64,000 bases of DNA. It comes from Poseidonibacter antarcticus (GTDB lineage: Bacteria > Campylobacterota > Campylobacteria > Campylobacterales > Arcobacteraceae). Position 1 is the first letter of the stretch. Every line of letters starts with the position of its first letter. The stretch is taken from assembly GCF_003667345.1 (NCBI RefSeq), contig NZ_RCWF01000002.1:248001-312000 (forward strand), written 5' to 3'. This document shows positions 1 to 64,000 of this stretch, one piece after another. The translations under genes and the position numbers were made by a program. The notes below the pieces were generated by a model that was not told the origin of the DNA, made no database searches, and worked only from the letters and a program-made list of their open reading frames with translations.

Positions 1-1
1 G

Positions 2-325
2 AAAAGTTCTTATGCTTTAACAAATAATAGTGTAGATGATGAAATCACGCAAATATCAGCTGGTAACTTTGCTTTAGGATATGAAAGTAAAAGTGGGCTA
101 TTTGTAGTTCAAAACTTTGGTCGTTCTGATACCAATTTAAATCAAGAAGTAAAAAATTGGATTGGTAAATATAAAAGATTTAAATTTTTCTATGCTTCAA
201 GTCCTAAAAGTGCTTTTATAAAAGAGTGTAAAAATTATCATGCTTTTGATAAAAATAAGATAGATAATAAAACTCACCCAGAAAAACCTGAAAATACAGA
301 TTATACTTGTCCTTATTGTAAATAA
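2..325 (+). CDS. C-terminal end of a hypothetical protein (cut by window edge)
   Basis: An open frame enters from the left edge and ends at the TAA at 323-325, giving about 107 residues of the C-terminal part. The composition is ordinary coding sequence for this genome, with a mixed polar and aromatic stretch (QNFGRSD, KFFYASSPK). It closes with a CPYC motif two residues from the end, which could bind metal or form a redox pair. I do not recognise the family, and the start lies outside the window. It converges on the hydrolase gene at 326 with no gap. Confidence 0.6.
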   Translation, partial: KSSYALTNNSVDDEITQISAGNFALGYESKSGLFVVQNFGRSDTNLNQEVKNWIGKYKRFKFFYASSPKSAFIKECKNYHAFDKNKIDNKTHPEKPENTDYTCPYCK

Positions 326-1027
326 TTAGGATAGACTCATCCATTTTCTTATTTCAAGGCTTAATTTTTTAGGCACCTCTAAAGGTAACATATGACTTGT
401 TCCTTCTCTTGATACTTTTGTAATATGTTTATGTTCATTTGTAAAATTGTCTAAAGAACTATGAGTAAAAAGTCTATCTTTTGTACTATAGAATATTCGA
501 ATCGGTAAGCGTAAAGAAATCATTTCTTTATGTAAATCTTTTCTTTTAAAGGTGCTATTCATTTGAATATTATAGACATTTTGTCCTAAATCTGTAAACA
601 TATCTTTTATAAGTTTTATAAGTTCTTCATCATCTTTGTTGGATTCTTCAATTAAAGAGAGTACTTTTTTATGAGATAATCCTTTAAATCTTAAATTATT
701 TATAAGAGCTAAAGTCTGTCTTCTTTTTTCAATCTCATCTGTTTTCATTTCACTTGGTGTTCCGGCTACTAGAAAAAGTCTATTTACTCTATTTGGATAA
801 TTGATTGTAAAATATGTTGCAAGATATGCACCTAAAGAAAACCCTAAAAGATTTATTTTTTCATCTTTTATAGTCTTTCCTAACTCTCTTGCAGCTTCCT
901 TGAAATCATCTGTTAAGGGAAGTGATAAATGAATTAATTCAAAATCATCTTCTAAAAAAGGTTTTAATCTTTTCCATAATCTTTCATCGGTCATAAGACC
1001 AGGAAGTAAATATATTTTTTCTTTCAT
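326..1027 (-). CDS. Alpha/beta hydrolase
   Basis: A 233-residue single-domain alpha/beta hydrolase, probably cytoplasmic since no signal peptide is visible. The nucleophile elbow reads GFSLG at about residues 62-66. An oxyanion-region LPGL motif sits near residue 8, and a C-terminal GTSHMLPLE supplies the likely catalytic histidine. The length fits small esterases and acyl hydrolases; the substrate cannot be told. It is the last gene of a tight minus-strand trio (unknown protein, double cupin, hydrolase) with gaps of 2 to 5 bases, so the three are probably co-transcribed. Confidence 0.8.
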   Translation of the reverse strand: MKEKIYLLPGLMTDERLWKRLKPFLEDDFELIHLSLPLTDDFKEAARELGKTIKDEKINLLGFSLGAYLATYFTINYPNRVNRLFLVAGTPSEMKTDEIEKRRQTLALINNLRFKGLSHKKVLSLIEESNKDDEELIKLIKDMFTDLGQNVYNIQMNSTFKRKDLHKEMISLRLPIRIFYSTKDRLFTHSSLDNFTNEHKHITKVSREGTSHMLPLEVPKKLSLEIRKWMSLS

Positions 1028-1029
1028 TT

Positions 1030-1677
1030 TTACATATGACCTGTTTTTACAAAAATTATAGTTTCCTCATTAACATAAGGAAAGTGTTCACTCAAGTGAG
1101 GACTTCTTATCCAAGATCCTTTTGGATATTCTCCGTATTCATCTATAAACATTCCTTCAAGAACTAAAACTTCTTCTCCACCCCAATGTTTGTGTGGAAT
1201 AAACTTTTCACCTTTTGGCCATTTTACTAATGCTGTTTGTTCATGCAAGGGTTGAACCTCAAGATTACCTTGTCCAGCAAGCCAAGGAGATGTATTAGTA
1301 TCAATAATTACCTGTATTTTATCAGTAAAGAAGTTAGTTTTTCTAAAGATTACAAAACCTTTATCTGATTTTACTAATGACTCATCTTCTTGTGGTAATC
1401 TTAGATAAGTTCCTTTTGGATATTCACCATATTGATTAATATAAGTACCCTCTAATATAAAAATCTCGACACTATTTATTTTCTTTGTTTGATTTAATGA
1501 CGAGTTTTCATTTAATTTAATAAATGAAGTCTCTTCTTTATCTTTTATTGATAATACTTTTTTAAATACATTTTTATTTTCTGTTTCTTGCCATTTTATA
1601 GTATTGGTATCTATTAAAGCTCTTTTTTCATAATCACTATTCATTTTATTTACTTTTTTATTTTTATTTTTTAACAT
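1030..1677 (-). CDS. Double-cupin protein of the ChrR type
   Basis: A 215-residue protein with two related cupin halves, each ending in a YGEYPKG repeat (near residues 84 and 182). The second half has the metal-binding pattern of the ChrR cupin family: PHKHWGGEE, with two histidines and a glutamate. The first half lacks the histidines and is probably structural. ChrR-type cupins include zinc-binding anti-sigma factors and anti-oxidant sensors, but no sigma factor gene is adjacent. An internal ATG at 1644 (MNSDYEKR) is an equally good start, because neither ATG has a clear ribosome site. Confidence 0.7.
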   Translation of the reverse strand: MLKNKNKKVNKMNSDYEKRALIDTNTIKWQETENKNVFKKVLSIKDKEETSFIKLNENSSLNQTKKINSVEIFILEGTYINQYGEYPKGTYLRLPQEDESLVKSDKGFVIFRKTNFFTDKIQVIIDTNTSPWLAGQGNLEVQPLHEQTALVKWPKGEKFIPHKHWGGEEVLVLEGMFIDEYGEYPKGSWIRSPHLSEHFPYVNEETIIFVKTGHM

Positions 1678-1682
1678 AAATT

Positions 1683-2339
1683 CTATTTTAAGTAAGTCAA
1701 AATCTCTTCATTGATATTAAGAGGTTTTGGTTTAATATCTTTCATTAAATTTTTAAAGTTTAATACTAGTTCATCTTTATTTTGTAAAGTCACTTTTTGA
1801 TTAGATTTGATTAAATAAACAGTAAAATCACTTAAGAACGAATTGATAAAAGACATCCATTGGGCTATTAGCCCTTTAAAGTCTAATGATTTTATATTTA
1901 CTTTTGCATCATCATTATTAGCAATAATAGCTTGATATTCTTCTAATTTATAGTAAGTTCTTAAAAAACTTGAAGCTCTGTTTTTAAGTTTATTTTTTAA
2001 ATCTTTGTTATTCGAAATCTCTGCTAAAAGTAAAAAATAACCCATATGGTAAAGTGGAGTTAAAAATGAAACTTGTTTTGAAGGCTCTTCTTCCCATCCA
2101 CTAAATATATTTTTATAAGAACTTTCTGTGAGATATTCTTCTTTCATTTTGTCAAAAAATGAAACTATATTCATAGAATTCCCTTTATGAACAATTTCTG
2201 GCATATATCTTGTTGTTTGTGATATAAGTACAAATTTTTGGGCTGTTTCTTTCATAACACTTTCTTTAAATTCAGAAGATTTAAATAAAATACTAGTGTT
2301 GATTTCTAGATGATTTTTTTTTGAATAACTTGTTTCCAT
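1683..2339 (-). CDS. Hypothetical protein, first gene of a three-gene operon
   Basis: A 218-residue protein I do not recognise. It is rich in predicted helix and has no signal peptide. A hydrophobic stretch (YHMGYFLLLAEI) lies mid-protein and the C-terminal half is lysine-rich. An all-helical fold is likely, but no catalytic motif stands out. The stop codon lies 5 bases before the double-cupin gene, which suggests a shared function with the cupin and the hydrolase. The upstream 127 bases (2340-2466) hold no gene and probably carry the promoter. Confidence 0.55.
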   Translation of the reverse strand: METSYSKKNHLEINTSILFKSSEFKESVMKETAQKFVLISQTTRYMPEIVHKGNSMNIVSFFDKMKEEYLTESSYKNIFSGWEEEPSKQVSFLTPLYHMGYFLLLAEISNNKDLKNKLKNRASSFLRTYYKLEEYQAIIANNDDAKVNIKSLDFKGLIAQWMSFINSFLSDFTVYLIKSNQKVTLQNKDELVLNFKNLMKDIKPKPLNINEEILTYLK

Positions 2340-2466
2340 TTTAATATTTCCTTGGTATTTATATAATTGAACGAGATTATTAGATTAGTATACTGTCACC
2401 GCATTTTATTTCAGGTATTGTTAATTACTTTTAAACATTGAGTTTAAAACTTTAGAAATAGATTCT

Positions 2467-2778
2467 TTAGACATAAATAGCTCTATCAATAATAAATTTT
2501 TTTGCAGTTTTTCCCATACCCGAACTATCTACTAAATCAACAGGTATTCCAAATATATTACTAATTTCTTCTTTTATTTCATTTATTCTACTAATAGCTT
2601 TAAAACCATATCTTGAAGCAAAATCAGGTGTTGATTCAACTAAAATATCAATATCGCTATTATTTGTAGCTTCATCTCTTGAGTATGAACCAAATAATCC
2701 TTGTATAATGAATCCCTCTTTACTGTAAAAAGGTTTTAATTCTTTTAGTTTTGAAATAATTTCATTTTTTTGTAGCAC
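2467..2778 (-). CDS. MNT-type nucleotidyltransferase domain protein (orphan antitoxin-like)
   Basis: A 103-residue minimal nucleotidyltransferase of the MntA type. The signature GLFGSYSRDEATNNSDIDI at about residues 28-46 carries the GS motif and the DxD metal ligands. The start is a GTG, with AAGG seven bases upstream. In HEPN/MNT toxin-antitoxin pairs the MNT protein AMPylates and silences a HEPN RNase encoded next to it. Here the 127 bases downstream hold no HEPN gene and the upstream region is degraded, so it looks like a survivor of a broken module. It could also be a stand-alone nucleotidyltransferase. Confidence 0.75.
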   Translation of the reverse strand: MLQKNEIISKLKELKPFYSKEGFIIQGLFGSYSRDEATNNSDIDILVESTPDFASRYGFKAISRINEIKEEISNIFGIPVDLVDSSGMGKTAKKFIIDRAIYV

Positions 2779-3121
2779 TATTTTGCCTTTGTATTTTATA
2801 ACGATATCATATCCAAAGTTTTGTTTATCATTGTTTATAAATATTTGTTCTAATTTGACTTACTGAAATTGTTTTATAATTAATACCGTATGCTTTTTGG
2901 GAAATTGGAAATTCATGACCTGACCCCTATTTTTGAAATAAAACATTTTGGGATAATATTCATTCTTTATTTATCTTTCATATAACATCTAAGTTGAAAA
3001 ACAAGGTATCCAAACGTCTTGATTATTAGCTATTTTATATATCTTAATTCGACATATAAAAGCTAAATAATTTCGCATTATTACCTTATTTTCTTTCCAA
3101 CATTTTGTTATCCTTATCTGT
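2779..3121. other. Gene-less stretch, probably degraded
   Basis: No gene that I can support lies in these 343 bases. On the minus strand 2828-2923 is open for about 32 codons with coding-like composition but has no start and no recognisable motif. A GGGGTCAGGTC string (minus strand, around 2917-2928) resembles sequences often found ahead of REP-type transposase genes, but no transposase is present. With the pseudogene next door this suggests a decaying accessory region. Confidence 0.4.
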
Positions 3122-3465
3122 TTAATATTCTAAATATTCTTCTATTTCATCTTTTGTGATAAATTCATTTTTTAATCCAATACTTTCTAAAAAAACAATT
3201 ATTGACATTTTTAATAATGCTTTGTTACCTTTTAATGTATCTAAAATCAGTTCATTACTAAATCTGATTCATTAAAATTTCTAGCAATTTTATTTGTACC
3301 AGTATGCGTATAGTCATTCATCATTTTGTAAGCTCTATCTTTAATGTCTGAATAAAACTCTATTCCAGATTCTGCATCTATTTCATCTACCATATCTTGA
3401 ATAATTGGAAAATGATTATTTCAACTGTTAGCATTATAAATTATTGTGATTTTTGTATCACTCAT
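3122..3465 (-). pseudogene. Broken gene for a small helical protein (stop codon plus frameshift)
   Basis: Reading from ATG at 3465, the frame meets a TGA at 3423-3421 after 14 codons. It then continues with a convincing protein (NDYTHTGTNKIARNFNES) until about 3255. There the frame must shift to continue through LILDTLKGNKALLK and MSIIVFLESIGL to the TAA at 3124. The total length of 344 bases is not a multiple of three, which fits a small indel. The NDYTHTG segment recalls small proteins of unknown function found near defence genes, but I cannot name the family with confidence. The two lesions make function unlikely unless they are sequencing errors. Confidence 0.6.
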
Positions 3466-3535
3466 AATATAGTACATATATTTTAATTTTATAATATTTT
3501 CAAAAAATATTCTTTCTAGAGCAAATTTATAAATT

Positions 3536-4213
3536 TTATTTGATACTACAATATTCTACTTTACATTTTATATTTAAAAATAAATCTTTATTTTTTGTAA
3601 CAATAACTTCTTTGAAGCTTTTCATACCACTTATTTCTAATAGATTAGTCTTATCTCTATGAGCTGATTTAGTCATTATTATATATTTTCCTGTCGGCAG
3701 TTTAGTTTTAAAATTACCAGCACCATCGACCGTTACAATTATAGGTTTTAGTTCAGAAATATTTATACTGAAATTTTTAGCAATATTATCGGTTGCTTTT
3801 AAAAAATTTTGGTCTCTTTCACCAGAATATTTTGCAATTGCATCCTTGACACTATACTGTTTAAACATTTTAATATCATTTATAATACTTTCTTTAATTA
3901 AATTTGATTTTACAAAGTATACTTCAGAACCTGTATCAGGTTTAAAACCATAATTATCATTAAAAAAATATGTCATATTCCCAGAGATTTCAGATTGATG
4001 ATATGCTTCTTCTTTTTTAAAATAAATTGCACTTATTTCAGAATTTTTAAATTCTTCTTTATTATTTCTATACTTGAAAATAATACCATTTTTTGTTAGG
4101 CTTGATATTTCTCCTTCAAGTTTGCTCCCATCATTCAAAACCAATGTCTGAGCATTTAACATGCTAACGGTGATTAAGGTTTTTATAATTAGCCCTTTGT
4201 AGAAATTATTCAT
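3536..4213 (-). CDS. Secreted hypothetical protein
   Basis: A 225-residue protein with an N-terminal signal peptide (hydrophobic core ITVSMLNA, likely cleavage near residue 21). It is therefore periplasmic or surface-exposed. The N-terminal third (DGSKLEGEISSL and following) looks like a small beta-barrel found in proteins that bind other proteins. The C-terminal part (PIIVTVDGAGNFKTKLPTG) resembles a carboxypeptidase-regulatory-like or Ig-like beta domain. Two cysteines near the end (CKVEYC) may form a disulfide. The function is unknown. It stands alone between the degraded region and the tungstate operon. Confidence 0.65.
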   Translation of the reverse strand: MNNFYKGLIIKTLITVSMLNAQTLVLNDGSKLEGEISSLTKNGIIFKYRNNKEEFKNSEISAIYFKKEEAYHQSEISGNMTYFFNDNYGFKPDTGSEVYFVKSNLIKESIINDIKMFKQYSVKDAIAKYSGERDQNFLKATDNIAKNFSINISELKPIIVTVDGAGNFKTKLPTGKYIIMTKSAHRDKTNLLEISGMKSFKEVIVTKNKDLFLNIKCKVEYCSIK

Positions 4214-4569
4214 TTTTTTCCTCCATTAATATTATCTAAATAGTTTTTTTTATTTATAACTTTTTATTAGTATCCCATTATAGTCTAATATGACTTAAGT
4301 AAATTATTTAATAACTTTTTAGTTTAATTCAATAAGAGAACTTTTAAAAGCCCGTATTTAAAGATTTAACAAGAAAAATATTACATATTGAAATATTTTT
4401 AGATACATAAAAAAACATATTAGATATTATTTTAATAACCCTTTTTTCATAAAATAACTAGGTAAATGGTCTAAAACGTCTTACTATCATTAGCTCTTGG
4501 ATTGAATCGGTCATTTGATGTTTTACTTAATTTACATTTTAATTTAGAAAATTTAACTAAATAATCTTT
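4214..4569. other. Intergenic gap with nothing recognised
   Basis: These 356 bases separate the end of tupC from the start of the secreted-protein gene, both on the minus strand. I see no open frame, tRNA, repeat or strong hairpin. It must hold the promoter of the secreted-protein gene (AT-rich sequence around 4230-4290) and the 3' end of the long tup transcript. Confidence 0.4.
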
Positions 4570-5601
4570 CTAAATCCAACAAACCTCATCAACATTAATA
4601 TTTACATAAATTCTATCACCTGGTAGTAGTGTTTGTTCTTGCATTTGTTCTCTTGTGATTTTACTATTAAAAGATATTCCGCCTATGCTAAACTCTATTA
4701 GTAGATTTTGGCTTGAAGATTCTTGTCTTATTGATTGGATTTCACCTATTAGTGTGTTTTCATTTTTCATTTCATCGCAGTTTTCTCTACAGATTTCTAT
4801 ATCATTTGGGTTTATCATCACTACTGAATCTCTTTTTTTTGCTTGGCTATTTGGTATTATTAATCTTTGTTTATCTATGAATACTTTTACTAGGTTTCCT
4901 TCTTCGTTTTTTTCCCATGGTGAAAATAGTAAGTTTACACTTCCGCTTTCTACTAAAGTACCTTGAAAGAGTGCTACTCGTCTATCGCAGATGTGATTTA
5001 GCCATGTATGGTCGTGGCTTGAGATAAATATTGTTGTATTGTATTTTTGTTTTGCAGATAGTATTGCCTCTTTGATTAGTTGGGCTGAGTTTGTATCTAC
5101 TCCACTTGTTGGCTCATCTAGGATTAGAACTTTTGGTTTTAGTATCAGTCTTGCAGCAAGTGCTACTCTTTGTGCTTCTCCACCTGAGAGTTGGCTCCAT
5201 TTTCTGTTTTTAAAAGAGCTTTCTAGTCCTACTAATGCTAGTGATTCTTCTACTCTTTGTTCTACATTTGTAGTATCTTTTCTTAACTTTAATCCAAAAG
5301 CTATATTTTCATAAACTGTTCGTTTTAAAAGATATGGATTTTGAGGAACCATTACTATGTTTTGTTTTGTTTCTTGGTTTATATTTTTATTATCAATTCC
5401 GTTAAATTTTATATTTCCACTTGTTGGCTTATCTATAAAAGAAAGTATTGAAAATAGTGTTGATTTTCCACTACCATTTGGTCCAAAAAAACCAGTTATT
5501 TTATTTTCTTCAAGACATAAGCTATCTATATTTAGTACTTTTTTACCATCATAATGTTGCTCAATATTGTGAAGTTCATACAAAGTACTCACTGTGTCCA
5601 T
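4570..5601 (-). CDS. tupC: Tungstate ABC transporter, ATP-binding protein
   Basis: A 343-residue ABC ATPase that powers tungstate import through TupB. The Walker A motif (GPNGSGKST) is near residue 40, the Q-loop follows (VPQNPYLL), the signature is LSGGEAQRVALA, Walker B is VLILDEP, and the switch is SSHDH. Beyond about residue 230 the chain carries a TOBE-like oxyanion-sensing domain (IGEIQSIRQESS), as in ModC/TupC proteins. The start overlaps the end of tupB by 13 bases, so the two are translationally coupled. It is the last gene of the operon that starts with fdhD. Confidence 0.88.
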   Translation of the reverse strand: MDTVSTLYELHNIEQHYDGKKVLNIDSLCLEENKITGFFGPNGSGKSTLFSILSFIDKPTSGNIKFNGIDNKNINQETKQNIVMVPQNPYLLKRTVYENIAFGLKLRKDTTNVEQRVEESLALVGLESSFKNRKWSQLSGGEAQRVALAARLILKPKVLILDEPTSGVDTNSAQLIKEAILSAKQKYNTTIFISSHDHTWLNHICDRRVALFQGTLVESGSVNLLFSPWEKNEEGNLVKVFIDKQRLIIPNSQAKKRDSVVMINPNDIEICRENCDEMKNENTLIGEIQSIRQESSSQNLLIEFSIGGISFNSKITREQMQEQTLLPGDRIYVNINVDEVCWI

Positions 5602-6284
5602 TTCCTTTTTAACTGCGATAATGCGATATTTACTATAAGTGCAACTGCAAATAATACAAGTCCAAGTGCAATACCTGTTACAAACTCACCTTTTCCAGTT
5701 TCTAAAGCAATTGCTGTTGTTACTGTTCTTGTGTGATATTTGATATTTCCACCAACCATCATTGAAATACCAATTTCTGTGATAATTCGTCCATAAGCAG
5801 TCATAGCAGCTGTCATTAAACCAAATCTTGCTTCAACTAGTGTTGCTATTAAAATCTGATATGAATTTGCTCCCATTCCTTTTAAAGATGTATAAAGTCT
5901 TTTATCTACTTGCTCAACTTGTGTGGCTGTTAGTGCAATAATAATAGGCAAACCTAAAACTATTTGACCTATTATAATTGCTTGTTGAGAAAATAGTAAA
6001 TTATATTCACCAAATGGTCCAGCTTGAGAAAGCATTGTATAAGCAATAAGCCCTATTACAACTGTTGGTAAGGCTAGAAGAGTATCTACAATAGTACGAA
6101 CAACTGCTTTACCAAAAAAGTTATAATAACCAAGGGCAAATCCCAAAGGAAGCCCAATGATTAAACTAATCAACAAAGACCAAGAAGATACAGTTATAGT
6201 TGTAGTAATTGCAGAATAAACACTTTCATTACCAGATACAAGCAACTGTATTGCTTCATGAAAACCATCGGTGAATAAATTCAT
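5589..6284 (-). CDS. tupB: Tungstate ABC transporter, permease
   Basis: A 231-residue inner-membrane permease with five to six hydrophobic segments. The cytoplasmic EAA-like loop (LIATLVEARFGLMTAAM) couples it to the ATPase. The sequence between segments (GLPLGFALGYYNFFGK, LLALPTVVIGLIAY) is typical of the Tup/Mod permease group. It follows tupA by 16 bases and overlaps tupC. The neighbouring TupA sets its substrate as tungstate rather than molybdate. Confidence 0.87.
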   Translation of the reverse strand: MNLFTDGFHEAIQLLVSGNESVYSAITTTITVSSWSLLISLIIGLPLGFALGYYNFFGKAVVRTIVDTLLALPTVVIGLIAYTMLSQAGPFGEYNLLFSQQAIIIGQIVLGLPIIIALTATQVEQVDKRLYTSLKGMGANSYQILIATLVEARFGLMTAAMTAYGRIITEIGISMMVGGNIKYHTRTVTTAIALETGKGEFVTGIALGLVLFAVALIVNIALSQLKRKWTQ

Positions 6285-6300
6285 TTTCTATAAAAACCTT

Positions 6301-7125
6301 TTATTTACCAGCATTTGGAATAAATAAAGCTTGACCTAATAATCTAAAATCAGCAATTGTTTGTTGAGTAGCAGGAGATACAACCCAGTTAGTAAATTTT
6401 TTAGCAAGTTCTGGTTTTACATTTGAACATTTTTCTTTATTAATTGTTACTACAGAATATTGGTTAAATAGTGTTTTATCACCTTCAACTACAACTTTCA
6501 TTGTATTTTTATCACCTGTTTGTGACATATATTTAATCCAAGTACCTCTATCTGTCATTGTATATCCACCTTTTTCGTGAGCCATATTAATAGTTCTTAA
6601 CATTCCTTGACCTGTTTGAACATACCATGAAGATTCAGCTTCTGTATCTACTTTTGCATTTTTCCATAAAGATAACTCTTTTTTATTAGTTCCTGAATTA
6701 TCACCTCTTGAGAAGAAGTTTGATTTATTTGATTTGATTTTTTGTAGTGCATCACTTGGAGTCATACCATTTACCATTGCAGGATCTTTTTTTGGACCTA
6801 CTATTACAAAATCGTTATACATAACTTGTTGTCTATCAACACCAAATCCAGTTTCTAAAAACTTTTTTTCTGATGCAGGAGCATGAACAAAAAGAATATC
6901 AACATCACAATTTCCACCCATTTTAAGAGCTTTTCCAGTTCCAGTTGCTACCCATTTTAATGTAGTTCCTGTATCTTTCTCAAACTTTGGTGCTAAATAA
7001 TCTAATAATCCAGTATTATCTGTACTTGTAGTTGTTGCCATCATAAGTGAATCTTTTGCCATTAAACTTGTTGATAAAACCATTGATACCGATGCTGTAA
7101 TTAGTGCTAATTTTTTTAAATTCAT
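6301..7125 (-). CDS. tupA: Tungstate-binding periplasmic protein
   Basis: A 274-residue periplasmic solute-binding protein with a signal peptide (ALITASVSMVLSTSLMAK). It has the TupA hallmark MATTTSTDNTGLL right after cleavage, where a run of serines and threonines contacts the oxyanion. Further family matches are ATGTGKAL, VDILFVHAP and YNDFVIVGPK. TupA proteins bind tungstate very tightly and discriminate against molybdate, which suggests the adjacent formate dehydrogenase can use tungsten. It lies 15 bases after moeA in the same operon. Confidence 0.92.
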   Translation of the reverse strand: MNLKKLALITASVSMVLSTSLMAKDSLMMATTTSTDNTGLLDYLAPKFEKDTGTTLKWVATGTGKALKMGGNCDVDILFVHAPASEKKFLETGFGVDRQQVMYNDFVIVGPKKDPAMVNGMTPSDALQKIKSNKSNFFSRGDNSGTNKKELSLWKNAKVDTEAESSWYVQTGQGMLRTINMAHEKGGYTMTDRGTWIKYMSQTGDKNTMKVVVEGDKTLFNQYSVVTINKEKCSNVKPELAKKFTNWVVSPATQQTIADFRLLGQALFIPNAGK

Positions 7126-7140
7126 TCTATTTTTCCTTTT

Positions 7141-8400
7141 TTAATTAAATATATTTATTTGTGTTTGTAATAATTTGTTATTAAACTTAATAACTTTCAC
7201 CATTTGTTCTTGCTGTATATTTGAAGTGTTTTCATCTGTTACTAAGATGCAATTACTTTCATATAAAGCTGTAATCATTCCTGAACCATATTTATTATTT
7301 CTTGTTACGCTAAAGCCTCCATTTTCCAAATTTCCTAAAACTAAGTTTACTCGTCCTTTTTTCGTTTTAAACTCTTGTGTATTTTTTGCAATTAAAACAT
7401 CATGATAAAACCCTTTATTCCCTTGTATTTTATTTAATACAGGAATTGCAAAAAGTTGTGTGTTTATCATCGCTGTTAATGGATTTCCAGGTAGACACAT
7501 TACAAAAGTTTGTTTTTGGTTTTCTTTTATTGTTCCCATCATAATAGGACGACCTGGTTTTACATTTACTCCATGAAAAGCAGTTTCTAAGCCATTTTGC
7601 TTAAAAGCTTCTGCCATAAAATCAGCATCTCCCATAGATATTCCACCACTTGTAATAATCACATCAAAAGTTTTTAAATTTGAAATAAAACTTATTGATT
7701 CTTCTAAATTATCAGGAACTACGCCGCTATATGTTGCATCAAATCCTGCTTCACTTAAAAGTGAAACTAAAGCATAAGAGTTACAGTTATAAATCTCTTC
7801 ATCATTTGCTTCTTCCCATGGTTCTTTTAGTTCATTTCCTGTTGATACTATTGCAATTGAAATTTGTTTAAAAACTTCAATCATCATAAGACCTTGAGAA
7901 GCTAAAAGAGTAATATGCGATGAGTTTATTACCTCACCTTTGTGAAATAATACATTTCCTTCTTTTTGCTCTTCACCTTTTAATCTTAAGTTTGAACCCT
8001 CTTTTATATCAAAAGGAATTGTTACACCCTCTTCGCTTACATTTGTACAATTTTCAATTGGCACAATAGTATTAGTATCGCTTGGAACTTTTGCTCCTGT
8101 CATAATCTTATAACATTCACCCTCTTTTAAATCAGCTTGAACAGCAAAGCCTTTATCCCCTGCGAAAATTACTCTTTTTATTTTTAGCTCTTTTCCACAA
8201 TCTTCTACTTTAAAAGCAAAACCATCCATAGCTGAGTTATTAAAAGATGGAAGATTTTTCTTACAGATAACATCTGTTGATACAATTCTTCCTAATGCTT
8301 TTGATATTGGAATAATCTCTTTTAGTGTTGTTGTTTTTGCTAATTCAAGACTTTTTTTAACTGCTTCTTGAAAATCTAAAAAATTAAGTTTATTGCTCAT
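7141..8400 (-). CDS. moeA: Molybdopterin molybdenum/tungsten transferase
   Basis: A 419-residue MoeA, which inserts molybdate or tungstate into adenylated molybdopterin in the cytoplasm. Motifs are present in order: NNSAMDGFA near residue 53, MTGAKVPSDTNTIVPIE, ISTGNEL-like SIAIVSTGNEL, TSGGISMGDADF, KPGRPIMMG and LPGNPLTAM, followed by the C-terminal domain. Length is normal. It sits between the NifS-like gene (overlap of 11 bases) and tupA. That placement suggests a copy dedicated to loading the metal brought in by Tup; whether the genome has another moeA cannot be seen here. Confidence 0.9.
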   Translation of the reverse strand: MSNKLNFLDFQEAVKKSLELAKTTTLKEIIPISKALGRIVSTDVICKKNLPSFNNSAMDGFAFKVEDCGKELKIKRVIFAGDKGFAVQADLKEGECYKIMTGAKVPSDTNTIVPIENCTNVSEEGVTIPFDIKEGSNLRLKGEEQKEGNVLFHKGEVINSSHITLLASQGLMMIEVFKQISIAIVSTGNELKEPWEEANDEEIYNCNSYALVSLLSEAGFDATYSGVVPDNLEESISFISNLKTFDVIITSGGISMGDADFMAEAFKQNGLETAFHGVNVKPGRPIMMGTIKENQKQTFVMCLPGNPLTAMINTQLFAIPVLNKIQGNKGFYHDVLIAKNTQEFKTKKGRVNLVLGNLENGGFSVTRNNKYGSGMITALYESNCILVTDENTSNIQQEQMVKVIKFNNKLLQTQINIFN

Positions 8401-9379
8401 TTAAAACCTTTATTTGTTTATATCTTTTTACTAATATTTTTATAACTTTTTCTATTTTTTCTATGTCAAACTCTTTGCAAAATGTAAAAGAAATTGCATT
8501 TCTTGAAATAAGCTCTTCATAACCCATTTCTTGAATAACTCGTGAAGGCATTGATAATCCTAAAGAACATCCTTCCCCATTTGTAATATGAATTGAGTCT
8601 AAGGCAAGTGTTCGTATAATTTCTCTTGCTTTTATATTTTTTAATGCAAAATGAAGTGAATATTCAAGTGTTTGATTTGAATCTACAAGAAAATAAATAT
8701 CATCACCAAATCCTTCAATAAGTTTATCTTTGAATATATCCTTTTGGCTTGTTACAAAAAATTGTTTTTTCAAAGCATCAAGTATTGAATAAACCGCTGT
8801 AATATCTTTGAATCCTATAACTTGCTCATCAAATAAATCATTATCAAATAAAAGAACAGACGATAATGAAAAACCAGTTAGTTTATAAGTATCAAAATAT
8901 ATTGCATCACTAAACTTTGAAGAATTTGCACTAGCATTTGAAATAATTATTGCATTAGTAAGACTTTTCACTTGTTCTAAATCTACTTTTACAAAAGTAT
9001 CGATAATATAAGATGAAATAAAAATAAAATCTGCTTTTAAACTTTTTACATCCTCAATATTTATATTTCCATCTTTTTGTAAGCCTATCCATTCAAGTTC
9101 AAATCCCAAAGACTCAAACTGTTTTGCTGCTTGAATTATCGCATAAGATTCTCCAATACTTACTGCAATTTTTCCTTTTTTACTTAAGTCTAGTAATAAT
9201 CCAAGAAATCCACTTTGTGAAAATGAAAATGTTATTAATTGTGAAAATGAATATTTCTTTTTAAACTCATCTTCTAACTTTGTAAACTCATCATTATTTT
9301 TTAATATACTAAGTGAGTACTCACTAGATATATGCAAATTTTGCACATTTGGGTATTGTAAAGAGTTTAATTTAATCAC
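8390..9379 (-). CDS. Divergent NifS-like PLP protein (class V aminotransferase fold)
   Basis: A 329-residue protein that keeps the outline of cysteine desulfurases but is shorter and diverged. Near the C-terminus NGEGCSLGLSMPSRVI matches the active-site loop of NifS/IscS (GSACSSG...PSHV), with Cys271 as the candidate persulfide residue. DTYKLTGFS puts Lys166 where the PLP lysine is expected. The usual histidine before that lysine and the SNNE-type substrate loop are not obvious. It overlaps moeA and the ModE-like gene, in an operon with fdhD. In E. coli the desulfurase IscS feeds sulfur to FdhD, so a dedicated sulfur or selenium donor for formate dehydrogenase maturation is a reasonable inference. 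It could also be a catalytically dead relative. Confidence 0.6.
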   Translation of the reverse strand: MIKLNSLQYPNVQNLHISSEYSLSILKNNDEFTKLEDEFKKKYSFSQLITFSFSQSGFLGLLLDLSKKGKIAVSIGESYAIIQAAKQFESLGFELEWIGLQKDGNINIEDVKSLKADFIFISSYIIDTFVKVDLEQVKSLTNAIIISNASANSSKFSDAIYFDTYKLTGFSLSSVLLFDNDLFDEQVIGFKDITAVYSILDALKKQFFVTSQKDIFKDKLIEGFGDDIYFLVDSNQTLEYSLHFALKNIKAREIIRTLALDSIHITNGEGCSLGLSMPSRVIQEMGYEELISRNAISFTFCKEFDIEKIEKVIKILVKRYKQIKVLNEQ

Positions 9380-9759
9380 TTTTGACCTTCTTTAATATTT
9401 TTAGTATTTAATATTTCTTTGTTATCTTTCAAAAATAGCTCTTTGAATCTTGCATCTGCATATTTTTTAATATCATATTGCAAAATTTTATATGTTTGAA
9501 TCACTTCTCTAGCTTTTGGAGTTAGGGAGCTACCACTTTGCTCCCCTTGTCCTTTGTTTGTAAATACTAAATCATCTTCAATATGTTTTTCTAATATTTT
9601 AATATGCGACCAAGCTTTTTTATAATTCATCCCTACTTTTTGGGCTGCTTTTGAAATAGAACCTGTTTGATCAATTAACTCTAATACTTCAGTTTTTCCA
9701 CCACCAAAAATAAGATTTTTTTCTTCATCTTCAATCCAGATTTTAACTTTTACTTTCAT
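9376..9759 (-). CDS. ModE-like winged-helix regulator (DNA-binding domain only)
   Basis: A 127-residue protein with the ModE N-terminal fold. It has the LysR-like helix-turn-helix TGSISKAAQKVGMNYKKAW at about residues 30-48, then a wing and the TPKAREVIQTY helix. The C-terminal Mop oxyanion-sensing domains of full ModE are missing, as is usual in short ModE-like regulators. I start at ATG 9759 (MKVKVKIW); a longer frame to 9801 adds 14 residues not typical of the family. It overlaps its neighbours on both sides. It probably represses or activates the tup/fdh operon in response to tungstate or molybdate status. Confidence 0.75.
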   Translation of the reverse strand: MKVKVKIWIEDEEKNLIFGGGKTEVLELIDQTGSISKAAQKVGMNYKKAWSHIKILEKHIEDDLVFTNKGQGEQSGSSLTPKAREVIQTYKILQYDIKKYADARFKELFLKDNKEILNTKNIKEGQK

Positions 9760-10180
9760 TATCTTCCGCCTTATGTCCTTGTTTATCTCTAAAACATCCA
9801 AGTTGACAATGTACTACATCAATATCAGTACTTTTTACTGTTGAACCAACTGTTTTCAAAGAAGTTTTTTGTGCTTCTTCCCATAAGATCTCACATCTTA
9901 CTCTTGTATTACCATTGAAATTCTTTTTTATTTTATTGTAAACAGCCATATTTTGGTCTTTAAACTTAAGTTTCCCAAAAACTCCTAATTCACAATTTGT
10001 TATTTTTATTCCTAAACTTTTTGTAATTGCTGACATTTCTTTTGGTTTTCTTCCAATTAAACGTGCAACTTTAAATGACTTTAGACAAGATAGTTTCCCA
10101 TCTTCATCTAAATTTGTCATAATCAATTCTTTTTGAATCTTATCAAGTTTCATATCAATATTATCGTCAATACTAGACAT
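9743..10180 (-). CDS. Unrecognised protein with a duplicated Cys-x-Leu-Gly-x-Phe motif
   Basis: A 145-residue soluble protein between fdhD and the ModE-like regulator, overlapping both (8 and 17 bases). Two similar loops stand out: NCELGVFGK near residue 58 and HCQLGCFRDK near residue 126. A third cysteine-bearing segment, KLSCLKSFKVARLIG, comes before them and looks like part of a helix-turn-helix. The pattern suggests a DNA- or metal-binding protein that senses or handles the cofactor metal or sulfur. I cannot name the family. Its position in the middle of a formate dehydrogenase maturation operon is the only functional clue. Confidence 0.6.
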   Translation of the reverse strand: MSSIDDNIDMKLDKIQKELIMTNLDEDGKLSCLKSFKVARLIGRKPKEMSAITKSLGIKITNCELGVFGKLKFKDQNMAVYNKIKKNFNGNTRVRCEILWEEAQKTSLKTVGSTVKSTDIDVVHCQLGCFRDKQGHKAEDNESKS

Positions 10181-10961
10181 TTATTCTTCCTTGATGAGTA
10201 TATAAATTCATTTTTCTACCTCGTGCAAATCCTATCATCGTGATACCATGTTTATGTGCAACCTGAACACCTAAATAAGTAGGTGCAGTTCTTGAAACAA
10301 TTATAGGAATACGATGCATTACTGCTTTTGTAACCATTTCAGAACTTAATCGTCCTGAAACAAATAAAACAGATTTTGTAGTATCTAAGCCTTGTAATTT
10401 ACACTTTCCAACAACTTTATCAATTGCATTATGTCGTCCAATATCTTCAGCAGTAATAGTGGAACCATCAAGTAAATAAATCATTGCTTTATGTACACAA
10501 CCTGTTAAATTATATAATTCACTCTCACGATAAAATATTTTTATCTCAGAAGAAATCGTTTGAGCTTTTACTGTAAAGGCAGTTTGGTTAAAAGGTATTT
10601 CAAGTGAACCTTCTATATTTCCAGTAATTCCGCCTCCACATCCACTTACTAGTGTTTTTTCTTTGTATAGATTCTCTAGGGAACCTTCATTTATTTTTGC
10701 TTTTACATCTACTCTTAAACCATCTTCGCTTACAGTAATATCTTCAACATCAGCAATAGAAGATATTACATTTTCACTCATTAAAAAACCAATAGCATGG
10801 GCATCTTGATCTTTTGGTATTGTCATCATAGATATAGTTTTTTCACCATTTAAATACAAGTTAAGACGTGATTCATCAATAGTCACATCTTCAAATTGGG
10901 TTGCTACATTTTCTATAAGTTTGTCAATAATTACTGTTTTTAAATATTTGGCGTTATCCAT
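10173..10961 (-). CDS. fdhD: Formate dehydrogenase sulfurtransferase
   Basis: A 262-residue FdhD, the cytoplasmic protein that passes sulfur from a cysteine desulfurase to the molybdenum or tungsten bis-MGD cofactor of formate dehydrogenase. Conserved parts are MTIPKDQDAHAIGFLMSE, the C-G-G-G segment (VSGCGGGITGN), TGCVHKAMIYL, AEDIGRHNAIDKVVG, and FVSGRLSSEMVTKA with IPIIVSRTAPT. E. coli FdhD uses a CxxC pair; here the cysteine of SGCGGG is the clear candidate. It heads the second part of the block, downstream of the fdhC terminator. Confidence 0.92.
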   Translation of the reverse strand: MDNAKYLKTVIIDKLIENVATQFEDVTIDESRLNLYLNGEKTISMMTIPKDQDAHAIGFLMSENVISSIADVEDITVSEDGLRVDVKAKINEGSLENLYKEKTLVSGCGGGITGNIEGSLEIPFNQTAFTVKAQTISSEIKIFYRESELYNLTGCVHKAMIYLLDGSTITAEDIGRHNAIDKVVGKCKLQGLDTTKSVLFVSGRLSSEMVTKAVMHRIPIIVSRTAPTYLGVQVAHKHGITMIGFARGRKMNLYTHQGRINV

Positions 10962-11000
10962 ATTTTTCCTTAATATGCTGTATTTGCATATTTCTATTTT

Positions 11001-11040
11001 CTAAAAAAAGAAAAGCTGTTTTACCCCTCTTGGAGTAAAA
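11001..11040 (-). terminator. Terminator after fdhC
   Basis: Read on the minus strand, a 9-bp stem (11032-11040 with 11019-11027, one G-U pair) with loop TCTT is followed a few bases later by a U-rich run (11001-11014). It begins one base after the fdhC stop codon. It probably ends or attenuates the fdhABC transcript before fdhD. Confidence 0.7.
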
Positions 11041-12009
11041 CTACTTAACTTCTATTTTTAAATTTTCTTCTTCTAAAACATCAGGTCTTAATTGTTCCAT
11101 ATACTCTATTGGTAATCTTCCTGTAATTACACCAGGAATATATCCTTTTACAGATACAAAATATGAGTACACTGTTTCAAACGTAAAGAATGAAATAATT
11201 GCACTTCCCATAAAGTGAATAAACAAAATAAATCTTTTTATTTGTATAGTTTCAGCATGCACTGCTGCATTTGGATACATAAACCAAATAATAAAACCAC
11301 TAAATACAAGTAAGAAGCCAAAAGCTACATACGCATAATAGTTTACTCTATTCATTGGTTCATATTTTCCACGCAAGAATATTTTATTCCAAATTTTCAT
11401 ACTTGGTCTTACAAAATATTTATGATCTTTAAAAGCAATAATAGTCATAATAAACCAAACTGGCATCCAGCCTAATCCTACAATTTCATGTGTTGCTCTC
11501 ATCAATCTTGCTATATATCCACCACCAGTCCAATTCCCAAAAGTAATTGAGAAACCAGTAATAAATAGATATATCATAATGATAATATTTAATAAAAGTA
11601 CTATTCTTTGGAAAACAGAATATACTACAACAGTATCTTCTCTTCTCGTGATTTTTGCTTGTTTTCTTCCCTTTGCTATAATGAACATTGTAAAAAACAT
11701 ACAAAACTCAACTAAAAATACAATTGGTAATAAATGCTGTCTTTCTTCAAATGCTCTAATAACCTCTGGTGCTATTGCATCGTAACTAGGTCCAAATAAT
11801 CCTACTTTCATTTGCTGATTATGTGTTAAAGTATCAAAAGGAACTATTTGTCCCGTAAAGTTTCCTTGTAACATCTGCAAAATAAATTGATATACATAAG
11901 AAATATCTGCAATAGTTGCTAACCAAAAGTACCAATATGTTAAAAGGGCGAAAATAAGACCTATAATTAAATAGACCTTATATTCACTTAGAAAACTTTT
12001 ATTTTCCAT
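11041..12009 (-). CDS. fdhC: Formate dehydrogenase cytochrome b subunit
   Basis: A 322-residue membrane cytochrome b (gamma subunit) that anchors the enzyme and passes electrons from FdhB to menaquinone. Several hydrophobic segments are visible (VYLIIGLIFALLTYW, IVLLLNIIIMIYLFITGFSI, YYAYVAFGFLLVFSGFIIW). Histidines suited to heme ligation occur in MRATHEIVGLG and LFIHFMGSAI. I start at ATG 12009 (MENKSFLSEYK), which overlaps the end of fdhB by 11 bases. A longer frame from 12048 would add 13 residues lying wholly inside fdhB. Confidence 0.88.
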   Translation of the reverse strand: MENKSFLSEYKVYLIIGLIFALLTYWYFWLATIADISYVYQFILQMLQGNFTGQIVPFDTLTHNQQMKVGLFGPSYDAIAPEVIRAFEERQHLLPIVFLVEFCMFFTMFIIAKGRKQAKITRREDTVVVYSVFQRIVLLLNIIIMIYLFITGFSITFGNWTGGGYIARLMRATHEIVGLGWMPVWFIMTIIAFKDHKYFVRPSMKIWNKIFLRGKYEPMNRVNYYAYVAFGFLLVFSGFIIWFMYPNAAVHAETIQIKRFILFIHFMGSAIISFFTFETVYSYFVSVKGYIPGVITGRLPIEYMEQLRPDVLEEENLKIEVK

Positions 12010-12613
12010 ACGCTTTATCCCAACCATAAGGTGCTGATTGAACCCCATGTCCTGAAGCCATTACTCTTTGTCTAAAAATATTTGATACAGATTCTGCATC
12101 ACCTACTAATAAAGCTTTTGTAGAACACATAGCTGCACAAACAGGAACTTTACCTTCAGATATTCTATTTTGACCGTATAATTCTCTTTCATGTTCACTG
12201 TTAGTTTCTAAAGGACCACCTGCACACATTGTACATTTATCCATAACACCTTTTGTTCCAAAAGCACCTGTTTTTGGGAACTGTGGAGCTCCAAATGGAC
12301 AAGCGTATAAACAATATGAACAACCAATACATTTATTTTTATCATGTAAAACAATACCGTCTTCTCTAATATAAAAACAATCAACTGGACATACTTGCTC
12401 ACAAGGTGCATCGGTACAATGCATACAAGCAACAGATAGAGAAAACTCTAACCCTTGCTTACCTTCGTTTACAGTTACTACTTTTCTTCTTGAAATCTCA
12501 ACTGGTAATTCATGAGCTTCAGCACAAGCAACAGAACAACCATCACAATGAATACATCTGTTTTCATCACAATAAAATCTCATACTTGCGAAATTAATTT
12601 CATTACTACTCAT
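11999..12613 (-). CDS. fdhB: Formate dehydrogenase iron-sulfur subunit
   Basis: A 204-residue four-cluster ferredoxin subunit carrying electrons from FdhA to the cytochrome. Cysteine groups in order are CIHCDGCSVAC (residues 16-26), CMHCTDAPCEQVC, CIGCSYCLYACPFGAP, and the split set CTMC ... CAAMC. Together they can hold four [4Fe-4S] clusters. There is no signal peptide, as expected for a protein exported together with Tat-bearing FdhA. It starts 9 bases after the fdhA stop and overlaps fdhC. Confidence 0.92.
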   Translation of the reverse strand: MSSNEINFASMRFYCDENRCIHCDGCSVACAEAHELPVEISRRKVVTVNEGKQGLEFSLSVACMHCTDAPCEQVCPVDCFYIREDGIVLHDKNKCIGCSYCLYACPFGAPQFPKTGAFGTKGVMDKCTMCAGGPLETNSEHERELYGQNRISEGKVPVCAAMCSTKALLVGDAESVSNIFRQRVMASGHGVQSAPYGWDKAYGK

Positions 12614-12622
12614 AATACTCTC

Positions 12623-15454
12623 CTATGCTCTTGCTATTTGACATAATCCACCCTTAGTCTCAGGAATTTGAGTAACAATGTCATAACCGTAGTTACTAAC
12701 AACATTTGCACTCTCTCCAATTGCATAAGGAGCAGTTCCATCAGGATACTTATGAAGTAAACTTTCACCTTCCAACATACCAGCAAAGTGGAATGGAATA
12801 AATATTCTATCAGGTGTTACTGAATAAGAATAATGTGCTTTTACTTTAATCTTTGTTCCTTGAGGTGAATGAATCCACATCATTGAACCTTCTCTAATTC
12901 CATATCTTCCTGCTAAATCTGGATTAATATCACAGAACATTTCAGGACTTAATTTAGCTAGATATTTACTAGCTCTATTTTCCATACCTGCACCATTCAT
13001 ATTTACAAGTCGCCCTGTAATTAAGTTAATTGGGAAATCTTTCGCCCAATCTTGCTTAGATTGTTCAGAAATATATCTTGTATCAACTCTCCAATGATTT
13101 GGTTGATCTGGAAAACTAGGATAATCTTTTGCAAGATCAGTTCTTTGCGTATGAAGAGGTTCCCTATGTTTTGGAATCTGATCAACCCAACCCCATACTT
13201 TTGCTCTTGCTTTTGCATTTCCATAAGGAGCAATACCTGCTTCCATACATTTTTGAGCAATAATATTTGATTTATCAACTTTCCAGTTTTTACCAATCTT
13301 AGATTTTTCATCTTCTGTTAAAGTAATTCCTAAAACAGCTTCAATATTATCTTTATTAATTTCAGGATAACCATCTTTGTTATTTGAACCTATTGGTGCA
13401 CTTCCTTTACCTGCTAGTAAATCTTCACCATCACGTTCCATACCAAATCTGTTTCTAAATCCCATACCACCTTCTTTAACAGGTCTATTTATATTATATA
13501 AAATAGGACTTCCTGAATGGTTTTCAGTCCAACAAGGCCATGGTAAACCATAGTACTCACCAGTCATCTCTCCATAACCTCTCATAGTTACTTCATCAAA
13601 CATATGCCAGTTTTCTTGATGTTTTTTTAATCTTTTAGCTGTCCAACCTGTTAATCCAATAGTTTTGATGATTCTAGCCATCTCATCTGTTGCATCTTCT
13701 GGCCAAGTAAAATCTTTTTTATTTTCTTTTACTTTCATTCCAGCTGTAAATTCATCATAAAAACCTAGTCTTTTTGCTAGTTCAAACATAATATCTTGGT
13801 CTGTTTTACACTCGTACATTGGAGGGACTACTCTTTGTCTCCATTGTGCTGATCTATTTGTTGCCGTTACTGAACCACTAGTTTCAAACTGAGTAGTTGC
13901 AGGTAAAATATAAACATCATTTTGTTTATCAGTTAAAATAGCACCTTCATTAACAAAAGGATCACAGAAAACAGCAAGATCTAAATTATCTAAAGCTTCT
14001 TTAACTTTTTTTGTTTGCGCTGTTGATGTAATACCATTACCCATAACAAGTAAAGCTTTTAATCTAGTCCCAGCATTGTGAATAGCATCTTCACCTGGAT
14101 TTCCACCAAGTACTCCAGCCCACCATCTAGCTAATGTCATACCTTTTTTACCCATCCACTCAGGAGATTTAAATCTTGATTGTAACCAATCAAAATCTAC
14201 ATTCCAAGATGAAGCAAAATATTTCCAAGAACCTTCACTTAAACCATAATATCCAGGTAATGAATCAGCTAAACAACCAAAATCAGTTGCACCTTGAACA
14301 TTATCGTGACCTCTTAAGATATTAGTTCCACCACCTTCAACACCCATATTACCAAGTGCTAATTGTAAAATTGGAGCCATTCTTGTATTTGATGTTCCAT
14401 TTGAATGTTGCGTTAAACCCATAGCCCAAATTAATGTTCCAGGAGTATGTTGTGCGTAATGCTTTGTAATTTGTACAATTAAATCTGCATCAACACCTGT
14501 TACATCAGCAACTCTTTCAATTGGCCAATTTTTAGCCTCTTCCATAATATCTTGCATACCAAAAACTCTATCTTTAATAAAGTTTTTATCATGCCAACCA
14601 TTTTCAAAGATGATATTTAACATTCCATACATAAATGGAATATCAGTACCTGGTCTAATTTGTGCATAATAATCTGCTTTTGCAGCAGTTTTAGTAAATC
14701 TAGGATCTACTACAATTATTTTAGTGTTATTTCTTTCTTTTGCTTTTAAGAAATGTTGGAATCCTACTGGATGATTTACTGCTGGATTTGCTCCAAAAAT
14801 AATTATCGCTTTAGAATTTTGTATATCTCCCAAAGAATTTGTCATAGCACCATAACCCCATGTGTTTGCCACCCCGGCAACTGTTGAGCTATGTCAAATT
14901 CTAGCTTGGTGATCTATATTATTAGTTCCAAACATTGCAGCAAATTTTCTGTAATAATATGATTGCTCATTACTGAATTTTGCTGATCCTAAAAACATTG
15001 TTGAATCTGGACCGTGTTTTTGTCTTAAGTCTTCAAGTTTTGAAGCAATACCATCTAAAGCCTCATCCCAAGAAATTCTTTTCCATTGTCCGTCTTTTTT
15101 CACCATTGGATGTTTAAGTCGTACTTCTGATCTAACCATATCAATCATATCAGCACCTTTACAACAGTGCCCTCCAAGTGATACAGGATGATCTTGAGCT
15201 ACTTCTTGTCTTACCCAAACGCCATTTTGTACTTCTGCTATTACACCACAACCAACAGAACAAGCTGTACAAATAGTTTTCACCATTTTTGAACCAGGGA
15301 AAGGATTTTTAATCTCTTCGCTGGTTGCTTGTCTAGTTGCTTCAGTACTAGCAAAAGAAGATGTTACACCAAATGCAGTAGCAACTGCCGCCATTTTCAT
15401 AAATGACCGTCTTCCTACTTTTGCATTTAGAGCTTCATATGTATTTGCTGACAT
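12623..15454 (-). CDS. fdhA: Selenocysteine-containing formate dehydrogenase, catalytic subunit
   Basis: The gene is one 943-residue frame interrupted by an in-frame UGA at 14896-14894 (residue 187), read as selenocysteine. The context ARI-U-HSSTVAG matches the (U/C)H(S/D)xTVAG active-site motif of formate dehydrogenases. It oxidises formate in the periplasm using a bis-MGD cofactor with molybdenum or tungsten. Visible parts are the Tat signal RRSFMKMAAVATAFG (residues 15-29), the [4Fe-4S] site CTACSVGCG with the downstream cysteine in GGHCCKG, GANPAVNHPVG, QLALGNMGVEGGG and a C-terminal dinucleotide-binding domain. A gene caller would wrongly report two pieces: 186 residues, and 749 residues starting at an ATG at 14872. 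Confidence 0.95.
14864..14896 (-). promoter_or_regulatory. UGA selenocysteine codon and SECIS-like hairpin in fdhA
   Basis: Immediately after the UGA (14896-14894), after a 12-base spacer, the mRNA can fold GUUGCC against GGCAAAC (14881-14876 with 14870-14864, one bulged A). The loop is GGGGU. Bacterial SECIS hairpins lie in this position, and the E. coli fdhF element has a G-G-U in its apical loop at the same distance from the UGA. SelB, encoded at 36548, would bind here. The fold was drawn by eye. Confidence 0.7.
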
Positions 15455-15470
15455 ACATTACTCCTTTTAT

Positions 15471-15683
15471 TTATTTTGCTTTCTTGTAATATTGTTCCCA
15501 AGTAGCAGTTTTTTTGTATAGAATCTCTTTTTTAGTAGAGCTTCCTACAACAACACCATTATTTTCATCACCTTGAACTGATGAATTACCAGCTGCAGCC
15601 AATACACTAGTACCTGCAACTGCAGCAGCACCTGCTGCGACAATCGCTGTTTTCTTCGCAAAATTTCTTCTACTTTCTTGCAC
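15471..15683 (-). CDS. Small Tat-targeted protein of formate dehydrogenase clusters
   Basis: A 70-residue protein with a twin-arginine signal (SRRNFAKKTAIVAAG) and a short exported tail. The tail ends in YKKTATWEQYY. This matches the small formate-dehydrogenase-region Tat-target family (NCBIfam TIGR02811), whose tail motif is Y-basic-x-T/S-x-H-x-E/Q-x-aromatic. Here the family histidine is a threonine. The role is unknown; it may travel with or help assemble FdhA in the periplasm. It ends 17 bases before fdhA, in the same order as in Campylobacter jejuni clusters. Confidence 0.8.
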   Translation of the reverse strand: MQESRRNFAKKTAIVAAGAAAVAGTSVLAAAGNSSVQGDENNGVVVGSSTKKEILYKKTATWEQYYKKAK

Positions 15684-15724
15684 GACTGACCTCCTTATAG
15701 AAATTAAGCCCCTTACACTAGAGA

Positions 15725-15757
15725 CTTTATTAAAAAAAGAATCTTTTCTTAATAAAG
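15725..15757 (-). other. Hairpin ahead of the small Tat protein gene
   Basis: The gap between the chaperone gene and the small Tat protein gene holds a perfect 9-bp inverted repeat (CTTTATTAA / TTAATAAAG, 15725-15733 with 15749-15757). A second, smaller one follows near 15761-15779. The first could act as a processing or partial termination signal that sets the high ratio of fdhA to maturation transcripts. The U tract is weak, so full termination is doubtful. Confidence 0.45.
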
Positions 15758-15782
15758 CCTCTTGATTAAAGAGATTTAACTC

Positions 15783-16559
15783 TTAAACATCTGTTTCCAT
15801 TGCTGTAGCTGTATCAACAGGACCTTCATAAATTTCTTCTTTTTTAGGTCCTGATTCTCTTAATAATTTATTTTTAGCTCTTCTTTCTAACTCTTCATCA
15901 GAAATAGAATCTTGGACTTTTGCTTTTTGTACTTTTACTTTAGCTTTTGGTTTAGAAACTTCTAAATATAATCTTTCAAACTCTGCAAATGAGTGTAAAA
16001 CAATCATTAATTGAGAAAATATCTTCGCATTTTTATTTTCATATACTTCTTTTGCAAAATCATCTACAAAATCATTTAAAATTTCTGCAAAAATACAGTG
16101 AACAGTATTTTCATATTCATGATTTCCATTAGCAATATTGTCACAAAGTTGTGCCATAAAAGAGAAAATAAATCCTACAGAATCTTCATATTCAAAATAC
16201 TTTTTTTCATCACGTCTTAGTTTTGTTTTTGCAACAAACTGAATCATTTCAACTCTTTTTTTACCAGATTCAACACCTTCATCATAATAAGAAGCCGTAA
16301 GTCTTATCTTTTTATTTAAAGGACTATGAAATAAATCATCAAATTCTTGAACTAAAACTACATTTGAAGATGGATCTAATTCATTTGAAATAGCTTCAAG
16401 AGCTTTTCCTGATTCTATATCAAGAGGACTTTTCTTTAAGATGTTTATTAATCTTACTAATTCAAAATAGTTTTCACTTTTTGATGAAAGTACAAAAAAG
16501 TTTGCAAATAAATTATAATAAAGAGCTCTTGCTTTATTTATTGAATTATTATCTTTCAT
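15783..16559 (-). CDS. TorD-like formate dehydrogenase chaperone
   Basis: A 258-residue cytoplasmic all-helical protein of the TorD/DmsD type, placed where C. jejuni has its FdhA-specific TorD-like protein. Typical features are the N-terminal ARALYYNLFANFFVL helix, the LVQEFDDLFHSP motif and TASYYDEG. The C-terminus is an extension rich in lysine and glutamate (KAKVKVQKAKVQD) not needed for the fold. Such chaperones bind the Tat signal of the catalytic subunit until the cofactor is in place. Its start abuts the polyferredoxin stop at 16559. Confidence 0.78.
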   Translation of the reverse strand: MKDNNSINKARALYYNLFANFFVLSSKSENYFELVRLINILKKSPLDIESGKALEAISNELDPSSNVVLVQEFDDLFHSPLNKKIRLTASYYDEGVESGKKRVEMIQFVAKTKLRRDEKKYFEYEDSVGFIFSFMAQLCDNIANGNHEYENTVHCIFAEILNDFVDDFAKEVYENKNAKIFSQLMIVLHSFAEFERLYLEVSKPKAKVKVQKAKVQDSISDEELERRAKNKLLRESGPKKEEIYEGPVDTATAMETDV

Positions 16560-18247
16560 TATGCTTTTCCTTTATTTTTTTGATCATAATAATTTTGCAT
16601 CATAATCTTTGGTTTACAATCTGCACAACAATATAAACTTCGCTCTTTTACAGGGTCATGTGCAAATAATGGTCCCATCATATTTGCTATTTTTGTAACT
16701 GCTTTTACTGTTGCAAATTCAACACCACACTCAACACAAGCAAATAAATCATCTTTTGCGATTATATTTTCTTTAAACCAAGTTGGTTCAAGTTTTATAA
16801 CATCCCTTTCAATTGTTAAACAATCATCTTCAGGACATGAAACTTCACAGTATCCACATGAAGTACAAAGACTTGGATTTAATCTTAGAGTATTATCACT
16901 AGCATCTGCTTGAAGTGCATCGACATTACAAGAACCAACACAAACTAGACATAAAGTACACTTATCTTCATTTACTTTTACAAGTCCATAATGAACGTGT
17001 TCACCTGTTTTAACAACGCCAAGATCTTCATCACCTACAATTTTTTGTAATCTATGTGAGAATATTTCTCTTTTTTTAAGACCGTCTTGATTAAAGTTAA
17101 ATTCAGAACCTTCTATAAATGAAACCTCGTTAATTGCAGATTGAAGTTCATCTTCATTCATAGCTACAAGTATTGCATCTTTTTTATATTTTGCTTGATA
17201 AATATCATTTACAATTCTAATAGCATCACCGCTACCTTTTGAGATAAAATCAGTGTAAAAAATCACTTGAGAACCTGATATTTGAAGAAGTGTTAAAAAT
17301 GATTCTTCATGTAAAAATTTTTCACCTTCAATTGCAAAAGGTAAAACATTTTCTTTTAGAGATACTTCAAGTGTTGATATATTCATTTTTTCAGGCACTA
17401 TTAAAGGATGAGTTTCTTCAAAAAACTTACTCATTTCAAATAATGATTCTTTATTTGATGGAGCATAATCAATTGCACCACTTGGACAAACTGAAACACA
17501 ACCACCACAACCGTGACAATCTATTTGAGAGAAACCTAAAGTTTTTGTTTCATCATCTTTTGTAATCGCAACTGTTGGACAAACCTCTTCACACTTAGAA
17601 CAGATTTCTTCTCTTCTTCCATCGTATTGACAAATTTCTTTATCATAAGTTGTAAACTTTTTGTATGAATATTCATTAATATTTTCTTTTAATGTTTGAA
17701 CAACTTCTTCAATACTTGATTCATTTGGATCAAATGTTCCGCTTTGAGTAAGTCCCATTTCTTTGGCATCAAACCAAACAATTTGAGAAACATTTAAAGT
17801 AACATCCTTACCTTCATCATCAACAATAACTGATAAGTTTCCAATATGACCTGAAATTTGCTTTACAATATCTTCTTTTACAAAGAATAGTTCAAAATCA
17901 TCAGACTTTATACAGGCTGTAAAAGCTTCATACTCTTCTTTTGAATTTGTTATAAGCAATAATTGTTTTGAAACTTCTTGTGAATATGAAATATCTTGTG
18001 CAAAGTCATATTTGCTAGCTGCTATTTCATAAAGTTTTAGTACATTTTCTATTTTTAAAGATGTTGAATCTTGAGAATTTTTAATATAAAAATCAATTTC
18101 ATCTGCATTTAATTCTGATTGTACTTCCTTAGTATTAGAAATTAGAAAATCTTTATCTTTAGTATCTTCTATATTTGTAGTAACTAAAATTTCTTCACTA
18201 ATTGGGAAGTCTAATCCTTTTGGATTATAATATATAAATTCTTGCAC
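16559..18247 (-). CDS. Multi-cluster ferredoxin of the formate dehydrogenase locus
   Basis: A 562-residue cytoplasmic polyferredoxin. Two pairs of [4Fe-4S] motifs are seen. The first is CSKCEEVCP followed by CHGCGGCVSVCP (about residues 216-260). The second is CTLCLVCVGSCN followed by CTSCGYCEVSCP (about residues 425-475). A further cysteine group (CVECG ... YCCADCK) near the C-terminus may bind zinc or iron. The N-terminal 200 residues resemble no domain I know. Comparable iron-sulfur proteins accompany fdh genes in other Proteobacteria and may carry electrons for cofactor maturation. It is the first gene of the block, with 149 bases to the divergent regulator genes. Confidence 0.75.
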   Translation of the reverse strand: MQEFIYYNPKGLDFPISEEILVTTNIEDTKDKDFLISNTKEVQSELNADEIDFYIKNSQDSTSLKIENVLKLYEIAASKYDFAQDISYSQEVSKQLLLITNSKEEYEAFTACIKSDDFELFFVKEDIVKQISGHIGNLSVIVDDEGKDVTLNVSQIVWFDAKEMGLTQSGTFDPNESSIEEVVQTLKENINEYSYKKFTTYDKEICQYDGRREEICSKCEEVCPTVAITKDDETKTLGFSQIDCHGCGGCVSVCPSGAIDYAPSNKESLFEMSKFFEETHPLIVPEKMNISTLEVSLKENVLPFAIEGEKFLHEESFLTLLQISGSQVIFYTDFISKGSGDAIRIVNDIYQAKYKKDAILVAMNEDELQSAINEVSFIEGSEFNFNQDGLKKREIFSHRLQKIVGDEDLGVVKTGEHVHYGLVKVNEDKCTLCLVCVGSCNVDALQADASDNTLRLNPSLCTSCGYCEVSCPEDDCLTIERDVIKLEPTWFKENIIAKDDLFACVECGVEFATVKAVTKIANMMGPLFAHDPVKERSLYCCADCKPKIMMQNYYDQKNKGKA

Positions 18248-18321
18248 TTAATATGCCTTTTTTGTCAATAATATTTTAATCTTATATTATATGCATAGAA
18301 ATTAAACAATGCTTAAATGAT

Positions 18322-18346
18322 AAAAAATATTTTACCAAAAAATATT
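18322..18346. promoter_or_regulatory. Direct repeat in the divergent fdh/regulator promoter region
   Basis: The 149-base gap between the divergent transcripts contains AAAAAATATT twice (18322-18331 and 18337-18346). The repeats are 15 bases apart centre to centre. Spaced direct repeats of this kind can be response-regulator sites, but the whole region is AT-rich and chance is a real alternative. Confidence 0.25.
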
Positions 18347-18396
18347 CTTCTGTTACATTAAAGCCGTTTATTGTTGATTTTTAAGTAAACTACTTT

Positions 18397-19545
18397 ATGA
18401 TTAAACGTATTCCCATATTACTTTTTATATTTTTATTAATTTTTATTTATTCCAAAGATGAAAAATTTATGAGCAAGACTATTACAATAGGAACGTCTAT
18501 TCCTCAAACTGGAATTATAAAAGCATTAGGTGATTCAGTTATAAATGGTGCTAGTTCTTATTTTAATTTTGTTAATGATAATCACATTTTAGGAGAAAAA
18601 AAAATAAGATTTTTAGTTTATGATGACAAGTATGAACCTGATTTAACTACACAAAATACTAATAAGCTTATATTCAAAGATAATATCTTTGCTCTTTTTA
18701 GTTTTATAGGAACACCAACTGTAAAAAGTATTTTACCTATTTTATATGATGAGAATATTCCTTTTTTTGCAGCTTTTAGTGGTGCGTCTTTTTTAAGAGA
18801 TAATCAAAATAAAAATATTGTGAATTTTAGAAGTTCTTATTCCCAAGAGATTGAAGCTATTGTTTCTCATTTATATGAAGATGAAAAAATAAATTCAATT
18901 GCAGTTTTTTATCAAAATGATAATTATGGAGAAGAAGGATATATTTCTTTATTAAAATCATTAAAAAAAAGAAATCTTAAATTAGTAGCCCAAGGTTCTT
19001 ATAAAAGAAACACCCTTTCAATAAATCATGCTTTTAATGAAATAAAAGATGCAAAACCCCAAGCTATTGTTATGGTGGGAGCTTATAAAACAAATGCTTT
19101 GTTTATAAAAAAAGCAAAGCAAAATGAAAATTTAAAAGATGTGATATTTGCCAATCTTTCTTTTGGTGATGCAAATGAAATGATTAAAGAGTTAAAACAA
19201 CAAAAAACAAATACTAATAATCTTTTATTTTCTCAAGTAGTTCCAAACTATACGAATAATGATATACCAATAGTTCTACAATATCAAAAACTAATGAAAA
19301 AATATCATCCAAAAGAAGAGCTAGGTTTTATTTCTTTTGAATCATTTTTAGCAGCAAAAGTTTTAGTAAATGCTATAAGTAGAATAAAGGATGATTTAAC
19401 TAGAGAAGAATTTCTTTGTAATTTAAAAGAGACTCCAAGTGATTTATTAGATGGTATTAATTTAGAGTATAAAAATACTCAGCTTTTAAATAAAGTATAT
19501 TTGTTTCATTATGAAAACTCAAAATTTGTAGAAGTAGAAAAATAA
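18397..19545 (+). CDS. Periplasmic ligand-binding protein (branched-chain amino acid type), probable sensor partner
   Basis: A 382-residue periplasmic binding protein of the Peripla_BP_6 (LivJ/AmiC) class with a signal peptide (ILLFIFLLIFIYS). The mature start TITIGTSIPQTGIIKALG is typical. The VYDDKYEPDLTTQNT, QNDNYGEEGY and IVMVGAYKTN segments follow in family order. There are no permease genes nearby. The histidine kinase gene starts 1 base after the stop. I therefore infer that it senses a small molecule for the kinase rather than feeding a transporter. The ligand is unknown; the divergent fdh block makes formate or a related anion worth considering. Confidence 0.75.
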   Translation: MIKRIPILLFIFLLIFIYSKDEKFMSKTITIGTSIPQTGIIKALGDSVINGASSYFNFVNDNHILGEKKIRFLVYDDKYEPDLTTQNTNKLIFKDNIFALFSFIGTPTVKSILPILYDENIPFFAAFSGASFLRDNQNKNIVNFRSSYSQEIEAIVSHLYEDEKINSIAVFYQNDNYGEEGYISLLKSLKKRNLKLVAQGSYKRNTLSINHAFNEIKDAKPQAIVMVGAYKTNALFIKKAKQNENLKDVIFANLSFGDANEMIKELKQQKTNTNNLLFSQVVPNYTNNDIPIVLQYQKLMKKYHPKEELGFISFESFLAAKVLVNAISRIKDDLTREEFLCNLKETPSDLLDGINLEYKNTQLLNKVYLFHYENSKFVEVEK

Positions 19546-19546
19546 T

Positions 19547-21139
19547 ATGCTTTTGAAAAAAACACTAAAATTCTTTGACAATCTTAGTTTTAAATATAAA
19601 ACATCATTTTTGATTTTTATTATTGCTGGTGGGATGATTTGTATTGTTGTGTTATCTCAAATTTCTACTTTTAGTATAAAAGAAGATTTTGATAATTTAT
19701 TTAATAATAGAACAAAATCATTAATAAAACTCGAAAGTATTAAAGATACCTACAATGTTAATATCCAAGATACACTAAAAGATTTAAGATACAATAATAT
19801 AAATAATAAACAAGCAAGAGAAGTCTTAGCTCTTGCACAAGAACTTATTAATAAAAACTGGTCTGAATATAAAGAAAATCAAAAAATCAAAAAATCAAAA
19901 TTGTTTATAACAAAATATATTAAAGATTTTCTAATAAATGAAGAACAATCTTATAAAAATGAAATACTAAAGCAAAATATTATACAAAATATAGATAATA
20001 AATTATCAGATATTAAAAATGCTATCTATGATATTAGTATCAAAAATACAAATAGTGATTATGAACAACTTGATCTAAATATAAATGCTATTTCAATATA
20101 TCTTAGTAGTCTAACAAATTATGATTTATCACTTGCAGTAAATGAAAAAAGAAATACTGAAAAAATATTTAACAATATAATCATATTTTCTTTTATTTCT
20201 ATTTTTTTAGTGTTTTTATTTTCTATAATTTTAACTATTATAATCATAAATAATTTTAAGACTTTAAACAGTACTTTAGAGCAAAAAGTAGAAGAAAAAA
20301 CAAAAGAATTAATGCAATTAAATAGCTACCTTGAGACAAAAGTTTCTAAGGAAGTTGTAAAGAATAGAAAAAAAGATATGATTATGTTTCAACAAGCAAG
20401 ACTTGCAAGTTTGGGAGAAATGCTAAATAATATCGCACATCAATGGAGACAACCACTTAGCTCTTTAAGTATGATAATTCAAAGTTTCCAGATAAAAATG
20501 TCTTTAGGAAAACTAAGTGAAGAGTTTGTTGATACAAAAGTTAAAGACGCTTTATTATTAGCAGAAAATATGTCAAATACACTTGATGATTTTAAAAACT
20601 TTTTTAGTCCTGATAAAACAAAAAGTAGATTTTCTATAAAAAATTGTATAGAACATTCTATGGACCTTGCCAAATATTTACTCGAAAAAGAAAATATACA
20701 AATAAAACTAATTATAAAAGAAGATATTGAAATAAATAGCTTTTATAATGAATTATCCCACGTCTTCTTAAATATTATTTCTAACTCTAAAGATGCTTTA
20801 TCTTCGATTGAAAATAAAGATGATAGAATTATTAAAATAATAGTACATAAATATAAAAAGAATATTATAATAAATATGCTTGATAATGCAGGAGGAATTA
20901 AAGAAGAGATTATTCCTAAAATATTTGAGCCTTATTATACTACTAAATATAAAAGTGCTGGAACAGGTATTGGTCTTTATATGTCAAAACAAATTATTGA
21001 AAAACATATGAATGGTACAATTTTATACAAAACTGTTAGACATAAGATTAAAGATGATAGAAATTTTAATTGTTCATTATTTACTATTAAAATTCCAATT
21101 ATTAATGAAATTGAAAATCAAAAGGAAAAACTCAAATGA
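19547..21139 (+). CDS. Sensor histidine kinase
   Basis: A 530-residue membrane kinase. One transmembrane segment lies near residues 19-38 and a second near 207-233, framing a helical periplasmic domain. A coiled coil (LEQKVEEKTKEL) leads to the H box NIAHQWRQPLS with His298. The ATPase domain shows NSKDAL (N box), DNAGGI (G1), YYTTKYKSAGTGIGLYMSK (F/G2 boxes). The H-Q-W-R-Q-P box is the subclass common in Campylobacterota. It overlaps the response regulator by 4 bases. Confidence 0.9.
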   Translation: MLLKKTLKFFDNLSFKYKTSFLIFIIAGGMICIVVLSQISTFSIKEDFDNLFNNRTKSLIKLESIKDTYNVNIQDTLKDLRYNNINNKQAREVLALAQELINKNWSEYKENQKIKKSKLFITKYIKDFLINEEQSYKNEILKQNIIQNIDNKLSDIKNAIYDISIKNTNSDYEQLDLNINAISIYLSSLTNYDLSLAVNEKRNTEKIFNNIIIFSFISIFLVFLFSIILTIIIINNFKTLNSTLEQKVEEKTKELMQLNSYLETKVSKEVVKNRKKDMIMFQQARLASLGEMLNNIAHQWRQPLSSLSMIIQSFQIKMSLGKLSEEFVDTKVKDALLLAENMSNTLDDFKNFFSPDKTKSRFSIKNCIEHSMDLAKYLLEKENIQIKLIIKEDIEINSFYNELSHVFLNIISNSKDALSSIENKDDRIIKIIVHKYKKNIIINMLDNAGGIKEEIIPKIFEPYYTTKYKSAGTGIGLYMSKQIIEKHMNGTILYKTVRHKIKDDRNFNCSLFTIKIPIINEIENQKEKLK

Positions 21140-21801
21140 TGCAAAATAAAGATTTGGACATCTTACATAATTTTAATATTTTATATCTAGAAGATGATGA
21201 AGACTTACTAAAACATACGCATGATGTACTTGAAGATTTTGTTAATAATATTTATGCTGTGAAAACATCAAAAGAAGCTATGAATATACTATTAAACAAA
21301 AAAGTAGATGTTATTATTTCAGATATTTTACTTGAAAATGAAAATGGAATTGATTTTTTAAAACATATAAAAGAAAAAGATATTTGTATTCCTACAATAT
21401 TAACAACTGCACATACAGATACAAAATATTTACTTGATGCGATTAAACTAAAGGTTGAAAACTATATTGTAAAGCCTATAAATATCAAAGAATTACTAAA
21501 TAGTTTATATGATATTTTACTTCCTGTTATTCAAGAAAAAGAGATTCAAAAAAATATTTATATAATCAGAACAATATCAGCAATTACAGATGGAAAACAA
21601 GTTGATATAATCAGATATATTATCAATAGCTTAAATAATGATAATATTTTTACAGCTTCATATAGTGATATTATGCAAAAAATACCTATTTCAAAACCAA
21701 CACTTATAAAACTTTTTAAAGAATTAGCCCAAAAAGATATTTTGGTAAAAGTAGCTCATAAAACTTATAAATTTAACCAATCAGCCTTAGATCATATCTA
21801 A
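21136..21801 (+). CDS. Response regulator with winged-helix output
   Basis: A 221-residue regulator. The receiver domain has the acidic pair in LYLEDDED (residues 17-24), the phospho-acceptor Asp63 in VIISDILLENENG, the threonine in ILTTAHTD and the lysine in YIVKPIN. The C-terminal 80 residues form a helical unit (YSDIMQKIPISKPTLIKLF) that looks like a winged helix, so DNA binding is likely. It is cotranscribed with the kinase and binding protein. The fdh promoter region at 18248-18396 is an obvious candidate target. Confidence 0.85.
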   Translation: MMQNKDLDILHNFNILYLEDDEDLLKHTHDVLEDFVNNIYAVKTSKEAMNILLNKKVDVIISDILLENENGIDFLKHIKEKDICIPTILTTAHTDTKYLLDAIKLKVENYIVKPINIKELLNSLYDILLPVIQEKEIQKNIYIIRTISAITDGKQVDIIRYIINSLNNDNIFTASYSDIMQKIPISKPTLIKLFKELAQKDILVKVAHKTYKFNQSALDHI

Positions 21802-22157
21802 AGCTGTGGTTTTTCAATCCCGAATTTTTTATACCAATCATAAGACAATACAATATAATGATTTTTTTCATTATCTAAACTTTTAAGATATTCATCATTT
21901 GGATATGTTTTATATAATTTAATCCAAATATTTACAGCAAATAAAAGATGTGCTTTTATATCTTTTGGAATTGGAATATAAGGTCTAAAATCAGTAATAC
22001 CCTCTTTTTCTAGTTCAGCTAATTTCTCATCTGTAATATAATCAATGGGAGTGTTTGTTCGTGGGCTTCTTACTATTTTTGCTTCCATATCTTTTTGATA
22101 CTGTGCATAATCAAATATTTCAACAGGTTCGTAATCTTTATTCATAATTTCATTCAT
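21798..22157 (-). CDS. Hypothetical protein
   Basis: A 119-residue soluble protein that I do not recognise. It is rich in Tyr, Lys and Asp with a proline-containing middle (RPYIPIPKDIKAH) and a repeated aromatic pattern (WIKLYKTYPND, SYDWYKKFG). A second ATG (MNKDYEPVE) is possible 12 bases in. It overlaps the end of the response regulator gene tail to tail by 4 bases. Confidence 0.55.
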   Translation of the reverse strand: MNEIMNKDYEPVEIFDYAQYQKDMEAKIVRSPRTNTPIDYITDEKLAELEKEGITDFRPYIPIPKDIKAHLLFAVNIWIKLYKTYPNDEYLKSLDNEKNHYIVLSYDWYKKFGIEKPQL

Positions 22158-22231
22158 TTTTAAAACTTCTTTATTGTGATTTTTGCGTAATTATAGCAAT
22201 ATAAGAATATAATATTTATAAAAGGAAAAAA

Positions 22232-22444
22232 ATGGCTTATAAAGAATACAAAGTTATACATATTGTAGAAGGTGGCTTAGGAACAATTTTTTTAGGAGCA
22301 TCTGGAATTCCTATTAAAGAAATGGAAATAAGACTCAATAGGGAAGCCCAATCAGGTTGGCAAGTTGTTTTTCAAATTATTGAACAAAAAAGATTTCTAT
22401 TATTTTGGTCAAGAGAAGCTGTTGTTGTTACTTTAGGAAGATAA
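22232..22444 (+). CDS. DUF4177-like small protein
   Basis: A 70-residue protein preceded by AAAGGAAAA. The pattern YKVIHIVEGG ... MEIRLNREAQSGWQVV ... LFWSREAVVVTLGR matches the small DUF4177 group, in which the NxxxxxGWxxV core is typical. The function is not known. It is followed 3 bases later by the membrane protein gene. Confidence 0.65.
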   Translation: MAYKEYKVIHIVEGGLGTIFLGASGIPIKEMEIRLNREAQSGWQVVFQIIEQKRFLLFWSREAVVVTLGR

Positions 22445-22447
22445 AAT

Positions 22448-22828
22448 ATGAATAATGATGATGTAAAAAAAGAAGAAGAACTTTTAAGAAATAAAATACT
22501 TTTATTATCTGATGAAAATAGAAAAGTATTCTATGAAAATGTAGAAAAACAAATAAAAGATCCTGATACATATGCTGCTTTAAACTTTTTATTTTTAACG
22601 GGAATACATCATTTTTATTTACAAAAATGGTTAAAAGGAACAATAAACCTAAGTTTATTTGTTTTTGGATTAATTCTACTTTTTGGAAGTACATTTTCAT
22701 ATGGTTTTGGGTTAGGAATTCTTTTAGCTGTTTTTATTTTGGAATTAAATGAACTTTTTAGATCACAAATAATTGTTCAAGACTACAATAATAAAGTCTT
22801 AGAAAAGAACTTAGAACTATTTAAGTGA
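22448..22828 (+). CDS. TM2-domain-like membrane protein
   Basis: A 126-residue protein. A helical N-terminus (KKEEELLRNKI) is followed by a TM2-type hairpin: LNFLFLTGIHHFYLQKWLKG, then LSLFVFGLILLFGS and a third hydrophobic stretch. The G-x-H-x-F-Y-L-x-K motif is the TM2 signature. The role is unknown. It overlaps the converging permease gene by 12 bases. Confidence 0.7.
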   Translation: MNNDDVKKEEELLRNKILLLSDENRKVFYENVEKQIKDPDTYAALNFLFLTGIHHFYLQKWLKGTINLSLFVFGLILLFGSTFSYGFGLGILLAVFILELNELFRSQIIVQDYNNKVLEKNLELFK

Positions 22829-24298
22829 ACATCCACAAGAAGTAATGTTTTCTTCAACTCTTAAATATCTTCTTACTCGTCTTGATATTAAATCTACTAC
22901 GATATTTAATAATGCAGTTACAACTAAGAGTAAAAACATTTTATCAAGTCTAAAATCAGCAATTGCAGAGTCTATAAAGAATCCTAACGTAGCGATTCCT
23001 AAAATACCTAAAATTGCACTCTCACGCATAATAATTTCCCATCTATAAAATAAAAATGCTAGGAATTGATTATAAACTCTTGGTATTATTTCAAAGAAAT
23101 AAAGGTTGATACTTTTTTGAGTTTTATCAGGTCCTAAAACAATTAAATTAGTTTCATTTCCTATTAAATGTCCGATAATTGAACCATTATGAAGCATAAG
23201 AGCAAGAGCTGCGGGAAGCATTGATGGTCCAAATAATTGTAGGAAAATATATGCAAGTATATATTCAGGAGTTGAACGTAAAATCACTAAAAAAATATGA
23301 CTTGTAAATATAGTCGGTTTATTTGCAAACTTTTTTGATACCAAAGGAAACAGTAAAAGGGCTAAAAAAGCTGTTAGCAATAATGATAATTGTGTTAAAA
23401 CTATTGTATTTATTGTCCCTGGAATAATCTCATTTGAGAATATATTTGAAAACCAAGAAATAGTAGCATCAAGTCCTAAATCATTTCTAATTGGATGAGG
23501 AACAATATCATTTGTAACAAATCTAATCAAATTATCAAGATTAAAACCTGAAAAATCATCTAAATAAAAAAATGAGCCAATAAGTAAAAAAGGAAAAGTA
23601 TACTTATTAAACCAATATCTTATTGTCGCAACTACGATATAAAATAAAATTAAAATCATCCAAACTTCAGAATAAATTCCTTGCATAAAGGATGATGATA
23701 AATAATATCCAAGTGTAGTAATTCCAACAAAACCTAGAATAGCAGTTGAACGTAATGCACATTCAAATCTATATAAAGTATAAGAAAGTAAATGAGGAAA
23801 GGCATCTGGTATTTTTGTAAATAAAAAATAAGAAAAGCTATTTTTACCTCGTAAAACTTTAGGAAAAGTATCGTGTTCTTCAAGTATTTCTGCGTATACT
23901 TTTCCTAAAATCGCACTATATGGAATGATAATTGCTAAAAGTGCAGTTAATGTATTTAGCCCAAATATTTGTAAAAAAATCAAAGCCCAAAAAAGTTCGT
24001 GAATTGCTCTTGTAATTGCAAGTGAAATACGAACTAAAACATTTCCAAAAAACAATGCAAGAAAAAAACCAATAATTGCAGATACAAATATAGCAATAAT
24101 TGCAATTGAAATAGTATTTAAAAAAGCTTCAAATAAAAGTGAATAGTCATTAAACTGTAAATGTAAAATTGCATAAAAAAAGTCTTTTGTTAGTTGTGTA
24201 GTATCAACTGTTGAAATTTCTAAATCTGCTAGAAAAAAAGACAGTAATCCTATAAAAATAAAAAGTACTGATACTTTCGTATTATTAGTCACAGACAT
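22817..24298 (-). CDS. PhnE-type ABC permease, two permease domains fused
   Basis: A 493-residue membrane protein made of two tandem PhnE-like permease halves (split near residue 250). Each half has about six hydrophobic segments and its own coupling loop: KNSFSYFLFTKIPDAFPHLL in the first, INLYFFEIIPRVYNQFL in the second. Each ends with a similar RESAILG/RSTAILG motif. Most transporters use two copies of one permease; here both are in one chain. I start at ATG 24298 (MSVTNN), which overlaps the ATPase gene. A frame to 24322 adds 8 residues. A C-terminal CGC triplet may bind metal. It belongs with the ATPase and binding protein as a probable selenium-oxyanion importer. Confidence 0.78.
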   Translation of the reverse strand: MSVTNNTKVSVLFIFIGLLSFFLADLEISTVDTTQLTKDFFYAILHLQFNDYSLLFEAFLNTISIAIIAIFVSAIIGFFLALFFGNVLVRISLAITRAIHELFWALIFLQIFGLNTLTALLAIIIPYSAILGKVYAEILEEHDTFPKVLRGKNSFSYFLFTKIPDAFPHLLSYTLYRFECALRSTAILGFVGITTLGYYLSSSFMQGIYSEVWMILILFYIVVATIRYWFNKYTFPFLLIGSFFYLDDFSGFNLDNLIRFVTNDIVPHPIRNDLGLDATISWFSNIFSNEIIPGTINTIVLTQLSLLLTAFLALLLFPLVSKKFANKPTIFTSHIFLVILRSTPEYILAYIFLQLFGPSMLPAALALMLHNGSIIGHLIGNETNLIVLGPDKTQKSINLYFFEIIPRVYNQFLAFLFYRWEIIMRESAILGILGIATLGFFIDSAIADFRLDKMFLLLVVTALLNIVVDLISRRVRRYLRVEENITSCGCSLK

Positions 24299-24944
24299 AA
24301 TACAACTTTTGTCTATCATCATCTGTTAATTGTGAGCATTTTTTATCAACTAATATTTTTCCATTTTTTAGACCGATTACTCTTTGAAAATGTTTAACCG
24401 CTAAATCAACATTGTGAATTGCACAAACTATTGTTTCATATTTTTTGTCTAAAACTTCTAAAACTTTTGAACTTAAATATTCATCCAAAGCTGAGATTGG
24501 TTCATCTGCTAATAAAATCTTTTTTTGATTAAAAAGTGATCTTGCAATTGCAGTTCTTTGTTTTTGTCCACCTGATAAATCATGGTTTTTTACAAAAAGC
24601 TTATCTTCTAAATCAAAATCTTTTAGTATATTTCTAATCTCATCAACCTCTTTTGAAGCTGGTTTGATTAAATTTCTAATATTGTAAAAAGTAGAATAAT
24701 CATCTAATCTTGCAATATAGACATTGTGAAAAACTGACAAATTATTTACCAAACCTAATTCTTGTGGGATATAAGAGCTTTGCTCTTTTTCAAGTTCATA
24801 AAGTCTTTTTATTAGTGTTGATTTACCACTACCACTTTTACCAAGAAGTGCAACCTTTTCTCCTTTTTTTATTTCTAAAGTTAAAGAGTCTAAGATTACA
24901 TTATCTAAGTATGAAATAGATTCATTTTGTAAATAAAATGCCAT
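24285..24944 (-). CDS. PhnC-type ABC transporter ATP-binding protein
   Basis: A 219-residue ABC ATPase. Walker A is LLGKSGSGKST (about residues 33-43), the Q-loop SYIPQELGLV, the signature LSGGQKQRTAIARS, Walker B ILLADEP and the switch CAIHNVD. The chain is shorter than typical PhnC, with no C-terminal extension. It starts 4 bases after the binding-protein stop and overlaps the permease. The PhnCDE family carries phosphonates, phosphite or, near selenium genes, probably selenate. Confidence 0.82.
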   Translation of the reverse strand: MAFYLQNESISYLDNVILDSLTLEIKKGEKVALLGKSGSGKSTLIKRLYELEKEQSSYIPQELGLVNNLSVFHNVYIARLDDYSTFYNIRNLIKPASKEVDEIRNILKDFDLEDKLFVKNHDLSGGQKQRTAIARSLFNQKKILLADEPISALDEYLSSKVLEVLDKKYETIVCAIHNVDLAVKHFQRVIGLKNGKILVDKKCSQLTDDDRQKLYYVCD

Positions 24945-24948
24945 GTTA

Positions 24949-25794
24949 TTAGTCGATTAAACCTATTTCTTTTCCAACATTTAATACTGGATCAAAATCA
25001 GAGTTTTTAGCTTTGATAAATGCAGATCTTGGGAATGCATCTAAAATTGCTTTATCTTTTACATTTAATAATGCATTTGTTAATTTTTCAGTAAACCCAG
25101 CACCATAAACCTCATCTAAATCACCATGAGCTGTAAACTGATAATCAGGATAAGTAGGAGTTGTCCATAAAATTTCTACTTTAGAAGTATCAATATTTCC
25201 AGCTGCTAATTCTCTATCCCAAACTTTAAAGTTAACAGCACCAACTTGGTATGCTCCACTTGCAACTAATGAAATAGTTTTTGTATGACTTCCTGAGAAA
25301 CCTACTTTTTTGAAAATATCAACAGGAGCTTTTTTGAAGTTTTCTCTAATAAAATACTCAGGCATTAATCTACCACTTGTACTACCTTTTGAGCCAAAAG
25401 TAAATGTTTTATCTGCAATTTCTTTTGGAAAAGCTTCATTTTTATCTAAACCAAGTGCAGTATTTGCAATGATGTATGATCTAAATTGTGTATCTTCAAC
25501 ACCTTGTGCAATTGCAATAGAACCTGGAACTACGATTCTAGCTTTAACACCTGATAAACCACCAAACCATGCTAATTGAACTTGATTATTTCTAAATGCT
25601 GCAATTGACGCAGAATATGACTTAACTGGAACAAATTTAACATCTACATTTAACTCTTTTGTTAAATAAACTGCTAATTTTGAAAATCTTTCTTTTAGTT
25701 TTGTTTCATCTTGATCTGGAATCGCTGTAAAAGTAAATGTTTTTGAAAATAGTACTGCTGAAAGTACTAAAAGTGAAATAAGTATTTTTTTCAT
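24949..25794 (-). CDS. Periplasmic binding protein of a putative selenate/selenium ABC transporter
   Basis: A 281-residue PhnD-family binding protein with a signal peptide (ISLLVLSAVLFSKTF). The segments FTAIPDQDETKL, VKFVPVKSYSASIAAF, NNQVQLAWFGGLSGV and GSKGSTSGRLMPEYF match the PhnD branch that NCBIfam names putative selenate ABC transporter binding protein (TIGR04553). I rely on memory for this match. The divergent selD gene 257 bases away supports a selenium role. Phosphonate or phosphite remains possible since no phosphonate-breakdown genes are seen either way. Confidence 0.75.
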   Translation of the reverse strand: MKKILISLLVLSAVLFSKTFTFTAIPDQDETKLKERFSKLAVYLTKELNVDVKFVPVKSYSASIAAFRNNQVQLAWFGGLSGVKARIVVPGSIAIAQGVEDTQFRSYIIANTALGLDKNEAFPKEIADKTFTFGSKGSTSGRLMPEYFIRENFKKAPVDIFKKVGFSGSHTKTISLVASGAYQVGAVNFKVWDRELAAGNIDTSKVEILWTTPTYPDYQFTAHGDLDEVYGAGFTEKLTNALLNVKDKAILDAFPRSAFIKAKNSDFDPVLNVGKEIGLID

Positions 25795-26051
25795 AAAAAA
25801 ACCTCAATAATTTTGAAGCATACATGAAGATATAAAGTAAAGTAAAATTAGTAAATAATCATTTTCTTTATGTCAAACCTAAGCCTTAGGTCTAAATGCT
25901 ATTTTGATTGTGAATCATACTATATCAAAAATAAACTAAAGATTAAATGGTAAATTTTTTTTTACTATTTATATAATATTAATATCAATTTAAAATAAAA
26001 GGATGTAGAATCTACTATAATATTATATTTAACATCCAAAAAGAGGAAAAA

Positions 26052-27089
26052 ATGAATAACGAATATAAATTAACTAAATTCGTTCAAGCTGCTGGTTGTG
26101 CTGCAAAGATGGGTCCGGGGGACTTAAAACAAACTCTTTGTAACCTTTCGCCAAAAGATGAAAGAATATTAGTAGGATTTGACACAGCTGAAGATGCTAG
26201 TGTATATCAAATAAATAGAAGTCAAGCTATCGTTCAAACATTAGATTTTATTACACCTGTTGTAGATGATCCTTATGTTTATGGACAAATAGCAGCTGCA
26301 AATTCACTATCAGATGTCTTTGCAATGGGAGCAGAAGTTAAAACAGCTTTAAATATTGTAGGATTTGATAAAAAGAACTTATCACCTGAAGCCTTGGGAG
26401 AAATTCTAAATGGTGGAAATGAAAAAATCAAAGAATGTGGTGGATTATTATTAGGTGGTCATACTATAGAATCACCTGAAATGTATTATGGCTTATCTGT
26501 TACTGGAATAATTCATCCAAATGATATTATAAAAAATAATACATCGCAAATAGGTCATGTTTTAGTTTTAACAAAACCTCTTGGAATGGGTATTTTAACA
26601 ACTGCAATTAAAAGAGATTTATTGCATATTGATATGATAAAGTATTGTGCTAATATTATGGCATCGTTAAATTATTTACCTTCTAAAATTATGAGAAAAT
26701 ATGATGTAAGTTCTTGTACTGATATTACAGGATTTGGTTTATTAGGTCATAGTTTAGAATCAGTAAATGCTAATACATCATTTTCAATTCAATCATCAGA
26801 AGTTCCAATAATACACGAAGCAATTGCATTATCAGAAGAAAATGTAATTCCTGGTGGAACTAAAAAAAATATGAAATATATTGAAGATAAAGTTTTATAT
26901 ATGAGTGGATTAGCTCGTCATATTGAAGTACTATTGTGTGATGCACAAACTTCAGGTGGATTATTGATAGCTATGGATAAAGATGATGCAAAAGAATATA
27001 TAAAAGAAATTGAAGATTTATCTTTTGGTTATGCTACTATTATTGGAGAAGTTATTCCAAAAGCTGCAAAAGATATTATAGTTCATTAA
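26052..27089 (+). CDS. selD: Selenophosphate synthase (cysteine form)
   Basis: A 345-residue SelD, which makes selenophosphate from selenide and ATP in the cytoplasm. The glycine-rich catalytic loop is AAGCAAKMGPGDL, with Cys16 (TGT at 26097) where some species have selenocysteine, and Lys19 as the second catalytic residue. Further matches are TLDFITPVVDDPYVYG, SLSDVFAMGA, LLGGHTIE, DITGFGLLGHS and DAQTSGGLLIA. An AGAGGAAAAA ribosome site precedes the start. It serves the selenocysteine route to FdhA. Confidence 0.95.
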   Translation: MNNEYKLTKFVQAAGCAAKMGPGDLKQTLCNLSPKDERILVGFDTAEDASVYQINRSQAIVQTLDFITPVVDDPYVYGQIAAANSLSDVFAMGAEVKTALNIVGFDKKNLSPEALGEILNGGNEKIKECGGLLLGGHTIESPEMYYGLSVTGIIHPNDIIKNNTSQIGHVLVLTKPLGMGILTTAIKRDLLHIDMIKYCANIMASLNYLPSKIMRKYDVSSCTDITGFGLLGHSLESVNANTSFSIQSSEVPIIHEAIALSEENVIPGGTKKNMKYIEDKVLYMSGLARHIEVLLCDAQTSGGLLIAMDKDDAKEYIKEIEDLSFGYATIIGEVIPKAAKDIIVH

Positions 27090-27102
27090 CTCACACCTAC
27101 AC

Positions 27103-27140
27103 AAAAAAGAGCAAATATTTTAAAATATTTACTCTTTTTT
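27103..27140 (+). terminator. Terminator after selD
   Basis: A long A/T-rich inverted repeat (AAAAAAGAG ... CTCTTTTTT, 27103-27111 with 27132-27140, extended inward by AAATATTTT/AAAATATTT) ends in six T residues. It lies 14 bases after the selD stop and separates selD from the rhodanese gene. Confidence 0.85.
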
Positions 27141-27230
27141 CATATCTCTATTTACTAATGTATTTACTTATCTTTATACTAGTGTTATAATAAAATACTA
27201 TAACTATCTTAAATACCAAGGGAATTTCTT

Positions 27231-27668
27231 ATGAATAAAAATGAAAAACTAGAACAGTATTATGCTCGTTGTGATATGAGTCAAATTAAAGGTCATTTAA
27301 AAACTTTACTTCAAAGTGCTAAAAAAGAGATAAAAGAAATAACTGTAGAAGAAATAGACCTTGAAAATATGGTTCTTATTGATGTACGTGAAGCAGATGA
27401 ATTTGCATCAGGTGTAATTCCAGCGAAGAAAGTTTTTACAATACCAAGAGGAAAACTAGAATTTGCAGTAGATGATAAACTTGTAGATGTAAGTGACCAT
27501 CAAGTTGTTTGTTATTGTCTTAAGGGAGCTAGAGGTTTACTTGGAGCAAAAACGCTTAAAGATTTAGGATTTAGCAATGTATCTAATCTTCAAGGTGGTA
27601 TAGAAAAATGGGTTCAATCAGGGAAAAGTATCGAAAACTATTTAGGTTCTTTTAAACTTGACATATAA
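27231..27668 (+). CDS. Cytoplasmic rhodanese-domain protein
   Basis: A 145-residue protein with a short helical N-terminus (about 35 residues) and one rhodanese domain. It shows VLIDVREADEF, PRGKLEF and the active-site loop CYCLKGARG, with the second cysteine as the persulfide residue, then GGIEKW. Rhodaneses move sulfane sulfur and can bind selenium. It lies between selD and a TauE-type permease, so selenium or sulfur handling is plausible, but this is inference from position. Confidence 0.78.
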   Translation: MNKNEKLEQYYARCDMSQIKGHLKTLLQSAKKEIKEITVEEIDLENMVLIDVREADEFASGVIPAKKVFTIPRGKLEFAVDDKLVDVSDHQVVCYCLKGARGLLGAKTLKDLGFSNVSNLQGGIEKWVQSGKSIENYLGSFKLDI

Positions 27669-27731
27669 AAAATAGGAAAAGGTAAAGCTTAGAAGAAGGT
27701 CTAAGTTTCATATAAAACAAAGGATAAATTT

Positions 27732-28469
27732 ATGGAAATGGATTTCATAATTGGATTAGCAGTAATAGTATTTTTTGCCTCTATGGTTCACGGAAGTATT
27801 GGATTTGGATTTGGTATGATTTCAACTCCACTTATAGCATTGTTTACGGATATTCAAACTACTATAATGTTGATGCTTATTCCTACAATGGTTGTAAATA
27901 TTGCTAGTATTGTAAGTGAGGGTAAGTTTTTTGAGGCTATAAAAAAGTTTTGGTTTATTATCACTCTTATGGTCATAGGTAGTATTATTGGTACTATTCT
28001 TCTTGTATATACAAATTCAGAGTTTTTTAAACTTCTACTAGCTTTTATTATCTTTTTATATTTAATTCAATCAAGAATAAATATAAAAGCTGCTTTTGTT
28101 TCAAAATATCCAAAAGCATCAACGTATTTCTTGGGAATAGTTGGTGGGACTATCTCAGGTCTTACAAATGTTGTTGCTCCTTTGATGATTATGTATACGC
28201 TTGAGCTTAAATACTCAAAAAAAGATACAATTCAGCTTTCAAACTTATGCTTTTTATTTACAAAAATAGGACAATTAGCAGTATTTTTATATTTTGGAAC
28301 ATTTACAATGCATACTTTTGAAATTTCATTACTTAGTTTACTTGCTATTGCAGTTGGATTATTTTTTGGAGTTAAATTAAAAAGAAAAATTGATAAAGAA
28401 CTTTATAAAAAAATATTACAAGGATTATTATTCATTATTGCTTCTATGTTAGTTGTTGTAAGTGTTTAA
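27732..28469 (+). CDS. TauE/SafE-family permease
   Basis: A 245-residue membrane protein with about seven or eight hydrophobic segments and the family's two half-repeats. Both contain a glycine-rich motif (VHGSIGFGFGMISTP near residue 20, VGGTISGLTNVVAP near residue 135). The family exports or imports sulfonates, sulfite and related anions. It follows the rhodanese gene by 63 bases and may move a sulfur or selenium anion such as sulfite or selenite. Confidence 0.8.
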   Translation: MEMDFIIGLAVIVFFASMVHGSIGFGFGMISTPLIALFTDIQTTIMLMLIPTMVVNIASIVSEGKFFEAIKKFWFIITLMVIGSIIGTILLVYTNSEFFKLLLAFIIFLYLIQSRINIKAAFVSKYPKASTYFLGIVGGTISGLTNVVAPLMIMYTLELKYSKKDTIQLSNLCFLFTKIGQLAVFLYFGTFTMHTFEISLLSLLAIAVGLFFGVKLKRKIDKELYKKILQGLLFIIASMLVVVSV

Positions 28470-28542
28470 AAAATTTATTAGTTGATTATAAATTAAATGA
28501 TAATATAACTATTACAAAAAATAAATACCAAATAGGAAAATA

Positions 28543-28794
28543 ATGCAAAAAAGTATAGTTGTTGGTGGGTTCAACAAAGAACAAAGAGAAAAAAACCTAG
28601 AAAAACTAAAAATAAAATATGCTAAAAAAGGTTATAAATTTCTAAGCTTCAAAGAAAATGGAGCTTTGAAATCAATTGCAATTTTTGAAGTAGATGAAAA
28701 TATTTTGAAAAAAGAAAAAGCAAAAAGTCTTTATATAGTAGCTGGAATATTTATATTGCTTTCAGTTTATTTATTTGTTAAGGCATCGGTTTAG
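28543..28794 (+). CDS. Small single-span membrane protein
   Basis: An 83-residue protein with a lysine-rich soluble N-terminal part (FNKEQREKNLEKLKIKYAKK) and one C-terminal membrane span (LYIVAGIFILLSVYLFV). I do not recognise it. A ribosome site (ATAGGAAA) precedes the start. Its TAG stop is followed directly by the last CRISPR repeat, so the array edge abuts this gene. Confidence 0.55.
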   Translation: MQKSIVVGGFNKEQREKNLEKLKIKYAKKGYKFLSFKENGALKSIAIFEVDENILKKEKAKSLYIVAGIFILLSVYLFVKASV

Positions 28795-30084
28795 AAAATA
28801 TCACATAGCAGTTTGTAGGGGTATTAAAACTGTAATTATCATAGCCTCCGCACCTTTGCTATTGTATCACATAGCAGTTTGTAGGGGTATTAAAACAGTG
28901 GAAAGCTTGAAACTCAACAATGGGAAATTGTATCACATAGCAGTTTGTAGGGGTATTAAAACTATTCTGACACGCCTAAAATTGGCTATGTAATTGTATC
29001 ACATAGCAGTTTGTAGGGGTATTAAAACAGTAACAAAATCATCATTATTTTGTAAAATATTGTATCACATAGCAATTTGTAGGGGTATTAAAACTCAAAA
29101 TGACTTATCAAAAAGTAGTCATAAATTGTATCACATAGCAGTTTGTAGGGGTATTAAAACTACATTTTTATTTTTAATGAAAACAAAAAGATTGTATCAC
29201 ATAGCAGTTTGTAGGGGTATTAAAACTGCATTTTTTTCATTGCTTTTTCAATATCAATTGTATCACATAGCAGTTTGTAGGGGTATTAAAACTACTTTGC
29301 TGCTTTTCTTACTGCGTAATTTATTGTATCACATAGCAGTTTGTAGGGGTATTAAAACTAGTATCATCTTATATGGAGATACCTAAAGATTGTATCACAT
29401 AGCAGTTTGTAGGGGTATTAAAACATTGAATCAGTTGATACTTCAGCAACTAATATTGTATCACATAGCAGTTTGTAGGGGTATTAAAACGGAGTACCTA
29501 TGAAACATACAAGAAAATATATTGTATCACATAGCAGTTTGTAGGGGTATTAAAACTAACCTTTACTGAATAATTCATCTTCTAATATTGTATCACATAG
29601 CAGTTTGTAGGGGTATTAAAACTGGAGTTCTTAGACCAAGCAAGTAAAGAATATTGTATCACATAGCAGTTTGTAGGGGTATTAAAACATTCTGCTTTAG
29701 CTAGCCATTTTAAATTAAATTGTATCACATAGCAGTTTGTAGGGGTATTAAAACCAGACAAGCCTGAGTCAACTACATCATTATATTGTATCACATAGCA
29801 GTTTGTAGGGGTATTAAAACAAAAATCAAAAGATAGAAAAAAATTTATTAATTGTATCACATAGCAGTTTGTAGGGGTATTAAAACTCCTGAAATTGTAT
29901 CATAAAAAACTTAAATATTGTATCACATAGCAGTTTGTAGGGGTATTAAAACGAGGTTGGTACAAATAAAGTTTTAGAGGTTATTGTATCACATAGCAGT
30001 TTGTAGGGGTATTAAAACACAGCAACAGATTTTGACACGGCAACAGTAATTGTATCACATAGCAGTTTGTAGGGGTATTAAAAC
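28795..30084 (-). CRISPR. Type II-C CRISPR array, 20 repeats and 19 spacers
   Basis: Twenty 36-bp repeats alternate with nineteen spacers of exactly 30 bp, a strict 66-bp period from 28795 to 30084. In crRNA sense (minus strand) the repeat begins GTTTTAATACCCC and ends TGTGATACAAT. The end is an extended -10 promoter (TG-A-TACAAT), so each spacer can have its own promoter, as in Neisseria and Campylobacter type II-C arrays. The repeat at 28795 differs in three bases at its promoter end, and the repeat at 29059 has one change (CAATTT for CAGTTT). All others look identical. Degeneration at the left and the cas genes at the right place the leader at 30085. Spacers such as 30019-30048 and 29755-29784 read as open frames, as phage genes would. 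Confidence 0.98.
30049..30057 (-). promoter_or_regulatory. Repeat-embedded extended -10 promoter (leader-proximal example)
   Basis: The minus strand reads TGATACAAT at the 3' end of the repeat. The same nine bases occur at the same place in 19 of 20 repeats. A start 6-7 bases downstream would give a crRNA with about 23-24 bases of spacer, the length known from repeat-internal promoters of other type II-C arrays. No -35 element is apparent. Confidence 0.75.
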
Positions 30085-30147
30085 CGATAAAAAATAAAAC
30101 TTTTTATCAAATTTGTACTTTTATAAATATTATGCTAAAATTATTAA
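30085..30147. promoter_or_regulatory. CRISPR leader overlapping the divergent tracrRNA promoter
   Basis: These 63 bases separate the newest repeat from the tracrRNA. Next to the repeat is an 8-bp inverted repeat (GATAAAAA 30086-30093, TTTTTATC 30101-30108). Facing right is a strong promoter: TTGTAC at 30113-30118, a 17-base spacer, and TG-C-TAAAAT ending at 30141. So the array leader and the tracrRNA promoter occupy the same short segment on opposite strands. Confidence 0.75.
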
Positions 30148-30243
30148 TGTTATATCACATAACAGTTTAATAGGGGTATTAAACTAAGGTTGCTATTTTA
30201 GCAACTGACTTTAGGCAGTGGTTTCGACCACTTGCCCTTTTTT
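30148..30243 (+). ncRNA. tracrRNA
   Basis: An RNA of about 95 bases, predicted from the promoter at 30113-30141. Bases 30153-30184 form an anti-repeat complementary to the crRNA repeat with a few mismatches (ACAGTTTAATAGGGG against the repeat core). Two hairpins follow: GTTGCTA/TAGCAAC at 30189-30205, and GGCAGTGGT/ACCACTTGCC with a TTCG loop at 30214-30236. A run of six T closes it at 30243. This is the usual layout of Cas9 tracrRNAs. Its terminator overlaps the stop codon of the converging cas2. Confidence 0.92.
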
Positions 30244-30574
30244 AGAAAAGCAATAATTGCTTTGGTTCATTTTTTTCTTCAATACTTTGCTCTCCAATTA
30301 TTATATCCATAGATGCAAACTGTTTATCTGTAAACATTAGTATTCTTATATTTCCATTTTTTATATTTGTTTTTATAAACTTTTTTATTCTTTTTTTACC
30401 TAATTTCGCCGATTCTGTTGAACTAAATATTTTTCCATATACAGAGTATTGAATCATACTATAACCCTCTTTTTCTAGTTCAGCATGAAACCAATGATAT
30501 TTTTTTCTTTGTTTTTTTGTTTTGGTGGGTAAATCAAACATTAGCATTAACCACATAATTCTAAAGACACTCAT
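30242..30574 (-). CDS. cas2: CRISPR-associated endoribonuclease/adaptation protein Cas2
   Basis: A 110-residue Cas2, the structural partner of Cas1 in spacer capture. The beta-alpha-beta ferredoxin fold start MWLMLMFDLPTKTKKQRK holds the conserved Asp14. Later segments (MIQYSVYGKIF, GNIRILMFTDKQF) match the family. It overlaps cas1 by 14 bases. No cas4 or csn2 follows, which puts the locus in subtype II-C. Confidence 0.93.
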   Translation of the reverse strand: MSVFRIMWLMLMFDLPTKTKKQRKKYHWFHAELEKEGYSMIQYSVYGKIFSSTESAKLGKKRIKKFIKTNIKNGNIRILMFTDKQFASMDIIIGEQSIEEKNEPKQLLLF

Positions 30575-31493
30575 ATTTAAAATACATCTCTTTGATACTT
30601 GGATAAAGAATCAACGAATTATCATCTTTTATCATAGCCTTTTTATAATTCATTACAAAAAGTTCTACAGCTCTTGGAATATTACTTATTCCACCTTTTA
30701 TTTCTACACATTCAAAATTTAAAAGGCTTATAATTTCTCTTTTCAATTGTGTATCTAATGAGATTTTATGCGTATAGGTTTTTCTTAATATTTTTATATG
30801 AATATCTACAAAAGCTCTAAAAGGCTCTATTAAATCATCTACAAGATTAAAAGCATTATATTTATTTTGATGCCAAATACCAAAAATAGGTAATAACCCA
30901 CTAGCACTAATACTTCTAGCCATACAAGCTCGAACAATAGCATATCCATAGTTAAGCATACTATTTATAATATCAGTAGCTCCTTGTTCTCTTTTAAAGT
31001 TTGGTATTTTAAATAGTTGTTTCCAATAAAGCCTTGCCCCTTGTGCTTCATCATTATTTTTATCACCTATTTGTACTTGTGAAGACAATTTTACTAAATC
31101 TTTAGCTTTTGAACTTCTATATAGTTCTAATACTTTTGCCTGATTTATAAGTTTTGACTTAATTATCTCTTGCCACGCTTTTTCTTTGAACTCTTTTGTT
31201 AAACTAATTTGTATGTGAGCTATTTCAGTCATTGTACTATGCTGAAAATAAGGAGTTAAAATACCACAAGGTGTAAACTCTTCATCAATAAAAAGAGTAG
31301 CTATATTATTTTTAGCTAAGAGTTCAAGAGTTTTACCAGTTATAGAAAACTGTGTATTATCAAAAAGAATAAAATCTATATCTTTTATCGTCACTTTTAT
31401 TTCTTGTTTCTCTTCATAAAAATATAAGAGTAAATTTTCACTCTTAATTTTTATTTTGCAAGCTTTGCTTAAATGTATTATTTTCCATCCCAT
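30561..31493 (-). CDS. cas1: CRISPR adaptation integrase Cas1
   Basis: A 310-residue Cas1. The metal site is complete: Glu149 in DEAQGARLYW, His208 in FGIWHQNKYNAF, and the acidic group LVDDLIEPFR (Asp220, Glu223). The N-terminal beta domain reads LLLYFYEEKQEIKV. With Cas2 it inserts new spacers at the leader end. It starts 4 bases after the cas9 stop, so cas9-cas1-cas2 form one operon. Confidence 0.95.
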   Translation of the reverse strand: MGWKIIHLSKACKIKIKSENLLLYFYEEKQEIKVTIKDIDFILFDNTQFSITGKTLELLAKNNIATLFIDEEFTPCGILTPYFQHSTMTEIAHIQISLTKEFKEKAWQEIIKSKLINQAKVLELYRSSKAKDLVKLSSQVQIGDKNNDEAQGARLYWKQLFKIPNFKREQGATDIINSMLNYGYAIVRACMARSISASGLLPIFGIWHQNKYNAFNLVDDLIEPFRAFVDIHIKILRKTYTHKISLDTQLKREIISLLNFECVEIKGGISNIPRAVELFVMNYKKAMIKDDNSLILYPSIKEMYFKYECL

Positions 31494-31497
31494 AACA

Positions 31498-34400
31498 TCA
31501 ACTTTTTATATTTTTAATAAAATCTAACTGTTCACTATTACAAGAGCCTATTTTTTGATATGATTTTATATTTCCTAAAATATCTAGGTTTAATTTTATT
31601 ATTCCAATTGCTTTATTTAAAGATTGTTGTTTATGACTATTTGCTTTACCATTAAATATAGTTAAAAATGAGTCTGGTTGAAGTCCAATGCTTGCGGGAA
31701 ACTTGGGATTAGAAAATGCACCCATTTTCTTATCTTCAAGAAAACTCACAATCTTTCCACCCCTAAAACTTCCATCAGAATAAATAAAAAATACTATATC
31801 ATTTTTATATACTTTAAAACTATTATCTTTTTCTTTTCTTATTTTTTCATAGTTAGATACATCTACTCTTTCATATTGCAATTTTTCATTTTCTAAATAT
31901 GCTTTAAACCCTATAAATGTTTTTTCCTTAGTAGCAAGACCTCCTCTTATCTCAAACCCTGTGAGGTTTGTTTGATAAAACTTCACTTTTCGTATGATAT
32001 TTTGATTATTATCTATAAGTGGTTTATGTATTAAATTGTCAAGTTTTATTTTTGATTCACTTACAAGTTCTTTATCTTTTGTATCAATAGCACTAAACTC
32101 TTCTAAAAGTGAAGCTATTTCATCTGCCTTATTTTGAACTATTTTACATATCACATCATTTTTATTTGTTTTATATAAATACATTTTATGCAATATCTCT
32201 TTTTCAAACTTTTTCATAAAATCATCATATTTAGTTGTCGTTGTCACTTTAAGTGATATAAATTTATTGGTAATATTTTCTCTAACTGTATAAATACCAT
32301 TTGCTTTTTTAGCATATATAGTATCTTTATGTACTTTTGAAACCATTGGTTTTTTCGATACCCAAAAATTCACTGCTTTTGTTTTACCAAAAATATCTTT
32401 ATAAAAGATACTATTTTCTCCAAACTCATTGTATCTATCTTCTATCATCTCTACAAGCTCTTTTGGTTCAATTCCTTCGATAAGTGGAATATCTTTTTTT
32501 ATTCTAGCTCTTGCTTTATCGTCTATAACACCCAAATTTTCTCTAAAAGTATTTGATAATTTTTGAAGCCAAGAATGATTTGTAAGTCCAATTAAAATCG
32601 CATCTATTGCATGGTGAATATTAGTATCTCTTACTTTTGTTTTTACTTTTAATACTTTTCGTATATTTGATGTAGCTCTTCCTGGGATATGTCTTACCTC
32701 ACTACCATCTTTTTGTTTTTTTTCATTTGAAAAAGGGTAATATCTTTTTAAAATTTGTGCAGTTAGGGCTTCTATATAACTTGTAGCTCTTAAACTTTTA
32801 CTTTCAAAAGTATCTTTGAAAACCTCATCAAGATTTGTTGCTAATAGATTTATTTTCTTCTTCCAATTAATTTTATGCTCTTTAAATAAGTCTTCTACCC
32901 TATTTTTGAAATCCTCTTTATCTTTTATAAAATCCATAGGTAGTTGATTTGATTTTTGAAGATTACTATCTCTATGAACTAAAACAAAGTTGTGTTTTAC
33001 AGAAAGTCCTCCTACACTTTGAGGCACGATATGGTCTAAATCAACTGTATTTGTAAATATATCTTCAAATTCTATACCTTTTCCTGTATAAATATCTCTT
33101 CTATTTTGTTCTTCATACATCAAAATCTTACGTGCATATTTTCTTAAGTTTTTTCCATATTGTTCTGCAATTTTTTGATATTCTTTGTTTCCTACAATCT
33201 CATCTATTTGTTTTTCTAAAGCCCTATTAGCTTTTTCTATCTCTTTTTTTGCATCTTCACTAAGACTAAGTTCTCTTGTACTTTCTACTCTTATTTCATC
33301 AAATGCTCCGTAAGTAATATGAAGATGTTTAATAAGTCGTAAGCTTGCACTCACCACGTACTTTACGGGGTGGTTATTTATAGGTAGCTTATCATCTTCT
33401 TCAAATTGCGAAACATTAAGATATTTAATTCCTTTTTTAAATTCACTATAATCTTCACATCTATTTAATTCTAATTTTTCTTTTATCTCATCAAGAGTAT
33501 AACCTTGTTCAAAATATGGTATAAGTTTAATCATTGCATAAGATGAAATTCTCAAACTTGAACCAGTTTTATTTTTAATAAGTTCTATAATTGTTTTATC
33601 ATCTACTTTATTTTTTAGTTTTTCATATATTGTTTTAGGAGATTTTTCAAAACCTAAAGTATCAAATATCTCTTTTAGTTCTACATAGGGATTTTCTTTT
33701 TCAAAAGCTTTTAGAATAAAACTATTATCTATCTTTGATAAACTGCTTATAAAATGAAATTTAATAATACTATTTTCTTGTTTTTTTCCTTTATTTAGGT
33801 AGCTATCTTCTTTATTAAATATTTTTATATCATCAGATAGTTTTAAAATCTTTCTAATATCTTTATATTTAATATCAAGAATATTCTTCCCTTTTTTTAT
33901 TTTTTGGAAAAAATCATCTGCTATTAATTTTATCTGCTCTTTTGATATTTTTATTGTAGGTTTTTTATTAAAAGTGATATTTGAGACAGCTTGATACATC
34001 TTATAAATATCAGCTATAAGTGAATATTGGTGTGATACCTTATGCTCTTTATAAAACTCACAAGGTGCAAATAAGTTCATATCATTTGAAGACTCTTTTT
34101 GGTCATCTATTGTCTGTATAAGCTTTGATATAAAATTATCTGTATTAAAATCTTTATCAAATAAGCCAAATTTCTCCTGAGATTTTATAATCTTTTCAAT
34201 CTCATCATTTATATCTTCTCTTCTTATCATATATTTATAGTTATCATGATTTCTAAATGTCGGCGTTGCTTGTTTTAACTCCTCTTCAAAGATTATTGTA
34301 GCAACTGTTTTGTTTGGATATTCAAGTTTTAGATTCTCTATATTTTTAAGAGCGGCTTTTATTTTCCCTTTTTCATCATCTTTTTTACTTTTCTTATCTT

Positions 34401-34854
34401 CTTTAAAAGGTATATTCAACTCTTCACACAATTCTTCAAGTAAATCAGTGCTATCAAGAGATTTATAACCTCTATGTTTTGCTATGGCATAAAATATTGT
34501 AAATAACTCTTCAATCTTAAGTTTTTCACTAAATGTTTTTTTTGCTCTTAATTCCCATTTATTTTTATATATATTTTGTTTTTCTTGATATAAAAAATAC
34601 TCTTGTTCTCCAAGCCCAAACTCCTCAAAAAGTTTTGCAAGGTTTTTCTTTCTTTGTTTTCGTAAATTTACAAGATTTGAAGCACTTGCACTGGCACTAT
34701 GTAAAAGTTTTTTAGACTTGCCATCTTTATCTGTTGCTTTATCAAACATACTAACGCCATAATCTATTAAAAAATATTTGTCATTTTCCATTTCTTTTAA
34801 TACACTATAACCAATACTTGTAATACCTAAATCAAGACTTAGTATTTTTTTCAT
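31498..34854 (-). CDS. cas9: Type II-C CRISPR effector nuclease Cas9
   Basis: An 1118-residue Cas9, in the compact size class of type II-C. All nuclease residues appear intact. RuvC-I has Asp8 in LSLDLGITSIGYS, and RuvC-II has Glu524 in EIRVESTREL. The HNH domain has D-L-D-H with His608 and Asn631 in SNLQKSNQLP. RuvC-III is HHAIDAILIG with His748 and Asp751. The arginine-rich bridge helix is LRKQRKKNLAKLFEEFG. The C-terminal 250 residues, with short beta elements (GFEIRGGLATKEKTF, FIYSDGSFRGGKIVSF), should read the PAM. AAAGG lies 8 bases upstream of the start. The PAM cannot be deduced here. Confidence 0.97.
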   Translation of the reverse strand: MKKILSLDLGITSIGYSVLKEMENDKYFLIDYGVSMFDKATDKDGKSKKLLHSASASASNLVNLRKQRKKNLAKLFEEFGLGEQEYFLYQEKQNIYKNKWELRAKKTFSEKLKIEELFTIFYAIAKHRGYKSLDSTDLLEELCEELNIPFKEDKKSKKDDEKGKIKAALKNIENLKLEYPNKTVATIIFEEELKQATPTFRNHDNYKYMIRREDINDEIEKIIKSQEKFGLFDKDFNTDNFISKLIQTIDDQKESSNDMNLFAPCEFYKEHKVSHQYSLIADIYKMYQAVSNITFNKKPTIKISKEQIKLIADDFFQKIKKGKNILDIKYKDIRKILKLSDDIKIFNKEDSYLNKGKKQENSIIKFHFISSLSKIDNSFILKAFEKENPYVELKEIFDTLGFEKSPKTIYEKLKNKVDDKTIIELIKNKTGSSLRISSYAMIKLIPYFEQGYTLDEIKEKLELNRCEDYSEFKKGIKYLNVSQFEEDDKLPINNHPVKYVVSASLRLIKHLHITYGAFDEIRVESTRELSLSEDAKKEIEKANRALEKQIDEIVGNKEYQKIAEQYGKNLRKYARKILMYEEQNRRDIYTGKGIEFEDIFTNTVDLDHIVPQSVGGLSVKHNFVLVHRDSNLQKSNQLPMDFIKDKEDFKNRVEDLFKEHKINWKKKINLLATNLDEVFKDTFESKSLRATSYIEALTAQILKRYYPFSNEKKQKDGSEVRHIPGRATSNIRKVLKVKTKVRDTNIHHAIDAILIGLTNHSWLQKLSNTFRENLGVIDDKARARIKKDIPLIEGIEPKELVEMIEDRYNEFGENSIFYKDIFGKTKAVNFWVSKKPMVSKVHKDTIYAKKANGIYTVRENITNKFISLKVTTTTKYDDFMKKFEKEILHKMYLYKTNKNDVICKIVQNKADEIASLLEEFSAIDTKDKELVSESKIKLDNLIHKPLIDNNQNIIRKVKFYQTNLTGFEIRGGLATKEKTFIGFKAYLENEKLQYERVDVSNYEKIRKEKDNSFKVYKNDIVFFIYSDGSFRGGKIVSFLEDKKMGAFSNPKFPASIGLQPDSFLTIFNGKANSHKQQSLNKAIGIIKLNLDILGNIKSYQKIGSCNSEQLDFIKNIKS

Positions 34855-35044
34855 TTCAAACCTTTTACATATATTTTAACTTGAAAAATATTATTAATTT
34901 ATTTTATTATTTATATTATCTATTTTAATATTAATCTTTTTTGAAGTATAAAACTTAAGGCTTTGTTGACATTTTTTAAGGTACAATCGCTGTAAAAAAT
35001 AAAGATGCAAATATTTAAAGTTTGATTTTAGGTAGTTAAAAAAG

Positions 35045-35144
35045 TGGCGAGAAGGTGTAGGAATCGAACCTACCGCGGCTTACACACGTAAACCACCAAT
35101 CAGGGTTGAAACCTGTGGCGTCCACCAGGATCGCATACCCCCCA
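35045..35144 (-). tRNA. selC: Selenocysteine tRNA (anticodon UCA)
   Basis: About 100 bases, much longer than ordinary tRNAs. The anticodon loop TTTCAAC gives UCA, which reads UGA. The D stem is 6 bp (GCG-TCC/GGA-CGC with one bulged A), a selenocysteine tRNA hallmark. A long variable arm (GGTTTAC/GTAAGCC) and a T arm (GTAGG-TTCGATT-CCTAC) follow. The 8-bp acceptor is rich in G-U pairs and its first pair is U-C, so the exact 5' end is uncertain. CCA is encoded at 35047-35045. It is divergent from selA. Confidence 0.92.
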
Positions 35145-35201
35145 CTTGAGAATTTGAGTTTACATTATTTAGTTTTAAAAACATCTGAAAGAGTTAATTA
35201 T

Positions 35202-36548
35202 ATGAGTTTATTAAAAAGCATTCCAAAGGTTGATAGGTTTATCAACAACAAAGTGTTTAATGATTTTTCAAAATCTTTAATAACACAAATATCAAAAGAG
35301 TTAATCGCCAATTTAAGAGCTGATATTTTAGCAAACAAAATAGATACTATTGATGAGCAAAAACTTATTTATAATGTGATTTCAAAGTATAATTCTCTTC
35401 TTTCACCCTCTTTACAAAGTGTTATAAATGCAACTGGAATTATTGTTCATACAAATCTAGGGCGTTCTTTGATAAATGAAAAAAGTTTTAAAAAAGCTTT
35501 AAATATTGCAACATCATATAACAATCTTGAATACGATTTAGAAAAAGGCAAAAGGGGTGAGCGATATTCTCACATTGTTAAAACTCTTCAAGCTTTGACA
35601 GGTTGTGAAGATGCTATTGTTGTAAACAACAATGCAAGTGCTGTTTTCTTGGTATTAAATACTTTTTCAAAAGGCAAGGAAGCAGTTGTAAGTCGTGGTG
35701 AACTTGTTGAAATTGGCGGAAGTTTTAGAGTTCCTGATGTGATGGTTCAAAGTGGAGCTATTTTAAAAGAGATTGGAACTACAAATAAAACTCATTTAAA
35801 AGATTATGTAAATGCTGTAAATGAAAACACTTCAATGCTTATGAAAGTTCATAAATCAAACTATACTATTGAGGGTTTTACTTCTGAAGTTTCTTATGAA
35901 GATATTGTTAAAACTGCAAAAGAAAAAAACGTGATTGATTATTATGATATGGGAAGTGGTCATATAATTGACTTGCCTTATAATCTTGACCTTGCCGAGC
36001 CTTCTATTTTAAAAATAATGAAATACAATCCAAGTTTATTAAGCTTTTCAGGTGATAAACTATTAGGTTCTGTTCAAGCTGGTATTATCATTGGTAAAAA
36101 AGAGTTAATAGATAAGATTAAACAAAATCAACTTTTAAGAATGCTAAGAGTTGATAAGATTACACTAAGTATTTTAGAAGATACTCTTACTTCATATTTA
36201 GAAAATAAACTTGATGATATTCCTACTTTAAAAATGTTAAATACTCCTGTAGAAGAGTTAGAAAAAAGAGCTTTAACTTTAAAAAATTCAATAGATTCTA
36301 TTTGTGATTGCAGTATTATAAAAACTCAATCTTTAATAGGTGGAGGAACAACTCCAAATAAAAAGATTCCAACTATTGCTTTAAGTATTTCATACAAAGA
36401 TTACAAAGTAAATAAAATTGAGAAAATACTAAGAAATGAGAATCTAATCACAAGAATAGAAAATGAAAAAGTTTTAATCGACTTTAGAAGTATTCAAGAA
36501 AATGAAATAAAAAAAATTGAAGCTATAATCAAAAAGGTTTTTAACTAA
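35202..36548 (+). CDS. selA: Selenocysteine synthase (L-seryl-tRNA(Sec) selenium transferase)
   Basis: A 448-residue PLP enzyme that converts seryl-tRNA(Sec) to selenocysteyl-tRNA(Sec). I start at ATG 35202 (MSLLKSIPKVDRF), preceded by GAAAGAG. A longer open frame back to 35106 would read through the antisense of the tRNA gene and is not real. Family segments are VINATGIIVHTNLGRSLI, GKRGERYSH, VNNNASAVFL, VSRGELVEIGGSFRVPDVM, and the PLP-lysine loop LLSFSGDKLLGSVQAGI. It overlaps selB by one base. Confidence 0.95.
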   Translation: MSLLKSIPKVDRFINNKVFNDFSKSLITQISKELIANLRADILANKIDTIDEQKLIYNVISKYNSLLSPSLQSVINATGIIVHTNLGRSLINEKSFKKALNIATSYNNLEYDLEKGKRGERYSHIVKTLQALTGCEDAIVVNNNASAVFLVLNTFSKGKEAVVSRGELVEIGGSFRVPDVMVQSGAILKEIGTTNKTHLKDYVNAVNENTSMLMKVHKSNYTIEGFTSEVSYEDIVKTAKEKNVIDYYDMGSGHIIDLPYNLDLAEPSILKIMKYNPSLLSFSGDKLLGSVQAGIIIGKKELIDKIKQNQLLRMLRVDKITLSILEDTLTSYLENKLDDIPTLKMLNTPVEELEKRALTLKNSIDSICDCSIIKTQSLIGGGTTPNKKIPTIALSISYKDYKVNKIEKILRNENLITRIENEKVLIDFRSIQENEIKKIEAIIKKVFN

Positions 36549-38377
36549 TGGCAAATATAATCATAGGAACAGCAGGACATATTGACCATGGAAAAACTGC
36601 TCTAATCAAAGCCTTAAATGGTTATGAAGGTGATAGTACAAACGAGGAAAAACAAAGAGGTATTACTATTGATTTATCTTTTTCAAATCTTTCACGAGCG
36701 CAACAAAATATTGCTTTTATTGATGTTCCAGGACATGAAAAACTTGTAAAAAATATGATTGCAGGTGCTTTTGGATTTGATTATGTAATGTTGGTTGTTT
36801 CTGCTGTTGAAGGTATTATGCCTCAAACTATTGAGCATATTGAGATTATTAATTTACTTGGAATAAAAGATTTAATTTTAGTAATTACAAAAAGTGATTT
36901 AGTTAGTGCAGACGAACTAGAAAAAACAAAAGAAAAAACTCTTTCATTTTTAAATGACTTTGATTTTGATATTAAATTTGTACAAGAAGTTTCAATATAT
37001 AAACCCGAATCAATAGAAAAACTAAAAAACAACTTGTTTACGATTAAAAATTCTACAAAACAAGAAGAAAACTTCTTTAGATATTATGTAGATAGAGTTT
37101 TTTCACCAAAAGGAATTGGTACAGTTGTAACAGGAACAGTATTAGGGAAAAAGCTTGAGTTAAATGAAAAAGTATTTATTTGCCAAGCACAAAAAGAATC
37201 AAAAATAAAAAATATTCAAGTACATAATGAAAATACTCTTGAAGCAAATATTTCAAATAGAGCTGCTTTAAACTTACAAGGAATAAATAGTACAAATATA
37301 AAAAGAGGTGATTTAATCACAAAAAAAGGTCATATTAGAGGCTTTGATGAAATAGATATCTCTTTTAAGGCTTTAAAAGGAAAAAAAGTACATCACAATA
37401 AATCATATACTATATTTATTGGTGCAAAGAAATTTGAAGCTAAAATCTTATTATTTGATTCAACAGAGGAATTAGATAGTGGTTTTGCCACAATTAAAGC
37501 AGATGAAAACTTATTTACTATATTTGCAGAAAAACTAATCATTAGACAAGGAAATCAAACTATTTCAGGTGGAAAAGTTTTAAATCCAATTATTGATCCA
37601 ATGAAAAAGAATCAAAAGAAACAGTTATTAGAATCTTTAAATGAGAACAACTTTAAAGATGCATATTATCAACTTCTTCAAGCTCATAAAAAAGGATTAG
37701 GAATAATCTCTTCAGCTCAAAGATTTGCACTTTCTCATGAAGAAGCTATATCATTTGCTAAAGATTTAGAAAATGTATTTATTGATGAAAAAGAGCTTGT
37801 GGTTTATCCTATTGAAACAAAAGAATTAATCATAAATTCAATAAGAGATATTTATACTAAAAACAGTTATGCCCTACTTTCAAATGCATCAATTGGCTTA
37901 CGATTAAAATGGGCTAGTACTTCTTTTATTCAATTAGCACTTGATGATTTAGTAAATGAAGACTTTTTATCTAAGGATAATAATCTATATAAAAATGCAA
38001 ATATCAAAGAGGATTTTGCAAAGAATTTAGAAGATTCATTTTTAGCAAGATTAAAAGATGAAGATATTACACCAACTGCACCTTATAATATCTATGATGA
38101 ACTAGATTTAGATAGAAAATTAGGTGATGATATTTTAAAAGCTTTAACAGCAAAAAAACAAGTCGTTAGACTTCAGCATAATCTTTTTATTCACTCTGAA
38201 AGCTTAAATAATATTATTATAAAAATGAAAGAGATTATAAAAGAAGATGGTTTTATTCAAATTGCTAATTTTAAAGAAAAATTTCCAATGAGTAGAAAAT
38301 ATCTAGTAACTTATTTAGATTATCTTGATAATTTCTCAAATATTAAAAAAATCGAAAATAAAAGGGTATTTGTATAA
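36548..38377 (+). CDS. selB: Selenocysteine-specific elongation factor
   Basis: A 609-residue GTPase that brings Sec-tRNA to UGA codons marked by a SECIS hairpin. The G domain has GHIDHGKTALIKAL (G1), GITIDLSF (G2), DVPGHEKLVKNMIAG (G3) and TKSDL (G4). Beta-barrel domains follow (SPKGIGTVVTGTVLG), then winged-helix repeats in the last 200 residues that bind the SECIS RNA. Length is typical. Its one known client in this window is fdhA. Confidence 0.95.
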   Translation: MANIIIGTAGHIDHGKTALIKALNGYEGDSTNEEKQRGITIDLSFSNLSRAQQNIAFIDVPGHEKLVKNMIAGAFGFDYVMLVVSAVEGIMPQTIEHIEIINLLGIKDLILVITKSDLVSADELEKTKEKTLSFLNDFDFDIKFVQEVSIYKPESIEKLKNNLFTIKNSTKQEENFFRYYVDRVFSPKGIGTVVTGTVLGKKLELNEKVFICQAQKESKIKNIQVHNENTLEANISNRAALNLQGINSTNIKRGDLITKKGHIRGFDEIDISFKALKGKKVHHNKSYTIFIGAKKFEAKILLFDSTEELDSGFATIKADENLFTIFAEKLIIRQGNQTISGGKVLNPIIDPMKKNQKKQLLESLNENNFKDAYYQLLQAHKKGLGIISSAQRFALSHEEAISFAKDLENVFIDEKELVVYPIETKELIINSIRDIYTKNSYALLSNASIGLRLKWASTSFIQLALDDLVNEDFLSKDNNLYKNANIKEDFAKNLEDSFLARLKDEDITPTAPYNIYDELDLDRKLGDDILKALTAKKQVVRLQHNLFIHSESLNNIIIKMKEIIKEDGFIQIANFKEKFPMSRKYLVTYLDYLDNFSNIKKIENKRVFV

Positions 38378-38379
38378 TA

Positions 38380-40014
38380 ATGACATTAACTAAAGAGCAA
38401 GAAAATATAATAAATGCAAAAGAAGAGTCTTTTAAAATAAATGCCGTTGCAGGGAGTGGTAAAACTACTACTTTACTTGAATATGCAAAAAAAAACTCTC
38501 ATCTAAAGATTTTATATCTTGCATATAATAAATCACTACAAGTAAGCCTACAAAAAAAACTAAAAGAATATAATCTAAATCATATGAATGTGAGTACAAT
38601 TCACTCTTTGGCATATCAAAAAGTAAGTGCTTACCAATACAATTTAGCACACGATTTAAAAATTCAAGTAATAGAGCAACTATTAAATGGTTATGAGCAA
38701 ACTTTTAACAAAAGAACAAACTATTATCCTGTTGCTGAATATGTTGCTTTGATAAAAGATTTAGTAAATTTTTATTGTAATTCATCATTAATCGCACTTG
38801 ATCTGAAACTATTAGAATCATACAAAAAACACGGTGATTTAAGTGCAAAAGTTTTAGAACTATTAAATAAAGATGAGAAAAAAGCACTAAACCATTTAAA
38901 ACATATTTTATCTGCAATGAAAAATAAACTAATAGATGCTACTCACGATTTTTATTTAAAAATGTTTTATTTAAACAAAAAAGTCAGCACAAATCTTGGT
39001 TATGATTTAATACTTGTAGATGAAGCACAGGATATTTCAGATGTAATGATTGGAATTGTCGAAGCACAAAAATGTAGACGTATTTATGTTGGTGATTCTT
39101 TTCAACAAATCTACTCTTTTAGATACGCTATAAACGCTTTAAATAAAATAGAATTACCAGCTTATGAACTATCAAAAAGCTTTAGATTTAGTAATACTTA
39201 TGCAAAATATTTAGAGCAAAATTTAAACTCATTATATAAAAATAACAATGGCAAACTTCTAAAAATTTCAGGTCTTGATACGATTACCAATATTGGTGAA
39301 AAAGCAATTGATTATAAAAAACCTATTTGTGTTATTGCTCGTTCAACTTTTGGTCTTATTCAACAAATAGTTCACTTTATTCAAGATGATAAAAAAATAT
39401 ATTTTGAAGGTGGTTATGGTTCTTACTCATTTATGAATCAAACTGTTTATTCTATTTTTCATCTAAAAGAGAAAAAGAATGACAAAATAACAGTAGATGA
39501 AATAAAAGATTTTGAAACAATTCAAGAGTTAGAACAGTTTGCAAAAGATACAAAAAATCAAGATTATCTAAATATTATTAAGTTTATTAATACTTATGGC
39601 GATAATATATTTGAGATAAATAAAAAGATAAAATCACAAATAACAACAACAAAAGATGAAGCTGATTTAATTTTTACAACTACTCATAAATCAAAAGGTT
39701 TAGAGTATGATCAAGTTATTATGGCAGATGATTTTATTACAAAAAAAGAGTTATCAAATCCTAAAAATAAAGTTTCATTTTTAAAACTAAATGAAGAGCT
39801 AAATATCTATTATGTAGCAGCAACTAGGGTTAAAAGTGCCATTTATCCAGCTTCTTTAAACTTAGATTATGTTTACAAAGAAGGTGATGAAAATAACTTC
39901 TCAAAATCTACTTATACTAAATATTCAGGCAAAAAAACAAGTGGTAAAAAAATGAAACAAATGCAAGAAGAGTGGTTAAAGAAAAATAGAATAAATAAAG
40001 TGAATGCTTTCTAA
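38380..40014 (+). CDS. UvrD/PcrA-like superfamily 1 helicase, short form
   Basis: A 544-residue SF1 helicase. Motifs in order are a Q-motif LTKEQENIINA, Walker A NAVAGSGKTTTL (residues 20-31), LILVDEAQDISDV (Walker B), VGDSFQQIYSFR (motif III), THKSKGLEYDQVIMADDF (motif V) and YYVAATRVKSA (motif VI). It is shorter than UvrD or Rep (about 650-720 residues), mostly by loss of the 1B/2B inserts. A lysine-rich tail ends it. It begins 2 bases after selB, probably by simple proximity. The role is likely DNA repair or replication restart. Confidence 0.83.
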   Translation: MTLTKEQENIINAKEESFKINAVAGSGKTTTLLEYAKKNSHLKILYLAYNKSLQVSLQKKLKEYNLNHMNVSTIHSLAYQKVSAYQYNLAHDLKIQVIEQLLNGYEQTFNKRTNYYPVAEYVALIKDLVNFYCNSSLIALDLKLLESYKKHGDLSAKVLELLNKDEKKALNHLKHILSAMKNKLIDATHDFYLKMFYLNKKVSTNLGYDLILVDEAQDISDVMIGIVEAQKCRRIYVGDSFQQIYSFRYAINALNKIELPAYELSKSFRFSNTYAKYLEQNLNSLYKNNNGKLLKISGLDTITNIGEKAIDYKKPICVIARSTFGLIQQIVHFIQDDKKIYFEGGYGSYSFMNQTVYSIFHLKEKKNDKITVDEIKDFETIQELEQFAKDTKNQDYLNIIKFINTYGDNIFEINKKIKSQITTTKDEADLIFTTTHKSKGLEYDQVIMADDFITKKELSNPKNKVSFLKLNEELNIYYVAATRVKSAIYPASLNLDYVYKEGDENNFSKSTYTKYSGKKTSGKKMKQMQEEWLKKNRINKVNAF

Positions 40015-40037
40015 ATGTATGTAATTGGAATGAAAAA

Positions 40038-40994
40038 ATGAAAAAAATAGTTTTAATTATAAGTATTATTTCTTCTCTAATTATTGCTACAATATTTTAT
40101 ACTTCAAATAATACAGCAAAACTCACCTACTCTTTTTATCATTGGAAAAATAGTTTTAATGAAGTAAATATAAAAGAAAAACTTTATATAAAAGTACTTG
40201 AAGTAACATATTCAAATAAAATAGAACCCATACGTACAAGCTTTAAAACTAAGCCAAACGATGGTTTTGTACCAGTTGTTTATATTACAAATGAAGCTAT
40301 GAAAAATCTATCTTTTAAAGAGATTTCCAAAAGTATTCAAGATACATTAAAAGCACTAAACAATAAAAATTATAAATATAATGAGCTTCAAATAGACTGC
40401 GATTGGTCTGATTTGACTAGGTCTAATTATTTTGATTTATTAAAAGATTTAAAAAATAAACTAGCTATAAAATTAAGTGCAACAATACGACTTCATCAAG
40501 TAAAATACGCTAAAAGAACGGGTGTTCCTCCTGTTGATTATGGTTTATTGATGTACTATAATATGTCAACTATTACAAAACTTGAAACAAAAAATTCTAT
40601 TTTAGATAATAATATTGCTAGAAAATATCACTATAATTTTGATATTTATCCTTTGAAATTAAAACTAGCACTTCCTTTATATTCTCAAGCTATTTGGTTT
40701 AGAAAAAGTGTAGCTTTAGAAATAATCCAAGGAGCAAAAAAAGAAGATTTTTCTTCAAACTTTATAGAAATATCTCCTAATATTTATAAGTGTTTAGAAA
40801 GTGATTATTTCAAAGGACGATATGTTTACAAAGATGATATATTTAGATTTGAAGATTCAAAAGAAAAAGATATAAAGACAGCTTTAAGCGACTTTTTTAA
40901 AATTGCTTCAAATCGATTTAACGAAATTGTATTCTATACTTTTTCCTACAAAGATAAATACAATTTAACAAATTTACTTAAAGGTTACAAATGA
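40038..40994 (+). CDS. Hypothetical envelope protein, TIM-barrel-like
   Basis: A 318-residue protein anchored or exported by an N-terminal hydrophobic segment (IVLIISIISSLIIATIFY). The core LQIDCDWSDLTRSNYFDLL ... LSATIRLHQVKY ... VDYGLLMYYNMS reads like a glycosidase-type TIM barrel, with acidic residues at strand ends. This is reminiscent of DUF3142 proteins, though I am not certain. It overlaps the next gene by 4 bases, so the two form a unit. Confidence 0.6.
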   Translation: MKKIVLIISIISSLIIATIFYTSNNTAKLTYSFYHWKNSFNEVNIKEKLYIKVLEVTYSNKIEPIRTSFKTKPNDGFVPVVYITNEAMKNLSFKEISKSIQDTLKALNNKNYKYNELQIDCDWSDLTRSNYFDLLKDLKNKLAIKLSATIRLHQVKYAKRTGVPPVDYGLLMYYNMSTITKLETKNSILDNNIARKYHYNFDIYPLKLKLALPLYSQAIWFRKSVALEIIQGAKKEDFSSNFIEISPNIYKCLESDYFKGRYVYKDDIFRFEDSKEKDIKTALSDFFKIASNRFNEIVFYTFSYKDKYNLTNLLKGYK

Positions 40995-43129
40995 TTATAA
41001 AAATTTTATTATTTACACTGCTTTTAAAAATTGCCGTATTTTCATGTGCTGGTGGTTGGGACTATAGCAATAGATCATTTTTATTTCTTGAAGAAAGAGA
41101 ACTTCCTTTTTCAAATCAAAAAAGAAATTTAGATAGTGCTGCAGTTTATAATGATATTATTGATGATTATAAAAATAGAGCAAAACAAGCCAATTTAGAA
41201 GAGTGGCAAAAGCATTTAAAACAAAACTTAAGTCTTAAAACAATTGAGCAAATAGTTTACCAAAGAAAAAATATTTCACTTATAAAAGATGAAAATATAA
41301 AAGCGTATTTGAATTTTATTCAAAATCAAGAACAATACGTTGTAAATTATTATTACAGTAATCAAAAAGAACCAGAAATAAAAGAAGAAGTACTTATAAA
41401 TGAAGCTATAAAAAGAATAAACACGAATATCCCAGAATGGCTAAAACTTAGATACTTTTACTTAAGTTTACGATTAGCACATTATAAAGAGTTAAAACCT
41501 TTAGAAATATATAAAAAGTATAGCTATTTATTACAAACAAAAGAAAAAACAATCGTAAAAGATTGGATTCAAGGTATTTATGCAGGTGCGTTAATCAAAG
41601 ATAAAAAAATACAAAAAGGTGTTTATGAGTTCTCAAAATTACTAGATAAAGACAAAATAAACTGGCACTTAGCTTATTATAATTTCAACCATATACATAC
41701 AAAAGAACAGTGGAATACTCTTGTAAATATCCCTACTTCAAACTACGAAAAAGCAAGATTATATGCACTTAGAGCATTAAATAAAAATAGCAATATTATA
41801 GAAGAATTAAAAAATATATATAAAATTGATAAAAATTCTGTTTGGTTTGATTTTGTTCTATATAAAGCCCTTTTAAATTCACAGCATTTCTTTGATTTAG
41901 ATGATTATTATGTACGTAATTTTCCAACACAAGAGTTTATAAACTATCTTCAAACAATAAAAAAAGATGATATGTATACAATAAACTTATCTTTAGGATA
42001 TTTTAATTTGTATTCTAATAACTTGAAAAAAGCAAAAGAGATTGCTTCTGGGCTTCTACTTTCAAATGATAATCACGAAACACAAACATTTAATTATATT
42101 GTAAATTTAAATCAACTAAAAAGTATAAATATACAAATAGAAAATGATATTTATTCACAAATGACAAAATTAACAAATGATAAAGATCACACATCAAATG
42201 CAATACAAAACTATACTTTTGTAATACTAGAAAAATTATATAAAAAACAAAATGATACGTTTAAAGCCTTTTTGAGTGCAAATATCAACAACTTAAATAA
42301 CAGTTCTTTTACCTTAGAATCTTTAGATGAATTTAAACAATTTATCAATGTCAAAAGTAAATCAAAAATGGAAGAGTATTTTAAAGAAAAATATAAAGAA
42401 CAAGAAAAAATAAAAAAAATTGATAATAGTTTTAGCTTTGATGAAAGTCTAAAGAAAACCCAGATTAAACTTTTAATCAATAATCAAGAGTTTGATAAAG
42501 CCCGTAAAATAAAAAGTAATTATCTAAATGAATATATAAAATTCAATCCTTTTAATGTTTCAATTAGAGGAAATAATCGTTCAGGGGAAAAACAAACATA
42601 TACGATAAAAGAGTTTTTGGACAAAATAATACAAATACAAGAAGTATTAAAAAACACTCCAAATAGTGCAATTGACAACTATTTATATGCAAATGCCATC
42701 TATAATCTAAGTTATTTTGGGAACTCTAATATAATTACTACAGAATACAGAAGTGTTTATTCGTTTCATAATAAAGTATTGGAACTAAAAAAAGTAAATG
42801 ATTCTATAAAGTATTATGAAAAAGCATTAAAATATGCAAAAAATAAAGAGTTTAAAGCAAAAATCACATATATGCTAGCAAAATCAGAATTAGCACTTTT
42901 TGATATAAACTTTGCAAAAAAATCATCTTATAGTTATCCAAAAGAAATTACTTCTTATGAAGCACCTAGAACTTGGTCTTATACAAGAAATAAAACTTAT
43001 AATAAATATATAGATAACAATTATGGTAAATATTTTGATAAACTAAAAGATAAATATTCTAATACAAAGTATTATGATGAGATATTAAAAGAATGTGCAA
43101 ACTTAAAAACATACCAAAAAAGGAAGTAA
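40991..43129 (+). CDS. Large secreted helical-repeat protein, partner of the TIM-barrel-like protein
   Basis: A 712-residue protein with a short signal peptide ending in FSCAGGWDYSNRSFLF. The cysteine could be lipidated, but the lipobox is imperfect. The rest is almost wholly helical and rich in Lys, Asn and Tyr, with TPR-like stretches (VNDSIKYYEKALKYAKNKEF near residue 610 is the clearest). No enzyme motif is seen. It is coupled to the preceding gene by a 4-base overlap. I infer an envelope complex but cannot give a function. Confidence 0.6.
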   Translation: MIIKILLFTLLLKIAVFSCAGGWDYSNRSFLFLEERELPFSNQKRNLDSAAVYNDIIDDYKNRAKQANLEEWQKHLKQNLSLKTIEQIVYQRKNISLIKDENIKAYLNFIQNQEQYVVNYYYSNQKEPEIKEEVLINEAIKRINTNIPEWLKLRYFYLSLRLAHYKELKPLEIYKKYSYLLQTKEKTIVKDWIQGIYAGALIKDKKIQKGVYEFSKLLDKDKINWHLAYYNFNHIHTKEQWNTLVNIPTSNYEKARLYALRALNKNSNIIEELKNIYKIDKNSVWFDFVLYKALLNSQHFFDLDDYYVRNFPTQEFINYLQTIKKDDMYTINLSLGYFNLYSNNLKKAKEIASGLLLSNDNHETQTFNYIVNLNQLKSINIQIENDIYSQMTKLTNDKDHTSNAIQNYTFVILEKLYKKQNDTFKAFLSANINNLNNSSFTLESLDEFKQFINVKSKSKMEEYFKEKYKEQEKIKKIDNSFSFDESLKKTQIKLLINNQEFDKARKIKSNYLNEYIKFNPFNVSIRGNNRSGEKQTYTIKEFLDKIIQIQEVLKNTPNSAIDNYLYANAIYNLSYFGNSNIITTEYRSVYSFHNKVLELKKVNDSIKYYEKALKYAKNKEFKAKITYMLAKSELALFDINFAKKSSYSYPKEITSYEAPRTWSYTRNKTYNKYIDNNYGKYFDKLKDKYSNTKYYDEILKECANLKTYQKRK

Positions 43130-43195
43130 CACTAGTATAAGCAAACTATATACTAAGATTTGTTACTATCCCAAAAGAAATAAATAAGGAATTTT

Positions 43196-43942
43196 ATGCA
43201 ATATTTTGGAACAATTGAAACTAAATATGAAGAGATTTTTATTACATCTAGCTATATGTATTTTGGTGCAGAAGATGAAGTAATAACTCCTAAAGAATTA
43301 AAAGCGAAAATTAAATCAGCTAAAGAAAGAAAAAAAAACATAATAGGTACAGTTTTTTTATACAACCCTGTAGTAACTCCTGTAGGTTATGATTCAAATA
43401 ATTACTTACTAGATCAAAACTTTGATAGTTTTGGAGAAATGGTAGAATTAAAAGCAGAAACATATATCACAGTCTTTAAACAAGCTATGAGTGAACATTG
43501 TGCTGGTAAAATAGTAGAGATTAGAAACTTATTTAATCTAAATGAACAAAACATTGATGCTTCAACACTTTTAATGAAATTTAATGATGATTTAGAAATA
43601 TATAACTCAGCTCAAAATACAGAGTTTGAAAGAGAAATTATGTATTTGGATGCTGCAAACCTAATTCCTAGTGGAAAATTTGTATTTTTTGCATGGGGAG
43701 ATAAAATCAGTTCGAAAGAATTCCCATATATAAGTGAATATGCAAAAGTGATTTATGATAATACTGTTAAGCTTGGTAAAAAAGTTGCCTTTGTTTATAA
43801 AAGAGAAAAAACAGAACAAGGTTCTATTAAATATCTACAATTTTCAAACCCAGTTCAAAATCATAAAAACAAAAGAACTATTGCAAGTGCAATCAAAAAA
43901 TCATTTGAACAGTTCCCACCTGTAATCACACCCTATGAATAA
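43196..43942 (+). CDS. Hypothetical protein
   Basis: A 248-residue soluble protein that I do not recognise. It has a mixed alpha/beta composition with no signal peptide. Distinct segments are IGTVFLYNPVVTPVGYD, FVFFAWGDKISSKEFPYI and a C-terminal basic stretch (NHKNKRTIASAIKK). An AAGGAATTTT ribosome site precedes the ATG. It is followed by the tRNA cluster. Confidence 0.55.
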   Translation: MQYFGTIETKYEEIFITSSYMYFGAEDEVITPKELKAKIKSAKERKKNIIGTVFLYNPVVTPVGYDSNNYLLDQNFDSFGEMVELKAETYITVFKQAMSEHCAGKIVEIRNLFNLNEQNIDASTLLMKFNDDLEIYNSAQNTEFEREIMYLDAANLIPSGKFVFFAWGDKISSKEFPYISEYAKVIYDNTVKLGKKVAFVYKREKTEQGSIKYLQFSNPVQNHKNKRTIASAIKKSFEQFPPVITPYE

Positions 43943-43943
43943 T

Positions 43944-43964
43944 AAGTATTTTTTTTAAATACTT
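43944..43964 (+). terminator. Weak hairpin after the hypothetical gene
   Basis: AAGTATTT (43944-43951) pairs with AAATACTT (43957-43964) across a five-T loop, starting 2 bases after the stop codon. There is no clean T tract after it, so termination may be partial. Confidence 0.35.
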
Positions 43965-44004
43965 AAAAATTTCAATATTTTACATTATCTCTATTATAAT
44001 TTCA

Positions 44005-44033
44005 GTTATCTTTAAAGTAACTGGTATTATAAT
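44005..44033 (+). promoter_or_regulatory. Promoter of the four-tRNA operon
   Basis: A perfect TATAAT at 44028-44033 lies 18 bases before the first tRNA, inside the palindrome GGTATTATAATACC. The -35 region (GTTATC at 44005-44010) is poor, as is usual in this phylum. Confidence 0.65.
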
Positions 44034-44050
44034 ACCGCCACTTAAACGAT

Positions 44051-44125
44051 TGGGGTATCGCCAAGTGGTAAGGCACTAGCTTTTGGTGCTAGCATTCGAA
44101 GGTTCGAATCCTTCTACCCCATCCA
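44051..44125 (+). tRNA. trnQ: tRNA-Gln (anticodon UUG)
   Basis: A full cloverleaf. The acceptor TGGGGTA pairs with TACCCCA, the anticodon loop TTTTGGT gives UUG, the T loop is TTCGAAT, and CCA is encoded at the end. It is the first of four tRNAs in a row. Confidence 0.95.
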
Positions 44126-44140
44126 TCATTTGAGTATTTC

Positions 44141-44225
44141 GGGAAGGTTGGAGAGTGGTCAAATCCTGCGGATTGTAAATCCGCCGCCTACGGCTTCGAA
44201 GGTTCGAGTCCTTCTCTTCCCACCA
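44141..44225 (+). tRNA. trnY: tRNA-Tyr (anticodon GUA)
   Basis: A class II tRNA of 85 bases. The acceptor is GGGAAGG, the anticodon loop TTGTAAA gives GUA, and a long variable arm (CGCCTACGGCTTCG region) is present. The T loop is TTCGAGT and CCA is encoded. Confidence 0.95.
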
Positions 44226-44230
44226 CGTGT

Positions 44231-44306
44231 GGCGCGATAGCTCAGTCGGTAGAGCAAAGGATTGAAAATCCTTGTGTCGACAGTTCGATTCTGTCTCGAG
44301 CCACCA
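44231..44306 (+). tRNA. trnF: tRNA-Phe (anticodon GAA)
   Basis: A 76-base cloverleaf. The anticodon loop TTGAAAA gives GAA. The acceptor GGCGCGA pairs with TCGAGCC with one mismatch at the fourth pair. CCA is encoded. Confidence 0.94.
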
Positions 44307-44350
44307 TTTTTTTAATATTAATAACACAAACAAATCAACTACCAATAAGT

Positions 44351-44437
44351 GCGAGTGTGGCGGAATAGGTAGACGCGTTGGACTTAAAATCCAATTCCGG
44401 TTTCGGAGTGTCGGTTCAATTCCGACCATTCGCACCA
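44351..44437 (+). tRNA. trnL: tRNA-Leu (anticodon UAA)
   Basis: A class II tRNA of 87 bases. The acceptor GCGAGTG pairs with CATTCGC, the anticodon loop CTTAAAA gives UAA, a long variable arm is present and CCA is encoded. Confidence 0.95.
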
Positions 44438-44555
44438 CTGTGTTATTAAATTAAAACTTTCTTTTTAAAAATCACAAACTACATTTACTTACTAATTTAT
44501 ATAAAATCATTACATTTATTAAATTCATAAATACAAACTTATTTTAAGATTATAT

Positions 44556-46427
44556 TTATAAATCAAATTCAATAGTAAATTCAGCTCCTGTGTATTTTTT
44601 ATTATTGTATATAAAATCATGATTTTTTACAGATATCTTTCCATCTAAATGTTTAACTATAATTTCTTCTGTCATATATAAACCAATACCTGTACCTTGT
44701 GCTTTATGCTTTGTTGTAAAGTATGGTTCAAAGATTCTTTCTATTATATCAGCAGATATACCTCCTGCATTATCTCTTATGATTATACTAACTTTTTTAG
44801 CAGAAACTATAGAACTAATAAATATTACTTTTTCTACATTCTTATCTTTTTTTATTAATTCATCTCTTGCGTTATTAATTATATTTATTAATGCTTGTAT
44901 CAATTCATTTTCATAACTAAACATTTCAATATCTTCTATATCTTTTACTATTCTTATATCTTTTGATGTTAGTTGAGCTTGTAATAAATCTAATGTAGTA
45001 TTAAATGTATTTTTTAAAGAAAAGTTTGTCTTGATTTTATGTGGACTATAAAAATTCCTAAAATCATCAATTGTTTTTGATAAATGCTTTACTGATGCAT
45101 TTATTCTTTTTGTAGCATCAAAGAAAAACTCATCTTCTAGATTATTCATCTGTTTTTGTAAAAGCATTCCTGTAGATGCTGTTAAAATAGTTGAAAGTGG
45201 TTGTCTCCATTGATGTGCAATATTACCAATCATTTCTCCCATTGAAGCCATTTTTGATTGTTGAAATAATATATTTTGTTTTTCATTTAAATCTTTTTTA
45301 TATTTATCAAATTTGTATTTTAGAGTCTTTGAAATATAAATTGATACAATTAATAATACAAAAGTTAGAATAATACTTATTGTAAAAATTTTATATATAA
45401 AAGATTCGTATTTGTTATCAAGAAACTCTTTTTTATCTTGAATAAGCTTCCCCATCTTATCCTTTGAATAAGAAGAGACAAGTATCCATGACCAATCATT
45501 AAATTTTTTTGCATACCCTATTCTATTATTATTTGAAGCTTTATATTCAATAAATAAACTATGCTTATTTAACATACTTGGCATATTTTCTATCAAATCT
45601 TTAACACTTTTATCTTTTTCTACATCTAAAACATTTTTCCCTATAAATTTATTATCTTTATATAATACAAACCTACCTGAGTAATCAAGAATAAAAATAT
45701 CTTTTTTAGTATCTTTTTTAATATATGTTAAATATTTTAATGTTTTTTCTTTAACAAATGCTTCATATTCATCTACATATTCACCCGTTCCTATAACCAT
45801 ATTGTAGGGCTCTAGATATTTATAAAATGAAATCTTTTTATATGTTTTCATTCCTTTATTTGGTTTATACCAATAGTATTCATCAAATCTTTCTGATTTA
45901 TCTTTTATAGTTTTAATAATTGTTTTTACAAATTCATAACCATTACTATCTCTGTAATCAATCATGATTTTATTTTCGATTTTACTATCAATTGGATATA
46001 AAACTTTTCTTCCCTCTATATTGTCAATAAAGAAGTACCCTCTTCCATTGTTAAATCTTATTTCATTTAATGTAACTTTTATAAGTTCAAATATTTCATC
46101 TTTTGTTTTTGTATTTTTATATTTTTCATATATATTTGTAGCAATAGTATGAGCTTCATATACTCTTGTTTTTATTGAATTCTTTAATTCAACTTCAATA
46201 TTCTTATAAGAATTATTAACAATATTATAAACCAAAGATATATCACTTTTTAGTTTATTTTTAGTCTCTAAGATATATTCATTTTCAATTTGTTTTTTCT
46301 CTTTTTGGAATATACTTTTATTTTCAACATATAGCCAAATTGTAATTATCATAGAGAAAATTATAACAAAAGACGAAGGTGCATATTTAATTATTTTTAA
46401 TATTTGTTTTTCATTATTGTTCTTCAT
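44556..46427 (-). CDS. Cache-domain sensor histidine kinase
   Basis: A 623-residue membrane kinase. A first membrane segment (SSFVIIFSMIITIWLYV, about residues 14-30) leads into a large periplasmic part with a Cache fold. The motifs NNGRGYFFIDNIEGRKVLYP and YKPNKGMKTYKKISFYKYL are typical. A second span follows (IFTISIILTFVLLIVSIYI, about residues 350-370). The H box NIAHQWRQPLS contains His405, and NARDEL, DNAGGI and GTGIGLYMTEE follow. Cache domains of this kind usually bind small metabolites such as carboxylates. No regulator gene is adjacent, so its partner is elsewhere. Confidence 0.88.
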   Translation of the reverse strand: MKNNNEKQILKIIKYAPSSFVIIFSMIITIWLYVENKSIFQKEKKQIENEYILETKNKLKSDISLVYNIVNNSYKNIEVELKNSIKTRVYEAHTIATNIYEKYKNTKTKDEIFELIKVTLNEIRFNNGRGYFFIDNIEGRKVLYPIDSKIENKIMIDYRDSNGYEFVKTIIKTIKDKSERFDEYYWYKPNKGMKTYKKISFYKYLEPYNMVIGTGEYVDEYEAFVKEKTLKYLTYIKKDTKKDIFILDYSGRFVLYKDNKFIGKNVLDVEKDKSVKDLIENMPSMLNKHSLFIEYKASNNNRIGYAKKFNDWSWILVSSYSKDKMGKLIQDKKEFLDNKYESFIYKIFTISIILTFVLLIVSIYISKTLKYKFDKYKKDLNEKQNILFQQSKMASMGEMIGNIAHQWRQPLSTILTASTGMLLQKQMNNLEDEFFFDATKRINASVKHLSKTIDDFRNFYSPHKIKTNFSLKNTFNTTLDLLQAQLTSKDIRIVKDIEDIEMFSYENELIQALINIINNARDELIKKDKNVEKVIFISSIVSAKKVSIIIRDNAGGISADIIERIFEPYFTTKHKAQGTGIGLYMTEEIIVKHLDGKISVKNHDFIYNNKKYTGAEFTIEFDL

Positions 46428-46567
46428 TGTTTTAATTATATCCTAAAATATTAGACTTTTTATGAAGAGTTTATAATATCAGATTTATTATTATCATTTT
46501 AATCAACTAATTCAAGTATTCCTTAGATATAATTATAAAACCATATATTATAAATAAGGAATACATA

Positions 46568-47077
46568 TTGTCAAAAATTGGAATACTAGTAGCTAGTTCA
46601 AATAATAATCAGAAATTAGGTTTAAAACTTGAAGAATTAGCATTAAAAGAGAATTGTGAAGTAGAATTAATAAATTTAGTAGATTTAAGATTACCATTAT
46701 ATAGTACAATTGAAGAAGAAGAAAATGGAATTCCCGAAACTGTTTTAGATTTAGCAACAAAAATATTAGATCTAAAAGCTTTTATTATTGTAGCACCTGA
46801 ATATAATGGAGTTATGCCACCTGTACTTAATAATGCAATGGCATGGACTTCACGAGCTACAAAAGATTGGAGAGATGCATTCAATGATAAAATTATTGGG
46901 TTAGCAACACACAGTGGTGGTGGAGGTGCTAAAGGTCTTCAAGCTATGAGAATACAATTTCAACATTTAGGAGCTAATATCTTAGCTAGAGAACTTTTAA
47001 CTACTTATGAAAAACCATTAAATGAAGAAACTGCAATTGGAATGATCCAAGCACTTAAAAGATTATCAAAAGTTTAG
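46568..47077 (+). CDS. NADPH-dependent FMN reductase-like protein
   Basis: A 169-residue flavodoxin-fold protein. It begins KIGILVASSNNNQKLG, then VDLRLPLYS, and has the flavin-site segments APEYNGVMPPVLNNAMAW and THSGGGGAKGLQAMR. The start is a TTG at 46568 with AAGGA eight bases upstream. Members of this family reduce flavins, quinones or azo compounds with NAD(P)H. The gene stands alone. Confidence 0.85.
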   Translation: MSKIGILVASSNNNQKLGLKLEELALKENCEVELINLVDLRLPLYSTIEEEENGIPETVLDLATKILDLKAFIIVAPEYNGVMPPVLNNAMAWTSRATKDWRDAFNDKIIGLATHSGGGGAKGLQAMRIQFQHLGANILARELLTTYEKPLNEETAIGMIQALKRLSKV

Positions 47078-47095
47078 GAATCATTCCTAAACTTT
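47069..47095 (+). terminator. Hairpin at the end of the FMN reductase gene
   Basis: A perfect 12-bp stem (AAAGTTTAGGAA / TTCCTAAACTTT) with loop TCA includes the stop codon. The T tract after it is short, so it may be a weak terminator or an mRNA 3' end. Confidence 0.6.
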
Positions 47096-47145
47096 AATCG
47101 TTAATCTTTAAAATATCTATTTTTTATACTTTATCTGTAATTCAT

Positions 47146-47173
47146 TTGTAACATATTCTTGTTACAATTTTTT
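47146..47173 (+). promoter_or_regulatory. Putative promoter with overlapping operator, leading to a leaderless mRNA
   Basis: TG-T-TACAAT (47160-47168) is an extended -10 box that ends five bases before the ATG at 47174. Transcription would therefore begin at or next to the start codon. A perfect inverted repeat TTGTAAC-N8-GTTACAA (47146-47152 with 47161-47167) overlaps the -10 box and is a candidate repressor site. No ribosome-binding sequence precedes the ATG. Confidence 0.5.
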
Positions 47174-48550
47174 ATGAAAGAAAAAATATACGTAATAGAT
47201 ACTAACATCATCTTACAAAACTTACAAAATCTCTATAAAATATCACAAAATAAAACTAACCACATAGTAATACCTGAGACTGTTTTACTTGAACTTGAGG
47301 ACAAGAAAAAACTATCAAATGAATTAGGATATTATGCAAGAGAATTTGCAAGACTTTTGGCTTTGATGAAAATAAAAGAAATTGATTATAAAACTGGCTT
47401 TAAAGTTGTAAAACTTTTTAATGATGAAATTAATATTGATATTATTTCAAAAGATGTTTATGAAACAGTAATAGAACAAGTTCATTTATCAGAAAGTAAT
47501 GATAAAAGGATTATCGAAACGGCTTGTGTTGCAAGAGATTATTATAAAGGTGCTAAAACTATTTTTTTATCTCTTGATGTTTACGCTAGGACTTTTGCTT
47601 TATTTAAAGGTATCAAAACAGAAACACTTCATGATGATAAATCTACACTTCCAAAATTTGGTTTTGTAAAAACTATTGAACTTGATTCTTCAAAATTCAA
47701 CTCTTTGAATAATAAAAATATTTTAAAAATTGATAAAGAGTATGAAAAAGAAAACTTTTCATATATTTTCAATAGTTCTGATGGAAATAGTGAATATGCA
47801 ATTATTTATAATGATAGAATTGATACTTTAAAAACTACAGACTTTAAAGCTTTAAAAGTTAAACCAGTGAATCTAAAACAAAAATTATTTACAAAAGCTA
47901 TTATTTCAAATATGTTTGAATTATTAGTGATTGATGCAAAAGCAGGAAGTGGTAAAACACTGATGTCAATTGTTAGTGCTATGAGATTAATAGATTTAGG
48001 CTTTTATGACAAAATTGTATATGTAAGAAATTCAATTGAATCACTAGATAAAGGTGAAGATATTGGATATTTATCAGGTAATGATGAGAAATTTAGAATC
48101 TATAATATGGCTGTTCAAGATACATTAGAATTTATAGCTAAAAAACAGCTAAAAAAAAGTGAGAATAAAGATAATCTTCAATCAATAGAAACAAAAATTT
48201 CCGAACTCCAATCTAAGTATAATATTGAAACTCTTTGGCCAGGAGAAGCTAGAGGACGAACATTAAGTTCAGCTATTGTTATTATGGATGAATGGCAAAA
48301 TAGTAGTGAAAAAACTACACAACTGATTTTATCAAGACTTGATGAATCTTGTATGGCAATTGTAATTGGTTCAAATAGACAAATAGATAACTTATATTTA
48401 AATAAATATAATAATGGTCTTACTACACTTCTAAAACAAACAAATGAAACTCATCCCGAATTAAAAATATTTGCAATAGAATTAGATAAAGCAGTAAGAG
48501 GTAAATTTGCCCAATTTACTGAGAGAATATTTGAAAAAAGAAAAGATTGA
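47174..48550 (+). CDS. PIN domain-PhoH family ATPase
   Basis: A 458-residue fusion of an N-terminal PIN-type RNase domain and a PhoH-type ATPase. The PIN domain shows YVIDTNIILQN, PETVLLELEDKK and an acidic SNDKRIIETACV. The ATPase has Walker A IDAKAGSGKTLMS at about residue 258 and Walker B AIVIMDEWQN. Such PhoH2-like proteins unwind and cut RNA. I chose ATG 47174 (MKEKIYVIDTN); the frame is open to a TTG at 47159 that lies within the promoter-like sequence. Confidence 0.88.
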   Translation: MKEKIYVIDTNIILQNLQNLYKISQNKTNHIVIPETVLLELEDKKKLSNELGYYAREFARLLALMKIKEIDYKTGFKVVKLFNDEINIDIISKDVYETVIEQVHLSESNDKRIIETACVARDYYKGAKTIFLSLDVYARTFALFKGIKTETLHDDKSTLPKFGFVKTIELDSSKFNSLNNKNILKIDKEYEKENFSYIFNSSDGNSEYAIIYNDRIDTLKTTDFKALKVKPVNLKQKLFTKAIISNMFELLVIDAKAGSGKTLMSIVSAMRLIDLGFYDKIVYVRNSIESLDKGEDIGYLSGNDEKFRIYNMAVQDTLEFIAKKQLKKSENKDNLQSIETKISELQSKYNIETLWPGEARGRTLSSAIVIMDEWQNSSEKTTQLILSRLDESCMAIVIGSNRQIDNLYLNKYNNGLTTLLKQTNETHPELKIFAIELDKAVRGKFAQFTERIFEKRKD

Positions 48551-48552
48551 TG

Positions 48553-48582
48553 AAAAGTAGAGCTATTATGTTCTACTTTTTA
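48553..48582 (+). terminator. Bidirectional terminator between phoH-like gene and a small minus-strand gene
   Basis: AAAAGTAGA (48553-48561) pairs with TCTACTTTT (48572-48580), followed by T. The right arm also covers the stop codon of the converging small gene. Confidence 0.7.
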
Positions 48583-48692
48583 GAACAACTTCCTTTTCCA
48601 CCACATCCACAACTACCGTCTTTTGTAAATATTTTTTTCAAAATAAAAGCTAGTGCGAGAAAGCCTATTGCATAAATAATATATTCTTCCAT
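48573..48692 (-). CDS. Small cysteine-rich membrane protein (FeoB-associated type)
   Basis: A 39-residue protein too short for most gene callers. One membrane span (YIIYAIGFLALAFILKK) is followed by a short tail with four cysteines (GSCGCGGKGSCSKK). This matches the FeoB-associated Cys-rich membrane protein pattern (Pfam FeoB_associated, from memory). The start ATG at 48692 is preceded by AAGGAAAAT. Such proteins usually lie next to feoB, but no iron transporter is seen here. It may handle iron or copper at the membrane. Confidence 0.65.
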   Translation of the reverse strand: MEEYIIYAIGFLALAFILKKIFTKDGSCGCGGKGSCSKK

Positions 48693-48816
48693 ATATTTTC
48701 CTTAATGATAATAATTATTAGTATATTATATTATTTATAATTAAATTACAATTAATACATAAAATTAAGGAATAATCAAATCAAGAAGAATATAATACTA
48801 CATATTAAAAAAGGAA

Positions 48817-50505
48817 ATGAAAATTCAAAATAGATTAATAAACGACACTATATATAATCATATAGAATATACAAAATTAGAAGATAAAATTCTACAAACA
48901 AAAATAGTAAATAGATTGCAGTTTATAACGCAAAATGCATTGGCTTATTTTTCATATCCATCGATTACTACTAAAAGATTTATACACTCTCTTGGTACTA
49001 TGCATTTGGCTTCTTTTATGTTTAAAAACTCACTTTTAAATGCTGATAAGATTACAAAGAATAGTTTTTTATCATCTTTGAAAAAAGCTATTGAACAGAT
49101 TATTAAAGAAGAAAATCTAAATCTTGATTTAAAAGATATGGTTTATTTTGATAATAAAGCTTTATATCAATTCAGTATTCCAACTAAATCAAAATCACAC
49201 TCAACTGCTTATACTGTGATTTTACAAACTATTAGAATCATAGGATTACTTCACGATGTTGGGCATTTACCTTTTTCTCATCAAGCTGAGAATGCTTTGA
49301 AAAAAGTTTATACAAAAATAAAAAACAAAGAATCAAATCAAGAAATTTTAGTAGAAAAAGAGATTGAATTTAAAAATAATTATGAAAAAATTACAAATAA
49401 TTCAAAAGAAGTCTTACATGAAGCCATTGGGAAAGAGCTTTTATCTTTATTATTTGATTATGAATTAAATGATTTCTTAAAAAAATCAAATGATAAAAAA
49501 TATATAAAACTAATAGAAAAACTTTCTTTATGTATTTTAGAAGAAAAAACTATTTATGGTTTTGATTTCAAAGTTTTACATAGATTTATTGATAGTACAG
49601 TTGATGCTGATAGATTGGATTATGTAAATAGAGATATGCTTGCAAGCGGTTATATTACAGGACCAAATGATCATATAAGAATAACAAAACAAGCTGTTTT
49701 AGTTCAAGAAAACAAAAAATATCACTTAAGTTTTTTTGATATGTCTTTAATAGATATTGAACATATGTTAGAAATGAGATTTAATCTTTATAAAAAAGTG
49801 ATTTTTAATCATGGGATTGCAAAAACTGATACATTACTTGAAAATGTAATTGAATATTTAGCAGACAAGTATTTTAAAAATCCTAAAATGGATGAAAAAG
49901 TATCAGATAATATTTCTATGCTTTGGAATTTTCATAATAGAGATATAGAAAAAAAACTAGATACTATTTCTATGTTAGATGAAAACTGGTTAATTTCACT
50001 ATTTAAAAATGAATATTTTTTAATAAAAGAAAAAGATGTTTTAAGTTCAGAAGACAAAAAATATCTTTACTCTTTTGAAGAAGTATTATTTGGAAAAAGA
50101 AAGTTTAGAAGTCCTTGGAAAAACTTAAATGAATTTTATAATGTTTTAGAGTTTTCAACAGTTCAACGATATAAATTTAGAGAAAGTTTTGGATATATAA
50201 AAGGAAATAAAGCAAAAAAACTTCAAAATGCTTTGGATAAATTTATAACAAAATGGGAAAAAAGTGAGGATAAACTATTTTTTGCATATCAAATAGTTTC
50301 TTTTAATCTTGGAATTGAAAAAGAGTTTTCTTTTTACGATGGAGGAGAACTTATAAATATAGATGAGATTTCAACATTAAGAAAAAGACTTAAACAATCA
50401 ATGCAAAATACAGTTCCATTTTATATTTATTCTAATAAAAAAGTTTTAAATGAAGAGATGAAAAAAGAACTAAGAGAAATTTTATTTAATATTTTTGGTG
50501 ATTAA
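48817..50505 (+). CDS. SAMHD1-like HD-domain phosphohydrolase
   Basis: A 562-residue protein of the dNTPase/SAMHD1-like HD family. The metal site is built from RFIHSLGTMHLASF (first His), LLHDVGHLPFSHQAE (HD pair) and DSTVDADRLDYVNRDML (last Asp). A long helical C-terminal half follows. A strong ribosome site (AAAAAAGGAA) precedes the ATG. Relatives hydrolyse dNTPs and may limit phage replication or balance nucleotide pools. It stands as a single gene upstream of pdxH. Confidence 0.82.
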   Translation: MKIQNRLINDTIYNHIEYTKLEDKILQTKIVNRLQFITQNALAYFSYPSITTKRFIHSLGTMHLASFMFKNSLLNADKITKNSFLSSLKKAIEQIIKEENLNLDLKDMVYFDNKALYQFSIPTKSKSHSTAYTVILQTIRIIGLLHDVGHLPFSHQAENALKKVYTKIKNKESNQEILVEKEIEFKNNYEKITNNSKEVLHEAIGKELLSLLFDYELNDFLKKSNDKKYIKLIEKLSLCILEEKTIYGFDFKVLHRFIDSTVDADRLDYVNRDMLASGYITGPNDHIRITKQAVLVQENKKYHLSFFDMSLIDIEHMLEMRFNLYKKVIFNHGIAKTDTLLENVIEYLADKYFKNPKMDEKVSDNISMLWNFHNRDIEKKLDTISMLDENWLISLFKNEYFLIKEKDVLSSEDKKYLYSFEEVLFGKRKFRSPWKNLNEFYNVLEFSTVQRYKFRESFGYIKGNKAKKLQNALDKFITKWEKSEDKLFFAYQIVSFNLGIEKEFSFYDGGELINIDEISTLRKRLKQSMQNTVPFYIYSNKKVLNEEMKKELREILFNIFGD

Positions 50506-50537
50506 ATAATATTTACCAATTAAAGAAAGGAAACACT

Positions 50538-51176
50538 GTGGATTTAACGGAAATTAGAGGAAAATATACTACAAAAGCTTTGGATATTGAGCATTTAGAT
50601 AAAAACCCATTTAAACAGTTTGAAATATGGTTTAAAGATGCAATCAATGAAGAAGTATCCGAACCAAATGCAATGATTCTAGCAACTGTAGGAAAAGATA
50701 TGATGCCAAGTGTACGTGCTGTATTGCTTAAAACTTTTGATGAAAGTGGTTTTGTATTTTTTACAAATTATAAAAGTAAAAAAGCAGCTCAAATAAAAGA
50801 AAACCCAAATGCAGCAGCACTATTTTCATGGATTGATATGGAAAGACAAGTAAAAATTGAAGGTTCTGTTGAAAAAATTTCAACTGCTGATTCTTTGAAA
50901 TATTTTCTTTCTCGTCCAAAAGGAAGTCAAATTGGTGCTTGGGTTTCACATCAAAGTAGTATTATTACTTCAAGAGGTTTGTTGGAGCAAAAATTTGATG
51001 AAATAAAAAGAAAATTTTCAAAAGGCGAAGTTCCATTTCCAGACTTTTGGGGTGGATATATAATCAAACCTTTAAGAATCGAATTTTGGCAAGGAGGACA
51101 AGATAGACTTCATGATAGATTTCTTTATGAAAAAGATGAAAAAGGTTCTTGGACTATCACAAGATTGGCACCATAA
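50538..51176 (+). CDS. pdxH: Pyridoxamine 5'-phosphate oxidase
   Basis: A 212-residue FMN enzyme that makes pyridoxal phosphate from the pyridoxine and pyridoxamine forms. Matches are NAMILATVGKDMMPSVRAVLLK, FFTNYKSKKAAQI, NPNAAALFSW, the SRPKGSQIGAWVSHQS loop and the C-terminal RIEFWQGGQDRLHDR with RLAP at the end. The start is a GTG at 50538 with AAAGAAAGGA upstream. PLP is used by SelA and probably by the NifS-like protein here, though no operon link exists. Confidence 0.94.
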   Translation: MDLTEIRGKYTTKALDIEHLDKNPFKQFEIWFKDAINEEVSEPNAMILATVGKDMMPSVRAVLLKTFDESGFVFFTNYKSKKAAQIKENPNAAALFSWIDMERQVKIEGSVEKISTADSLKYFLSRPKGSQIGAWVSHQSSIITSRGLLEQKFDEIKRKFSKGEVPFPDFWGGYIIKPLRIEFWQGGQDRLHDRFLYEKDEKGSWTITRLAP

Positions 51177-51254
51177 TATTACATTTTGTAATATATTTTA
51201 ATAATTTATAAAAAAATTGTTAAAATACTTCTATAAAAAAAGAGGAGTATTATT

Positions 51255-51623
51255 ATGATTTTAGGGAAATGCCCTTATTGCGATGGCAATGTAATAGCAC
51301 GAAACTTTGTAGCACAAGGTAAAAAAATAAAATTATATACTTGTGAAAATGCAAAAAAAGAGTATGATGAAAGTGAATCTTTTGTATTTACAGCTGATTC
51401 AACTTGTACTTTTAGAGTATATTCAAATGCTTTCTTGAGATGGAACAAAAGAAGTTTTAGCCAATATGAAATGAAGAAATTACTTCAAGATGGACAAGCG
51501 ACAATTAGATTACATGGAAGAGCTGGTACTAGTGAATATTTTAAATATGTAATACCTGATAAAGAGTATGGTGTTTCTATTTTATGGGATGAAGAAGTAG
51601 AAAAAGAAGATTCCCAAGTATAG
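51255..51623 (+). CDS. Zinc-ribbon hypothetical protein
   Basis: A 122-residue protein that begins with a half zinc ribbon (KCPYCDGNV, then YTCENAKKEYDESE). The central part (STCTFRVYSNAFLRWNKRSF) suggests a second cysteine pair. The last 50 residues include LLQDGQATIRLHG. Similar topoisomerase-type zinc domains bind nucleic acid. I do not recognise a family of known function. An AGAGGAG ribosome site precedes the ATG. Confidence 0.6.
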   Translation: MILGKCPYCDGNVIARNFVAQGKKIKLYTCENAKKEYDESESFVFTADSTCTFRVYSNAFLRWNKRSFSQYEMKKLLQDGQATIRLHGRAGTSEYFKYVIPDKEYGVSILWDEEVEKEDSQV

Positions 51624-51672
51624 TATGGTTTAAAATATTCATTAGCTAAAAAATAAATAAAAAGGATAAAAA

Positions 51673-52269
51673 ATGAAATTATTTCATAAAATAATTACAA
51701 GTATAATGTTAGTAGCATTTTCAACAAGCTTAAGTTTAGCAGCACCTACACCAACAAATATAAAAGAACAATCACCACAAGGTATATACCTTTCAGCTGT
51801 AGAAACATATGATTTAGTAAAAAAAGATGCTAATAAAATCTTATTTATTGATGTAAGAACACCTTATGAATTGGTTTTTGTTGGTTCAACACCAATGATG
51901 GATAAAAATATTCCTTTTACATTAGTATCTGCTAAGAAATGGGATGAAAAAAGAAAAAGTTATGCTGGGGAATTAAATAAAAATTTCGTAAAAGATGTAG
52001 AAACTGCACTTAAAGCAAAAGGTTTAAGTAAAAAAGACCAAATTATCTTTATGTGTAGATCAGGATCTAGAAGTCTTAAAGCAACTAAACTTATGGCAAA
52101 AGCTGGTTATATGAATGTAGCTACTGTTGTTGATGGTTTTGAAGGTGGAAAAGATAAAAAATATAAACAAAGAACTACAAATACAGGATGGAAAAATACT
52201 TGTCCTGCAAATTCTTGGGGATATAAAAATTATAAAGAAAAAATGTATTTTCCAAAAGAAAAAATTTAA
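51673..52269 (+). CDS. Periplasmic rhodanese
   Basis: A 198-residue exported rhodanese with a signal peptide (MLVAFSTSLSLAAP). It shows ILFIDVRTPYELVFVG, an inserted loop with a metal- or anion-binding look (GSTPMMDKNIPF), the active loop FMCRSGSRSLKA and a C-terminal NTCPANSWGYKNY extension. It is likely to act on sulfur compounds in the periplasm. The converging pentapeptide gene shares its terminator. Confidence 0.82.
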   Translation: MKLFHKIITSIMLVAFSTSLSLAAPTPTNIKEQSPQGIYLSAVETYDLVKKDANKILFIDVRTPYELVFVGSTPMMDKNIPFTLVSAKKWDEKRKSYAGELNKNFVKDVETALKAKGLSKKDQIIFMCRSGSRSLKATKLMAKAGYMNVATVVDGFEGGKDKKYKQRTTNTGWKNTCPANSWGYKNYKEKMYFPKEKI

Positions 52270-52279
52270 AAGAGATTTA

Positions 52280-52314
52280 AAAGTAGGAACTTATTTTCTA
52301 AGTTCTTACTTTTT
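52280..52314. terminator. Bidirectional terminator
   Basis: AAAGTAGGAACTTA and TAAGTTCTTACTTTTT form a 13-bp stem with one G-U pair and a TTTTC loop. T runs on one side and A runs on the other serve both converging genes. Confidence 0.75.
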
Positions 52315-52907
52315 CACTTACATTCTACATTTTTTAAAATAGCTTCTTCTTTTTTCAAGTGGATACAATCTTCTTTTTTTACAATACTATCATTTATTTT
52401 AGCATTCCAAAAAATCACACCTTTTATATTTAAATCACTTAAATCAACATCTCTAAAAGTTGCATACGCTGCACCTGCATTTTGAAAATCTGTATTTTCA
52501 AATGAAGTTTCTAAGAAAGTTGCTGACCAAATAGAAAGATTGGTACATTTTACATTTTCAAAATTTGTATTTGAGAAATTAGTACCTTTAAATGTAGTAT
52601 TATGACATTTTATATTTATAATATCTGCACCTGTTAAATTTGATGCTCTTGCATTTGTATTCTGCATATTTGTATTTGTAAGATTTACACCCCACATATT
52701 TGCTTTTACTAAATTTGTATTTTCTAAGTTTGCATAGCTTAAGTCACTTCCGCTTAAGTTAGATTCACTTAAATCTTTTCCACTTAAATTTACGCCTGTT
52801 AAATCACACTCTTGACAATCGTTAGTTTTCAATAACTTATCTAAATGCTCTTGATTAAAAGCAAATAATGAAGAAATTAAAAATGTTACTATTATTAGAT
52901 ATTTCAT
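52314..52907 (-). CDS. Exported pentapeptide-repeat protein
   Basis: A 197-residue protein with a signal peptide (YLIIVTFLISSLFAF). About 25 pentapeptide repeats of the A(D/N)LxX kind follow from residue 37 to 165 (VNLSGKDLSESNLSGSDLS and on), forming a right-handed beta helix. Cysteines at CQEC and near the C-terminus (CIHLKK, VECK) suggest disulfides or ligand binding. It lies 8 bases after a thioredoxin-like periplasmic gene, its likely operon partner. Confidence 0.78.
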   Translation of the reverse strand: MKYLIIVTFLISSLFAFNQEHLDKLLKTNDCQECDLTGVNLSGKDLSESNLSGSDLSYANLENTNLVKANMWGVNLTNTNMQNTNARASNLTGADIINIKCHNTTFKGTNFSNTNFENVKCTNLSIWSATFLETSFENTDFQNAGAAYATFRDVDLSDLNIKGVIFWNAKINDSIVKKEDCIHLKKEEAILKNVECK

Positions 52908-52915
52908 AATTCTTC

Positions 52916-53299
52916 CTATTTTACATTTTTAACAAATTCTAAAAATTGTGATTCTCTAGTTCCACCAATTTTTTTTGCTAATAGTTTCATTGAACTAGCC
53001 TCACTAAAATAAAAAGTTGGAATACCAATAAATTTATATGGTAATATCTTCTCATCTTCTTTTATATCCATAACAACAGATACAAAGTTATCATTTATAA
53101 AAGATATAATTTCTTTATCTTTTAAAACTTTTTTCTTCATATAATTACACTCAGGACAAGTAGGTGTTGAATACATAATCATAAGTTTTTTATTTGAATC
53201 AATTGCTTTTTGTTTAGCTGTAGATAAATCTTTTTCAAAGTTAATTGAACCTGCAAAAAGACTTAGTGTAAATATTAAGATTAAAAATAATAGTTTCAT
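52916..53299 (-). CDS. Periplasmic thioredoxin-like protein
   Basis: A 127-residue thioredoxin-fold protein with a signal peptide (LILIFTLSLFAGS) and a CPEC active site in MYSTPTCPECNYMKKK, close to SoxW/thioredoxin-like 2 proteins. The cis-proline segment is FIGIPTFYFS. It probably reduces or isomerises disulfides in the periplasm. Its partner gene product downstream is cysteine-bearing. Confidence 0.8.
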   Translation of the reverse strand: MKLLFLILIFTLSLFAGSINFEKDLSTAKQKAIDSNKKLMIMYSTPTCPECNYMKKKVLKDKEIISFINDNFVSVVMDIKEDEKILPYKFIGIPTFYFSEASSMKLLAKKIGGTRESQFLEFVKNVK

Positions 53300-53357
53300 A
53301 ATACTCCTTTTACTTAAATTATATTACAAATAAGTAAAAAAAGTATTAAATCAAAAA

Positions 53358-53639
53358 TTAGTCGTTTCTAGAAGTAGTTTCTAATAAATGGAATCCAAAT
53401 TGAGTTTTAACTGGACCATGTACCACATTTATAGGATCATTAAATACAACTTTATCAAATTCTGGAACCATTTGACCTTGGTGAAAATTACCTAAATTTC
53501 CACCATCTTTTCCTGATGGACATTGAGAATGTTCTTTTGCAAGATCTTCAAATTTTTCTCCATTTTCAATTCTTTGTTTTAATTCATTACATAATTCTTC
53601 GCTTTCAACTAATATATGTCTAGCAGATGCTGATTTCAT
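53358..53639 (-). CDS. Stand-alone parvulin peptidyl-prolyl isomerase
   Basis: A 93-residue single-domain PpiC/parvulin. The fold markers are SARHILVESEE, FEDLAKEHSQCPSGKDGGNLG, the active-site region QGQMVPEFDKVVF, and VKTQFGFHLL. No signal peptide is present, so it is cytoplasmic, like E. coli PpiC. Confidence 0.9.
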   Translation of the reverse strand: MKSASARHILVESEELCNELKQRIENGEKFEDLAKEHSQCPSGKDGGNLGNFHQGQMVPEFDKVVFNDPINVVHGPVKTQFGFHLLETTSRND

Positions 53640-53685
53640 ATTTTACCCTTTTTTTAAAATTCCGAAATACTAACATAAATTAATA

Positions 53686-55074
53686 TTATTTCTCATAAAT
53701 CTTAAAATATTTACCTTTAATTCTACCATTACTTAGACCTTCTAAGGCTTTTTTCACAACTTCTTTTTTAACAGCTACATAAGAGCAAAAATCTAAAGAA
53801 TTAATTTTCCCAATATCATCTTTGGCTAATCCAACACCTGCTGTTAAAGCACCTAAAATATCCCCTGCTCTAACTTTTTGTTTTTTACCACCATTTATGA
53901 ATAATGTTCTATAGTCACTATCAATTTTATAGTCTAAATCATCATTTAATTGCTCTACTCTTTCAAATTGTAAAGTATCAAATTCTTCTTTTAAATCTTC
54001 AACTTTATCTTCTTCATCAGGAGTAAATAGTGAAATTGCTAAACCACCCTTACCTGCTCGTGCAGTACGACCAATTCTATGTGTATGCGTTTCAACATCT
54101 CTTGCTAAATCATAGTTTATTACTAAATCAATATCATCAATATGTAAACCTCTTGAAGCAACGTCTGTTGCTATTAAAATTGGATAAGATTTATTTGAAA
54201 AGAAAATAATAGTTTCATCTCTTTGTTTTTGTTCTAAATCAGAATGAAGTGTTAAAACATCAAGTCCTAAATCATATAAATCATCACTTAATGCATCACA
54301 TTGAATTTTTGTATTACAAAAAATAATTACTGATTTTGCTTTATTTTCTGAAATTAGTGCAGGAATAATTGATGTTTTTACATCATCTTTTGTTTCATAT
54401 AATTTTTGATCAATGATTACTTTTTCTTCATTTTCATTTTTTATATTAATTGGATTTTTTGTAACAAATTTTGCTAAATTATCAATATTTTCTTGATAAG
54501 TTGCAGAAAATAACATAGATTGTCTATTTTTTGGAAGTACTTCAATAATTTTACCTATGTCTTCTAAAAATCCCATATCAAGCATTTTATCTGCTTCATC
54601 TAAGACTAATGTTTTTACTTCTTTTAAATCTATATTTTCTTCATTTATGTGTTTTAAAATTCTTCCAGGAGTTCCTACAACTATATGTGCTCCATGGAAA
54701 AGTGAAGATACTTGAGGTCTATAAGCAACTCCACCGCAAAGTGTTAAAACTTTTACATTATGAATATGTCTTGATAGTTTTCTTATTTCTATTGCAATTT
54801 GATTTGCAAGTTCTCGTGTTGGTGCCAAAACGATTGATTGGATTCTAAATCTTTTAACATCAAGTTTACATACTATTGGAATAGAAAAAGCTACAGTTTT
54901 ACCTGAACCTGTTTTTGCTTGTGCTATTACATCTTTTTCATCTAATAAAAAAGGTAAAGATTTTGCTTGTATTTCAGTCATCTTATCAAAACCTAAAGAA
55001 TCAAGGTTTGATAAGAACTCTTTTGAAATGTTTAATTGTGAGAATTTTTCATCTTCTTTGATATTTGTAGAAAT
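53686..55074 (-). CDS. dbpA: DEAD-box RNA helicase, DbpA type, apparent ATT start
   Basis: A DEAD-box helicase with AQAKTGSGKT (motif I), PTRELA (Ia), VLDEADKMLDMG (II), FSATY (III), VASRGLHIDDIDLVINYD (V) and HRIGRTARAGKGG (VI). A C-terminal RNA-binding domain (from RVRAGDILGALTAGVG-like KVRAGDILGAL) fits DbpA, which acts on 23S rRNA in ribosome assembly. The first standard start in frame is ATG 54981, but the essential Q-motif (FSQLNISKEFLSNLDSLGF) lies upstream of it. An ATT at 55074 with AAAAAGG seven bases upstream would give 462 residues, the normal DbpA length. No ATG, GTG or TTG exists between that point and the upstream in-frame TAA. Confidence 0.8.
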   Translation of the reverse strand: MSTNIKEDEKFSQLNISKEFLSNLDSLGFDKMTEIQAKSLPFLLDEKDVIAQAKTGSGKTVAFSIPIVCKLDVKRFRIQSIVLAPTRELANQIAIEIRKLSRHIHNVKVLTLCGGVAYRPQVSSLFHGAHIVVGTPGRILKHINEENIDLKEVKTLVLDEADKMLDMGFLEDIGKIIEVLPKNRQSMLFSATYQENIDNLAKFVTKNPINIKNENEEKVIIDQKLYETKDDVKTSIIPALISENKAKSVIIFCNTKIQCDALSDDLYDLGLDVLTLHSDLEQKQRDETIIFFSNKSYPILIATDVASRGLHIDDIDLVINYDLARDVETHTHRIGRTARAGKGGLAISLFTPDEEDKVEDLKEEFDTLQFERVEQLNDDLDYKIDSDYRTLFINGGKKQKVRAGDILGALTAGVGLAKDDIGKINSLDFCSYVAVKKEVVKKALEGLSNGRIKGKYFKIYEK

Positions 55075-55138
55075 GATAAAGCCTTTTTGTTGTTTTTTTG
55101 ATATTATATCTAAAACTTAGGCTTCATCTTAAATTTAT

Positions 55139-55678
55139 TTATTTTTTATCAATTCTTTTAAATATAAATGAAATACCAATTGCTATAACTATAACAATTC
55201 CTATTCCTACATATTTAAAATCATCAGCAACAGCTAAGATATACTCACCAGCTGCATAAGAACCATAACCAACTACAACAGCCCAAATAATAGTTGCAAA
55301 TACGTTATAAATACTAAACTTTACTGATGAATATTTTGTTAATCCCATAGCAAGAGGAATTAATGTTTTAATACCATAAATATATTTTTGAACAAAAACA
55401 ACGAGTGAACCATATTTTCGCATCATTATATGTGCAAGTGCTATTTTTCTTCCATAATTTTTCATCATATCTTTTGCATATGATTTATTTTTTCTAGCTA
55501 AAAAGAATAAAAATTGATCACCTATAAAGTTTGCACTAGCAGCAACAGCAATAGAAATATATAGATTTAAATCACCTGCAAATGATAAAACACCTGCAAC
55601 AATCAATCCTACAAACCCTCCACCAAAAGAGTATGCAAATAAAGCTATATATCCCCAATCTTTAATTAATGCTTCCAT
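55139..55678 (-). CDS. DedA-family membrane protein
   Basis: A 179-residue inner-membrane protein of the DedA/SNARE-associated family, now thought to flip lipids. It shows a glycine-rich N-terminal loop (SFGGGFVGLIVAGVLSF), FIGDQFLFFLARK, the conserved basic region YGSLVVFVQKYIYGIKTLIPLAMG, and a C-terminal span ending in KRIDKK. It shares the A of start/stop with the upstream gene (one-base overlap). Confidence 0.85.
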   Translation of the reverse strand: MEALIKDWGYIALFAYSFGGGFVGLIVAGVLSFAGDLNLYISIAVAASANFIGDQFLFFLARKNKSYAKDMMKNYGRKIALAHIMMRKYGSLVVFVQKYIYGIKTLIPLAMGLTKYSSVKFSIYNVFATIIWAVVVGYGSYAAGEYILAVADDFKYVGIGIVIVIAIGISFIFKRIDKK

Positions 55679-56313
55679 TAATTAACCTTAATATCAAAAA
55701 ATTCTAAAGCTTCAATAACATCATCGTCATCTAATTCAAATACTTCTTCTTTGATATATTCTTTAGTTTTATTAATAATAAACTCTTTAACTTGAGCTCT
55801 TGTTTTTACAATATCATCAATTAAAACAAAACCACTAAATTGAATTTCATTATCATAACAAAGTAATACACCATCACAATGTTCTTCAATAAACTCACTA
55901 ATATCTCTATATTTAATCTCTAAAGCACTTGCATGCCATCCAAATTCTTCTAAGATTGAATCTTCAAAGATTTCAACTCCATCACTTTGGTGATCAAAAT
56001 AAAGCATATTTTGAGCATTCATTCCTATAATATTTTGCCAATTCATTACAGGTTTGATTTTACACATTGTTCCTGTTACAAAAGGTTTATATTTTGCAAA
56101 AATATCATTTGATAAAGATTTAATATCATTTATATCTTCTTTTTTTTCATAATCTTCATTTACATAAATAATTGCTTTATTTTTAGGAACTTCTTCATTA
56201 ATATAAACATTTCCATCAATGTCTACATTAATCTTATTTTTTACATTTTTCATTTCTAAAAAAGGTGTCATATCAATATTTAGTTCTACATCTTTTATAT
56301 TTATTTTTCTCAT
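55678..56313 (-). CDS. Hypothetical acidic protein
   Basis: A 211-residue soluble protein with a high share of acidic residues, ending in VFELDDDDVIEALEFF. It contains NWQNIIGMNAQNMLYFDHQSD and LLCYDNEIQFSGFVLIDD. I do not recognise it. It is translationally coupled to the DedA gene, but no shared role can be named. Confidence 0.55.
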   Translation of the reverse strand: MRKINIKDVELNIDMTPFLEMKNVKNKINVDIDGNVYINEEVPKNKAIIYVNEDYEKKEDINDIKSLSNDIFAKYKPFVTGTMCKIKPVMNWQNIIGMNAQNMLYFDHQSDGVEIFEDSILEEFGWHASALEIKYRDISEFIEEHCDGVLLCYDNEIQFSGFVLIDDIVKTRAQVKEFIINKTKEYIKEEVFELDDDDVIEALEFFDIKVN

Positions 56314-56493
56314 ACTTATTTAATCCTATAGGTCTTTTAGCGATTTTATCAAAAAGAGTATTAAACAAAGAATTTTTATGCTTATTTCTTGTTAAATATT
56401 TGAATTTTACAAAAAATAATGTTTTTTTTACAATTCTTAAAGTTTAATTATATATAATCTAATAAGCTTATATTTTGATAAAAAGGATATATA

Positions 56494-57753
56494 TTGCCAT
56501 TAAAAAAATATATACATAATTTTTTCAATAAAAATAAGATAAAAACCCTTTTTTTAGTAGATATTTTATATATGAAAGATATTAATGCCATTTATAATTT
56601 TAAAAATGGTGACTATATAATTAAACAATTAAAACAAATACTTAAAAATCAAATAATCACATTAATTAAAAAAGAAATTGGTAAAAAAATAATAATAAAT
56701 TTAACAAATACTCATGTTGATGTTTTTGCGTTAACAATATATAAAGATCTCTCAATTGACGATATTTTAAAAATAAAAAACCTAATTTTTGAACAAGTAA
56801 TTAATCATCCTTTTAAATTAATAAATAAATTTTCTTCAATAAATATAGATATAACCATAGGATGTTCAAAAAGTAGTAATCAATTAATTAGAGTTTATGC
56901 AGAAAAAGCACTTCATAAAGCAAAACTTAATTTCGTACATTATATGTATTATGATGCCTATCTTTATGAAAACGAATCAATTAGTGAAGACTTAGTTGAT
57001 ATTTTAAATTATAATATAGAGCATAATTTAGTTGAACCCTATTTACAACCTATTATGGATAATACAACAAATAAAATTATAAAATATGAGGCATTAATGA
57101 GACTATTTGATGAAAAAGGAAATATTCTTATGCCTCAAATTTTTATTCATAAATCTAAAAAATGTAGACTATACCCAAAACTGATGGAACTACTAATAGA
57201 TAAAATTGTTTTATATATTAGAAAATACAAAATACATATTAGTATTAACCTAGATTATACTGATATATTAAATCCAAATATTAAAAAATCTTTAATAAAT
57301 AAAATACAAGAAAATGATGTAGGACCTTATTTAACAATAGAAATTTTGGAAAGTGAAAAAATTGCTAACTTTACTATTGTAAATAATTTTATTAGTGAAG
57401 TAAAAAAATATGATGTAAAAATTGCAATTGATGACTTTGGAACCGGCTTTTCAAATTATGAATATATATTAAACTTAAATGTAGACTATATTAAAATTGA
57501 TGGTTCTCTTATCAAAAAAATTGATGAAGAAATATATTTAAATTTAATAAAAAGTATAGTTCAATTTTGTAAACAACAAAAAATAAAAGTTGTTGCAGAA
57601 TTTGTTAGTGATTTAAAAATATTAAGATATGTAAAATCTATAGATATTGATTATTCACAAGGATATCATATTGGTAAACCTGCAACAATAAAAGATATAG
57701 TAGGAGAAAAAAGTGAAAAAAGAATTAAAAAAGATTACAGATATAACAATTAA
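56494..57753 (+). CDS. EAL-domain c-di-GMP phosphodiesterase with degenerate GGDEF domain
   Basis: A 419-residue protein starting at TTG 56494 (AAAAGGATAT upstream). Residues 1-160 follow a GGDEF fold (LFLVDILYMKDINAIYNF), but the signature is replaced by THVDVFAL, so it cannot make c-di-GMP. The EAL domain looks active: KYEALMRLF, SINLDYTDI, LTIEILESE, IAIDDFGTGFSNYEYI, DYIKIDGSLI and VVAEFVSD, with the glutamine of YSQGYHIGKP. The role is most likely hydrolysis of c-di-GMP in control of motility or attachment. The gene overlaps the next by 41 bases. Confidence 0.85.
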   Translation: MPLKKYIHNFFNKNKIKTLFLVDILYMKDINAIYNFKNGDYIIKQLKQILKNQIITLIKKEIGKKIIINLTNTHVDVFALTIYKDLSIDDILKIKNLIFEQVINHPFKLINKFSSINIDITIGCSKSSNQLIRVYAEKALHKAKLNFVHYMYYDAYLYENESISEDLVDILNYNIEHNLVEPYLQPIMDNTTNKIIKYEALMRLFDEKGNILMPQIFIHKSKKCRLYPKLMELLIDKIVLYIRKYKIHISINLDYTDILNPNIKKSLINKIQENDVGPYLTIEILESEKIANFTIVNNFISEVKKYDVKIAIDDFGTGFSNYEYILNLNVDYIKIDGSLIKKIDEEIYLNLIKSIVQFCKQQKIKVVAEFVSDLKILRYVKSIDIDYSQGYHIGKPATIKDIVGEKSEKRIKKDYRYNN

Positions 57754-58507
57754 TAATCTTTTAAATAATGATGTAATTATGCCTTCAATTTATTTTGAAA
57801 ACTTTAATAAAAATGCAAAAACTTTAAATATAGATATAGAAGATTCTTCATTTCAAAAAGAGTTAAATGAAATATTAATAGAAGATTTTAATTCTATTGA
57901 AATATATATGTATTCGATTCAAAAAAATGCTTCAATAATGGAAAATGTTATTAAAGCTTCAAAAAAAGCATTAATTCATAAAGATATTAAATCTCTTAGT
58001 GATATTTATTTACAAATAACAAAATTAGAAAATGAAGTAAAAGATCTAAATAATAAATTATTTATAGATGATTTAACCTCTTGTAATAATCGAAAATGGA
58101 TATATAATAAATTTCTAAATAAAAAAGCTCAATTTAAGAATTCTGGAATTAGTGTACTTATTGATATTAGTAACTTTGACTATATTTATACTAAGTATGG
58201 AGAATTACTCTCTAATAACTTGATTATATTTATAACAAATTTTATAAGAAAAAAGTTAAAAGAGGAAAAAATAGATTTTGAAATAGCAAGATTATTTAAT
58301 AGCCAATTTTTGATTTTTATTGATGAAAAAGATGAAAAAGAGATATCTAATTATATATTTAATATAAAACAATTACTAAAAGATACTATACTTGAAAGTA
58401 AAACAGGTTTAGTAATTAGAGCTGATTACAATTATGCAATTTCCAAATATGTTAAGAATCAGGACTCTAAAGAAGTTTTTGAAATATTATTTCAAGAAGT
58501 AAAATAA
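57713..58507 (+). CDS. Degenerate GGDEF-domain protein
   Basis: A 264-residue protein starting at GTG 57713, with TAGGAGA upstream inside the EAL gene. About 120 helical residues precede a GGDEF-like domain (DDLTSCNNRKWIYNKF, SVLIDISNFDYIYTKYG, LLSNNLIIFITNFI). The active signature is replaced by RLFNSQFLIF, so catalysis is unlikely. It may bind GTP or c-di-GMP or regulate the coupled EAL protein. Confidence 0.75.
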   Translation: MKKELKKITDITINNLLNNDVIMPSIYFENFNKNAKTLNIDIEDSSFQKELNEILIEDFNSIEIYMYSIQKNASIMENVIKASKKALIHKDIKSLSDIYLQITKLENEVKDLNNKLFIDDLTSCNNRKWIYNKFLNKKAQFKNSGISVLIDISNFDYIYTKYGELLSNNLIIFITNFIRKKLKEEKIDFEIARLFNSQFLIFIDEKDEKEISNYIFNIKQLLKDTILESKTGLVIRADYNYAISKYVKNQDSKEVFEILFQEVK

Positions 58508-58511
58508 ATGC

Positions 58512-59243
58512 TTATAAAGCTTTTTTAAGTAGCTTTATAAACTCCACTGCATTTTCATTATTCCAATCAACGCAAATAGTATTTGCCTCAATAAAGAGTT
58601 TTTCTTTATTGATACTTTCAATGTAACCCCTATCTTTTAATGTAACAATTCTTTGTGCCATTTCAAGTTCATCATGTATTACTGAATTTGGCATAGCTTT
58701 TGAAACTAAAATTCCATTATTATTATAATTTCTATTTGCATATATTTCTAAAATTAAATTTATTCCATATAAAAGTGCTGTATGTTTATTTGCTTCATTA
58801 TTTGGAGTTGATAGAATCATTAATTTTATATTTTTATCAAAAGAAGATATTGCACTTAATATTGCTTTCAAAATATTCTCATCTTTCATCATATCATTAT
58901 ATAAAGCACCATGAGGTTTTACATAAGAAATAGCAGTTCCATGTAATTTACAAAAAGCATTTAATGCACCTAATTGGTATAAAATAATTGATTTAATCTC
59001 TTCTAAAGAGCAAACCATCGAACGTCTACCAAAACCTACTAAATCTTGATAGGAAGGATGAGCACCAATTGTAACATTGTATTTTTTTGCTAAGGCAACA
59101 GATTTATTCATATTTAAAGCATCGCTTGCATGATATCCACATGCTAGATTTGCCATATCAATAAGTGGCATTATTTCTTCATCATAACCCATTTTCCAAA
59201 TACCAAAACTCTCACCCATATCGCAGTTTAATTTAATATTCAT
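58512..59243 (-). CDS. pxpA: 5-oxoprolinase subunit A (LamB/YcsF family)
   Basis: A 243-residue protein of the LamB/YcsF family. Matches are KLNCDMGESFG, ANLACGYHASDALNM, GAHPSYQDLVGFGRRSM, VKPHGALYNDMM, EIYANRNYNNNGILVSK and TICVDWNN. It is the subunit that cleaves 5-oxoproline with ATP together with PxpB/C, which are not nearby. I chose ATG 59243 (AAGG nine bases upstream) instead of the longer frame from 59258. Confidence 0.9.
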   Translation of the reverse strand: MNIKLNCDMGESFGIWKMGYDEEIMPLIDMANLACGYHASDALNMNKSVALAKKYNVTIGAHPSYQDLVGFGRRSMVCSLEEIKSIILYQLGALNAFCKLHGTAISYVKPHGALYNDMMKDENILKAILSAISSFDKNIKLMILSTPNNEANKHTALLYGINLILEIYANRNYNNNGILVSKAMPNSVIHDELEMAQRIVTLKDRGYIESINKEKLFIEANTICVDWNNENAVEFIKLLKKAL

Positions 59244-59334
59244 ATTATTGCCTTGCATTATTCTTCATTATTTTAGCATATATTAAACTAAATTAATTAA
59301 ATTAGCTATATAATAATAAACATAAGGAATAAAA

Positions 59335-59958
59335 ATGAAAAAAGATGAAGCAATTCATAATGATAAAATATTAAAAGATTTTAACGATGCTAAAGCAATA
59401 TTAAAAGATTTAAAAAACAATGTTACTATTTTTGGAAGTGCAAGAACTAAAAATGTTGACAAATATTCACTACTTGCACAAAAACTTGCTAAAAGACTTG
59501 CTAGAAAAAATATAAATATAATAACAGGTGGTGGTGCTGGAATAATGGGTGCTGCAAATAAAGGTGCTTTTAAAACTAAAAAAGCCCAATCTATTGGTTT
59601 AAATATTCTTCTACCTGAAGAACAGGTACCAAATCCATATACAACTAGAAATATGACTTTTAATTACTTTTTTTCAAGAAAATATATGTTGATTAAATAT
59701 TCACAAGCAATTGTAGTATTTCCAGGAGGTTTTGGAACTTTAGATGAATTATTTGAAGTATTAACACTAGTTCATACAGGGAAATTAAATAAACTAAAAC
59801 TATTTTTAGTTGGTTGCGATTATTGGAAACATCTAATGAAATTCTTTGAAAAAACTTTATATAAAAATAAAATGATATCAAAAAGTGATTTAAAGATTAT
59901 TACATTAACAGATGATTTAAAACTTATAGAAAAAGAAATATCAAAACTAAAAATTTAG
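59335..59958 (+). CDS. LOG-family phosphoribohydrolase
   Basis: A 207-residue Rossmann-like protein of the LOG (TIGR00730) family. It has VTIFGSARTKNVD, ITGGGAGIMGAANKGAF and the PGGFGTLDELFEVLT motif that defines the active site. Members remove ribose phosphate from nucleotides such as cytokinin precursors or AMP and are often misnamed lysine decarboxylases. It overlaps the converging gene by 4 bases. Confidence 0.88.
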   Translation: MKKDEAIHNDKILKDFNDAKAILKDLKNNVTIFGSARTKNVDKYSLLAQKLAKRLARKNINIITGGGAGIMGAANKGAFKTKKAQSIGLNILLPEEQVPNPYTTRNMTFNYFFSRKYMLIKYSQAIVVFPGGFGTLDELFEVLTLVHTGKLNKLKLFLVGCDYWKHLMKFFEKTLYKNKMISKSDLKIITLTDDLKLIEKEISKLKI

Positions 59959-60389
59959 TTTTGATACATATGATATTTTGAATTCTCTTTTGCTTGTCTA
60001 TTTTGAATAATTTTATATGTCTCTAGTGCTTTTTGTTTCTCACTTTCATTTACTATTGAGCTTTTATACTCTTTTATAATTGAATCAAGGACTAAAATAT
60101 ATACTATACTATTTAATTTTAAAGAGTCTTCATTTCTCATTAATTTATCTAAATCAATTGCATAAACTGCCTCTTGAAATGTATAAAAAAGTCTTTGTTT
60201 ATTATCTTCTAGTCTATATGTATAACCTAAAATAGTAAGATAATTTTCTTCAAACTCAACTTTTAGAGATTCTTTTTCTAACATATTTGCATATTTAACT
60301 ATAGTACTTTCACACTCTTTTACAATCATCTCAGTTTCCATAATCTTATTTTTAAAACTATATATATAATCTGAAATTTCATTTATCAT
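59955..60389 (-). CDS. Hypothetical helical protein
   Basis: A 144-residue protein, nearly all helix, with charged heptad-like runs (KIMETEMIVKECESTIVKY, EKQKALETYKII) suggesting a coiled coil. No signal peptide or motif of known function is seen. It is divergent from the DUF4197 gene. Confidence 0.55.
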   Translation of the reverse strand: MINEISDYIYSFKNKIMETEMIVKECESTIVKYANMLEKESLKVEFEENYLTILGYTYRLEDNKQRLFYTFQEAVYAIDLDKLMRNEDSLKLNSIVYILVLDSIIKEYKSSIVNESEKQKALETYKIIQNRQAKENSKYHMYQN

Positions 60390-60463
60390 TTTATTATTAT
60401 CCTTTTCACAATTTTTTCATTATATAATGTTAAAATAAAATAAAATATAAATAGGATATATAA

Positions 60464-61279
60464 ATGAAAAAAAGTACAATACTTGCATCTTTGATTTTAA
60501 CTTCGAGTTTAACATATGCATTTGATTTAGGAAGTATTACAAAAGGTGTTATGGATACTGTTACAAGTGGAACAACAACTGATACAAAAACAAGTTCGAC
60601 AACAACTTCAAGTTTAGATAATTCAACTGTGTCAAGTGGATTAAAAGAAGCTTTAAAAACTGGTGTTACGTATGCAGTTACTCAATTAGGTTCAAATAAT
60701 GGTTATTTAAATAATGACCTAGTAAAAATTCCCTTACCTGATAATTTAGCAAAAGTTGAAACACTTTTAAGAAGTGCTGGTGGCGATGAAATGGCTGATA
60801 ACTTAATCAACTCAATGAATAAAGCAGCAACAACAGCAGCTCCTAAAACTGCAAGTATTTTTGCAGATGCAATTGAAAAAATGTCATTAGAAGATGCACA
60901 AAAAATATTAGCAGGAAGTAATGACGCTGCAACTGAATATTTTAAAACAAATACAACAACATCATTAAAAGAAATGATAACTCCAATTATTCAAGAAACA
61001 ATGAAAGAAAATCAAGTAGCTTCATATTACGATATAGCAAATGATTTTTATAAAAATAATGCAAAAAGTATGGTTGATAGTAGCGGTGTTATGGATATAG
61101 CTAAAAACTTTGGTGTTGATTCATATTTACCAGGAAGTTCAGACCAATCACTTGATGAATATGTTACAGATAAAGCAATTAGTGGATTATTTACAATGAT
61201 TGCACAAAAAGAAGCAGAGATTAGAACTAATCCTGTAGCTCAAACAACATCACTTTTAAAACAAGTATTTGGAAACTAA
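60464..61279 (+). CDS. DUF4197 exported protein
   Basis: A 271-residue protein with a signal peptide (TILASLILTSSLTYAF) and a Thr/Ser-rich linker (TSGTTTDTKTSSTTTSS). The DUF4197 body contains GLKEALKTGV, VKIPLPDNLAKVETLLRS, AAPKTASIFADAIEKMSLEDA and ILAGSNDAATEYF. It is periplasmic, with an unknown function. Confidence 0.83.
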   Translation: MKKSTILASLILTSSLTYAFDLGSITKGVMDTVTSGTTTDTKTSSTTTSSLDNSTVSSGLKEALKTGVTYAVTQLGSNNGYLNNDLVKIPLPDNLAKVETLLRSAGGDEMADNLINSMNKAATTAAPKTASIFADAIEKMSLEDAQKILAGSNDAATEYFKTNTTTSLKEMITPIIQETMKENQVASYYDIANDFYKNNAKSMVDSSGVMDIAKNFGVDSYLPGSSDQSLDEYVTDKAISGLFTMIAQKEAEIRTNPVAQTTSLLKQVFGN

Positions 61280-61302
61280 AAAGGATAAATCCTTTTTAGT
61301 TT
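61273..61302. terminator. Bidirectional terminator
   Basis: A 14-bp perfect stem (AAACTAAAAAGGAT / ATCCTTTTTAGTTT) between the converging DUF4197 and phosphate transporter genes covers both stop codons. Confidence 0.85.
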
Positions 61303-62878
61303 AAAAAACTGATGTAAGTATAAGGAAGGTAATCGCTGAAAATATTCCAGCAGCTGGTAATGTAATTATCCAAGCCATTCCAATAGGTTTCATTAATTCC
61401 CAATTTGTATTGTGATTTACTAAACCAACACCTAAAACAGCACCAATTAAAATATGTGTACTAGAAACAGGTAAACCAAAAACTGAAGCTAACATAACTA
61501 CACCTGCTGCTGCTAATTCAGCTGAAAAACCTGAAGCAGGATGCATTTTTGTTAAATTGTGCCCTACAGTTTGAATTACTTCTTTACCAATAAACCATAA
61601 ACCAACAATTAAAGCAACACCAAAAGTAAGCATAGCAATAGTAGGAACTGCAGCACTAGAACCTAATTCACCTGTTCTTAAAATATCTAAAATAGCAGCA
61701 AATGGGCCAATTGCATTTGCAATATCATTTGAACCATGACTAAAGGCAAAACCTGAAGCTGTAAATACTTGCATCCAACTGAACATTAAAAAAGTAGATT
61801 TATCTAAATCTTTACCTTTTAAAGTTTTAGCAAAAATAGCAGTAGCTAACCAAACAAATGCACCAATCATAGCGATAATAAGATAATTATCAATAGTTGA
61901 TAATCCCATATCCATATGTTTTAAACCTTTGAATAATAACATTCCAGTAATTAACATTGCACCAAGAGCTGCAAATAAAGGAACATAAGTTTCAAGTGCT
62001 TTTGTAGCATTTATACTACCTTGTTTTTGTTCTATTTCATAAACTTTTTTATAATAATCTGATTCTAAATCATCAGGTTCAAAATCATCATCTTTTATAG
62101 TATGTGCATCTCTTGCCATTGAACTTGTGTATGAAAGTTGTTGTAATTCTGAAAGTCTTTCAAAAGATTTTTTATGAATTTTTTTAAGTTCTTTTTTCTC
62201 TTTTTTTATTGTTTTTAACTGATTTGAACTTTGATCATTATAAACTAAAATATATTTCTTAATTTGATAATATAATACATAAGATACTAAACCTCCCAAT
62301 ACTGGTGAAAGTACCCAAGAAAAAGCAATTGTTCCTATTTTATCCCATTTAACTAATGAAAAACCAGTATCAGCTCCACCAATTAAAAAACCTAAAGTAA
62401 TAGAACTACCAACAATACCACCAATAATTGAATGTGTAGTTGATACAGGCCAACCTTTTTTTGTAGCAACTAATAACCAAAGAGCTGCTGCTAAAAGTGC
62501 GGACATCATTATATAAACAAATTGCATTGGTTCAACACTTATTTTGGATAAATCTACAATTCCCTTACGAATAGTTTTTGTAACCTCACCACCTGCAATA
62601 ACTGCACCACTTACTTCAAAAATTGCGGCTACAATTAAAGCTTGTTTAATAGTTAATGTTCCAGCTCCTACACTAGTACCAAATGAATTGGCAACATCAT
62701 TCCCACCGATATTAAATGCCATAAATATACCAAAAAGTGTTGCTAATACAAAGATAATAGTATGATTACCATTTGTATAAATAGATCCCCAATATAAAAA
62801 ATATCCCACTGCTATAATAAAGCCTATTCCAAAGAATAAACTTAATTTTAAGTCAGCAGAACTAGTTGTACTTGACAT
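61301..62878 (-). CDS. Low-affinity inorganic phosphate transporter (Pit family)
   Basis: A 525-residue membrane transporter that brings phosphate in with cations. The two Pit signature repeats are [20 protein letters not shown] (near residue 55) and [17 protein letters not shown] (near residue 380). Both halves have several spans ([18 protein letters not shown] and [15 protein letters not shown] also mirror each other). A hydrophilic loop of about 90 residues ([13 protein letters not shown]) joins them. Confidence 0.92.
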
Positions 62879-62986
62879 AATTTCTCCTAAACATAATTTT
62901 ATGCATTATAAAATTTATTTATTACATTTTAGTTACTAATTAAAAACAATATTTGATATAATTGTTTATAAAAAATTAGGAAGAAT

Positions 62987-63448
62987 ATGAATATAAATTA
63001 CTACTTTAGTAAAGACAATATTATTAATAATATTGCAAAATATGAAACATATTATCAAGTAGCCCTTGGAATATTAATAAGTACAACAAACAAAAAAGAA
63101 ATAGACCAAAACATACAATTAGAATATGCTTTAGGCTCTATTTATGAATTAATCAAAGATTTAGAAAATGAAAATATTGATGAGATATTTGAAATAGAGT
63201 TACAAAAACAAGCAGCAATGGATGCACTGCAACATTTTGCAAATGAAAATATCAAAGCAGTTAAAAATAAAGAAATTGATATAGAAAACAATGTAAATAT
63301 AATAAATGACAATCTATTTTTTAATGATATTTTACTTGAAATTTGTGAAAATAGTTTTCCTACTCAAATAAAAAAATGGCAAACTATAATAAATGATGAA
63401 GTTTCAGATTCAATTATAAAATCTTTGGAATCTTTAGAAGAAAAATAA
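62987..63448 (+). CDS. Hypothetical protein
   Basis: A 153-residue acidic soluble protein of mostly helical composition (YELIKDLENENIDEIFEIEL). I do not recognise it. An AGGAAGA ribosome site precedes the ATG. It is divergent from the phosphate transporter; PhoU-like helical partners exist beside some Pit genes, but I see no PhoU motif. Confidence 0.5.
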   Translation: MNINYYFSKDNIINNIAKYETYYQVALGILISTTNKKEIDQNIQLEYALGSIYELIKDLENENIDEIFEIELQKQAAMDALQHFANENIKAVKNKEIDIENNVNIINDNLFFNDILLEICENSFPTQIKKWQTIINDEVSDSIIKSLESLEEK

Positions 63449-63470
63449 AGGGAAAATCCCTTTATTCTTT
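63444..63470. terminator. Bidirectional terminator
   Basis: AATAAAGGGA and TCCCTTTATT form a 10-bp stem with a three-A loop, followed by CTTTTT. It covers the ends of the hypothetical gene and the converging symporter gene. Confidence 0.8.
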
Positions 63471-64000
63471 TTCATTACAAGCTGCTGTAAAAATAACATC
63501 AGTTGATGAATTTAAAGCAGTTTCTAGTGAATCTTGTACAACACCAATAATAAATCCAATAGCAACAACTTGCATTGCAATATCATTTGAAATACCAAAT
63601 AAACTACAAGCTAATGGAATTAACAATAATGAACCACCAGCAACTCCAGAAGCACCACAAGCAGCAAGGGCAGAAATAACACTCAACAATAAAGCAGTTC
63701 CTATATCTACAGGTATTCCCAAAGTATGAACAGTAGCTAAAGTTAATACTGTAATAGTAACAGCAGCACCTGCCATATTTGTAGTAGCACCTAAAGGAAT
63801 AGAAATAGAATATGTATCTTCATGAAGACCTAGTTTTTTACATAAATTCATATTAACGGGAATATTTGCAGCTGAAGATCTTGTAAAAAATGCAGTAATA
63901 CCACTTTCTTTAATACAAGTAAATACTAAAGGAAAAGGATTCTTTTTTGTTTTTAAATATACAATAATAGGATTTGTGATAAAAGCAATAAATAACATTG
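63462..64000 (-). CDS. sstT: Serine/threonine:sodium symporter, C-terminal part (cut by window edge)
   Basis: The last 178 or so residues of a dicarboxylate/amino acid:cation symporter. The conserved [10 protein letters not shown] serine-rich loop, [17 protein letters not shown], and [18 protein letters not shown] followed by [22 protein letters not shown] match SstT, the sodium-dependent serine and threonine importer. The N-terminal part lies beyond 64000. Confidence 0.88.

Follow-up and report, generated by a model that had tools for sequence, protein, structure and literature searches.

The dbpA helicase gene of an Arcobacteraceae genome very probably starts at AUU and appears to be one of several family genes with AUU, AUC or AUA starts

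The window analysed here, a stretch of 64,000 nucleotides with a GC content of 26.7%, belongs to a genome of 2.9 Mb in 55 contigs (labelled G000), whose best named matches include Poseidonibacter lekithochrous (86%) alongside other Arcobacteraceae. On the minus strand of this window lies a DEAD-box RNA helicase gene, dbpA, whose conserved N-terminus extends 5' of its first ATG. Hereafter, ATG, GTG and TTG are termed canonical starts, ATT, ATC and ATA (AUU, AUC and AUA in the mRNA) are termed AUH, and SD denotes a Shine-Dalgarno site. The features of the locus, each with the evidence for it, are the following.

53686–55074, minus strand: dbpA, DEAD-box RNA helicase, 462 aa counted from ATT, stop codon TAA included (profiles and homologues)
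55072–55074, minus strand: predicted ATT start codon of dbpA (ATT in 8 of 8 AUH genomes of the genus)
55082–55088, minus strand: SD-like AAAAAGG, seven bases 5' of ATT (sequence; an AAAGG/AAAGGA-type site is kept in the family)
55103–55108, minus strand: TATAAT, likely the -10 box of a dedicated dbpA promoter, about 30 bases 5' of ATT (sequence)
55117–55119, minus strand: last in-frame TAA 5' of the dbpA start (sequence)
54967–55044, minus strand: conserved N-terminal block with the Q motif, FSQLN...MTEIQ, mostly 5' of the first ATG (alignment of relatives)
54979–54981, minus strand: first in-frame ATG of dbpA, the internal Met of MTEIQ, which opens a mechanical ORF of 431 aa (ORF list)
53698–53907, minus strand: DbpA RNA-binding domain PF03880 (Pfam, 1.4e-22)
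55139–55678, minus strand: DedA/VTT-domain gene, the 5' neighbour of dbpA, about 60 bp from its start (ORF list and profile)

The helicase is assigned to DbpA by an equivalog-level match to NCBIfam NF008744 (616 bits against a cut-off of 524), which runs from residue 10 of a query translated from 55080, and by its C-terminal DbpA RNA-binding domain. Members of the DbpA subfamily are specifically activated by hairpin 92 of the 23S rRNA. An earlier note on this DNA had claimed that the Q-motif region is in frame yet lies 5' of the first ATG, that no ATG, GTG or TTG separates the in-frame TAA from that ATG, and that an ATT at 55074 is preceded by AAAAAGG at seven bases. Our reading agrees on all three points. 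The block at 55044–54967 precedes ATG 54981 for the most part; codon-by-codon reading of the minus strand in the dbpA frame, from TAA 55119–55117 to ATG 54981, found zero ATG, GTG or TTG codons; and AAAAAGG occupies 55088–55082, with a protein of 462 aa following from the ATT. The conserved stretch FSQLNISKEFLSNLDSLGFDKMTEIQ begins 10 codons 3' of ATT and 21 codons 5' of ATG 54981. We propose that translation of dbpA very probably begins at AUU 55074, where the ordinary initiator tRNA would initiate inefficiently and keep helicase output low. Judging from the TATAAT at 55103–55108, the mRNA probably has a leader of about 20 nt from a dedicated promoter.

Sequence comparison revealed the same ATT, at the same place behind AAAGG, in the separate assemblies G004, G008, G003, G009, G002, G007 and G006 (86–92% identical). 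The arrangement AAAGG-N7-ATT without a canonical start is present in 8 of the 10 genus genomes, and the remaining two have TTG. The sole close competitor of this ATT is ATC 55077–55075, which is in frame and near-cognate as well; furthermore, ATC followed by ATT or ATA is seen repeatedly in the family. Initiation at this ATC, instead of or in addition to ATT, nevertheless seems improbable, as it lies too close to the GG (four bases), and the codon before ATT is GCT, TCC or TTC in 5 of the 8 AUH genomes of the genus. The two codons between AAAGG and ATT differ within the genus (TTT ATC, TTT GCT, CAT TCC, TAT TCC, CTT TTC and TGT TCC). Given that the codon before ATT varies, ATT is the shared one.

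At the family level, dbpA is present in 95 of 104 genomes and its 5' end is readable in 93; G081 and G084, in which dbpA begins right at the edge of a contig, were left out, together with a second partial copy in G100 and a C-terminal piece in G026. Starts were sought in an interval 20–36 codons 5' of the MTxIQ methionine. A canonical start stands at the expected place in 47 of the 93 genomes (ATG 30, GTG 9, TTG 8) and is absent from it in 46, which are spread over 9 of 17 genera. In all of these 46, an SD-like site is followed by an in-frame ATT (30), ATC (8) or ATA (8), a result that is partly by construction, as the picking rule asks for ATH and an SD; the near-constant spacing and position are not by construction. 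The distance from the GG to the AUH codon is 7 nt in 37 genomes, 8 in 5, 6 in 2 and 5 in 2, and most AUH codons lie 24–31 codons before the MTxIQ methionine, near the canonical-start place of the other 47. A few of the 46 carry a canonical codon outside the searched interval, for example a TTG that falls within the conserved block (G028, G063 and G087) or a codon far upstream (G004 and G087). The gene combines the marks of a near-cognate start, namely the absence of a canonical start, an SD at a functional distance and a codon kept in relatives, and comparison indicates the place, nature and conservation of this start.

Two further explanations dispense with AUU initiation. Starting from the internal ATG 54981 would yield a protein of 431 aa and reduce the similarity further 5' to a relic. 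This ATG is the first canonical codon, and a protein made from it retains the Q residue and every motif after it. Nevertheless, the block 5' of it is conserved as protein throughout the family, and most of the substitutions seen within the genus between ATT and ATG are at codon positions 1 and 3, with few at position 2; the numbers are small, and amino-acid replacements roughly equal silent changes in number. Moreover, 9 of the 46 AUH genomes have no ATG, GTG or TTG at all before TGSGKT, the ATP-binding motif (motif I); an internal start would therefore destroy the enzyme in those genomes. We consider initiation at this ATG highly improbable. The second explanation invokes the A-rich tract at 55088–55100, just 5' of the start, where a sequencing error or a programmed frameshift might join an upstream canonical start to the helicase. 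The tract is indeed present, yet it varies among relatives, and the same start anatomy is seen in many separate assemblies. A base-calling error is excluded because it could not recur across separate assemblies. As for frameshifting, the other two frames have no ATG, GTG or TTG opening into the start site in 37 of the 46 AUH genomes, G000 included (zero in either frame), which leaves just 9 of 46 with such a route and makes frameshifting very unlikely. Taken as a whole, we give this explanation next to no credence. The earlier note had itself set two outcomes against an AUU start, a frameshift in the poly-A tract and an ATG at 55074 in relatives. The former fails on the frame counts; as for the latter, relatives carry no ATG at that place. 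Comparison with relatives strongly supports the AUU start.

Besides dbpA, several genes of the Arcobacteraceae, ftsK among them, appear to form a set with ATT, ATC or ATA starts. A uniform rule was applied to the 30 best-scoring loci for each of ftsK (100 matching genomes), tatD (100), DUF234 (96) and an RhlE-type paralogue of DbpA (70). For ftsK, an AUH codon and no canonical start were found in all 30 family loci (best 30 of 100). Nearly all of these have an in-frame stop close 5', and ATA or ATC is therefore the sole reasonable start. For tatD, 29 of the best 30 of 100 loci are AUH, the remaining one combining an AUH site with a TTG that lacks an SD; for DUF234, 29 of the best 30 of 96 are AUH and the remaining one is ATG. 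The RhlE-type paralogue gave no AUH start in its best 30 of 70 loci, with 28 canonical starts with an SD and 2 without. In other families of the order, the homologous tatD codon is ATG (10) or TTG (2) in 12 of 12 genomes, and the same codon in Arcobacteraceae is ATA or ATT. Eight further family genomes picked for depth comprise 6 with AUH and an SD, 1 whose AUH codons have no clear SD, and 1 with GTG. As judged from sequence, tatD is the cleanest AUH case, because the conserved IDTHCHLD comes directly after the start. Outside the family, 24 of 25 ftsK loci could be placed: 12 have AUH without any canonical start, 4 have AUH and a canonical codon without SD, 6 have a canonical start with an SD, and 2 are unclear. 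With 12–16 of the 24 placed loci being AUH, the ftsK AUH start extends beyond Arcobacteraceae.

Candidates elsewhere in G000 were collected from two sources. A pairwise screen of parts of G000 and G004 took in 185 orthologous gene pairs, of which 7 have at least 15 aligned codons before the first canonical codon. Three of these read as AUH (dbpA, DUF234 and a histidine kinase); the other four, a tRNA cluster, a shadow ORF and two conserved leaders before GTG or ATG, were read as not AUH. A scan of G000 over 1,592,000 of 2,917,500 bases and 1380 called genes, biased towards genes with an SD and a long gap to the next canonical codon, yielded nine loci: dbpA, tatD, ftsK, cobB, ubiB, an HDOD protein, a TetR and an AraC regulator, and a CGNR-zinc-finger protein. 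In most, not all, of the scanned loci, profile models reach 5' of the first canonical codon: TatD position 1 falls at residue 3 and CobB position 2 at residue 2, and the matches of TetR_N, HDOD, AraC_binding and ABATE begin at residues 12, 13, 14 and 10, respectively. At least 11 of about 1380 G000 genes, approximately 0.8%, look AUH-initiated. The loci other than dbpA are as follows.

L325:8548-10758 = G000:C1:48548-50758, minus strand: ftsK, ATA behind AAAGGC (outside the window)
L343:7995-8780 = G000:C1:367995-368780, minus strand: tatD, ATA directly before I-I-DTHCHLD (outside the window)
L202:9454-10332 = G000:C2:189454-190332, plus strand: DUF234 gene, AAAGGA-N6-ATC, without a canonical start (outside the window)
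G000:C5:158422-159580, minus strand: sensor histidine kinase, GGAG-N6-ATT in G000 and G004, without an SD-spaced canonical start; G004 also has a TTG, which overlaps the SD
L329:5390-6652: cobB, probable AUH start (G000 scan)
L377:977-1798: HDOD gene, probable AUH start (G000 scan)
L337:16149-16739: TetR gene, probable AUH start (G000 scan)
L202:11423-12223: AraC gene, probable AUH start (G000 scan)
L201:25-603: CGNR gene, probable AUH start (G000 scan)
L347:10519-12054: ubiB, probable AUH start (G000 scan)

The breadth of this set bears on function. The AUU start might be real and yet carry no regulatory meaning, if this lineage simply tolerates AUH codons and the codon drifts; such an account shares its start site with our preferred one and differs from it on function alone. 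AUH starts are common to several unrelated genes, ATT, ATC and ATA interchange, and dbpA toggles between AUH and canonical starts within genera; parsimony counts about 10 such changes, on a tree that is poorly resolved and whose genomes are not independent (88 of 93 rows differ). Against drift, ftsK retains ATA or ATC in 30 of 30 loci (best 30 of 100) even though a single base change would give ATG, and ATG accounts for 115 of the 136 SD-preceded canonical starts in the G000 sample. In addition, the base at -1 (55075 in the window) is C in 23 of 46 AUH dbpA genes versus 3 of 47 canonical ones, and in 6 of 11 AUH genes versus 6 of 136 canonical starts of G000 (Fisher p 2.8e-5), counts that cover the dbpA and G000 sets (ftsK and tatD being left out) and, for dbpA, come from genomes that are not independent. 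Drift without function is a real possibility, to which we give somewhat less than even weight. As to selection on the codon itself, ftsK suggests that it acts, and the frequent switching of dbpA suggests a looser constraint.

The upstream promoter motif was compared in the same manner. An exact TATAAT at -50 to -12 occurs in 33 of 46 AUH versus 8 of 47 canonical dbpA genomes as raw counts, and in genus g2 (L099-L117 and others) TATAAT lies just upstream of dbpA in 11 of 11 AUH versus 0 of 20 ATG/GTG species. When the comparison is confined to phylogenetically independent pairs (3, on starred branches), the association between AUH and TATAAT does not reach significance. A tie between the AUH start and a dedicated promoter, striking in the raw counts, is lost in these pairs and is not relied upon here. 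As for gene arrangement, dbpA abuts its 5' gene in the genus g2 species with an ATG or GTG start.

The preferred reading, inefficient initiation at AUU, involves the initiation machinery. An unusual initiator tRNA was sought among the tRNA loci of G000 that were examined, and nothing odd was found; there are three Met(CAT) tRNAs, one of which we take to be initiator-like from its C1-A72 mismatch and GGG/CCC anticodon stem. In genes controlled by IF3, expression falls as IF3 rises, and the effect is lost when the start is changed to AUG. An AUH start on infC, which would support IF3 control without being strictly required for it, was not found in the genus, as infC starts at TTG in all 6 readable loci of 10 (L119, L120, L122, L126, L127 and L128). 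Thus, the classical infC AUU loop is not visibly conserved. Likewise, dbpA is canonical in 47 of 93 family genomes, so any tie to IF3 levels, as the earlier note suggested, is not obligatory for DbpA, and since ftsK, tatD and DUF234 are also AUH, the AUU start is not peculiar to a ribosome-assembly gene. IF3 is reported to reject near-cognate start-codon pairs in E. coli (PMC9410913); dbpA output is therefore expected, by analogy, to be sensitive to IF3.

We thus propose a putative model for dbpA expression. The AAAAAGG site, at a good spacing, would place the ribosome on the dbpA mRNA, which probably has a short leader from a promoter just 5' of the gene. The ordinary initiator tRNA, with its CAU anticodon, would then pair with AUU at its first two positions. 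Initiation at this near-cognate codon would be inefficient and little helicase would be made, with output rising when IF3 proofreading of initiation is weak. The reduced output and the IF3 sensitivity in this model are taken by analogy from other bacteria. The likeliest role of the AUU start is that of a throttle on dbpA output. A broader scheme, which we put forward tentatively and consider rather unlikely, is that selection holds an AUH set in Arcobacteraceae (for ftsK, in Campylobacterales) comprising ftsK, tatD, dbpA, DUF234 and probably cobB, HDOD, TetR, AraC, CGNR, ubiB and the histidine kinase. These genes might be throttled jointly by initiation stringency, set by IF3 relative to 30S, which would link chromosome segregation to 50S assembly, and C at -1 might be the set's own mark.

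To our knowledge, genes with AUU, AUC or AUA starts in model bacteria can be counted on one hand, and gene finders, as far as we know, consider ATG, GTG and TTG only. Here, at least four genes, ftsK among them, appear to keep AUH starts in many genera of one family. If so, the annotated N-termini of these proteins would be wrong in many public genomes, and the family would offer a natural system for asking why a weak start codon is kept, as a fixed expression brake or as a sensor of initiation stringency. The switching of dbpA between AUH and canonical starts inside single genera would permit direct comparison.

Among known systems, E. coli infC, which encodes IF3, has an AUU start with IF3 feedback, and its sequence record reads ATT. 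Its AUU start, retention in relatives and place among the genes of the translation apparatus resemble those of dbpA; unlike it, dbpA encodes a 23S rRNA helicase with no feedback loop evident, and infC of the genus starts at TTG in the six readable loci. E. coli pcnB shares an AUU start, which is inefficient and reportedly limits expression so that the protein stays scarce; it is a different gene, however, and the family dbpA codon varies among ATT, ATC, ATA and canonical ones. The orthologous helicase gene of E. coli also has a non-AUG start, although its GTG is an accepted alternative start and no AAGG-type SD lies in the bases just before it. A literature search of partial coverage, with most subscription journals outside it, returned no AUH start of dbpA, ftsK or tatD in this phylum. 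In S. aureus, initiation profiling placed near-cognate starts on infC (AUA), cvfC1 (AUU), ccpN (AUA) and citZ (AUA), those of cvfC1 and ccpN being conserved; relative to AUG, reporters with such starts had an output of about 10% in poor medium, and one gene reached up to 30% when the medium was rich (PMC13009471). The S. aureus genes resemble the present set in having near-cognate starts, some of them conserved, but they carry a strong extended SD, whereas in Arcobacteraceae the SD is short, of the AAGG type and almost constant in its spacing, and the gene set is a different and larger one. AUU starts were likewise proposed from comparison for lepA of Borrelia burgdorferi and Bacillus licheniformis and for ainS of Vibrio fischeri (PMC1780047, PMC5601948); these are isolated cases in other genes and phyla. 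In summary, dbpA belongs with the known AUH-start genes infC, pcnB and ccpN, and the surprise lies in the size and depth of the set that surrounds it.
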